Positions 1 to 36,590 of a DNA stretch of 36,590 nt are shown one piece after another. Every line of letters begins with the position of its first letter. The stretch's first letter is position 1. Origin of the DNA: Bacteroidota bacterium (GTDB lineage Bacteria; Bacteroidota; Ignavibacteria; Ignavibacteriales; Melioribacteraceae); contig JAJYXU010000142.1 of the NCBI GenBank assembly GCA_021801605.1, forward strand, positions 1-36,590. Reading direction: 5' to 3'. The notes under the pieces were generated by a model. The model was not told where the DNA came from. It made no database searches and saw only the letters and a list, made by a program, of their open reading frames with translations. Made by a program: the position numbers and the translations under genes.

Positions 1-1035
1 TACTCTTCTCCAGATCTGGAATTGGTTTACAGCAGTATTCGGGTTATCAGTCCACGTAACAACAATTGGCTGTCCAACCGGTGCACCGGCACTAACATAT
101 TCTCCGCTATTGGTTGGCTTGCCAATAAAGTTAGCTGTATAAGTTGCATTTGCATTTGGATAAAAAGTTCTTGTAGAAGAAGTGTTACCGTCATTCCACT
201 GGGCAAATGAATATTCAATACCGTTAGTAAGAGGCAGCCCTTGGGCAGAGGCGGTAATTGCATTTTGTTCTACAACTTGAAAAGAAGAAGTAGGTGAGTT
301 GTATTGAGTTCCGTTAACAGTAATTACACCGCCATTGCCAACGCCAACAAAATTGTTTTGGAAGGTTATGTTGGTAATCTTACGCAAACCGGCGACTAAT
401 GTTGCACCATTATCACCGCTCGCAACCGTGTATGAATAATTGCGGGATGTAGCTCCACTTATATCAGCACCTCTAATTTGCCAAATACTATTATAAGTGC
501 CGTTGGTGTTCCATATCGTGTAGTAGCCGGCACCGTCATTCTGGTCGATAGCTCCAACAGAGATACTTTCACCAACTGTTTTGTGAACACTTGAACCACT
601 TGACACGGTTGAACCCTCCAAATTAATACTACCTCCGCCAAAATTGTTTGCTGCATATAGTGTATACTTTACTTCAAAGCTTACTGAACTTGTTGCTCTT
701 GAGTACTCACTCCCTGTAGTCAAAACTTCTTTCAATTCTACTGACCAGTTATAGCTCCCATAATCTCTATAAATAGTAGGAAAAGTTTTTGAATCATAAA
801 TTGTATAACTACCATTATCAGTATTAAGAATTACTTTCCATTTTAAATGATACTGATCATTGCTACCAGTTGCATCTATTGTGGGTGTGATTGATACTTT
901 ATTAGGGCCATAAACATTCCAGATTGTTGAACCGTTTGTTGGATTCGTGAACCAAACGCTGTAGCTTTGAGCCTCAACCGAGCCAAAGATTGCTACGACT
1001 ACACTCAGGACGGCTAATAAATAAGTCTTTTTCAT
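1..1035 (-). CDS. Secreted multidomain protein, N-terminal part (runs off left edge)
   Basis: An open frame of 345 codons reads leftward from an ATG at 1035-1033 to the window edge without a stop, so only the N-terminal part is present. AGGAG lies six bases upstream of the ATG. The protein begins with a clear Sec signal peptide (MKKTYLLAVL..., probable cleavage after VEA). It continues with a Gly/Ser/Asn/Thr-rich extracellular region that looks like two InlB-B-like repeats: residues about 118-215, and about 216-302 with a W-N-D-G then F/A-N-F pattern typical of that fold. A fibronectin type III-like start (VTWTDNPNT) follows at the edge. The likely location is the cell surface or outside the cell. 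A C-terminal sorting domain such as the PorSS type is possible, but that end is not visible. The function is unknown; adhesion or surface coating is only a guess. Confidence 0.8.
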   Translation of the reverse strand, partial: MKKTYLLAVLSVVVAIFGSVEAQSYSVWFTNPTNGSTIWNVYGPNKVSITPTIDATGSNDQYHLKWKVILNTDNGSYTIYDSKTFPTIYRDYGSYNWSVELKEVLTTGSEYSRATSSVSFEVKYTLYAANNFGGGSINLEGSTVSSGSSVHKTVGESISVGAIDQNDGAGYYTIWNTNGTYNSIWQIRGADISGATSRNYSYTVASGDNGATLVAGLRKITNITFQNNFVGVGNGGVITVNGTQYNSPTSSFQVVEQNAITASAQGLPLTNGIEYSFAQWNDGNTSSTRTFYPNANATYTANFIGKPTNSGEYVSAGAPVGQPIVVTWTDNPNTAVNQFQIWRRV

Positions 1036-1072
1036 AAAGCTCCTAATTTGTTTTTGGGTTTTTAGTTATTTG

Positions 1073-1078
1073 ATTATA
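1073..1078 (-). promoter_or_regulatory. Possible -10 hexamer for the secreted protein gene
   Basis: On the minus strand a perfect TATAAT sits about 38 bases upstream of the ATG at 1035. The best -35-like hexamer (TTGGCG) is about 20 bases further upstream, which is too far for a standard spacer. The call rests on one hexamer only and is weak. Confidence 0.25.
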
Positions 1079-1085
1079 ATTGCGG

Positions 1086-1167
1086 TGCAAATAAAAAACG
1101 CCAATGCTAAGCAGCGGCTTAGGTGAGCAGCCTAACTTGTCCCGTAAAAAGGGATATTTTATTTGCA
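1086..1167. repeat. 11-bp inverted repeat enclosing several small hairpins
   Basis: TGCAAATAAAA at 1086-1096 is perfectly complementary to 1157-1167. The 60 enclosed bases hold CTAAGC/GCTTAG (1107-1112 with 1117-1122), TTAGG/CCTAA (1119-1123 with 1131-1135) and TCCC/GGGA (1140-1143 with 1151-1154). The first two hairpins share bases 1119-1122, so they exclude each other. On the minus strand this would lie in the leader or promoter region of the secreted protein gene. It matches no riboswitch consensus I recall. It could be a structured leader RNA, a protein-binding site or a dispersed repeat; the sequence alone does not decide. Confidence 0.45.
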
Positions 1168-1172
1168 TTTTA

Positions 1173-1197
1173 GAGAGGGTGCCGCAATCACCCTCTC
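1173..1197 (-). terminator. Stem-loop downstream of the lipoprotein gene, possible terminator
   Basis: A perfect 9-bp stem GAGAGGGTG/CACCCTCTC (1173-1181 and 1189-1197) with a 7-base loop lies 27 bases past the stop of the minus-strand lipoprotein gene. In the direction of that gene the bases after the stem are TAAAATGC, not a T-run, so it is not a textbook intrinsic terminator. On the plus strand the following bases are T/C-rich. It may act as a 3' stabilising stem. Confidence 0.4.
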
Positions 1198-1224
1198 GGT
1201 ATTATTAATTTCTTCTCTTTCCTC

Positions 1225-2256
1225 CTATTTTAATTGACCGTGTATAATGTAATTTTTCATGTTGCTATAATCTATTCCTATAAAGAAAACATCCTTTTCA
1301 AAAGCAATTCCTCTTTCTACAGTTAAATTTGTTGTATAGACAGCCGTAAAATCCGTGCCGTTGTAGTGGTAAATTCCGTAATATCCTCCAATAAAAAAAT
1401 CATTCCTGCTTTTTCCACAAATAATATTACCGGTTATTTCCCTACCGCCGTTATCTTTCCAAAGAGTAAGCTGCTTATTAGAATATTTGTATATCTTTCT
1501 TCCAAGCGTAGCAAATATTTCATTATTATTTAGTTTAGTTACGAACGACCAACCAAAGTCAGATAATAATTCTTTCAATTCTTTACCATCCCAGTAATAA
1601 ATTTTAGCAACGAAACCAGAGGGGTCATAAACGGTTCCGCTCATTACTAACACACCGCTTTTGGGCTCTATGGCTACGGTTTCTAAACTAACCTTTGTAT
1701 TCGGTATACTTACAAAATTCCACCCGGTACCGTTATAATATATTATTACTGCTTTCCAAGTATTATTATAAGATTCTGCAAAACCGACACCATAAATATC
1801 TACATTTGAAGTTCCATCAAAATAGTTGATATCTATTACGTTATAACCGCTAAGTTTATATTCACCATATAATGACCATTGAGTTCCATTATATCTCCAC
1901 AAAGTACTATTCCGACTAGCCATCCACACATTATTTTTAGCAGTGCCCCATAAACCAGTGGGAGTTATAACTTCAAGCGAATTAGTCGGCTCTTTATAGT
2001 AACTAGTCCATTTATATCCATCATAGTAAAACATTGTGAACCGTGCATTACCATCGCCTACTGCCCAAACATTAGTTGGGGAGTTGCCCCATATTCTTCG
2101 TAAATACGCATAATCATAACCGGGGTTAATTGTATCCACCGTCCACACATAATCTCTTCTGCCGGGCTGTGGTTCGGGTTCTATTGGGTTGCTGTTGCAA
2201 GAAAAAATAATTATAAGAAAAAAATTAAATGCCGCTACTTTTAAGAATAATTTCAT
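1225..2256 (-). CDS. Lipoprotein with beta-propeller-like repeats
   Basis: 343 residues. The N-terminus is a short basic start, a hydrophobic stretch and a lipobox-like IFSC with Cys20, followed by a Pro/Glu-rich linker (PIEPEPQPG). This indicates a lipid-anchored envelope protein. The body is rich in Trp, Tyr, Asn and Gly and has repeated blade-like motifs: WGNSPTNVWAVGDG near residue 55, WGTAKNNVWMASRN near 103, and later W/Y-N-G-T repeats, ending in FFIGGYYGIYHYNG. Such repeats are common in secreted beta-propeller proteins. No catalytic motif is recognised and no function is assigned. The start has only a weak ribosome binding site (GAGTGATA). Confidence 0.8.
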   Translation of the reverse strand: MKLFLKVAAFNFFLIIIFSCNSNPIEPEPQPGRRDYVWTVDTINPGYDYAYLRRIWGNSPTNVWAVGDGNARFTMFYYDGYKWTSYYKEPTNSLEVITPTGLWGTAKNNVWMASRNSTLWRYNGTQWSLYGEYKLSGYNVIDINYFDGTSNVDIYGVGFAESYNNTWKAVIIYYNGTGWNFVSIPNTKVSLETVAIEPKSGVLVMSGTVYDPSGFVAKIYYWDGKELKELLSDFGWSFVTKLNNNEIFATLGRKIYKYSNKQLTLWKDNGGREITGNIICGKSRNDFFIGGYYGIYHYNGTDFTAVYTTNLTVERGIAFEKDVFFIGIDYSNMKNYIIHGQLK

Positions 2257-2305
2257 TTATCACTCAAGCTTAGTTAATTAACAATTATTTCGAACTTCCA
2301 CTAAT

Positions 2306-2335
2306 TAAATACGTTTTTTTTTTTGATATAGTCAA
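2306..2335 (-). promoter_or_regulatory. Possible sigma-70-type promoter for the lipoprotein gene
   Basis: On the minus strand TTGACT (2335-2330) is followed 18 bases later by TATTTA (2311-2306). The spacer contains an 11-base A-run. The -10 match is modest and the spacer slightly long. The position, about 50 bases upstream of the ATG at 2256, is reasonable. Confidence 0.3.
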
Positions 2336-2442
2336 ATAATTTAAATTTCCTCTTTCATAAAATATATTTGTCCAACTGATGAATATTAGCCAAAGATGAT
2401 TTCTTCAGTGCCATCAAACTGCGTTTCTGAACGAAATATCCG

Positions 2443-2457
2443 TGGCACAGCAATTGA
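2443..2457 (+). promoter_or_regulatory. Candidate sigma-54 (-24/-12) promoter for the fliL operon
   Basis: TGGCACA-N4-TTGAA matches the sigma-54 consensus TGGCACR-N4-TTGCW, with the GG and the -12 G exactly in register (10 bases between). The only key mismatch is A for C in the -12 GC. The predicted start of transcription, near 2469, is only about four bases before the fliL ATG, which is unusual. GTGCCA at 2408-2413 forms an inverted pair with the TGGCAC of this element. Confidence 0.5.
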
Positions 2458-2472
2458 AATTTATCAGTCACT

Positions 2473-3030
2473 ATGGAACAGACAAAAGAAGAAATAAAAG
2501 AAACAAAGGTTGAAGAAACCGCCGATCAACTGAAAGAAAAGAAAGGATTGAATCTCAAAATTTTGTTGTTTGGAATTCCAATCTTCATCGTACAGCTTAT
2601 AGCGGTCTATTTTATAACTGCAAATTTTTTGCTTAACAAAGTTCAAGCGAATCATTCTACGGCAGAAACTGCATCTGTAGAGACAAAAAAAGAAGCAGCT
2701 CCGCCTCAGGCAAACACCAAAGAGCTTGGAAAATTTGTTTACATGGTTGAAGAAATTCTTGTCAATCCTGCAAAAACCGATGGCAAAAGATATCTCTTAT
2801 CATCGCTCGGCTTCGATGTCCCTTCGGAGAAAGATAATCAAGAACTGAAATCAAAAGAAGTTCTTCTCAAAGATGCGGTTATATCTGTTATGAGCAGTAA
2901 AGAGATGTCGCAGCTGGGCAATATTGCATACCGCGATACGCTTAGAACAGAAATTATTAAACGGCTTGCGCAGGTAATGCCGAATGTAAAAATCAACACA
3001 ATTTATTTCAGTAAATACATCTTACAATAA
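2473..3030 (+). CDS. fliL: Flagellar basal-body-associated protein FliL
   Basis: 185 residues: a charged, mostly Lys/Glu cytoplasmic N-terminus (1-27), one transmembrane helix (about 29-50) and a periplasmic FliL domain from about 77 to the end. That domain shows the typical order FVYMVEEILVNP, YLLSSLGFDV, and a C-terminal YRDTLRTEIIKRL helix ending in IYFSKYILQ. FliL associates with the stator units at the inner membrane and supports torque. It is the first gene of an 11-gene flagellar operon. No Shine-Dalgarno sequence precedes the ATG, and no better in-frame start is seen. Confidence 0.93.
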   Translation: MEQTKEEIKETKVEETADQLKEKKGLNLKILLFGIPIFIVQLIAVYFITANFLLNKVQANHSTAETASVETKKEAAPPQANTKELGKFVYMVEEILVNPAKTDGKRYLLSSLGFDVPSEKDNQELKSKEVLLKDAVISVMSSKEMSQLGNIAYRDTLRTEIIKRLAQVMPNVKINTIYFSKYILQ

Positions 3031-3031
3031 T

Positions 3032-4018
3032 ATGCCTGAAATATTATCACAACAAGAGATTGATCAGCTTCTTAATAATATTAAGAGCGGCACCGAACAG
3101 AAGGTTGATACTAACCACGAAAAAGAAGCAGTGCTTTTTGATTTTCGTCTGCCTAACAGAATTTCTAAGAATCAGCTTAGAATTCTGAGAAGCATCTTCG
3201 AAAATTTTGCGGAAAGTTTCAGCGGCTTTCTTGTTACAAAACTTCAAACTGTTGTAAATATTAATGTGACCTCGGTAGATCAGATTTATTATTCGGAGTA
3301 TATACTATCTGTTGCTAATCCGGCATGTCTTTTCACTTTTGATATAAAAGACACAGATGTTAGAGGTATTCTTGAACTTAATAATGATTTGGCTTTATCG
3401 CTTGTTGATAAACTTTTAGGCGGAAACGGACTTGGAACAAAGCAAACTAAAGTAATTACTCCAATCGAGCAAAGAGTTCTCCGTGTGGTTGCAGATAGAG
3501 TTATGCAGGATTTACGCAAATCATGGCAGACAGTTGACAATTTTGAATTTAATCTTGAGCGTTTTGAACCGGATATTGATTTTGCCCAGATAACATCTCA
3601 AAGCGAATCTGTATTGCTGATTTCGTTCGAAATTTTAATTGGAGAGCAATCATTTTTGATGAACATCTGTTTTGCAACTTTTGCTTTCGATAATATTCTT
3701 GCAAAATTATCTGCACAAAAACTTTCTTCAATTAGAGCAACTAAATATTACGGTATTACGGCAAAAGAAGTTTTGATAAATCATCTTTCAAACACACTTC
3801 TGCCTATTCGGGTTGAAATGGGAACTTCAAAACTTTCAATAAAAGAGTTGTTCGAAATGCAAGTTGGAGACATTGTTCGTCTGGAAACAAAGATAAGCGA
3901 TGATCAAAAAATTAGAACAGGAAGCCAAATTTTATTTTCCGGAAGAATCGGCTCTGTTAACAATCATAAAGCAATAAAAGTAACACATAAAGTAATTGAT
4001 GAACCAAAATCTTTCTGA
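3032..4018 (+). CDS. fliM: Flagellar motor switch protein FliM
   Basis: 328 residues, the usual FliM length. The N-terminal peptide LSQQEIDQLL is the conserved CheY-P-binding segment. The middle CheC-like domain contains KLLGGNG (about 129-135). The C-terminal SpoA/FliN-like domain starts near 256 (PIRVEMG...). FliM forms the middle of the C-ring and receives the chemotaxis signal. The gene starts one base after the fliL stop and has no clear ribosome binding site, suggesting translational coupling. A CheY-type protein binding it would have to be one of the REC proteins downstream or be encoded elsewhere. Confidence 0.96.
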   Translation: MPEILSQQEIDQLLNNIKSGTEQKVDTNHEKEAVLFDFRLPNRISKNQLRILRSIFENFAESFSGFLVTKLQTVVNINVTSVDQIYYSEYILSVANPACLFTFDIKDTDVRGILELNNDLALSLVDKLLGGNGLGTKQTKVITPIEQRVLRVVADRVMQDLRKSWQTVDNFEFNLERFEPDIDFAQITSQSESVLLISFEILIGEQSFLMNICFATFAFDNILAKLSAQKLSSIRATKYYGITAKEVLINHLSNTLLPIRVEMGTSKLSIKELFEMQVGDIVRLETKISDDQKIRTGSQILFSGRIGSVNNHKAIKVTHKVIDEPKSF

Positions 4019-4025
4019 GGAATTT

Positions 4026-4412
4026 ATGGATAATGATACAAACGAAATTACAGAACCTTCCAGCACTCAAGATTTAAAAGACGGCGCAGTAAGCAGTTCT
4101 CTAGCCCAGTTCGAAGAGTTTGATGATTCTACAAGAACTAGCGGCGGCTCTAATGAAAAACTGCACTTCTTAAAAGATCTGCCGATGAATATCTATATCG
4201 AACTCGGCAGAACGCAGATGCAGATCAAAGATATTCTTGAACTGGAGCGTGGTTATGTAATTGAACTTGATAAACTTGCCAGCGAACCGGTGGATGTTTT
4301 TGTTAATAATAAAAAAATTGCGGAAGGTGAAGTTGTAGTAATTGACAAACATTTCGGTATAAGAATTACCAGTCTTGTTGATCCCGCAAATAGAGTAAAG
4401 GATATCAACTGA
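4026..4412 (+). CDS. fliN: Flagellar motor switch protein FliN
   Basis: I chose ATG 4026 because TGAGGAA (4016-4022) is a good ribosome binding site overlapping the fliM stop; an upstream in-frame TTG at 3996 inside fliM lacks one. The product is about 128 residues. An acidic, Ser/Thr-rich tail (1-45) precedes a SpoA domain with LPMNIYIELGRTQMQIKDIL and PVDVFVNNKKIAEGEVVV, the FliN core. FliN builds the lower C-ring and docks the FliH-FliI export complex. FliG, the third switch protein, is not encoded in this window. Confidence 0.95.
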   Translation: MDNDTNEITEPSSTQDLKDGAVSSSLAQFEEFDDSTRTSGGSNEKLHFLKDLPMNIYIELGRTQMQIKDILELERGYVIELDKLASEPVDVFVNNKKIAEGEVVVIDKHFGIRITSLVDPANRVKDIN

Positions 4413-4753
4413 TGACATTCGTTGACATTATCAAATCGTTCATCCCTTTAGTGTTAATCCTAGGGTTACTTTTCGGTGTTTTGATTCTTGTAAGAAAATA
4501 CTCGTTCTCACTCGGCGGCAAGAAACAGCGCTCTGTGAATGTTGATGTGATATATAATCAATTAATTCTCCCCAAAAAATATTTATCACTTATTCGTGTT
4601 CAGGATAAACTTCTTGTACTCGGCATAAGTGAAAGCAGCATCACCTTGTTGAAAGAACTGGATTACAATTCATTTCAAGATTCGGAAAGCTTAGCAAAGG
4701 AGAACAAGCCGAACTTCGTAGATATCTTCAAGCAGAATTTAGGAATAAGATGA
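4412..4753 (+). CDS. fliO: Flagellar export assembly protein FliO
   Basis: 113 residues. One N-terminal transmembrane helix (about 9-28) is followed by a small cytoplasmic domain with RSVNVDVIYNQLILPKKYLSLIRVQDKLLVLGISESSITLL, the FliO/FliZ family pattern (basic linker, then a hydrophobic beta-rich part). FliO helps FliP ring assembly in the export gate. Its ATG overlaps the fliN stop, and its end overlaps fliP by four bases. Sequence conservation in this family is low; position between fliN and fliP is the strongest support. Confidence 0.88.
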   Translation: MTFVDIIKSFIPLVLILGLLFGVLILVRKYSFSLGGKKQRSVNVDVIYNQLILPKKYLSLIRVQDKLLVLGISESSITLLKELDYNSFQDSESLAKENKPNFVDIFKQNLGIR

Positions 4754-5514
4754 ACAAGAAATTATTCCTCGTAATTATTACGATGCTATTTATCTTTTTT
4801 GCTTCCGATTCATTTGCGCAACAGAAATCGGTTTCAATTCCGTTCCCCAAAATAAATTTAGATGTTGGCACAGCACAAAACGGTAATGATGTTTCGATAA
4901 CGCTTCAAATTCTTTTATTGATGACCGTTCTCTCGCTTGCACCTTCGCTGGTTATAATGACAACAGCATATTTGAGAATCATAATTGTATTTCATTTTTT
5001 GAAGAGCGCACTCGGGACGCAGCAGATGCCACCGTCTCAACTCCTGGCTGGAGTTGCGCTCTTTATTACTTTTTTTATTATGGCGCCAACATGGAATAAA
5101 GTTAACGACGAAGCACTCAAACCGTTAATGGCTAATAAAATCAATGTAGAAGAAGCTTATAACAAAGGAATCGAACCAATTCGCCAGTTTATGTTCAAAC
5201 AAACACGCGACGAAGATCTGGAACTATTTATTGGTTTATCTAATCAGCCAAGACCCGCCAACAGGAACGAAGTTTCGACAATTATATTAATTCCTTCTTT
5301 TGTACTTAGTGAACTGCGCGCAGGGTTTGTAATGGGATTTTTCCTTTTTATTCCGTTCATAATGGTAGATATGATTATCTCCAGCATTCTTATGTCTATG
5401 GGCATGATGATGATGCCGCCAATGATGATTTCTCTTCCATTTAAAATATTGCTGTTCATTCTTGTTGACGGCTGGAATTTAATAATTGGATCTCTTGTAA
5501 GGAGTTTTGCCTAA
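4750..5514 (+). CDS. fliP: Flagellar export gate protein FliP
   Basis: 254 residues with a cleavable N-terminal signal (hydrophobic core to about residue 22, SFA/QQ). Both FliP signatures are visible: LKSALGTQQMPPSQLLAG near 80-97, and FVLSELRAGFVMGFFLFIPF near 178-197, followed by a Met-rich helix. FliP forms the core of the FliP5-FliQ4-FliR1 export gate. It overlaps fliO by ATGA, and fliQ begins immediately after its stop. Confidence 0.97.
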   Translation: MNKKLFLVIITMLFIFFASDSFAQQKSVSIPFPKINLDVGTAQNGNDVSITLQILLLMTVLSLAPSLVIMTTAYLRIIIVFHFLKSALGTQQMPPSQLLAGVALFITFFIMAPTWNKVNDEALKPLMANKINVEEAYNKGIEPIRQFMFKQTRDEDLELFIGLSNQPRPANRNEVSTIILIPSFVLSELRAGFVMGFFLFIPFIMVDMIISSILMSMGMMMMPPMMISLPFKILLFILVDGWNLIIGSLVRSFA

Positions 5515-5784
5515 ATGACCGAAGAACTGATAATTGAAGTCTTGACAGAAGTATTCTGGACTACATTCTTAATTCTTCTGCCGGTGCTCGGTGTTTCTCT
5601 TATAGTCGGAATTTTTATTTCCGTTTTCCAAGCGGCAACTTCAATTCAAGAAATGACTCTAACATTTGTTCCTAAACTAATTGCTGCGGTTTTGGTGATA
5701 ATTTTTATGCTGCCATGGATGATTGACAAAATGGTTGCTATCACCATAAAAATGTTCACAATGTTCCAACATGTGCTGCGATGA
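5515..5784 (+). CDS. fliQ: Flagellar export gate protein FliQ
   Basis: 89 residues, two transmembrane helices (about 14-38 and 52-75) and the FliQ signature around SVFQAATSIQEMTLTFVPKL. This is the standard FliQ length. The gene abuts fliP with no gap and overlaps fliR by four bases, so the three gate subunits are translationally coupled. Confidence 0.97.
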   Translation: MTEELIIEVLTEVFWTTFLILLPVLGVSLIVGIFISVFQAATSIQEMTLTFVPKLIAAVLVIIFMLPWMIDKMVAITIKMFTMFQHVLR

Positions 5785-6557
5785 CAGAAATTTTAATTGG
5801 CGACTTTGTGATACTTCTCCTCATTTTCTTACGCATCATTTCGATGATAGTTACTGCGCCGGTGTTGGGGCATAATGCAGTTCCGGTAATTGCCAAAATA
5901 TTTCTGGCAATGGTTATTGCTTACATAGTTTTTCTAACAATTGATAAAAGCGCAATTACTCTCGATATAAATCTTATCTTGCTTGCTCTTAGTGCGGCAA
6001 AAGAAATTATAACTGGAATAATTATGGGCTTCATGCTCAACTTTATATTTTATGGAATTTCCTTTGCCGGTCATTTAATAGGTTATGATATGGGATTGAT
6101 GATGGCTGAAGTTATGAATCCATTACAGGAAACGAGTAATAACGTGGTTGGAGAAGTGATCTATTATGTCTCGATGATGATTTTTATTCTTATCAACGGT
6201 CATCATTACATCATTAGCGCAATCGTAGCTTCATTCAACATAATTCCAGTCTCAAAGAATACTTTGACTTTACCTGTAGTTCAGATGATTGTAAAATATT
6301 CTTTTGCAGTTTTTACAATTGCAATAAAAATTGCTTCTCCGGTGATCGTTTCGTTTTTTTTAGTTCACATTGCAGAAGGAATTATTTCGCGCGTTATTCC
6401 GAACATTCAAGTTTTTTTTGTAACACAGCCGGCAAAGATTGCTATGGGATTTGTTTTTCTTTCTGCACTGGCGCCGATTTATGTTTTTGCTATTAAAAAT
6501 CTACTCCAAAGTTATGAATCACAACTCACAGATATTATTAAAGCAATGAGTGTTTGA
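5781..6557 (+). CDS. fliR: Flagellar export gate protein FliR
   Basis: 258 residues with about six hydrophobic segments. The family pattern FAGHLIGYDMGLMMAEVMNP is visible at about 95-114, and the C-terminal part contains the FliR-type AKIAMGFVFLSALAP. FliR is the single-copy gate subunit that contacts FlhB, whose gene follows directly. Confidence 0.96.
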   Translation: MTEILIGDFVILLLIFLRIISMIVTAPVLGHNAVPVIAKIFLAMVIAYIVFLTIDKSAITLDINLILLALSAAKEIITGIIMGFMLNFIFYGISFAGHLIGYDMGLMMAEVMNPLQETSNNVVGEVIYYVSMMIFILINGHHYIISAIVASFNIIPVSKNTLTLPVVQMIVKYSFAVFTIAIKIASPVIVSFFLVHIAEGIISRVIPNIQVFFVTQPAKIAMGFVFLSALAPIYVFAIKNLLQSYESQLTDIIKAMSV

Positions 6558-6559
6558 CA

Positions 6560-7645
6560 ATGGCTGAGAATGACGGACAGGAAAAAACCGAACAGCCGAC
6601 CGGCAAAAAATTATCAGACGCCAGGGATAAAGGGCAGGTTGCCAGTAGTAGAGAGGTTAATTCACTCGCTGTTTTTGGCACAGGATTAATATTAATTTAT
6701 CTCACAAAAGGATTTCTCGGCGAAAAAATTTCCGAGTTTACGATTGAAACGTTAGGATCGCTCGAGAAATTTGAGCTCAATAAAACAATTGTTCAAACCT
6801 ACATGCTCAAGTGGGTAATTTTCTTTATAACTCTTATCGCTCCGGTTATGCTGGGAATTATTTTTGCTTCGTTCGTAAGTAACATTGCTCAAGTAGGGTT
6901 CAAGTTTAAGACGAGCGTTTTCATGCCCAAGCCTGAACGCTTTAATCCATTTGCCGGAGTTAAAAGAATATTATTCTCATCTCATTCAATTATTGAAGTT
7001 GCAAAATCGCTTGTTAAATTATTCGTAGTGGGATTGTTCACATACTTCATTATTTCAAAATTAATTCGGGATACAGGTCTTCTAATTCAACTTAGTATCG
7101 AAGAAACTTTAAAGTTCATGCTAGATGCTGCATTCTCGATGATCTGGAAAATTGTTCTATTTTTTGTTGCTCTCGCCGCCATTGATTTCACATTCCAAAA
7201 ATTCAAATTCAAGAAAGATATGATGATGTCTAAGGAAGAAGTAAAAGAAGAAACGAAACAGAGCGAAGGCGACCCCCATATAAAATCGAGAATACGCAAG
7301 CAGATGTTAACTATGGCTCGCAAGAGAATGATGAAAGATGTTCCAACGGCAGATGTTGTTGTAACAAATCCTACTCACTTTGCTATTGCCATTAAATATG
7401 AAATAAACAAAGACAACGCTCCTAAAATAGTTGCTAAGGGAATGGACGAACTGGCACAGCGAATTAAAAAAATTGCAGTCGAACATAATGTTCCTCTTTA
7501 TGAAGATAAAGAACTTGCACGTGCACTTTACAAATCCGCCGAAGTCGGAGATGAAATACCAACGAAATTATTTAAAGCGGTAGCACAAATTCTTGCATAC
7601 ATCTTTCAAATGAAAAAACTGAAAAAGAAAAGGAGTATAGTATAG
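6560..7645 (+). CDS. flhB: Flagellar export switch protein FlhB
   Basis: 361 residues from ATG 6560. A TTG at 6554 overlapping the fliR stop would add only two residues. The N-terminus EKTEQPTGKKLSDARDKGQ is the FlhB hallmark. Four transmembrane helices follow, then a charged linker (MMSKEEVKEETKQSEGDP) and the autocleavage site Asn270-Pro-Thr-His, preceded by VVVT. FlhB switches export specificity from rod/hook to filament substrates after self-cleavage. All key residues are present, so it should be functional. Confidence 0.97.
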   Translation: MAENDGQEKTEQPTGKKLSDARDKGQVASSREVNSLAVFGTGLILIYLTKGFLGEKISEFTIETLGSLEKFELNKTIVQTYMLKWVIFFITLIAPVMLGIIFASFVSNIAQVGFKFKTSVFMPKPERFNPFAGVKRILFSSHSIIEVAKSLVKLFVVGLFTYFIISKLIRDTGLLIQLSIEETLKFMLDAAFSMIWKIVLFFVALAAIDFTFQKFKFKKDMMMSKEEVKEETKQSEGDPHIKSRIRKQMLTMARKRMMKDVPTADVVVTNPTHFAIAIKYEINKDNAPKIVAKGMDELAQRIKKIAVEHNVPLYEDKELARALYKSAEVGDEIPTKLFKAVAQILAYIFQMKKLKKKRSIV

Positions 7646-7649
7646 CCAG

Positions 7650-9701
7650 ATGAAAACCTTCGGTAAAAATAGTGATATATTTCTGGCGTTCGGTTTAATC
7701 ATGATGCTCGGCTTAATGCTTATCCCGCTGCCGCCGACAATTCTTGATTTTCTGTTTGCACTAAATATCACTCTTTCGATTCTTATCTTAATTGTCTCTC
7801 TTTACATTCAATCGCCGCTGGATATTTCCGTCTTTCCGGGTTTGCTGTTAGTAACAACATTGTTTCGTCTCGGGTTGAATATCAGCTCAACACGGTTGGT
7901 TTTAATAGAGGGCTATGCGGGAAGAGTAATTGAATCGTTCGGATCATTTGTCGTTGGCGGAAATTATGTTGTTGGCTTCATCGTGTTTATTATACTTGTT
8001 GTTATTCAGTTCATTGTAATTGTAAAAGGATCCGGAAGAATTTCTGAAGTTGCAGCGCGCTTCACACTTGATGCTATGCCCGGAAAGCAGATGGCAATTG
8101 ATGCCGATTTGAATACCGGTTTAGTTACGGAAAGTGAAGCACGAAAAAGAAGAGAAAATATCAGTCGTGAAGCTGAATTCTACGGCGCAATGGATGGAGC
8201 CAGCAAATTTGTAAAAGGTGATGCTATAGCAGGATTGATAATAAACGCAGTTAATATTCTTGGCGGATTTATAATTGGTGTTGCTCAAAAAGGATTATCG
8301 TTCCAAGACGCACTCCAAACTTATACAATTCTTACAATCGGTGATGGACTGGTTTCACAAATTCCGGCATTGATTATTTCGACTGCGGCGGGACTTGTTG
8401 TAACGCGCAGTGCTGCGGGCACAGCATTGGATTTTCAAATGAAGACCCAGCTCTTCTCGAATCCCAGAGTACTTGGAATAGTAAGTGGTGCAATCTTTTT
8501 ATTTGCCTTGATTCCCGGAATGCCTGCTATTCCTTTTTTAATGGTAAGTATAATTTTGGGTACAACATCATATGTTACTAAGAAAAACAAAACTTCTCTT
8601 CCGGTAAATAATGCCGAAGAAGAAGTCTTAATTGCAGAACCGGCAGAAGAAAAAATTGAGCAGTATTTACAAGTTGATCCTATTGAAATTGAGATTGGAT
8701 ACGGACTGATAAGTCTTGTTGATGAAAAACAGGGCGGAAATTTATTCCAAAAAATTTCTTCGACAAGAAAATTAATTGCGCTTGAATATGGAGTTTTAAT
8801 TCCGCCGGTTAGAGTGCGCGACAATCTTCAGCTTGCACCGAATGAATATATAATAAAAATAAAAGGAAATATTATTTCCAGTTACGAGGTTTATCCGGAT
8901 CGGCTTCTCGCTATGAATCCCGGTAGCATAGAAGAAACTTTAAGCGGAATGCCTACAACAGATCCCGCATTTGGTCTGCAAAGTTTCTGGATAACAAAAG
9001 AAGAAAAAGAAAAATCGGAAATGCTCGGTTACACTGTTGTTGATTGTATCTCTGTTTTATCCACTCATCTTCAAGAAGTATTGAAGAAAAATTTTGATAA
9101 AATACTCTCACGCCAGGAAGTTAAACAGCTTCTCGAAAATATTAAGAAGGATTATTCTGCTGTTGTTGATGAAATAAATCCGGAAGTTTTAAATCTTGGA
9201 ACAATCCAAAAAATTTTGCAGAATCTATTGAAAGAAAATATCCCCATTAAAGATTTTGTGCAAATTCTTGAAGCATTAATTGATTACTCGAAGACAACCA
9301 AAAATGTTGATGTACTTACGGAATACGTGCGTCACACAATTGGCGGAACTATTGCAACGCTTTATAAAGATTCAAATGGAATTATACATGCCAGCGCTCT
9401 GAGCGAAAATTTAGAAGCCGCAATAACCAAGTCGCTGCAAGCTCAAAAGGATAGCATTGTTACATTGGGGTTAAATCCAATGGTTCTGCGGGAACTCAAT
9501 TTACAGATTCAAATGATGATTGAAAATTTTAACAAACTCGGTTACTTGCCAATCCTAATTACTTCGGCAACGATCCGTCCATATTTTTACCGCTTGGTAA
9601 GCAGCAGTTTTCCGGAATTGACGGTTTTATCGTATTCCGAATTACCGGCAAATATTGAATTGGAATTTTTAGGAAGGTTAGAGGTGCAAAATGCAAATTA
9701 A
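7650..9701 (+). CDS. flhA: Flagellar export protein FlhA
   Basis: 683 residues, the normal FlhA size. An N-terminal membrane part of about eight helices (residues 10-310) includes the FHIPEP-family signature region with GRISEVAARFTLDAMPGKQ and NISREAEFYGAMDGASKFVK. The C-terminal cytoplasmic domain (about 335-683) docks chaperone-substrate complexes. FlhA forms the nonameric ring of the export gate. It starts four bases after flhB and overlaps flhF by 11 bases. Confidence 0.97.
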   Translation: MKTFGKNSDIFLAFGLIMMLGLMLIPLPPTILDFLFALNITLSILILIVSLYIQSPLDISVFPGLLLVTTLFRLGLNISSTRLVLIEGYAGRVIESFGSFVVGGNYVVGFIVFIILVVIQFIVIVKGSGRISEVAARFTLDAMPGKQMAIDADLNTGLVTESEARKRRENISREAEFYGAMDGASKFVKGDAIAGLIINAVNILGGFIIGVAQKGLSFQDALQTYTILTIGDGLVSQIPALIISTAAGLVVTRSAAGTALDFQMKTQLFSNPRVLGIVSGAIFLFALIPGMPAIPFLMVSIILGTTSYVTKKNKTSLPVNNAEEEVLIAEPAEEKIEQYLQVDPIEIEIGYGLISLVDEKQGGNLFQKISSTRKLIALEYGVLIPPVRVRDNLQLAPNEYIIKIKGNIISSYEVYPDRLLAMNPGSIEETLSGMPTTDPAFGLQSFWITKEEKEKSEMLGYTVVDCISVLSTHLQEVLKKNFDKILSRQEVKQLLENIKKDYSAVVDEINPEVLNLGTIQKILQNLLKENIPIKDFVQILEALIDYSKTTKNVDVLTEYVRHTIGGTIATLYKDSNGIIHASALSENLEAAITKSLQAQKDSIVTLGLNPMVLRELNLQIQMMIENFNKLGYLPILITSATIRPYFYRLVSSSFPELTVLSYSELPANIELEFLGRLEVQNAN

Positions 9702-10809
9702 AAAATATATCGCTCCATCATTGAAAGAAGCTACACAACAGATGAAGCTTGAATTGGGAATAGATGCTATTATTCTTGGTACCCGTGTTCTTGAAGGTGA
9801 TAAACGATTCAATTTGAAAAAGATGTATGAACTTACCGCAGGTATTGACCAGCCTGCAAAATCAAACGTAGATAGTCACATTGAACAAAAAATCCCGCCG
9901 TCAGAAAGTTATAAATCGGAACTCGAAGCGCTGACAAAAAAAATTTACCAGAAGAACGAAGTTCCTCTTGATTCCGGGGAAAGAAAAAATAAAAATTACC
10001 GTGCGGCTTCATCTGTAAAAACATTTGAGAGAGAAATAACGGAGATTGCGGAAACATTGCAACTTCACGAGATTCAAAAAAATATCGTAGGTACATTAAT
10101 TAAACATTTATCAAATTCATCCGGATTTGTTGATGAATTGGGTTTAGAAAATTATCTTCTCTCAACAATGGCTTCAATGATTCCAACAACAAGTTTCAAG
10201 GTCAATAAAAAGAAGACACATAAAATAGCTCTGGTTGGTCCAACGGGTGTTGGAAAAACAACATGTATTGCAAAGCTGGCAGTCATTTCAAAAATAATAC
10301 ATAAGCTGAATGTAGGGCTTATTTCGATTGACACTTACCGGCTCGGCGCAATTGATCAACTGAGAATATTTTCTGAGATCAGCGATATAGAAATGGCTGT
10401 TGCTTATGAGCCTGAAGAAATTCCTAAACTCATCAAAAAGTTTAAGAACAAGGATTTAATTTTTATTGATACGGTTGGACGAAGCCAAAACAGTAAAAAA
10501 AACTTGGAAGCAATTAAAGCACATCTTGATGCAGCTCAAGTTGATGAAACAGTTCTTGTTGTAAGCGCAACAAGTTCTACGCGCACACTTAATGATGTTG
10601 CTGAGAAATTTAAGATTTTGAAATACAGCTCGGTTATCTTTTCGAAAGTTGACGAAGCAGTTTCTTACGGCAATATTATAAATTTAGCTGTAACTCAAAA
10701 TGTGCCGGTTATGTTTTTAACTAACGGTCAAGTTATTCCTGACGATATAGTTTCAGTAACCCCGGCATTTCTTGCAAATTTGGTTTACACAGGTAAGTTA
10801 TATAAATGA
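9691..10809 (+). CDS. flhF: Flagellar placement GTPase FlhF
   Basis: 372 residues. A basic N-terminal segment (KKYIAPSLKEATQQMKLELG, the FlhF B-domain pattern) precedes an SRP-type GTPase. P-loop GPTGVGKTT is at 183-191, DTYRLGAIDQLR follows, then DTVGRS and the FSKVDEA guanine-specificity region. FlhF positions the flagellum at the pole and, with FlhG, sets its number. The ATG lies inside the flhA end, preceded by an AGAGGTG ribosome binding site. Confidence 0.96.
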   Translation: MQIKKYIAPSLKEATQQMKLELGIDAIILGTRVLEGDKRFNLKKMYELTAGIDQPAKSNVDSHIEQKIPPSESYKSELEALTKKIYQKNEVPLDSGERKNKNYRAASSVKTFEREITEIAETLQLHEIQKNIVGTLIKHLSNSSGFVDELGLENYLLSTMASMIPTTSFKVNKKKTHKIALVGPTGVGKTTCIAKLAVISKIIHKLNVGLISIDTYRLGAIDQLRIFSEISDIEMAVAYEPEEIPKLIKKFKNKDLIFIDTVGRSQNSKKNLEAIKAHLDAAQVDETVLVVSATSSTRTLNDVAEKFKILKYSSVIFSKVDEAVSYGNIINLAVTQNVPVMFLTNGQVIPDDIVSVTPAFLANLVYTGKLYK

Positions 10810-11639
10810 ATGAGCAAGCATCACGGCTAATAGAGCTAAACAAACTTGCGGAATTTGGGAAGAGATATTCTGCTTCCAAAATTATTTCCGTTTGTTCGGG
10901 AAAGGGCGGTACAGGAAAGACTTTTTTCGCAGCAAATTTTGCTTATCAACTTTCCCGATTGAATAAAAAAGTTTTGCTCATTGATCTGGATCTTAATTTC
11001 TCAAATCTAAATATCCTCTTAAATCAAACAACTACTAAAACAATTTCCACTTTCTTTGCTCAGACGGAAACAATGGAAGAAATTGTTTCTAACTATTCCA
11101 ACAACCTTGATTTAATTTTTGGAGACTCAGGCAGAAGCGATTATCCAAGAGTGAGCAGAGAAATTTTAGATTACTTCTTTGTTATGCTTGGAAAGATTCA
11201 GGACAAATATGATTATATCATTTTAGATTCATCTGCCGGAGCAGATGATCTTGTTCTTCGCCAGCTTCTGAAGTCGGATTACAACTTAATTGTAACATCG
11301 CCAGAACCAACGGCATTGATGGATGCGTATGTAATTCTAAAACTTCTAATTGAAAACGAATCGAAAGCCGAAAGATTTGTAATCGTTAATAAGTGCAGCG
11401 ACACTAATGAAGGTGAAAACGCATTCATAAATCTTTCAACAGCAGTAAATCATTTTTTAAAAGAGCATCTAGAACTGCTTGGCATAATTAGTTATGATAG
11501 TGCGGCGCACAAATCAATTATCAACCAAGAACTACTTCTAAATTTTGATCCGCAGTCAATTGCCGCAGATGAAATTCTTCAGTTTGTAAAGCGATTCATC
11601 ACTATCACACAACTGGCTAATAATAACCAGCCCGGATAA
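10806..11639 (+). CDS. flhG: Flagellar number regulator FlhG (MinD/ParA-type ATPase)
   Basis: 277 residues. The deviant Walker A GKGGTGKT lies at 32-39, the LLIDLDLNFSNLNILL segment provides the D-x-D/N motif, and DSSAGADD corresponds to the Walker B/switch region. The N-terminus before the P-loop (about 30 residues, QASRLIELNKLAEFGK) resembles the FlhF-stimulating activation helix of FlhG/FleN. It regulates flagellar number by acting on FlhF and, in sigma-54 systems, on the master activator. It overlaps flhF by ATGA and is the last gene of operon 1. No clear terminator follows. Confidence 0.94.
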   Translation: MNEQASRLIELNKLAEFGKRYSASKIISVCSGKGGTGKTFFAANFAYQLSRLNKKVLLIDLDLNFSNLNILLNQTTTKTISTFFAQTETMEEIVSNYSNNLDLIFGDSGRSDYPRVSREILDYFFVMLGKIQDKYDYIILDSSAGADDLVLRQLLKSDYNLIVTSPEPTALMDAYVILKLLIENESKAERFVIVNKCSDTNEGENAFINLSTAVNHFLKEHLELLGIISYDSAAHKSIINQELLLNFDPQSIAADEILQFVKRFITITQLANNNQPG

Positions 11640-11711
11640 GCAAAGCTAATAATTCCCTCTTCAAATCAATCAAAAATGAATGTTTACAAAGCCCGAACCG
11701 AACATACGGCA

Positions 11712-11727
11712 TGGTATAGTGTTTGCA
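11712..11727 (+). promoter_or_regulatory. Sigma-54 (-24/-12) promoter for the fliA operon
   Basis: TGGTATA-N4-TTGCA has the invariant GG and GC exactly ten bases apart (11713-11714 and 11725-11726) and a perfect TTGCA -12 block; the -24 block departs from TGGCAC at two positions. It lies in the only substantial gap (112 bases) between flhG and the next gene. It predicts a start near 11738, about 14 bases before the ATG at 11752 with AAAAAAGGA between. This is the best sigma-54 match I found in the window. Confidence 0.65.
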
Positions 11728-11751
11728 ACTTTATAAACAAAAAAGGATGCT

Positions 11752-11988
11752 ATGAACAAGATAATTCTTCAGACCGGGTTGTTATTTTTTTTCTTTTCGG
11801 TGATCTATTTCACGCAACGGGGAATGTCTCTTGAGAAAATTCTGCTCAATTCATTTGTCATCTTTATCATACTTACTTCTATGCTCAGCATAATAGTAAT
11901 TGGAATAATAAAAGCAATTAATAGAAACTCGCTCAATAAATTAGGCGACTATTCAGAGAACTTAGCAGGAAAAACAAAAAATGAGTAA
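11752..11988 (+). CDS. Small two-helix membrane protein, unknown
   Basis: 78 residues preceded by a good ribosome binding site (AAAAAAGGATGCT). Two hydrophobic helices (about 3-21 and 30-54) are followed by a polar tail ending KLGDYSENLAGKTKNE. I recognise no family. It is the first gene behind the candidate sigma-54 promoter and overlaps fliA by eight bases, so it would be made together with FliA. A role in flagellar assembly or membrane tethering of a regulator is conceivable from position only. Confidence 0.75.
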   Translation: MNKIILQTGLLFFFFSVIYFTQRGMSLEKILLNSFVIFIILTSMLSIIVIGIIKAINRNSLNKLGDYSENLAGKTKNE

Positions 11989-12613
11989 TACAGCTCTTTG
12001 GACTTCGTACAAACAAAATCCATCAACGGATTTGAAGAAACAGATTGTGCTCAATTACGTAAATCTTGTTCACTACGTAATTCATAAAACCAATCTAATT
12101 CAGAACGGGATTTTAGACCGCCGCGATTTCTTTCAGTTTGGTATTGAAGGATTAAGCGAAGCTATAGACCGGTTTGATCCCGATTTTGGAACAAAGTTTG
12201 AAACGTATGCTATTCAGCGAATACGTGGAAAAATTTACGATGAGCTGCGCAAATACTCAGACAAATTTGAACATGCTGTTCAGGGTGATAGCTGTACAAG
12301 TTATTATTTATCCAGTATCTCTTTGAATCAAACCGTTAACGATGATGATGGAATGCAATATCAAGAGATGATTCCAAGCAGCGCAGAAAAACCCGATGCC
12401 ATTTTGGAAACGAAAGACTTAAAACAAAGACTGGTTGAGATAATAAAAGAACTCGGTGAAAGAGAAAGAACGATTTTGAGTCTGTATTACTACGAAGAGC
12501 TGAACTATAAAGAAATTGCCCAGGTTTTAAATATTACGGTTTCCCGCGTATCACAAATTCATTCTAAAATAATAGGTGCACTTAAACTTAAGCTGGCAGA
12601 GTACAATGCTTGA
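11981..12613 (+). CDS. fliA: Flagellar sigma-28 factor FliA
   Basis: 210 residues. Sigma region 2 is evident in RRDFFQFGIEGLSEAIDRFD and GTKFETYAIQRIRGKIYDEL (about 44-90). Region 4 shows ERERTILSLYYYEELNYKEI, then an HTH ending VSRVSQIHSKIIGALK. The 2-3-4 domain layout and short length fit the FliA/WhiG class. FliA directs late flagellar genes; a near-consensus target promoter is seen at 29137-29163. The anti-sigma factor FlgM is not recognisable in this window. Confidence 0.95.
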   Translation: MSNTALWTSYKQNPSTDLKKQIVLNYVNLVHYVIHKTNLIQNGILDRRDFFQFGIEGLSEAIDRFDPDFGTKFETYAIQRIRGKIYDELRKYSDKFEHAVQGDSCTSYYLSSISLNQTVNDDDGMQYQEMIPSSAEKPDAILETKDLKQRLVEIIKELGERERTILSLYYYEELNYKEIAQVLNITVSRVSQIHSKIIGALKLKLAEYNA

Positions 12614-13478
12614 TGTTAAACATCCCGAATTAAAAGAAAGCATAAGAAAGAAACTTTTGAATATAGGTACGCTTCCATCTGTACCGCAGATTATAACGGA
12701 AGTCTCTCAAATGTTGGATAGTGATAGAACAAGCGCGGCAGATCTTTGTAAAGTCATTTCTCAAGATCAGGGCATTGTTACAAAAATACTTGCCGTAGCA
12801 AATTCTCCGTTATATGGATTACCACGAAGAGTTTCTACAATCGAGTTTGCAGTAATTATAATCGGCTTCGAGCATATCAGAAATATTTTAGTTGCTCTTT
12901 CTCTTGTTGAAGCTTTTAAAGCCAAAAATACTCCGGACTGGAATCAGAATGCGTACTGGATTCACTCGTTGCTGACCGCTACGGCGGCAAAAAGAATTGC
13001 GGATGACCTTCACTATCCAAAATCCGGCGAAGTCTTTACTGCCGGTCTGTTGCACGATCTTGGTCTTGTTGTTCTTCAACGTTATTTGAATTCCGAATTC
13101 AAAAATATTTTGAATGTGATTGAGAGAGATCAGATCAGTCACTTTAGCGCCGAGGAAAATACTCTCGGTTTTACGCATCAGGATATAGGCGTTTTCTTAC
13201 TAGAGAGATGGAATTTTCCTCCCTATATCAGCGAAGCAATCCTTTATCATCACAAACCGTCTCTTGCCGAAAAAGGAAGAGTACTCGCTTCACTTATTCA
13301 TCTTGCAGATTATATGACTCAACGTTTGTCAATTGGCGCTTTCGATTGGGATAATAACTTTGAGCTTGATGAAAACATAATAGACATTCTCGGTTTCGGA
13401 AGTTTGCAATATTTAGAAGAATTTATTTTGGGTTATGAACCATTATTTAAAAGTCATCTTGAATCAATAAATCTATAG
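12606..13478 (+). CDS. HDOD domain protein (first of tandem pair)
   Basis: I chose ATG 12606, overlapping the fliA end by eight bases, over a far upstream TTG; the product is 290 residues. The HDOD domain is clear: LPSVPQIITEVSQML, ISQDQGIVTKILAVANSPLYGL and VSTIEFAVIIIGFEHIRNI, then HSLLTATAAKRIA and AGLLHDLGLVVLQRYL. HDOD proteins are non-enzymatic or weakly enzymatic relatives of HD phosphohydrolases that bind signalling partners. They are often linked to motility, c-di-GMP or two-component systems. No second domain is visible. Confidence 0.88.
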   Translation: MLDVKHPELKESIRKKLLNIGTLPSVPQIITEVSQMLDSDRTSAADLCKVISQDQGIVTKILAVANSPLYGLPRRVSTIEFAVIIIGFEHIRNILVALSLVEAFKAKNTPDWNQNAYWIHSLLTATAAKRIADDLHYPKSGEVFTAGLLHDLGLVVLQRYLNSEFKNILNVIERDQISHFSAEENTLGFTHQDIGVFLLERWNFPPYISEAILYHHKPSLAEKGRVLASLIHLADYMTQRLSIGAFDWDNNFELDENIIDILGFGSLQYLEEFILGYEPLFKSHLESINL

Positions 13479-13484
13479 GCGATT

Positions 13485-14366
13485 ATGGAAACATTAACAA
13501 CAGATTATTCGCAGAAGCGCGAAAGAACAGAATTGATCTTAAAAAAAGTGAATACATTAGCTCCTATACCGAAGCTGTTAACTGAGGTGTTGGAACTGTT
13601 GAACGATCAATATACAAGTCCGCACATTTTATCAAAAGCTATTTCCAAAGATCAAAGCGTGGTTCTTAAACTGCTGACAATTGCGAACTCTCCATTTTAC
13701 GGATTGACTAAAAGAGTCTCTTCGATTGAGTTTGCGATAATGATTTTGGGATACGATGAAATCAGAAATATTGTTTCCGCGCTCTCACTTATGGAATCAA
13801 TGAAAAATAAAAGCGATCAATATCTCGATCAGAAAAATTTCTGGATGCATTCATACATTACCGCCACAATCTCTAAAAAAATTGCAATGGATTTTGGATT
13901 AGAAAAAAGCGGCGAAGCGTTTCTTGCAGGACTGCTGCACGATCTCGGAATTTCGGTTGTCCATAGATTCATGCATTCCGACTTTGTAAATATTTGCGAT
14001 CTCGTTAGCAATGGTACTTCTTATCTTGATGCCGAAAAACAAATTTTAGGAATAGATCATCAGGTAGTGGGAGAGATACTCCTTAAGAATTGGAACATAC
14101 CGGAATTAATTTGCAATATTGTCAAGAATCATCATTCACCAAATTTATCTCAGGAAGCACCGGTATTAAGTTCTGTCGTTCATCTTGCAGATTATATGAC
14201 ACAAAAATTGCAAATGGGTGAATTGAAGTGGGACGGCAGTATTGAATTAAACGAGCACATATTTAACAATCTGCATTTCAAAGATTTGGCAGACCTAGGA
14301 AAATTTATCGAAAATTATCGTGAACCATTAGTTGGTCAACTTGAATCATTGAGGTACTTAATTTGA
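13485..14366 (+). CDS. HDOD domain protein (second of tandem pair)
   Basis: 293 residues, colinear with its neighbour over its whole length. Shared landmarks are ISKDQSVVLKLLTIANSPFYGL, VSSIEFAIMILGYDEIRNIVSALSL, AGLLHDLGISVVHRFM and HLADYMTQKLQMGELKWDGS. The pair is a tandem gene duplication that has since diverged. The HD dyad (LLHDLG) is kept in both. It starts six bases after the first copy and ends overlapping the kinase-like gene. The two may form a heterodimer; this is inferred, not shown. Confidence 0.88.
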   Translation: METLTTDYSQKRERTELILKKVNTLAPIPKLLTEVLELLNDQYTSPHILSKAISKDQSVVLKLLTIANSPFYGLTKRVSSIEFAIMILGYDEIRNIVSALSLMESMKNKSDQYLDQKNFWMHSYITATISKKIAMDFGLEKSGEAFLAGLLHDLGISVVHRFMHSDFVNICDLVSNGTSYLDAEKQILGIDHQVVGEILLKNWNIPELICNIVKNHHSPNLSQEAPVLSSVVHLADYMTQKLQMGELKWDGSIELNEHIFNNLHFKDLADLGKFIENYREPLVGQLESLRYLI

Positions 14367-15673
14367 GACTGATTAAAGAAAAAACTTCCGAATACGAATC
14401 GTTCCATAAGTCGCTTCAGTATTTCACCAAACAATCTGCGGCGCATGGAGATTTAAAACTTATAAGCTTCGAGAACCATAGAATTAATTCAAATCTCTTT
14501 GAGAAATATTCTTTCTTCGTTCAAAATGTATCCTCGTTTCAAAAAAGAATTCAGAGCATTGAAAGCGTTATAGAATTGAATTCAATTTTTCAGGAGTTTG
14601 TGAAAAGAATAATTTTTTCAAAAGAGGTGGAAATATTTCTATTTAACGATTCCCGTCGTAATCTAATTCCCTTAAACACTCCTGCAACGCAACCGCACAT
14701 CGCTGCCGTTAATAAAGCATATAAAGATGGAATTCTGGATTGGATTTTCGAAACAAAGAAAGCAACTATCATTCCCGATTTGAATTTGCTAACAATTAAT
14801 GGATCGAAGCTTAATCAAATTATCTTTCCAATTTATGATAGAAAAACAAATTATGGATTGCTCTCAATACTAACGCCGGTGACAAAAGTTCAGGATGATT
14901 CGCTCGAGAATCAATCTGTACAAATTCTACTCAGCATGATTATACCGATGATTATTAATCTAAGGCAGAAACAGTCAATCAACAAACTTTATCAGGAGCT
15001 TCAAGTATATCAATCGAAGATGAAAAATGATTTTGATACATACGCAATTGGTGAACTTGCACAAGGCATATTAGAAGAAATTGGCGAACCGCTTCAAGTT
15101 ATTCTTAGCTATACAAACGACATTGAAAACGAACAGACTGTTGATAACGAGGTTACAGATAAAATAAAACAACAAGTAAAAAAAATTAGCGACCTTTCCG
15201 AACGCCTTGTAAAGTTTTCCGGACTTAACAAACCGCAGCCGCAGAAAAGCCAGCCATGCGAAATAAACAAAGTTTTGCGCGAATTTATTAATGTAATAAA
15301 AACAACGCTCGATAATCTTGGGCTCGAATGCGAATTGGACCTGGAAGAAAATATGCCGCCTGTTCTAAGCGATCCAAAAGATATTAAACAAATGTTAACC
15401 AGCATTTTCTCGATAATTAAAAGTGATTCTAAAAAGGGCGGTGCAATAGTTATACAGACAAAATATATTAAAGAAAAAATTGTTCTTTCAGTATTTACAA
15501 CGGAACAACTGTTGGGACTTTCCAATCACGAAGAATACAATTCCAATATCACTGTAAAACTAATAAACGAACTGATGAAGAAGAATGAAGGCGTTGTTGA
15601 ATTCAACTCTTTGCCGCTTAAAGGAACTATCATCCATTTAATTTTCCCGATGAAAAGGAAATTAAATCTATGA
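14363..15673 (+). CDS. Kinase-like GAF protein lacking the phospho-acceptor His
   Basis: 436 residues from TTG 14363, supported by GAGGT seven bases upstream and by the overlap with the preceding stop. A GAF-like region spans about 55-200. It is followed by a DHp-like helix, GILEEIGEPLQVILSY at about 235-250, where the histidine kinase pattern G-I-A-H-E-I-x-x-P-L is recognisable but His is replaced by Glu238. The ATPase-like remainder (CEINKVLREFI... to the end) lacks a normal N-box and the D-x-G-x-G motif. It is therefore probably a pseudokinase used for scaffolding or sensing. No membrane helix is seen. Confidence 0.8.
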   Translation: MRLIKEKTSEYESFHKSLQYFTKQSAAHGDLKLISFENHRINSNLFEKYSFFVQNVSSFQKRIQSIESVIELNSIFQEFVKRIIFSKEVEIFLFNDSRRNLIPLNTPATQPHIAAVNKAYKDGILDWIFETKKATIIPDLNLLTINGSKLNQIIFPIYDRKTNYGLLSILTPVTKVQDDSLENQSVQILLSMIIPMIINLRQKQSINKLYQELQVYQSKMKNDFDTYAIGELAQGILEEIGEPLQVILSYTNDIENEQTVDNEVTDKIKQQVKKISDLSERLVKFSGLNKPQPQKSQPCEINKVLREFINVIKTTLDNLGLECELDLEENMPPVLSDPKDIKQMLTSIFSIIKSDSKKGGAIVIQTKYIKEKIVLSVFTTEQLLGLSNHEEYNSNITVKLINELMKKNEGVVEFNSLPLKGTIIHLIFPMKRKLNL

Positions 15674-16230
15674 AATCCCTATTCCTTTTTGTTTTGATTT
15701 CCACTTCGTTATTGATTGCTCAAACGAACTCTGTTGATTCAAGCTCGGCAGTATCGTTACAAGACAGCGTTTGTATAAGTGATTTAGTTCAGCAGCAGAT
15801 AAAAAATGCAATAGAAAAACAATCAGTACAAACTACGACCGATATTAACGTTACAGCGCAAGCAGAAATAAATCAGCCGGTGAACAAAGAAATTCCCGGT
15901 TTCTTTTCTTCACTGCCTCTGCATATAAAAATATTTTTTGCGCTGTCAATTGTAATCCTTCTTGCCATCTCGTTCAGGAGAACAATATTAGCTTTTAAGA
16001 AAAGAGCTTCACAGACCTTAAAAAATAAAATTACAATGCTGCGCGAAGAAAAAGTTGTGGTAAAAACAAATCCTAAACTTGAAGACGCACGCAAAAAGCT
16101 GAGAAATAGTAAATCTATCTTTGATGCATCTGAAAAACACATATCCAAAGCAGCAAAAGAATTAAACATCGCTAAAGGTGAACTGCTGTTAGCATCGCGG
16201 TTAAAGCTATTTGAAATTGGAAAAATGTAA
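15670..16230 (+). CDS. Unknown membrane protein in the flagellar operon
   Basis: 186 residues. An N-terminal signal peptide-like segment (MKSLFLFVLISTSLLIA) is followed by a Ser/Thr/Gln-rich linker. A transmembrane helix at about 80-100 (IKIFFALSIVILLAISF) comes next, then a Lys-rich cytoplasmic tail likely to form a helix or coiled coil (KLEDARKKLRNSKSIFDASEK...). I recognise no family. The start overlaps the kinase-like gene by ATGA, and flgF follows 11 bases later. The predicted topology is a periplasmic linker and cytoplasmic tail, suggesting an adaptor; this is inference. Confidence 0.75.
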   Translation: MKSLFLFVLISTSLLIAQTNSVDSSSAVSLQDSVCISDLVQQQIKNAIEKQSVQTTTDINVTAQAEINQPVNKEIPGFFSSLPLHIKIFFALSIVILLAISFRRTILAFKKRASQTLKNKITMLREEKVVVKTNPKLEDARKKLRNSKSIFDASEKHISKAAKELNIAKGELLLASRLKLFEIGKM

Positions 16231-16241
16231 GAGAGGATGAA

Positions 16242-16952
16242 ATGATTAAAGGAATATATACCGCCGCAAGAAGTCTTGAATACAAAGTTAAAAATATTGA
16301 TGTAATTGCAAACAACCTTGCAAACTTGAGTACTACCGGGTATAAAAGAGAAATTCCGTTTTCCGAAGTAATAAACCAGATGGGCGATGTCCAGGTTAAA
16401 AAACTTACAAGTCAGCGGCAGGGAGATGTTCTTCAAACCGCTAACCCTTTAGATTTGGCAATTTCCGGTAAAGGATTTTTTGCTGTAAAAAATGACGACG
16501 GTGAAATAGAACTTACTCGTAATGGAAGATTTAAAATTTCTGATGAAGGATTTTTAGTTAACGGCAGCGATAAAAAAGTTCTCGGTAAAAACGGACCTAT
16601 CTCTATGGAAGATACAATGCAAAATAAAGATTCGGTAATTCTTATTACCAAAGCAGGAGAAATTAAGATAGGCGACAAAACCGTTGATACGTTATTAATT
16701 ATGAACGTTGCAGATCCAACTCAATTAGCAAGATCAAACGAATCCAACTTTATAGCGGATGGACAGCAATGCTTTGCAGCTCCAGAAAATGACTACGGTA
16801 TCTCTCAAGGATATCTTGAAGGAGCCAACACAAATGCTATTGAAGAAATGGAAGCGATGATTCAGCTTAACAAAGAATATGAATCAGCTCAAAAAATTAT
16901 TGCCGCTCTCGATCAATCTCTGGGGCAGGCAAACGAAATTGGAAAAGTATAA
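16242..16952 (+). CDS. flgF: Flagellar proximal/distal rod protein FlgF
   Basis: 236 residues. The rod-family N-terminus GIYTAARSLEYKVKNIDVIANNLANLSTTGYKRE is recognisable, as are a central beta domain (LAISGKGFFAVKNDDG) and the C-terminal helix ANTNAIEEMEAMIQLNKEYE. A strong ribosome binding site (AGAGGATGAA) precedes the ATG. It is shorter than FlgG and lies directly upstream of it, the usual FlgF position. FlgF is the proximal rod subunit between FlgB/FlgC and FlgG. Confidence 0.92.
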   Translation: MIKGIYTAARSLEYKVKNIDVIANNLANLSTTGYKREIPFSEVINQMGDVQVKKLTSQRQGDVLQTANPLDLAISGKGFFAVKNDDGEIELTRNGRFKISDEGFLVNGSDKKVLGKNGPISMEDTMQNKDSVILITKAGEIKIGDKTVDTLLIMNVADPTQLARSNESNFIADGQQCFAAPENDYGISQGYLEGANTNAIEEMEAMIQLNKEYESAQKIIAALDQSLGQANEIGKV

Positions 16953-16964
16953 AAGGAGAAGATT

Positions 16965-17765
16965 ATGTCGGAACGTGCATTAAGAACAGCTGCTACCGGT
17001 ATGTATGCTCAGCAAATTAATATCGAAGTTATCTCCAACAATATTGCTAACATTAACACCACCGGGTTTAAAAAGAATAAAGCCGAATTTCAAGACTTGA
17101 TGTATCAAGAAGTTAGTATTAATCCTCTCACTTCATCAACACCCGGTACAGAAGACACAACCACTTCTAAGATTCAAGTTGGTAATGGTGTTAAACCGGC
17201 ATCTTCACAAAAAATTTTCAAGCAAGGCGATATTACACCAACTAACAATCAATTTGATCTTGCAATTCAAGGTGAAGGATTTTTTCAGGTACAAAAGAGC
17301 GACGGAACATTTGCTTATACGCGCGATGGTTCTTTTAAAGTAAATGCCGAAGGGAAAATTGTTACTACCAGCGGATATACTTTAGAACCCGGATTCACCC
17401 TGAACTCAGACATTACAAGTGTTGCTATTGGAAAAGACGGAACTGTGGAAGCGCATCTGATTGGCGGCGGTTCAACAGTTTTGGGTAATATTGAAGTTGC
17501 GCGCTTTATGAACAACGGCGGTCTTATTGCACTTGGCGATAATCTTTATGCGGAAACTCAAGCATCGGGACAGCCAGTGCTTGGAACTCCCGGCAATCAA
17601 GGATTTGGTGAAGTGAACCAGGGTTTTCTTGAAGCATCCAACGTTGATATTGTTGAAGAAATGATCTCAATGATTGCAGCACAGCGCGCGTATGAAATTA
17701 ATTCTAAAACCGTTAAAACTGTGGAAGATATGATGACAATGGCAAATAATCTTAAGAGAGGCTAA
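16965..17765 (+). CDS. flgG: Flagellar distal rod protein FlgG
   Basis: 266 residues, typical for FlgG. It has RALRTAATGMYAQQINIEVISNNIANINTTGFKK, the FlgG-specific EFQDLMYQ segment, FDLAIQGEGFFQV, and C-terminal EASNVDIVEEMISMIAAQRAYEINSKTV. FlgG builds the distal rod that passes through the P- and L-rings, whose genes follow. An AAAGGAGAAG ribosome binding site precedes the start. Confidence 0.97.
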   Translation: MSERALRTAATGMYAQQINIEVISNNIANINTTGFKKNKAEFQDLMYQEVSINPLTSSTPGTEDTTTSKIQVGNGVKPASSQKIFKQGDITPTNNQFDLAIQGEGFFQVQKSDGTFAYTRDGSFKVNAEGKIVTTSGYTLEPGFTLNSDITSVAIGKDGTVEAHLIGGGSTVLGNIEVARFMNNGGLIALGDNLYAETQASGQPVLGTPGNQGFGEVNQGFLEASNVDIVEEMISMIAAQRAYEINSKTVKTVEDMMTMANNLKRG

Positions 17766-17770
17766 TTAAT

Positions 17771-18421
17771 ATGTTCGGCTTAATTTCAATAATGATCGGA
17801 TTGATCTTTGGACAAGGGCAAAATTTTAACGCTCAACTTAAAAAATACTTAGATGAAAAATTGAATTCGTATGCAAAGTACGAGTATCAAATTATTCAAG
17901 CACCAAAAAATTATTTCCGTATTGAAATAAGCGAGGATAGAAAATCGCGTTTGGATAAAAACTATTTCTATTTACCTGTAAAGATTTACGATCACAGGAA
18001 TCTGGTAAGTGTATCGCTTCTTACTATACGTGTAAAACTTTATAAAAATGTTTTTTCCGCTTCCAGGGAGATACGACGGAATGAAAATCTTTTGCCAAAT
18101 ATGCTTAAAGTAAAAATGGCAGATGTTTCTTTGTACGGAGATAATGTAATTAATGTAACAGAGGATCTTTCTAATTATAGAAGCAGAGTTTTAATAAAAA
18201 CCGGATCAATACTTTCCGAAAATATGATTGAACAGATTCCGGTTGTTAACCGGGGCAATAAAATAATTCTTCACACTGGCGGTCTTGGTGTTGATGTTTC
18301 GATTGATGTGATTGCGCGGCAGGACGGCTGTCTTGGAGATGTAATAAGTGTTTACTCAAATGGAAACAAATTATACAAGGGTAAAATAGTAGATAAAAGC
18401 AATTTAACTTTGGTAGAATAA
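17771..18421 (+). CDS. flgA: Flagellar P-ring assembly chaperone FlgA
   Basis: 216 residues. The N-terminus (MFGLISIMIGLIFGQGQ) is a short hydrophobic export signal. The rest has the FlgA/SAF arrangement: a weakly conserved N-domain, then REIRRNENLLPNMLKVKMAD, VLIKTGSILSENMIEQIPVV and a C-terminal GCLGDVISVYSNGNKLYKGKI. FlgA is a periplasmic chaperone for FlgI. It sits five bases after flgG and one base before flgH. Confidence 0.9.
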   Translation: MFGLISIMIGLIFGQGQNFNAQLKKYLDEKLNSYAKYEYQIIQAPKNYFRIEISEDRKSRLDKNYFYLPVKIYDHRNLVSVSLLTIRVKLYKNVFSASREIRRNENLLPNMLKVKMADVSLYGDNVINVTEDLSNYRSRVLIKTGSILSENMIEQIPVVNRGNKIILHTGGLGVDVSIDVIARQDGCLGDVISVYSNGNKLYKGKIVDKSNLTLVE

Positions 18422-18422
18422 C

Positions 18423-18998
18423 ATGAAACGACTAATAACAATTTCTTTACTTACTGTTCTTGCGGCAACAATACAAGCTCAGGATTTGCGTCAAAATGCT
18501 TACTCGTCTCTTTTTTCGGATCAGAAAGCAAACAGGCAGGGAGATGCAATAACTATTATTGTTCTGGAATCTACTCAGGCTTCTAATAATTCCGAAACGA
18601 ATGCAGGCAGAAAGAGCGATGTTGGATTTGGTCTTTCCGGCGGACTTGGTAAAACCGCTTTGCCGAATGTGGATTTGAAAGTGGCATCCAATAATGATTT
18701 CAGCGGACAAGGGTCCACTCAAACAACCGGCAACATACGCACAAAAATAAGTGCAACTGTTGATACAGTGCTTGCCAACGGCAATCTTGTAATTCACGGC
18801 AGTAAAAAAATTACAATTAACGGTGAAGAGCAGACAATCCTAATAAAAGGTATTGTACGTCCTTCCGATATTTCGCCGGACAATGCAGTCCTATCGTACA
18901 ATATTTCCAACGCAGAGTTGTCATTTGAAGGTAACGGTATAATTAATAATGCACAAAAGCCGGGCTTATTAACAAAATTATTCCATTGGTTGTTTTAG
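18423..18998 (+). CDS. flgH: Flagellar L-ring protein FlgH (no lipobox)
   Basis: 191 residues. The L-ring family segment SLFSDQKANRQGDAITIIVLESTQASNNSE is clear, followed by a Gly-rich loop and the C-terminal VRPSDISPDNAVLSYNISNAEL motif. FlgH forms the outer-membrane bushing. Unusually, the signal sequence (MKRLITISLLTVLAATIQAQ) ends in a signal-peptidase-I-like AQA/Q site, and the whole protein contains no cysteine. It therefore cannot be a conventional lipoprotein as in enterobacteria. Confidence 0.93.
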   Translation: MKRLITISLLTVLAATIQAQDLRQNAYSSLFSDQKANRQGDAITIIVLESTQASNNSETNAGRKSDVGFGLSGGLGKTALPNVDLKVASNNDFSGQGSTQTTGNIRTKISATVDTVLANGNLVIHGSKKITINGEEQTILIKGIVRPSDISPDNAVLSYNISNAELSFEGNGIINNAQKPGLLTKLFHWLF

Positions 18999-19005
18999 GG
19001 TCAAA

Positions 19006-20103
19006 ATGAAAGCAAAACTTTTTTTATTGCTCATAATTCTTTCTTTCGCCGGCAATTCAATTTTTTCGCAGCGAATTAAAGATGTTGCATACATGTCCGG
19101 AAAAAATTCCGAGCAGATAATTGGCTACGGACTAGTAGTTGGACTTGCCGGTACCGGCGATAGTTACCGTTCATCTTTTACCATACAATCTGTTACAAGT
19201 ATGCTCAAAAGATTTGGAATTACCGTTCCTCAGACGGATCTCAAAACAAAAAATGTTGCAGCTGTAATTGTAACCGCAACTCTAAGTTCAAATTTAAGAG
19301 CCGGTGCAGAGTTTGATGTAACGGTTTCATCGATGGGAGATGCAACAAGTCTTCAAGGCGGAACTCTTCTAATGACGCCGCTGTCTAGCATCGGCGGAAA
19401 AGTTTTTGGTTTCTCGCAAGGTGCAATTTCTGTCGGCGGATACGATATCAATACTTCAACCGGAAACAGAGTTTCAAAAAATCATACCCTGGCAGGAAGA
19501 GTACCGCGCGGTGGAACATTGAAAGAATCGATGGAAATTGCAGAGCAGCCCACGGGCGAAATTTCCGTTTTCTTGATTGATCCGGATATTACTACATCGG
19601 AGAATATTACAACAGCCATAAATAAAAAATTTGGGAGTGAAATTGCTAAAGCTGTTGATGCTGCCGAAGTTAAAATTTCTATCCCGCAAGATCGGCAAAA
19701 CAATCTTGTTGGATTCCTTTCCGAGTTGGAAAATATTCCGGTTCAAGTTGATGAAATTGCAAAAGTTGTATTAAATGAAAGAACCGGTACTGTTGTTTCC
19801 GGTCAGAATGTAAAAATTCAGCCTGTAACCATTACTCACGGAAGTCTGAATATTACAATTCGTAATTATCCTATTGTATCTCAGCCGGGCGCTTTCTCTC
19901 AGGGAAAGACAGCCGTTGTAAATAATTTAATTCCGTATGCAACTCAAGATTCAACAAACACCGTTGCTATACAAGGTGCAAGCAACGTACAGGAAGTAGC
20001 CGCAGCGTTAAATTCTCTAAAAGTTTCTCCGCGCGATATTATTTCCATCTTTCAAGCACTTAAAGAAGCAGGCGCCCTGATGGCAGAATTAATCATAATG
20101 TAA
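19006..20103 (+). CDS. flgI: Flagellar P-ring protein FlgI
   Basis: 365 residues with a signal peptide (to about residue 21, IFSQ/RIKD). Family hallmarks are RIKDVAYMSGKNSEQIIGYGLVVGLAGTGD, KNVAAVIVTATL, FDVTVSSMGDATSLQGGTLLMTPL and the C-terminal VQEVAAALNSLKVSPRDIISIFQALKEAGAL. FlgI forms the periplasmic P-ring around the FlgG rod. Its stop is immediately followed by the flgJ ATG. Confidence 0.97.
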   Translation: MKAKLFLLLIILSFAGNSIFSQRIKDVAYMSGKNSEQIIGYGLVVGLAGTGDSYRSSFTIQSVTSMLKRFGITVPQTDLKTKNVAAVIVTATLSSNLRAGAEFDVTVSSMGDATSLQGGTLLMTPLSSIGGKVFGFSQGAISVGGYDINTSTGNRVSKNHTLAGRVPRGGTLKESMEIAEQPTGEISVFLIDPDITTSENITTAINKKFGSEIAKAVDAAEVKISIPQDRQNNLVGFLSELENIPVQVDEIAKVVLNERTGTVVSGQNVKIQPVTITHGSLNITIRNYPIVSQPGAFSQGKTAVVNNLIPYATQDSTNTVAIQGASNVQEVAAALNSLKVSPRDIISIFQALKEAGALMAELIIM

Positions 20104-20922
20104 ATGGAAAAACTCACACTCAAAATAGATAACCCGCAGAAGCACATTTCACAACCGATGGAAGTGAAATCGCGCTATGATGAAACGGGAAAAGTAAAAA
20201 TTGCATCTGCAACAAAGCAATTTGAAAGTATGCTTACTCAAATGATGCTTAAGAGTATGAACAAAACAACGGGCGGAATGCTGGGCGAAGAAGGTTATGG
20301 TAACGATATGTTCGATACCGTTTTTGAACAAGAGATCGCTTCTTACATGGGAGAAACAAAAAGTCTTGGACTTGCCGAGATGCTCTACAAAAAAATTACC
20401 GGCGAAGAGATGAAACCCGAAATGCGCGTCAAAATCAACAATAAAGTTGATCCTGTAAAAATAAAAAACAACAAAACCGCAATTGATTCAACAAATGTTC
20501 ATCCCAGCAATGAATCTTTGAATAGGATTCAAAAGTTAGACCAGCATATTGACGAGGCGGCTAAGTCGTTTGGTGTAGATAAAAATATTATCAAATCTAT
20601 TATAATGACCGAAAGCGCGGGCAATCAAAAGGCAGTATCCGGCGCTAAAGCTAAAGGATTGATGCAATTAATGGATTCAACAGCAGTTGATATGGGAATT
20701 CAGAATGTCTTTAATGCAAGAGAAAATATTCTTGGGGGCACTAAATATTTTGCCAAAATGCTTCGACAATATAGTGGTGATGTGAAGCTTGCTCTCGCGG
20801 CATATAATGCTGGACCGCAGAATGTGGAAAAATATAATGGCGTTCCTCCTTTTGAAGAAACAAAAAATTACATAAATAAAGTGTTAAGCTATTTCAATCA
20901 TTTTAGTGAGAGTAAATTATGA
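20104..20922 (+). CDS. flgJ: FlgJ: rod-binding domain fused to an SLT lytic transglycosylase
   Basis: 272 residues in two parts. Residues about 30-100 are the FlgJ rod-capping domain (ATKQFESMLTQMMLKSMNKT, then GYGNDMFDTVFEQEIASYMG). A Lys/Asn linker leads to an SLT-type lytic transglycosylase domain (about 148-265). It has catalytic Glu170 in MTESAGNQ, then GAKAKGLMQLM, AYNAGPQNVEKY and a final ETKNYINKVLSYF. Enterobacterial FlgJ instead carries an unrelated glucosaminidase (GH73). The role is rod assembly plus local peptidoglycan opening. Confidence 0.93.
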   Translation: MEKLTLKIDNPQKHISQPMEVKSRYDETGKVKIASATKQFESMLTQMMLKSMNKTTGGMLGEEGYGNDMFDTVFEQEIASYMGETKSLGLAEMLYKKITGEEMKPEMRVKINNKVDPVKIKNNKTAIDSTNVHPSNESLNRIQKLDQHIDEAAKSFGVDKNIIKSIIMTESAGNQKAVSGAKAKGLMQLMDSTAVDMGIQNVFNARENILGGTKYFAKMLRQYSGDVKLALAAYNAGPQNVEKYNGVPPFEETKNYINKVLSYFNHFSESKL

Positions 20923-21371
20923 ACGCACAGCTTTTAGTTAATTCGTTAAGTCAGCAGGATAATAATCTTGATGATTTGATCGAAGTGCTTGAAGAAGAAA
21001 AATTCGCAATTGTTCAGAACGATTACAACGCACTTGAACAAGTTATTCTTAAAGAACAAAAAGTATTGAAAAATGTTGAGCGTGAAGAATCCAACCGTAT
21101 TAAGATTATTAAGGAGATTGCCGGCTTATACTCGTTGGAACTTTCATCTCCTTCGGTTGATAATCTTCTTGAACAGGGTAAAAGTTATTTCGGAAATGAA
21201 ATGAATGAATTGAAAAAACTTCGGAAATCAATTAAAGCTAAACTTGATAAAATCTCCCGGGCTAATTCACACTTGAAAAATGTTATTGAGTTTTCACGGA
21301 ACATGATTAAAGAAACGGTTATGATGCTTGTCGGTCCAAACAAGCACAAACTAGTTAACAAGAGAGTATAA
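20919..21371 (+). CDS. flgN: FlgN-type export chaperone for FlgK/FlgL
   Basis: 150 residues, almost entirely helical and charged (LDDLIEVLEEEKFAIVQNDYNALEQVILKEQKVLKNVEREES...), as in the FlgN family. It overlaps flgJ by four bases and lies directly upstream of flgK and flgL, the substrates of FlgN. The family is weakly conserved, so size, composition and position carry the call. No FlgM gene accompanies it. Confidence 0.87.
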   Translation: MNAQLLVNSLSQQDNNLDDLIEVLEEEKFAIVQNDYNALEQVILKEQKVLKNVEREESNRIKIIKEIAGLYSLELSSPSVDNLLEQGKSYFGNEMNELKKLRKSIKAKLDKISRANSHLKNVIEFSRNMIKETVMMLVGPNKHKLVNKRV

Positions 21372-21373
21372 AA

Positions 21374-22768
21374 ATGAGTATAGGAAATGTATTCGATGTT
21401 GCCGTGCGCGCCATGTCTACATATCAGCAGGCAATAGATGTTACTTCAAATAATATTTCAAATGCAAGTAACCCCGATTATGCGCGCCAAAAAATCCAGT
21501 TTGCAACAGTAACCGCAGAAAATGGACGTGGCGCAGGAGTAACTGTTTCCGATGTCCAACGAATTAAAGATGATTTATTGGGAGTTCAGATTAGGAATTA
21601 TCAATCAAAATCCTCCGATGCCAATAAACGTTCGCAGGTACTTAGCCAGATTGAAAGCATCGTTTCGGAACCATCGGATAATGGTCTTTCAAATTATATG
21701 ACCCAATTTTTTAATTCCTGGGATCAACTATCGGCTCAGCCGAACTCAACTCCGCTTCGATTGAATGTAATACAGAAAGCTCAAAGTGTAAGCGACCGAT
21801 TCACACAAATTTTAAATGGACTGAATGATATTCAAACAACTCTGCAAACAGAAGCTCTAAACGATGTTGCTACTATTAACTCATATTTAAAAGATATCAA
21901 CGGTATAAATCAAAGAGTTTCCGAATCGGAAATGCGCGGTATTAAAGCGAACGAATTAAAAGATCAACGAGACGCCCTGATTGGTAAACTAAGCCAAATG
22001 GTTAATGTCACTGTTCAAAACAATCCTAATGGTTCGGTAAATGTAAATGTCGGCGGTTTATATGGCGCAGATCTTAATACGTATAATCAATTTGAAATGA
22101 AGATTGTTAATGGACAAATGCGGTTGGTTTCACAAAACGATTCAGCTTCTATAGCAATGCTTAACAGCGGCGAGTTATATGCTGTTTCTGATCTCTACTC
22201 AAATAAAATTTCTCAATATAAAGCCGGTATTGAAAACCTGGAGACCGTTTTTGTAAACAAAATAAACGAACAGCATATGAGTGGGAATACTCTTGTGCAA
22301 GGGGGAAGTTCTAAAACTAACGTTCCGTTTTTTGGAGAATTAGATCTTTCTGGAAATGTGATTAACTCAATTTTGAACGGGCAGCTGAAAATTAATCCCG
22401 ATATATTAAATAACCCGGCAAATATAGCCGCTTCCGATGCCGCTAATAATGATGGAAATGGAAGTAATGCAATTAAAATGGCACGTCTGCTTGATTCAAA
22501 GTTGTTAGAATTGAACGACCAGACTTTATTGGACAACTATTCAACTATTCTAAATAATATTGGATTAGATAAAGTTTCGAACGATAATACTATACAATCA
22601 AGTGAGGCAATACTTTTAAAATTAGGCAACCAGGAAACTTCTACTTCGGGAGTTTCGCTTGATGAAGAGATGGCTAACGTTCTTAAATTCCAGCGTTCAT
22701 ACGATGCAGCCTCTAAAATGGTTAAAATAGCAGATGAAATGATTCAAACAATTTTACAAATGGTGTAA
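21374..22768 (+). CDS. flgK: Hook-filament junction protein FlgK
   Basis: 464 residues, somewhat short for FlgK (about 550 in Escherichia coli), with the variable outer domain reduced. The N-terminus FDVAVRAMSTYQQAIDVTSNNISNASNPDYARQK and the C-terminus SGVSLDEEMANVLKFQRSYDAASKMVKIADEMIQTIL are the conserved D0/D1 helices. It is the first junction protein between hook and filament. The order flgN-flgK-flgL is standard. Confidence 0.96.
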   Translation: MSIGNVFDVAVRAMSTYQQAIDVTSNNISNASNPDYARQKIQFATVTAENGRGAGVTVSDVQRIKDDLLGVQIRNYQSKSSDANKRSQVLSQIESIVSEPSDNGLSNYMTQFFNSWDQLSAQPNSTPLRLNVIQKAQSVSDRFTQILNGLNDIQTTLQTEALNDVATINSYLKDINGINQRVSESEMRGIKANELKDQRDALIGKLSQMVNVTVQNNPNGSVNVNVGGLYGADLNTYNQFEMKIVNGQMRLVSQNDSASIAMLNSGELYAVSDLYSNKISQYKAGIENLETVFVNKINEQHMSGNTLVQGGSSKTNVPFFGELDLSGNVINSILNGQLKINPDILNNPANIAASDAANNDGNGSNAIKMARLLDSKLLELNDQTLLDNYSTILNNIGLDKVSNDNTIQSSEAILLKLGNQETSTSGVSLDEEMANVLKFQRSYDAASKMVKIADEMIQTILQMV

Positions 22769-22770
22769 CT

Positions 22771-23649
22771 ATGAGAGTAACAGAAGGCTCAATAACTGCA
22801 ACTTACTTATATAATCAGCAGCAGGTTCTCAAGCGTAAGACTCAAATTCAAACTGAACTTGCAACTAATAGTAAGATTCAAACGCTATCGGATGATGTTA
22901 CAGGTTCTCTTGAGAGCATAAAAATAAATTCTCAAATAAAGAAAACCGATACTTATGCGCAGAATGGAGTGAATGCAAAACAGTTTATGAATTCATCATT
23001 GCAATTGCTTGATAATATGACTGTGGAAATTCAAAAAATATTGACAACATCCATCAATTCCGAAAATCCGTTTAATGTTCAAAATTATGGAACGATGGCA
23101 CAATCAATTAAGGATTCATTAAACGCGATTGTGCAGAATATGACGGCAAAGCAAAATGATATGCCTCTTTTTGGCGGAACTAATTTTAAAGATGTTCCTG
23201 TCACAATTGATGTCAATGGTAAAGCTGTCCTTTCGGTTGGAGATTTTTCCGGCGAAATGAAAGCTCAAATTTCTCAGGATGTAAAACAGACATTCAACAT
23301 ACCCGGTTCAAAAATTTTGAATACCGGTTTATTTGAATCTATTAACAGTATAATCGATTCTTTAAGTGGGGGAACTCCTCCTACGACCGCACAGCAAACA
23401 GATCTGGAAAACGCTCTTCATGCAATATTAAATATACAATCGCTCGGCGGGCAGTCTATTAATCGAATGGATGATATAAATCAAATGTTAACAAATCAAA
23501 AATCGAATTTGCAGGAGATGCTGAGTAACAAACAGGGAATTGACGTAGCGGCACTTTCCGTAGAATTGCAGAACAAAGATTACTTATTACAGATAACAAA
23601 TAAACTTTTAGCAAACAATTATCCAAAATCTCTTTTTGATTATATATGA
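22771..23649 (+). CDS. flgL: Hook-filament junction protein FlgL
   Basis: 292 residues. The N-terminus RVTEGSITATYLYNQQQVLKRKTQIQTELATNSKIQTLSDD is FlgL-like. The PLFGGTNF segment at about 130-137 is a FlgL hallmark, and the C-terminus is a flagellin-like helix. It starts two bases after flgK and overlaps motA by four bases. Flagellin itself is not present in the window. Confidence 0.93.
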   Translation: MRVTEGSITATYLYNQQQVLKRKTQIQTELATNSKIQTLSDDVTGSLESIKINSQIKKTDTYAQNGVNAKQFMNSSLQLLDNMTVEIQKILTTSINSENPFNVQNYGTMAQSIKDSLNAIVQNMTAKQNDMPLFGGTNFKDVPVTIDVNGKAVLSVGDFSGEMKAQISQDVKQTFNIPGSKILNTGLFESINSIIDSLSGGTPPTTAQQTDLENALHAILNIQSLGGQSINRMDDINQMLTNQKSNLQEMLSNKQGIDVAALSVELQNKDYLLQITNKLLANNYPKSLFDYI

Positions 23650-24425
23650 TAAATAAAACCGGAACATTGATTGGACTTCTTGTTGGTTTGTTCTCCATTT
23701 TCGGAGCGTTTTTTTTAGAAGGCGGGTCCTTTAAAGCGCTGTTTCTATTTTCATCTTTATTGATAGTTTTTGGCGGAACATTTTCGGCAATCATCATTGG
23801 TTTTGGATTGGATAAATTTAAGAACATCACTACGCTCATTCGTCTTGCTTACTTTCCCAGAGAGTTTGATATAAACAGAGTGATTGACACTTTTGTAGAA
23901 CTTTCGATAAAAGCACGAAAGGAAGGATTGCTTTCCATTGAAAAAGATTTGAACAAGTTCGGTTACGTCTTTCCAAAAAAAATGACAAAGTTTGTGCTTG
24001 ATGGTACAGATGCAGATTCGCTTCAGAACCTTGCCCATCTTGAATTAAGAACTATGCAGGAACGGCACTATTCAAACATTTTCATATTTACAAAAATGGG
24101 CGGCTACGCACCAACAATGGGCATTATAGGAACTGTAATGGGTTTGATTATGACCCTTGCTAATGCCGGCGCAGATCCGAATTCGTTAATTAAAAATATA
24201 GCAACTGCATTTATTGCAACGCTGTGGGGAATCTTCAGCGCAAACATTTTATGGCTTCCGGTAGGAGATAGATTAAAAAGATGTCATTCAGAGGAGAAAA
24301 ATATGATGGAGATTTCTTTGGAGGGAGTGTTAACACTTCAGAGCGGAGAGATTCCTTCGATAATGAAGGCAAGACTAATAGGAATGCTTCCGCAAAGAGA
24401 ACAATTAAACAAAATGAGTTCTTAG
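23646..24425 (+). CDS. motA: Stator protein MotA, PomA-like class
   Basis: 259 residues with four transmembrane helices. Landmarks are RKEGLLSIEKDL (cytoplasmic loop charges), KMGGYAPTMGIIGTVMGLI (helix 3, conserved Pro) and a C-terminal EISLEGVLTLQSGEIPSIMKARL. It resembles PomA and Bacillus MotA more than the Escherichia coli type. It starts within the flgL stop. Its last 145 bases also encode the proposed N-terminus of MotB in another frame. An internal in-frame ATG at 24303 has a strong AGAGGAG upstream, which may be coincidental. Confidence 0.93.
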   Translation: MINKTGTLIGLLVGLFSIFGAFFLEGGSFKALFLFSSLLIVFGGTFSAIIIGFGLDKFKNITTLIRLAYFPREFDINRVIDTFVELSIKARKEGLLSIEKDLNKFGYVFPKKMTKFVLDGTDADSLQNLAHLELRTMQERHYSNIFIFTKMGGYAPTMGIIGTVMGLIMTLANAGADPNSLIKNIATAFIATLWGIFSANILWLPVGDRLKRCHSEEKNMMEISLEGVLTLQSGEIPSIMKARLIGMLPQREQLNKMSS

Positions 24426-25087
24426 ATTCCGAAGAAAATCCTTTTGCTGAAAGCGGCGATAAAGATCGGTATTTAATTACCTATTCCGATTTAATCACTT
24501 TGCTTTTAGGTTTGTTCATTATTCTTTACGCAATATCGAATATTGACAGTGGTAAGTATAAAAATGTTGTTGCTGCTATGGGTAGTTATTTTGGCACCAA
24601 CGCTGTTATTCCTAAAATGGCTGATTCCAAAATTTTGATTAAGCCAAAAGATAAATTGAGTGAAGAACTCAGTAAGTTGATTGTAGAAAATAATTACTCG
24701 AACTCAATTCAGTTGGAAGAAACTGAAAGAGGTATTACGATTCATATTCTGGATGATATTTTATTTCCGCCCGGAAAGGCGGATATAAATGAAGCTTCTA
24801 AATTAGTATTGAAAAAATTGGCTAAAGTTCTCGGCACCATTCCAAACGATATCAGAATAGAGGGGCACACAGATAATATACCGATATTTACTGAGCGCTA
24901 TCCATCAAACTGGCATCTTTCTGTGGATAGAGCGTTAAGCACGGCTTATTACTTAATAAAACAAGAAAATATTTCGCCGGATAAAGTTTCTATTGTTGGT
25001 TACTCGGAATATAGACCAATAGCGTCAAACAGCACTCCGGAATCTAGAGCAAAAAACAGAAGAGTAGATTTAGTAATTCTTAAGTGA
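24281..25087 (+). CDS. motB: Stator protein MotB, PomB/MotS-like class
   Basis: 268 residues if the ATG at 24281, inside motA, is used; it is the only canonical start before the membrane helix. That places the ion-binding Asp at residue 70 (TYSDLITLLLGLFIILYAIS), whereas family members usually have it near 24-36. AGGAG lies 13 bases upstream of the ATG. The C-terminal OmpA-like domain (about 145-268) binds peptidoglycan: IRIEGHTDNIPI, NWHLSVDRALSTAYYL, SRAKNRRVDLVI. A noncanonical ATT at 24407 would give the Asp a normal position (29); the sequence does not decide. Confidence 0.88.
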   Translation: MSFRGEKYDGDFFGGSVNTSERRDSFDNEGKTNRNASAKRTIKQNEFLDSEENPFAESGDKDRYLITYSDLITLLLGLFIILYAISNIDSGKYKNVVAAMGSYFGTNAVIPKMADSKILIKPKDKLSEELSKLIVENNYSNSIQLEETERGITIHILDDILFPPGKADINEASKLVLKKLAKVLGTIPNDIRIEGHTDNIPIFTERYPSNWHLSVDRALSTAYYLIKQENISPDKVSIVGYSEYRPIASNSTPESRAKNRRVDLVILK

Positions 25088-25093
25088 GTAAAT

Positions 25094-25474
25094 ATGAAAA
25101 TCAATACGCATCAATTTGGTGAAATTGAATTCACCGAAGAGAAAATAATTAAATTCGAAAACGGTTTGTTCGGATTCGAGTATTTGAAAAAATATCTTTT
25201 CATTAAGCCAGATGATAGCTTTTTCTATTGGCTAAACTCAATCGAAAATCCCGATATTGCTTTCCCAATGTTCGGTCTAAGAGTTATTGATGATCAATTC
25301 CCGCAGGAAGAAAATTTTGAGGCATTCGGAATTGTTACGCTTAACTCTAATCCTCTTAATATTACATTGAATCTGAAAGCGCCGGTTTATATTAATCAAA
25401 ATGATAAATCGGGATTTCAAAAAATAGTTGATACGGATAATTACCCGGTTAACTACAACCTTTTTTCTGAGTGA
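25094..25474 (+). CDS. fliW: Flagellar assembly factor FliW
   Basis: 126 residues: KINTHQFGEIEFTEEKIIKFENGLFGFEYLKKY, then FYWLNSIENPDIAFPMF and a C-terminal NITLNLKAPVYINQNDKSG, the FliW pattern. FliW binds flagellin and CsrA in turn, releasing CsrA repression when flagellin accumulates or sequestering CsrA when flagellin is exported. It overlaps the region of the csrA start, as in many genomes that use this switch. Confidence 0.96.
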   Translation: MKINTHQFGEIEFTEEKIIKFENGLFGFEYLKKYLFIKPDDSFFYWLNSIENPDIAFPMFGLRVIDDQFPQEENFEAFGIVTLNSNPLNITLNLKAPVYINQNDKSGFQKIVDTDNYPVNYNLFSE

Positions 25475-25482
25475 AGGTGATT

Positions 25483-25719
25483 ATGTTAGTGCTAACAAGA
25501 AAAATTAATGAGGGTATTAAAATTGGTTCGGAGATAACCATAAAAATATTATCCATTTCCGAAAATCAAATTAAGATCGGCATTGATGCTCCTAAGAATG
25601 TACAAATTTACCGCGACGAAGTATTTGAAAAAGTAAAAGAGAGCACAATAGAAGCATCGCGTGCAAGTATTCAAAAGGAAGCAGACCTATTCAAATACAA
25701 AATCCAAAAGGTTAAATGA
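25483..25719 (+). CDS. csrA: Carbon storage / translational regulator CsrA
   Basis: 78 residues from ATG 25483, chosen because CsrA proteins begin MLxLTRKxxE and GAAGGTGA lies just upstream; an in-frame GTG at 25471 is less likely. MLVLTRKINEGIKIGSEITI, then IKIGIDAPKNVQIYRDEVF, is the canonical RNA-binding fold. CsrA blocks flagellin (and other) translation by binding GGA motifs in leaders. Coupling to fliW indicates the FliW-CsrA-flagellin loop. Confidence 0.97.
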   Translation: MLVLTRKINEGIKIGSEITIKILSISENQIKIGIDAPKNVQIYRDEVFEKVKESTIEASRASIQKEADLFKYKIQKVK

Positions 25720-25722
25720 GAA

Positions 25723-26439
25723 ATGGACTTTGATCACGGTAAAATAAAAATCCTTGTAATTGATGATTCTGATATTATCAGAAGTACATTAAAAAAATTC
25801 TTACTTGAATATGAGATTGAAGTTATTACCAGTAACGACGGACTGGAGGGATTACAGCAGGCAATTGAGCACAAACCGAGATTGATCTTTCTCGATTTGA
25901 TGATGCCGAACCTTGACGGCATTCGTTTGCTTAGAGTTCTAAAAGTGATGGAAGAGTTGAAACATATTCCCGTTATAATTATTAGCGGACATACCGATAA
26001 GACCAATGTTATTGCTGCTATGGAAGCCGGTGCGGAAAAAATCGTATCAAAACCGCTGACAAAAGAGATTCTCATTAAAAGCATAAATGAAGTTCTTGGC
26101 GGTAATTTTCTCGGCAGTTCTAAAAAATTTCTTAATCTGACTAATTCGGAAAAAGAACAGATGGCTAAAGAACTAAAAAAATATTTTATAAATAGTCTTG
26201 CAAACAAAAAAGAAACACTCAAAAAATCACTCGATCATAAAAATATGGAACTCTTGAAATTAGTTGTTCATGAATTGAAAGGATCAAGTGGAACAGTCGG
26301 ATTTCACCGCATAACAGATATCTGCCGGGAAATTGAAGCTTATGTCTCTTTGCCGGATAATAGCTGGAATGAAATTGGGCAAAAGTGTCAACTTTTAATG
26401 GAAAGCTTTCAGCAAGCCGAATCATCTGTGGTTAAGTAG
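25723..26439 (+). CDS. REC-Hpt phosphorelay protein
   Basis: 238 residues. An N-terminal receiver domain (about 9-125) has IDDSD, phospho-acceptor Asp58 in FLDLMMPNLDG, and the ISGHT and SKPLT switch residues. A C-terminal Hpt domain (about 145-235) has phospho-acceptor His183 in VVHELKGSSGTVGFHRI. It can in principle pass phosphate between Asp and His. It lies three bases after csrA and ten before motA2. No CheA is encoded nearby, so its donor is unknown; the PAS kinase at 29836 is one candidate. Confidence 0.9.
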   Translation: MDFDHGKIKILVIDDSDIIRSTLKKFLLEYEIEVITSNDGLEGLQQAIEHKPRLIFLDLMMPNLDGIRLLRVLKVMEELKHIPVIIISGHTDKTNVIAAMEAGAEKIVSKPLTKEILIKSINEVLGGNFLGSSKKFLNLTNSEKEQMAKELKKYFINSLANKKETLKKSLDHKNMELLKLVVHELKGSSGTVGFHRITDICREIEAYVSLPDNSWNEIGQKCQLLMESFQQAESSVVK

Positions 26440-26449
26440 GAGATAAAGA

Positions 26450-27310
26450 ATGTTTGTAATCATAGGAATTGTTGTTGTAATAATTTCAGTGGTGGCTGGA
26501 TTTACTATAGCCGGGGGTAATTTATTCCTGCTGATTCAAATTTCGGAATTCATCACTATTGGCGGAGCCGTAATAGGTAGTGTACTTATCGCTTCTCCAG
26601 TAACATTGATTAAAAAAATTATCAAAGTTTTCCCTAAGATTTTTAAACATTCAAAAAACACTAAAGAAGATTATACCGAGATGCTAAAAGCTTTCAGCGA
26701 TCTTTTCTTAATTGCACAAAGAGAAGGATTGCTGGCAATTGAAAAACACATTGAAGAACCTGATACCAGCGAGATACTTAACCGGAACAAAAAATTTATT
26801 AACGATAATTACCGGAAAAACTTTTTTTGTGATACAATGAAAGTTATGCTTGCCGGCTCAGTTCCGCCGCATGAAATGGAAGGATTGATGGATGCTGATA
26901 TAGAAACTTATGAAAAGGAAAACAAGCCTGTAATTGAAACAATTTCAAGAGTCGGCGATTCTCTTCCTGGTCTTGGAATTGTTGCGGCAGTTCTTGGAAT
27001 CATTGTTACAATGGCTTCAATCAATCAAGGTGCAGAAGCAGTTGGTCATCATGTGGCTGCGGCGCTTGTCGGAACTTTTCTTGGCGTTCTTCTCGCTTAT
27101 GGATTTGTTAATCCACTCGCTGCAAACATAGCAAATATGTTTGAAGAGGATGTGCAGGATTTACAAATCATAAAGACTTACATACTTGCTTATGCAAAGG
27201 GAAACCCTCCTTTTGTTGCGGCAGAGATTGCAAGAAGAACAATCTTCTCTGACGAGCGCCCGTCGTTCCAGGAACTTGAAGCGTTCTTAAGGGGGAAAAA
27301 GGACAAGTGA
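26450..27310 (+). CDS. motA2: Second stator protein MotA, Escherichia coli-like class
   Basis: 286 residues, longer than the first MotA. The N-terminus (GFTIAGGNLFLLIQISEFITIGGAVIGSVLI) and the loop FLIAQREGLLAIEKHIEEP follow the proton-type MotA of enterobacteria. The helix 3 region is VGDSLPGLGIVAAVLGIIVTM. A good ribosome binding site (TAGGAGATAAAG) is present. It differs strongly from the MotA at 23646, so this is not a recent duplication. Confidence 0.93.
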   Translation: MFVIIGIVVVIISVVAGFTIAGGNLFLLIQISEFITIGGAVIGSVLIASPVTLIKKIIKVFPKIFKHSKNTKEDYTEMLKAFSDLFLIAQREGLLAIEKHIEEPDTSEILNRNKKFINDNYRKNFFCDTMKVMLAGSVPPHEMEGLMDADIETYEKENKPVIETISRVGDSLPGLGIVAAVLGIIVTMASINQGAEAVGHHVAAALVGTFLGVLLAYGFVNPLAANIANMFEEDVQDLQIIKTYILAYAKGNPPFVAAEIARRTIFSDERPSFQELEAFLRGKKDK

Positions 27311-28080
27311 GCGATAACGGAACAGAAGCAACTCCTGTAATTAAAAAAATTAAAAAGTCTCACGGCGGTCATCACGGAGGAGCTTGGAAAGTTGCATACG
27401 CAGATTTCGTAACCGCTATGATGGCGCTATTTATTGTTTTGTGGGTGTTAAGTCAGAAGCCGGAAGTTATTAAAGCGGTTGCAGGTTATTTCAAAGATCC
27501 TATGGGTTTTTCCGAAAAGACTAAAGTTTTGATAGAAGGAAAAGCAAACCCGGTACCGAGTTTGAAAGCAGAAGAAGACGATGTGCAAAAACATGAAATG
27601 GAGAAAGCTGAATTAGAAAAAGTCGGGGAGAAATTAGTACATGAATTAAAAGCCGATACTGATCTGTTGGGACTTGCAGATCAAGTAAAAATTGAAGTTG
27701 TTAAGGAAGGATTACTAATTGAATTGACAGACTCTGAAAATGATATTTTTTTCGATCTTGGCACATCGGAGTTGAAGGACAGAGCAAAAAAATTAATTTA
27801 TAAAATTGGTTCAGAGATTTCGAAAATGCCTAACAAAATTATTGTGGAAGGACATACGGATTCCCATCAGTATAATAATACTGGTACTGGATATACTAAC
27901 TTTGAATTGAGTTCCGAGCGTGCTCTTGCCGCAAAGAGAGCATTGGTCACGGGCGGCTTAAAGGAGAAACAAATTGATGAAGTACGCGGTTATGCCGATA
28001 CTCGTTTAAGAAATACTCAAAATCCGCTAAGCTTTACAAACAGAAGAATTAGCATTACTGTAAAATTTAATAAACCATGA
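27307..28080 (+). CDS. motB2: Second stator protein MotB, proton-type signature
   Basis: 257 residues from GTG 27307, overlapping the motA2 stop and preceded by AAAAAGGA. The N-terminus has the classic HGGAWKVAYADFVTAMMALF with the ion-binding Asp in YAD. It is followed by a plug-like segment (AVAGYFKDPMGF). The C-terminal OmpA-like domain has IIVEGHTDS, FELSSERALAAKRAL and FTNRRISITV. The motif closely follows proton-driven MotB, in contrast to the first MotB. Confidence 0.93.
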   Translation: MSDNGTEATPVIKKIKKSHGGHHGGAWKVAYADFVTAMMALFIVLWVLSQKPEVIKAVAGYFKDPMGFSEKTKVLIEGKANPVPSLKAEEDDVQKHEMEKAELEKVGEKLVHELKADTDLLGLADQVKIEVVKEGLLIELTDSENDIFFDLGTSELKDRAKKLIYKIGSEISKMPNKIIVEGHTDSHQYNNTGTGYTNFELSSERALAAKRALVTGGLKEKQIDEVRGYADTRLRNTQNPLSFTNRRISITVKFNKP

Positions 28081-28484
28081 AAACACTAAAAAAAATATTG
28101 ATAATTGAAGACGACTCATTTCTACAGGATTTTTACAGAATTATTTTTAAGAAAATTGGAGCTGAGATTATTCTTGCCGAAAACTCTAATGATATTTTGA
28201 GAATAGTTAGTGAAGGTGAAGTTGAATTAATAATTATGGATATAAATTTGAGAAACACTAGCTTAAATTCTCAGCGGATTGATGGAATAAAATTATCGCG
28301 GTATATCAAAGAACGGTTTAGCCACCTTCATATTCCAATAATACTTATTACTGCTTATCCACTGTCGAGTTTTGGTAATCACCTCCTTGAGGATAGCCTG
28401 GCTGATGATTATCTTATTAAACCGATAGCCGATTATAATCAACTAATTGAAAAAATAAACAACTTGGTTTGCATAAAAACATGA
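28077..28484 (+). CDS. Single-domain response regulator with an acidic-loop insertion
   Basis: 135 residues, REC only. IEDDS supplies the acidic pair, Asp55 in IMDINL is the phospho-acceptor, and ITAYPL and IKPIAD supply the Thr and Lys. Between Asp55 and the usual DG there are about eight extra residues (RNTSLNSQRIDG). It overlaps motB2 by ATGA. It could be a CheY-like output to FliM or a relay element. Confidence 0.87.
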   Translation: MKTLKKILIIEDDSFLQDFYRIIFKKIGAEIILAENSNDILRIVSEGEVELIIMDINLRNTSLNSQRIDGIKLSRYIKERFSHLHIPIILITAYPLSSFGNHLLEDSLADDYLIKPIADYNQLIEKINNLVCIKT

Positions 28485-29134
28485 AAGATTCAGTTCTAAT
28501 TGTAGAAGACGAAAAAGATACTCGGTTTATACTCGAGAAACTTTTATCCAGAAATAATTACGAAGTAACCAGTGCGGTAAACGGGCAAGAAGCATTAGAA
28601 GTGTTAAAAACTTTTTCGCCCAAAGTAATCCTTGCCGATTGGACAATGCCGATACTGGACGGTCTGGCGCTTTGTAATGTCTTAAAAAATGACGAGAAAT
28701 ATAAACTCATATATTTCATAATACTCACGGCGCGCTCATCCTTAAAAGACAGAATAATGGGACTTGATGTTGGCGCGGATGATTTTTTGATCAAACCGGT
28801 TGAAAACCAGGAACTGCTTGCGCGTATTCGATCCGGAGTAAGAATATTTAATCTTCAAAACGAATTGAGAAGTATTGAACACTCGAAGGCAATTGTAGAA
28901 ATGGCTTGTACAATTGGACATAAAATAAATAACCCGCTTAGCAGTTTGGTGTTTTCAATCAAAAATATTGAAAATGAACTTTTGCAGAAAGATAAATCAA
29001 AGTACGCAGAAGACATTAATTCTGTAAATGAATCAATTGAGCGGATTAAAAAGTTTGTAAACGAGTTAATTCATCTCGAAAAACCGGAAGTCGTAAGCTA
29101 TTTTGAAGAAAAAGGGATGATAAAGACGGATTAG
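28481..29134 (+). CDS. REC domain fused to an orphan DHp-like histidine domain
   Basis: 217 residues from ATG 28481, which overlaps the previous stop; a TTG at 28469 is in frame but has no advantage. The receiver domain (1-120) has VEDEK, Asp53 in ADWTMPILDG, LTARSS and IKPVEN. The rest (about 128-205) resembles a histidine kinase dimerisation helix pair: MACTIGHKINNPLSSLVFSI with His147 at the H-box position. There is no ATPase domain, so it may accept phosphate in the manner of Spo0B or from a kinase in trans. It is the last gene of operon 2. Confidence 0.85.
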   Translation: MKDSVLIVEDEKDTRFILEKLLSRNNYEVTSAVNGQEALEVLKTFSPKVILADWTMPILDGLALCNVLKNDEKYKLIYFIILTARSSLKDRIMGLDVGADDFLIKPVENQELLARIRSGVRIFNLQNELRSIEHSKAIVEMACTIGHKINNPLSSLVFSIKNIENELLQKDKSKYAEDINSVNESIERIKKFVNELIHLEKPEVVSYFEEKGMIKTD

Positions 29135-29136
29135 TA

Positions 29137-29163
29137 TAAAATAAATGTCTTTTCTTTCGATAA
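29137..29163 (+). promoter_or_regulatory. Sigma-28 (FliA) promoter
   Basis: TAAAATAA-N11-TTCGATAA fits the FliA consensus TAAAGTTT-N11-GCCGATAA, with TAAA and CGATAA intact and exactly 15 bases apart. It sits in the 47-base gap after the REC-DHp gene and predicts a start near 29170, just before the GGAGGAGAAGG ribosome binding site of the gene at 29182. FliA is encoded in this window, so the next unit is probably a late flagellar (class III) transcript. Confidence 0.75.
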
Positions 29164-29181
29164 TAATGCGGAGGAGAAGGC

Positions 29182-29832
29182 ATGTTAGAAAAAATTGTAA
29201 ATATTTCTGCTGGATCGGATTATAAACAATCTTCAAAACCCGGCAAGCAATCATCTGTATCTAACTACATAAGTAGTTACCATGCAGTGAGTAACGATTC
29301 TATCTCGCTCTCACCTGCCACGTCTTTTCTCTCCGGTATCGGCTGGAAACTCAAAAAATTTCAAAACGAAAAAGAAAAACTGCGCATTGTTTTTTCATTT
29401 GATGATTTCGATTTTTCAACGGCTATCATTCCCGGTGAAATAATTCAGCTTCAGCGGATAGATTATGAAATAAAATATTCTCTTAACTCTTATACGGGAA
29501 TAGCTAATATGAATATTGAAGTTTCATCGCCTTTAAATTTTGAAGGATCCGAAAGTATTCAGGTTAAATTGCATCTGCCTGAATTGAAAATTTTTTTTGG
29601 TTCAATTATTTCGTCCTTTGGTTTTAAAACAGACGTGTCTTCAAGTACTTACGAAGTGCAAAGATATTTTTTGGAAATGGAAAACGTGCTTCAGCGGGAA
29701 TTCAACTATATAAATAAAGGGCTCATTAATTTTTTGGAAAAATATCTTTCATTAAAAATTAGTTTAAAACATGAGGATGTTGTTACCAGACGTATGTTAG
29801 AGCTGAAATTATTGCGGATAAATAAAACTTAG
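29182..29832 (+). CDS. Unknown protein, first gene behind the sigma-28 promoter
   Basis: 216 residues with an excellent ribosome binding site (GGAGGAGAAGG). No signal peptide or membrane helix is seen. The N-terminal 50 residues are Ser-rich and probably disordered (GKQSSVSNYISSYHAVSNDS, then ISLSPATSFL). The middle is beta-strand-like and acidic/aromatic (FSFDDFDFSTAIIPGEIIQLQRIDYEIKYS), and the C-terminus is helical (EVQRYFLEMENVLQREFNYINKGL). I do not recognise a family. A short similarity of DSISLSPA to FlgM-like DxVxLS is too weak to call. The promoter marks it as motility-linked. Confidence 0.78.
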   Translation: MLEKIVNISAGSDYKQSSKPGKQSSVSNYISSYHAVSNDSISLSPATSFLSGIGWKLKKFQNEKEKLRIVFSFDDFDFSTAIIPGEIIQLQRIDYEIKYSLNSYTGIANMNIEVSSPLNFEGSESIQVKLHLPELKIFFGSIISSFGFKTDVSSSTYEVQRYFLEMENVLQREFNYINKGLINFLEKYLSLKISLKHEDVVTRRMLELKLLRINKT

Positions 29833-29835
29833 AAT

Positions 29836-31686
29836 ATGGCTCATTCCAATTATTCAAAATATACCGTGGTAAATTCCGAAATAGATTTTCGAAATTATAC
29901 CGAGTTGCCGAACAACAATCCATTGGTGATCGTTGATCGGAAAATGAATATTGCATACTGCAATGATGCGTTCAGAGAAACATTTGCCCTTGATGTTCAA
30001 GACGATATATCGAAAATGAATTCCAATCCGGAGTTCGTTTATTTTCTAAAAGGATTTAGCGAGAGCCGTTATAAAAATATCTCGCTAGAAATAAATTTGT
30101 CTTCCGATAATAATCAGCTTACTAAAAATTATTCTGTCAGTATAGAAAGGGTCATCATCTCTTCCGGTCTCTATTATGTCCTGGCGATTGAATCTTTGGC
30201 GCAACGGAAGAAACTTGAGAATAAAATAAACTCGCTTCATAATGCGCTCGATCATGGGAACGTTCCTATAATTATTCTAGACGCAAGCGGCAAAATAACT
30301 TACGCAACACGTTCATTTGAAGTCCTTCTGTTACAGGAAATAGAAAGTATTTATAATAAAAATCTAACTGAAGTGTTATCCGATATTCTTGATCGAAACG
30401 AAATTGTAAATCTTGAACAAGCGCTTAAAACTTTTTTATCATGGAAAAAAATAATCCCTTTCTTAACTAGAATTCCCGTAACGTTTTGGGAGTTCACTCT
30501 GAACCCTGTATTATCTAATGATGAACTCCAGCAAAGTTTTATTTTTATTGCGAATAACCTAACTGAACATATAAATCAAACTAAAGCAATAGAGCACTCC
30601 GAGCGGAAACAAAGATTAATTATAAATAATATTTCCGATTTGCTGCTGATTGTCGAGCATATCGGGTCGGCGGCATTGTTCGAAAATGCAAACGATAATT
30701 TCTGCCGCATTTTTAAATTGGATAAAAATAAAATCTACTCTTTAAGGATTGATGATTTTATTCCGAATGACCTGGTTGATAAAATTTATCAGTCAATGAA
30801 ACATCTCTCAAATTCCAACCTTCCGTTTTATGAATTCAATTATAAAAATTTTGATAAGCGGGATTACTCGTGCAAAATTAACAGTATAACCGAGCATGAA
30901 CGAAATTCGATAATCTACATTATAACCATGAAAGACATTACGGATGAAGTTCTCTATCAAGAACAATTAAAGAGAGCATACCGCAAAGAAATGCTTCTTA
31001 ATCAAATGAAGTCCGATTTTCTTGCAAACATGTCGCATGAGATTCGTACTCCTTTTAATGCTGTAGTGGGATTTTCGGAGATAATTGATGAGAGCATCGA
31101 AGCAGGAGATACAGAGATGCTTCGCGATTTAATGGCTTCTATGAAAGAAGTCCTTGGGCGCGGTCTTAACTTGTTCACCAACATTGTAGAAGTTTCTCAA
31201 CTTGAAGCGGGAGAGGTTGAATTAGATAGAGTGGATTTGAACTGCAACCAGGTAGTTAGAAATGTATATCATAAGATGCTGAATGAAACTGCCAAAAAAA
31301 ATATTGAATTTGTTTTAGATGTTGACGAGGAAGATTGTGTTATTGAAGTTGACTGGGTGAAACTGGAAAAGATAATTCACTCTCTGGTAGATAACGCCAT
31401 AAAATATACTAATCACGGAAGCGTTTATCTAAGCACAAAACATTTGGGCGATAGAATAGAAATTGTAATCTCGGATACAGGCGTTGGTATAGATCAATTG
31501 CATATTGAAAGAATTCTAAAACCTTTTACACAGGAAGTGGAAGGATATACACGCCCATTTGAAGGTGCCGGACTCGGATTGACGATTGCCTATAAATTGA
31601 CAAAACTGATGGATGGTAGGTTTGAAATTGAAAGTGAAAAAAATAAGGGGACTAAAATTTCAATCAGTTTCCCTGCGAGTAAATAA
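29836..31686 (+). CDS. Soluble multi-PAS sensor histidine kinase
   Basis: 616 residues with no membrane helix. Three PAS-like regions are visible: about 27-120 (NPLVIVDRKMNIAYCNDAF), 140-245 (VPIIILDASGKITYATRSF) and 260-375 (SDLLLIVEHIGSAALFENAN). The kinase core has His401 in ANMSHEIRTPFNAVVGFSE, the N-box in SLVDNAIKYTNHGS, DTGVGI, and GAGLGLTIAYKL. All catalytic motifs are intact. It has no attached receiver, so its partner is presumably one of the orphan REC proteins just upstream. It lies three bases after the unknown gene and is probably transcribed from the same sigma-28 promoter. Confidence 0.92.
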   Translation: MAHSNYSKYTVVNSEIDFRNYTELPNNNPLVIVDRKMNIAYCNDAFRETFALDVQDDISKMNSNPEFVYFLKGFSESRYKNISLEINLSSDNNQLTKNYSVSIERVIISSGLYYVLAIESLAQRKKLENKINSLHNALDHGNVPIIILDASGKITYATRSFEVLLLQEIESIYNKNLTEVLSDILDRNEIVNLEQALKTFLSWKKIIPFLTRIPVTFWEFTLNPVLSNDELQQSFIFIANNLTEHINQTKAIEHSERKQRLIINNISDLLLIVEHIGSAALFENANDNFCRIFKLDKNKIYSLRIDDFIPNDLVDKIYQSMKHLSNSNLPFYEFNYKNFDKRDYSCKINSITEHERNSIIYIITMKDITDEVLYQEQLKRAYRKEMLLNQMKSDFLANMSHEIRTPFNAVVGFSEIIDESIEAGDTEMLRDLMASMKEVLGRGLNLFTNIVEVSQLEAGEVELDRVDLNCNQVVRNVYHKMLNETAKKNIEFVLDVDEEDCVIEVDWVKLEKIIHSLVDNAIKYTNHGSVYLSTKHLGDRIEIVISDTGVGIDQLHIERILKPFTQEVEGYTRPFEGAGLGLTIAYKLTKLMDGRFEIESEKNKGTKISISFPASK

Positions 31687-31689
31687 ATT

Positions 31690-33522
31690 ATGCAATCGGT
31701 TTTAGAAAAATATAACCAAACCGGTTTGGACAATGAAGTAAATTACTCCAAATTTTTTCACCTTGCCAAAGAGCATTTTCAAATAAGTATCAAAAACGAT
31801 TACGACTATATCAACGGAATTAAAGAGAGTATTCGATTTTTCTCACTTGATTTGCCGGCAGAGGTTAAAGAAATTTTCATCCCGTTTGCTGAAGCACCGG
31901 TCTTCTGGATTTATGAATCATCATTGCTTAATCAGATTGAAGAGTTTATGAAATTTAACCTTGTGAAGGGTTCTTATATCGAATTGCATAAATCAATTAA
32001 AGAAAATTACTCCAGATGGGTTACTACAAAATTAAAAAGTGAAAAAGATTATTACGCTACATTAACAATCAATTTTATTGAACGTGATATAAATAAACAT
32101 AATTTTTTCAATCAAATCATTAAAGCAATTATCCTTACGTATCAAAGTACATTTTACAATCCGGTACGCGCATTGGAAATACTTACTAGTACGTTGGGAT
32201 TGATGAACACAATCCGGTTGAACGATCAGTCAAAGGCAGAGTTAAAATATATTTTAATTCTTTACACCGGATTTATTCACTTAAAAGAAAATGATAATGA
32301 AAAAGCGAATCTTGCTTTTAAAGAAGCTGTCGGTATCAAACCGCAAGGAAACACAGCAAAAATTTATTGCGCTTTGACTGAAATAATTCTTGGAAACAAA
32401 GAGGGCGGTATATTTCTGCTTAAAGAAATTTTTAATTACGATGTTCACCGGTTAACACTGGCTATCAAAACAAATAATACGGGAATGTTCAGCTATTTTT
32501 ACAGAAATGCTTTTATCTACAATATATTTCATGAAAAAGAGTTTGCGAAAGCTTACAATAAAATTGAATCTTTCTTAAGTGAAAGCCGTGTTCATGATGC
32601 AACCACATTAACAACATGCAAAATCAGTTTGGAATCTTTCAAAATAAAAAGGTTAGATGATTATTATGATGATGAGATTAAAAAATCAATATCATTTTTA
32701 GAAAAGATTTTACAAAACTATTCCTCTTCTACAAACACACTGCTCTATTCGCTTTACCCGGAATTTCAAAACAGATTTAAAGCTTTAGTGGAATCTTTAA
32801 TCCAAAAGATAAAAGAGAAATATTATAACGAAGTTAGAGAAAAAGTATCTTTGTATGATTACTCAATAAACGAAAGCTTAAGCGCAGAAAAACATATGAC
32901 TGAAGAGATCGAAAGATATAAATCGAAATCGAAAGAAAATCTTTCCAAATCTATTCAACACATAAATGAAAATTTTGATATTGAAACCCGTTTACTTGAG
33001 CAGAAAATTGATGAGCTGCCCAATGTTGACCGCTTCAATCCGCGTGTATCTTTATCTAACAACATGACTTATAATATTATCATTGCATTTGTTGTTTTTT
33101 TCATCGGCGGAATTGCCGGCTATTCAAACAAGACCGTCTCTGATACTTCCGAGTTTAACTCTATGTTCACTTTTGTTCTCATAACAGGTTCAAAGTGGGG
33201 AGCTATTAGTTTTGTTTTAGGAGCAGTTATTTCTACAATTATGGCAGGTGTCATTTTGATCGAACGTTCTGATATGCGCCAGAAATTATTACGAAAAATA
33301 AATTATATGAAAATAGAGAGGGAACGATTAATATCAGATTTAAGAGAATCTGCTCTTCAAAAAGAAAAAGTTATGTGTGATAATTTCAATAACAGTATAG
33401 TTCAACACCGTAAGCGGGTAGAAGAACTTAAGATTCAGAAAGACGAGTTAGAACGCTCACTTATGAAAGAAGCCGAAGAAAAAATTAACGTAGCCACTTC
33501 AGATCTTGATCTTCTAAAATAA
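31690..33522 (+). CDS. Large coiled-coil membrane protein of unknown function
   Basis: 610 residues. Residues 1-330 are helical and include a tetratricopeptide-like stretch (LKYILILYTGFIHLKENDNEKANLAFKEAVGIKP near 205-235). Residues about 370-440 form a charged coiled coil. Two membrane segments follow (about 458-478, IIIAFVVFFIGGIAGY, and 500-520, AISFVLGAVISTIMAGVIL), then a second coiled coil (about 525-605) rich in Glu/Lys/Arg. Both long ends should be cytoplasmic. I recognise no family. It follows the PAS kinase by three bases and is likely a partner of it. Confidence 0.82.
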   Translation: MQSVLEKYNQTGLDNEVNYSKFFHLAKEHFQISIKNDYDYINGIKESIRFFSLDLPAEVKEIFIPFAEAPVFWIYESSLLNQIEEFMKFNLVKGSYIELHKSIKENYSRWVTTKLKSEKDYYATLTINFIERDINKHNFFNQIIKAIILTYQSTFYNPVRALEILTSTLGLMNTIRLNDQSKAELKYILILYTGFIHLKENDNEKANLAFKEAVGIKPQGNTAKIYCALTEIILGNKEGGIFLLKEIFNYDVHRLTLAIKTNNTGMFSYFYRNAFIYNIFHEKEFAKAYNKIESFLSESRVHDATTLTTCKISLESFKIKRLDDYYDDEIKKSISFLEKILQNYSSSTNTLLYSLYPEFQNRFKALVESLIQKIKEKYYNEVREKVSLYDYSINESLSAEKHMTEEIERYKSKSKENLSKSIQHINENFDIETRLLEQKIDELPNVDRFNPRVSLSNNMTYNIIIAFVVFFIGGIAGYSNKTVSDTSEFNSMFTFVLITGSKWGAISFVLGAVISTIMAGVILIERSDMRQKLLRKINYMKIERERLISDLRESALQKEKVMCDNFNNSIVQHRKRVEELKIQKDELERSLMKEAEEKINVATSDLDLLK

Positions 33523-33537
33523 CCTCATTTTTTGCAT

Positions 33538-33551
33538 GGCTATTATTAGCC
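33538..33551 (+). other. Small hairpin in the gap before the sugar genes
   Basis: GGCTA-TTAT-TAGCC is a perfect 5-bp stem with a 4-base loop, 16 bases after the stop of the coiled-coil protein. No T-run follows on the plus strand, so a terminator role is doubtful. It is recorded because it is the only stem seen at the boundary between the motility genes and the sugar cluster. Confidence 0.25.
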
Positions 33552-33610
33552 AACAGATAAATAAACACCAGAACGAAAATCACTAAGTCTAAAAAAACCA
33601 ATTTTCCCGG

Positions 33611-33626
33611 TGGTATAGTTATTGTC
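33611..33626 (+). promoter_or_regulatory. Possible -24/-12-like element before the sugar cluster
   Basis: TGGTATAGTTATTGTC shares its first nine bases, TGGTATAGT, with the fliA-operon sigma-54 element at 11712 and keeps the 10-base GG to G spacing, but has GT where GC is expected. The predicted start near 33637 would leave about 23 bases of leader before ATG 33660. A sigma-70-type promoter in the same AT-rich gap is an equally good explanation. Confidence 0.3.
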
Positions 33627-33659
33627 CTTTTTGGTTACTTATTAACTATATGGAATAAA

Positions 33660-34730
33660 ATGAAGGTTGTTACAATCACCGGTATCCGTCCCGACTTCAT
33701 AAGAATGAGTAAAGTATTTGAACAATTAGATGAAAACTTTGAACATATAATGATTCATACAGGTCAGCATTACGATGATGAGTTAAGCAAAGTCTTTTTT
33801 AATGAACTGAAAATTCGTAAACCGGATTTCACATTATCTGTCGGACAAAATAGTAATAACCATTATGAACAATTATCATATTTGTCAAAAGAAGTAATCT
33901 ATCTTCTGAAAAGAAAAAAGATTGACCCGGGTATTATTCTTTTCCTGGGTGATTCAAACTCTGCTTTGGTAAGCGCACCCCTTTTTAAAGAGGGATATAA
34001 AATTGGTCACATCGAAGGCGGCATGAGATCTTACGATAGACGCATGCCCGAAGAAGTTAACAGGGTCATTTGCGATTATGTGTCGGATCTTGTTTTTGTT
34101 TATACGCAACGCTACAAAGAAAGATTATTAGCAGAAAACAAAGAAGCTAATAAAATTTTTGTTGTTGGGAACACAATTGTCGAAGTAGTGAAAGAGTACA
34201 TGCCCGCCGGTCATCGTCCCCAAAATTATATAGTCGCAGACATTCACCGGAATGAAAACTTGAAAAACGTAAAACAATACAACCATATTCTCACCTATCT
34301 AAACCAGCTTGGCGAAAAACTTGGTTTGGAAATTCGGCTTGTAAAATTTAACCGAGGCGTTAAACTAATTAATCAATACAATCTTTTAGGTGACAAAAAA
34401 AATATCACTCTGGTTGGTCCTTATGGGTTTCTAAAATATTTACAGCTGCAGTATGGCGCGTTTGGAATTGTCTCAGATTCCGGAACCAGTCAAGAAGAAT
34501 GTCCGCTTCTTGGTGTTCCGGTCGTAATCCCGCGTAAATTCACGGAACGCCCCGAGTCGGTAGAATTTGGAAACAGTATTATGATTGGAGAAGACAGATC
34601 AATTAAAAAAATGATTTCGGAAACGATCTCATTTTTTAACTCATACTCGGTTTCGAAAAAGCAACTCAAGTGGCTTGGAAATGGGAGAACCTCGGAAAAA
34701 ATTATAAACATTCTTAAAAGGAAACTATAA
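33660..34730 (+). CDS. WecB-like UDP-GlcNAc 2-epimerase family protein
   Basis: 356 residues, typical for the non-hydrolysing epimerase fold. Motifs in order: TGIRPDFIRM, HTGQHYD, LFLGDSNSALVS, HIEGGMRSYDRRMPEEVNR, the catalytic-region His in IHRNEN, and SDSGTSQEE, then FTERPESVEFG. Compared with WecB the first motif differs (GIRPDFIR for GTRPEAIK), so the exact UDP-sugar substrate may differ. It probably opens a nucleotide-sugar operon for a surface glycan or flagellin modification. The ribosome binding site is weak. Confidence 0.88.
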   Translation: MKVVTITGIRPDFIRMSKVFEQLDENFEHIMIHTGQHYDDELSKVFFNELKIRKPDFTLSVGQNSNNHYEQLSYLSKEVIYLLKRKKIDPGIILFLGDSNSALVSAPLFKEGYKIGHIEGGMRSYDRRMPEEVNRVICDYVSDLVFVYTQRYKERLLAENKEANKIFVVGNTIVEVVKEYMPAGHRPQNYIVADIHRNENLKNVKQYNHILTYLNQLGEKLGLEIRLVKFNRGVKLINQYNLLGDKKNITLVGPYGFLKYLQLQYGAFGIVSDSGTSQEECPLLGVPVVIPRKFTERPESVEFGNSIMIGEDRSIKKMISETISFFNSYSVSKKQLKWLGNGRTSEKIINILKRKL

Positions 34731-35696
34731 ATGAAAAATGTATTAGTCGTAGGCGGAGCCGGGTATGTCGGCGGTACAATTACCGATATGATTAAGGATG
34801 CGAACTATAATGTTCGTGTTTATGATAAACTTTTATACGAGGATTCATACCGTAAAGAAATTGATTTTGTTTACGGAGATATTTTAGATACAGACGCACT
34901 TCTTCCCCATCTTAAATGGGCTGATGTTGTTGTATGGCTTGCTGCAATTGTTGGAGACGGGGCGTGCCAGTTGAATCCCGATTTGACAATTGCAACTAAT
35001 CAAGAATCAGTAAAGTGGCTCTCACAAAATTTTGATAAGAGAATAATTTTTATGTCAACATGTTCCGTATATGGTGCTCAAAATAAAGAGTTAGATGAAC
35101 TCTCGCCGAAAAACCCGCTTTCACTTTATGCATCAACCAAATTGAAAGCAGAAGAATATTTACGTGATAAGGATGCAATCATTTTTCGGCTTGGCACTTT
35201 ATTCGGAGTTGGTGATTTGTATTCCCGTATTCGCCTTGATTTGGTTGTAAACATCCTTACTGTAAAAGCGTTTACGGTAGGAAAGATAAGCGTATTCGGC
35301 GGTGATCAGTTCCGACCGCTGCTTCACGTAAAGGATGTTGCCCGTGCGGTAACAATGAACTTAGAATCATCTCATACCGGAGTTTTTAATCTTCACCGTC
35401 AGAATGTTCGTATCAGAGACCTGGCTTATCAAGTCCGGATGCACTTTCCCGATATAGTAATTGAAGAAACAGATATGCCTTTCCAGGATACACGCAACTA
35501 CCGTGTAACAAGTGAGAAAGCGCATAAAGTTTTTGGTTTCAAATCAATTCACTCGATAGATGAAGGAATTGATGGATTGAAATTTTTAGTTGAAACACGG
35601 CGCATCAAAAATTTAAACAGTCCACGTTACTCTAATCAAGCTTACTTAAAAGAGATGGAAGGAGTAGAGCATGAACTCAGAGCCGTTGCTTCTTAA
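34731..35696 (+). CDS. NAD-dependent nucleotide-sugar epimerase/dehydratase (extended SDR)
   Basis: 321 residues. The nucleotide-binding GGAGYVGG lies near 8-15. MSTCSVYGAQ supplies the catalytic Ser/Thr, and Tyr133-x3-Lys137 (YASTK) completes the SDR site. GGDQFRPLLHVKDVARA is the conserved substrate-side segment of nucleotide-sugar epimerases. The ATG directly follows the upstream stop, with AAGGAAAC as ribosome binding site. The substrate cannot be told from sequence alone. Confidence 0.9.
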   Translation: MKNVLVVGGAGYVGGTITDMIKDANYNVRVYDKLLYEDSYRKEIDFVYGDILDTDALLPHLKWADVVVWLAAIVGDGACQLNPDLTIATNQESVKWLSQNFDKRIIFMSTCSVYGAQNKELDELSPKNPLSLYASTKLKAEEYLRDKDAIIFRLGTLFGVGDLYSRIRLDLVVNILTVKAFTVGKISVFGGDQFRPLLHVKDVARAVTMNLESSHTGVFNLHRQNVRIRDLAYQVRMHFPDIVIEETDMPFQDTRNYRVTSEKAHKVFGFKSIHSIDEGIDGLKFLVETRRIKNLNSPRYSNQAYLKEMEGVEHELRAVAS

Positions 35697-36114
35697 AGGC
35701 GGTTTATCCGTTGATGATAGAGGAACAGTTAGTTTTGTAAATGATTTCAATTTTGAAGGAGTGAAAAGATTTTACGCCGTTGAAAATCATAAACAAGGTT
35801 TTGTTAGAGCCTGGCATGCACATAAGCAGGAAGCAAAATATGTAATGGTGGTGAAAGGTTCTGCTATTATCGGTGCGGTTAAGATTGATAATTGGGAAAA
35901 TCCTTCGAAAGATTCAAAAGTAAATCGTTTTGTACTAAGTGAAAAAAATCCTTCCGTGCTTTTAATTCCTGCCGGTTATGCAAATGGATTTATGTCGTTA
36001 ACGGAAGATGCTAAAATTCTTTATTTCTCCACATCGGAATTAGAAGATAGTCTCAATGATGACATCCGGTACGATGCGCATTATTGGGAAATTTGGAAAG
36101 TAGAAGAAAGGTAA
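35671..36114 (+). CDS. RmlC-like cupin, sugar 3,5-epimerase family
   Basis: 147 residues. DDRGTVSFVNDF, RAWHAHKQEAKYVMVVKGSA (with the conserved His), a VKIDNW strand, LLIPAGYANGFMSL, and a C-terminal ILYFSTSELEDS with DDIRYD follow the dTDP-4-dehydrorhamnose 3,5-epimerase layout. It is shorter than RmlC (about 180 residues) and may act on another 4-keto sugar. The start overlaps the epimerase end by 26 bases and has an AAGGAGTAGAGC ribosome binding site. Confidence 0.87.
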   Translation: MNSEPLLLKGGLSVDDRGTVSFVNDFNFEGVKRFYAVENHKQGFVRAWHAHKQEAKYVMVVKGSAIIGAVKIDNWENPSKDSKVNRFVLSEKNPSVLLIPAGYANGFMSLTEDAKILYFSTSELEDSLNDDIRYDAHYWEIWKVEER

Positions 36115-36116
36115 GT

Positions 36117-36590
36117 ATGGAAAAAATTTTAGTTGTTGGTTCAACGGGGATGCTGGGCTTTGCGGTTAGCGCTTATTTCAAATCGAAAGGTTACTCCGTT
36201 GTGGAAATTTCACGCAACGAATTTGATATAGCAAATGACCCGATGAGCAAATTTGAAAAATATCTTGATGAAGTTGATGTTGTGATTAATTGTGCCGGAG
36301 TAATTAAGCCTACAATTGCCAAGAATTCAATTGAAAATGTTCTAAAAATAAATTCACTTTTTCCCCGGAATCTTGCAAATGTTTGTGAAAAGAAAAGTAT
36401 TAAATGTTTTCACATAACAACAGATTGTGTTTACACTGGTCGTAAAGGTAAATACACAGAGGATGATTTGTTTGATGCCGATGACTTATACGGATTAAGC
36501 AAAAATGCCGGCGAAAATAAAGACTGCATGGTTCTCAGGACATCAATTATTGGTGAAGAAAATGGGCAAAGCCGCTCTCTGCTTGAGTGG
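36117..36590 (+). CDS. RmlD-like sugar-nucleotide reductase, N-terminal part (runs off right edge)
   Basis: Open for 158 codons from ATG 36117 to the end of the window without a stop. Dinucleotide-binding VVGSTGMLG is at about 6-14. VINCAGVIKPT follows, then HITTDCVYTGRKGKYTEDD and the catalytic Tyr125-x3-Lys129 (YGLSK), then VLRTSIIGEE. This fits the RmlD/CapF-type SDR family. With the upstream WecB-like and cupin genes the set recalls CapF/CapG-type amino-sugar synthesis, but the product sugar is not determined. Confidence 0.86.
   Translation, partial: MEKILVVGSTGMLGFAVSAYFKSKGYSVVEISRNEFDIANDPMSKFEKYLDEVDVVINCAGVIKPTIAKNSIENVLKINSLFPRNLANVCEKKSIKCFHITTDCVYTGRKGKYTEDDLFDADDLYGLSKNAGENKDCMVLRTSIIGEENGQSRSLLEW

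Follow-up and report, generated by a model that had tools for sequence, protein, structure and literature searches.

In silico analysis of a 36,590-nucleotide stretch of DNA (the window) from a bacterium of the class Ignavibacteria makes it likely that a late flagellar operon has been placed at the 3' end of an early one, and that it is equipped with a sigma-28 promoter together with a hairpin that locks the ribosome-binding site of its first gene, P216. Two gates would govern this operon. The first would act on transcription, through a sigma-28 (FliA) promoter located in the gap behind the gene for a response regulator with a HisKA domain (RR-HisKA); the second would act on translation, through the placement of this promoter within an inverted repeat. 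RNA reading through from the early operon would hold both arms of the repeat and form a 15-bp helix over the Shine-Dalgarno sequence and the start codon, so that P216 and, via translational coupling, the kinase encoded behind it (PASHK) would not be made. The gap of only 3 bases between these two genes suggests that the kinase, being coupled in this way, would be blocked as well. RNA initiated by sigma-28 would begin roughly where the 3' arm does, lack the 5' arm and hence be translatable. With both gates in place, P216 and the kinase should be made only when sigma-28 is active. The lock appears to be aimed at the read-through RNA of the early operon, whose existence is assumed here; the sequence looks built to neutralise the very read-through that the original prediction for this DNA had counted as a refutation of late-class control. 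The promoter-embedded hairpin, which was absent from that prediction, is the most informative feature of the locus.

The window represents a flagellar gene cluster. Proteins scoring above curated cut-offs comprise FliM, FliN, FliP, FliR, FlhB, FlgA, FlgI, FlhA, FlgN and FlgK, as well as two MotA/MotB pairs and CsrA. Pfam scans detected the expected domains in FlhF, FlgG, FlgJ and FlgL, while FliL, FliO, FlgF, FlgH, FliW and a FliA-like sigma factor are named from best matches with scores below the cut-off. Ahead of P216, the genes follow each other in the order receiver-Hpt, second MotA, second MotB, receiver and receiver-HisKA (Table 1). The last of these is separated from P216 by 47 bases on the same strand, and no terminator was found when we searched this gap; terminator-like sites in general occurred at chance level (5 found, 5.5 expected). 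As had been predicted, P216 is followed by a multi-PAS kinase and a 610-residue protein (P610), with lengths of 216, 616 and 610 amino acids and two intergenic gaps of 3 bases each; domain matches bear out the kinase assignment. Gene calls in our scripts were made with a longest-ORF picker rather than a gene finder, and neighboring genes were named after their best BLAST hits.

Table 1. Positions of the promoter, the hairpin and the genes discussed in the text, numbered from the first base of the window.
Feature	Position	Strand	Basis or remark
FliA-like sigma factor, likely sigma-28	11981..12613	+	profile matches
FliW-like gene	25094..25474	+	best matches below curated cut-offs
CsrA	25471..25719	+	above Pfam cut-off
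Receiver-Hpt protein	25723..26439	+	domain matches
Second MotA	26450..27310	+	domain matches
Second MotB	27307..28080	+	domain matches
RR1, receiver-only protein	28077..28484	+	domain matches
Response regulator with HisKA (DHp), without ATPase domain	28469..29134	+	domain matches; conserved upstream neighbor
-35 element TAAA of the sigma-28 promoter	29137..29140	+	motif scan; kept in relatives
Hairpin 5' arm, overlapping promoter spacer and -10	29145..29159	+	pairing and fold prediction
-10 octamer TTCGATAA	29156..29163	+	motif scan; octamer shared with the flagellin and FlgM-like sites
Predicted transcription start, at a distance of 6 bases from the -10 octamer	29169..29170	+	analogy with E. 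coli aer
Hairpin 3' arm, comprising the Shine-Dalgarno sequence and the first two start-codon bases	29169..29183	+	pairing and fold prediction
P216, 216-aa protein	29182..29832	+	low-confidence N-terminus, then alpha/beta domain
PASHK, multi-PAS histidine kinase	29836..31686	+	domain matches
P610, 610-aa protein	31690..33522	+	helical N-terminus resembling TPR, coiled coils, probably two membrane helices

The near-consensus FliA promoter that had been proposed in front of P216 is borne out by its core elements, its spacing and a genome-wide excess of the element, but its description as TAAA-N15-CGATAA needs correction. Fifteen bases separate TAAA from the octamer TTCGATAA, while the distance to the CGATAA core (29158-29163) is 17 bases; the site at 29137-29163 thus reads TAAA-N15-TTCGATAA, which equals TAAA-N17-CGATAA. 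A literal search for TAAA and CGATAA at spacings of N14-16 gave no match at the 29137 site, and a scan at N16-18 recovered it as TAAAATAAATGTCTTTTCTTTCGATAA. According to PMC2859248, the E. coli FliA consensus is TAAAGTTT-n11-GCCGATAA; judged against it, both the TAAA and the CGATAA cores are present and the N15 spacing from TAAA to the octamer corresponds to FliA geometry. The -35 core, the -10 core and the spacing are therefore alike in E. coli sigma-28 promoters and here, while the octamer in this lineage is TTCGATAA or TCCGATAA. Hand tallies of motif scans for spacings N14 to N18 across the genome yielded 43 elements with N17, 17 with N16, 28 with N18 and 61 with N14 and N15 jointly; the N17 excess is significant (P of at least 43 given 26.5, 0.002). 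Nine of the 43 N17 sites are intergenic by our simple ORF picker. A genome scan, suggested with the original prediction as a way to see whether other motility genes share the promoter, placed the N17 element in the intergenic region before flagellin, and also within the end of the preceding ORF ahead of an 83-residue FlgM-like gene and within the end of the upstream ORF ahead of a gene with a FliK Flg_hook domain. The transcript of E. coli aer starts 6 bases beyond the octamer (PMC2859248). By analogy, the start here should be 29169 or 29170, where the 3' arm begins.

The promoter is conserved upstream of P216 in relatives of the window. Within the window's family, 62 P216 genes had enough upstream sequence, and 33 of these possess an exact site and 54 a site within one mismatch, compared to 0.14 (maximum 2) and 2.6 (maximum 7), respectively, in 200 shuffles. 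Sites within two mismatches are weak evidence by themselves (58 of 62, with 18.7 expected), and the N17 spacing is found in 54 of these 58. No site within two mismatches was found in three cases (G042, G002, G056a); one sequence is cut at a contig end (G052), in one genome P216 was missed by the ORF picker (G032), and one locus was kept outside the counts because of a wrong start, yet bears both the site and the helix (G064). In two other families of the order, from which we fetched 40 of the 44 P216-bearing genomes outside the window's family, by raw count 32 of 40 upstream regions carry a site within one mismatch. Copies of P610 that stand alone elsewhere in the genome provide an independent test: 17 of 18 contain the site with at most one mismatch in the 250 bases upstream (2.2 expected, maximum 5, 100 shuffles), whereas the best sites before ten intact P610 copies behind the kinase have two to three mismatches. 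This conservation strongly supports the predicted late-class (sigma-28) control; judging from comparative sequence data, the genes of the P216 unit are conserved, flagellum-linked and very probably sigma-28 controlled.

The inverted repeat 29145-29159/29169-29183 encloses the -10 element and can form 15 consecutive pairs as an RNA helix. With -17.9 kcal/mol (z -4.82), it was matched in stability by none of 200 shuffled sequences, and the helix is predicted to bury the Shine-Dalgarno sequence and the AU of the AUG start codon. The complementarity flanking the -10 was first noticed when the gap was read across relatives. In predicted folds that include 12 coding bases, the openness of the start region (mean of 55) amounts to 0.27 in the read-through RNA versus 0.82 in the sigma-28 RNA. 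When 60 coding bases are included, the Shine-Dalgarno sequence of the window's short RNA is predicted to pair with coding sequence to an extent that depends on the start: it is partly open in RNA from 29170 or 29171, mostly paired in RNA from 29166 or 29168, and paired in RNA from 29169 in a weak minimum-free-energy fold (-5.9) that is no better than those of shuffles. This fold of the short RNA is far less stable than the lock (-5.9 versus -17.9).

Such pairing could arise as a by-product, without any lock, if a real promoter with a pyrimidine-rich spacer happens to precede a purine-rich Shine-Dalgarno sequence. The arms do have this composition (5' arm T/C-rich, 3' arm A/G-rich), and even after swapping a pairing of about -7 to -8 is left. 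Each 5' arm was hybridized in silico both with the 3' arm of its own promoter and with 3' arms from other genera. In the window's family (55 distinct rows, 27 genera), own arms gave -12.05 and swaps with other genera -8.0. Over all 88 rows from 41 genera, with a single row taken from each genus in every draw, the values were -9.68 for own and -6.63 for swapped arms, and none of 5000 permutations was as good. Restricted to the second family (11 genera), the test gave 1 of 5000 permutations, and the four rows of the third family showed no excess (-6.08 own, -6.23 swapped). The 55 family rows were left from 58 after removal of one with a -10 lacking CG (G056b) and two exact duplicates; from the 37 rows of the other families within two mismatches, four with a misplaced or non-canonical site were removed (G102, G100, G086, G135). 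When swaps were confined to a genus, which limits the effect of shared ancestry, own arms still came out ahead in 14 of 19 genera (in two of them by a margin of 0.05 or less; Wilcoxon p 0.003). The strong helices of G029, G013, G054, G126 and G158 differ markedly in sequence. A duplex of -9 or better is missing from 19 of the 55 promoters of the family and from 36 of all 88, and no row of the genera g18 and g24 reaches -9; the lock is not universal among P216 promoters. The 36 promoters without a strong duplex are a point in favor of a by-product, an explanation that we nevertheless regard as unlikely.

Control sites point in the same direction. A duplex of -9 or better is present at 36 of 55 P216 starts. 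Nine other genes from the same loci have one at 7 of 418 starts, and their own pairing equals swapped pairing. Stand-alone P610 genes, despite their sigma-28 promoters, show no pairing excess, which speaks against a by-product (own -5.27, swapped -5.32; -9 or better in 3 of 17), and the duplexes tested at flagellin (-0.7) and at the FlgM-like gene (-1.6) are not strong helices. The helix is an accompaniment of the sigma-28 promoter behind the early operon, not of sigma-28 promoters generally.

Covariation of the arms was assessed in the 26 rows of equal length among the 55. Cells with changes on both sides numbered 27, compared to 12.2 after shuffling, and the covariation score was 0.316 versus 0.222 (0 of 500 shuffles in both cases); two of the five measures lay within the shuffled range (67 of 500 and 187 of 500). 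Sliding the register by one column reduced the double-change cells merely from 27 to 25 or 23, and at +1 more pairs had a double change (9 versus 8). Dyads across promoters are often operators, and the inverted repeat might accordingly be a DNA site that overlaps the -10 and binds a repressor or an activator. We consider this highly unlikely, since the arm sequences vary among genera while their pairing is kept, and since, in helices picked solely by their Watson-Crick pairs, G-U mismatches outnumber A-C mismatches by 63 to 10 (129 to 86 expected from composition), which argues for an RNA of the gene strand. That P216, PASHK and P610 are expressed solely by read-through from the early operon, with an inactive promoter-like motif, fits their common strand and the terminator-free gap, but is most improbable given a motif that is kept in a non-coding gap while P216 homologues share only 19-37% identity with the window's protein, and that recurs at stand-alone P610 copies.

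The preferred reading, a sigma-28 promoter embedded in a lock on read-through RNA, has parallels. The logic of hiding a ribosome-binding site is also known from IS10, and the translational regulation described for T4 lysozyme is reportedly a related case. For I-TevI of phage T4, the ribosome-binding site is hidden in transcripts of the early and middle promoters but not in late RNA, and similar arrangements are named for I-TevII, I-TevIII, segB and Aeh1 mobE (PMC2988022). The likeness would lie in the sequestration of the site on early or read-through RNA and in an internal late promoter whose RNA lacks the 5' arm, as predicted here from a start placed by analogy. The present case differs in being chromosomal, in using sigma-28 instead of a T4 late promoter within a flagellar hierarchy, in the maintenance of promoter and pairing across two families of an order, and in being a prediction. 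A bacterium apparently uses a trick of the phage T4 type for the timing of flagellum building. In the literature that we searched, no promoter-embedded lock of a ribosome-binding site was found at a flagellar gene, which does not prove its absence.

The 216- and 610-residue proteins had been described as not known from flagella. Neither matches a Pfam or NCBIfam family, but their distribution ties them to the flagellum in this lineage. With the window protein as query, P216 was recovered from 34 of 56 genomes of the family, and a profile recovered it from 63 of 79; FlgI is present in 62 of these 79. Only three genomes (G004, G019, G076), each less than 90% complete, are discordant for the two proteins; in the subset with a completeness of 90% or more and a contamination of 5% or less, each of the two is counted in 47 of 56. 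This co-occurrence marks P216 as a flagellum-linked gene of the lineage. Among 33 mapped P216 loci, all 32 that extend far enough upstream have a receiver-HisKA relative before P216, and 32 have a PAS kinase relative behind it; the same receiver-HisKA neighbor was recognised in 36 of 40 genomes from the two further families. The conserved unit is P216 plus PAS kinase behind RR-Hpt/MotA/MotB/RR/RR-HisKA, and the proposed three-gene unit holds for these two genes, with P610 as a variable third member.

P610 occurs in 42 of 56 genomes and is the third gene of the unit in 11 of them. It is missing from all 12 genomes that lack both P216 and FlgI, and also from G004 and G052, which hold P216 and/or FlgI. 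Surroundings were covered in 30 of the 42 genomes; 18 of these 30 copies stand alone (more than 30 bases upstream), and the copy in G014 sits 2 bases behind another gene. Named records hold five loci with relatives, namely Stygiobacter electus (Melioribacteraceae), a Melioribacter sp. MAG, two Ignavibacteria MAGs and one MAG labelled Bacteroidetes. Of cultured relatives, Melioribacter roseus is reported to be flagellated (PMC3534657). In line with the coiled-coil protein originally described, P610 is predicted to be nearly all helical, with a TPR-like N-terminus and long coiled coils; its two membrane helices are probable and represent a reading of hydrophobic stretches. Searches of the PDB gave nothing at E values up to 0.001, the best matches being mostly TPR proteins.

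In P216, a low-confidence and probably disordered stretch of 40 residues precedes a predicted alpha/beta domain. The N-terminal motif is D-S-I-x-x-S-P-A, and M1, L2, D39 and S44 are invariant. Comparisons with PDB folds, which reached at best an E of 0.14 in Foldseek and a Z of 5.0 in VIA-align, were too weak for naming a fold. The alpha-beta-beta-beta-alpha-beta-beta order of P216 is reminiscent of class I type III chaperones, a reading that found support in none of the tests. FlgM is an anti-sigma-28 factor that is exported through the flagellum. In hhalign, residues 4-68 of P216 can be aligned with the FlgM-like proteins of these genomes (E 5.6e-4 when counted as a single comparison, probability 30%; 15 rows, one of which, L254, is a wrong ORF), and the two share a low-complexity start and a D-x-I-x-I-S-x-x-A motif. 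The Pfam FlgM model found no match in P216, which at 216 residues differs from FlgM by a folded domain after the N-terminal stretch. The N-terminal alignment is weak and serves as a lead only.

A sensing or behavioral role of P216, PASHK and P610, as envisaged at the outset, is plausible. Tentatively, P216 and the kinase may feed the upstream receivers and the second MotA/MotB pair, and so act on the finished motor. A more specific and rather doubtful version holds that P216 is a protein with a FlgM-like head that restrains the PAS kinase while inside the cell and is exported via the finished flagellum. Once hook and export gate were complete, P216 would leave and the kinase would signal via the adjacent receivers to the second stators. 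P216 made before the hook was finished would defeat this checkpoint, which would explain why its gene has an RNA lock against read-through in addition to the sigma-28 promoter.

The presumed cognate sigma factor scores 153.5 bits against the FliA/WhiG model (TIGR02479; cut-off 189.6), with regions 2 and 4 above their Pfam cut-offs and its gene in the flagellar operon. It aligns to the model at positions 2-71 and 127-223 of 224, and region 3 therefore looks shortened in comparison to E. coli FliA; a genome search revealed two other sigma genes that match better in one stretch (141.7 and 134.8 bits). The name of the FlgM-like gene is weak, since its match of 18.8 bits lies under the Pfam cut-off of 25 and the gene is absent from the PF04316 list for its own genome, but the protein aligns over its full length with relatives, some of which exceed the cut-off. 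CsrA-FliW control acts on flagellin mRNA, and CsrA and a FliW-like gene are likewise part of the operon here. A further likeness concerns stand-alone P610 only, not the window arrangement: ANGGA lies in a hairpin loop in 13 of 18 of these leaders by a loose script count (shuffled mean 1.0, maximum 5).

Flagellar hierarchies have so far been described chiefly in terms of promoters and anti-sigma factors. Late genes located behind early operons pose a leak problem, to which a promoter-embedded hairpin over the ribosome-binding site suggests an answer, and the pairing of this hairpin has been maintained by compensatory change in many genera. The locus defines an uncharacterised flagellum-linked regulon of P216, PAS kinase and P610 in the Ignavibacteria, with P610 as a mobile third member that has mostly retained its sigma-28 site elsewhere.

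Among the stand-alone P610 genes, the relatives' copies of the 610-aa protein encoded elsewhere in their genomes, 13 of 18 leaders carry ANGGA in the loop of a small hairpin close to the ribosome-binding site, as scored with a loose script and counting two leaders in which the motif lies well upstream. Shuffled controls gave a mean of 1.0 and a maximum of 5. These loops resemble CsrA sites, and the flagellar operon itself encodes CsrA and a FliW-like gene. The flagellin leader motifs are likewise CsrA-site-like and suggest, at the level of sequence, that flagellin is under FliW-CsrA control.

Coordinates of the features discussed
Feature	Location	Strand	Remarks
FliA-like sigma	window:11981-12613		FliA/WhiG model match
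MotA/MotB pairs	window:23646-25087 and 26450-28080
Receiver-HisKA protein	window:28469-29134		receiver fused to HisKA, without ATPase domain
Flagellin leader	L064:4480-4640	minus	CAAGC-ATGGA-AGCTTG; ATGGAGG at RBS
Genes preceded by the two sigma-28 sites	L085:238-2475 and L085:4957-5418	minus
ANGGA-loop P610 leaders	L053, L054, L044, L046, L049, L050, others		loose script

Both MotA/MotB stator pairs belong to a single flagellar operon. A relative of the receiver-HisKA protein precedes the P216 gene at all 32 mapped loci having upstream sequence, and this protein may serve as phosphate acceptor from the PAS kinase.

Locus L085 of the window's own genome bears two near-identical sigma-28 sites, TAAAATAATTCA...CTCCGATAATATAGCC, spaced 2.9 kb apart; a FliK-domain gene lies downstream of one, and downstream of the other is a 153-aa gene whose start resembles a signal peptide. 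Judged by sequence, the pair is a duplicated promoter. The FliA-like sigma factor aligns with the FliA/WhiG model (224 positions) at 2-71 and 127-223 only, as if its region 3 were shortened; most listed orthologues have frames of 207-226 aa. Two genomes without FlgI or P216 matches (G033 and G077) retain a FliA-like gene, that of G077 with an internal stop; these genes are perhaps remnants of flagellum loss.
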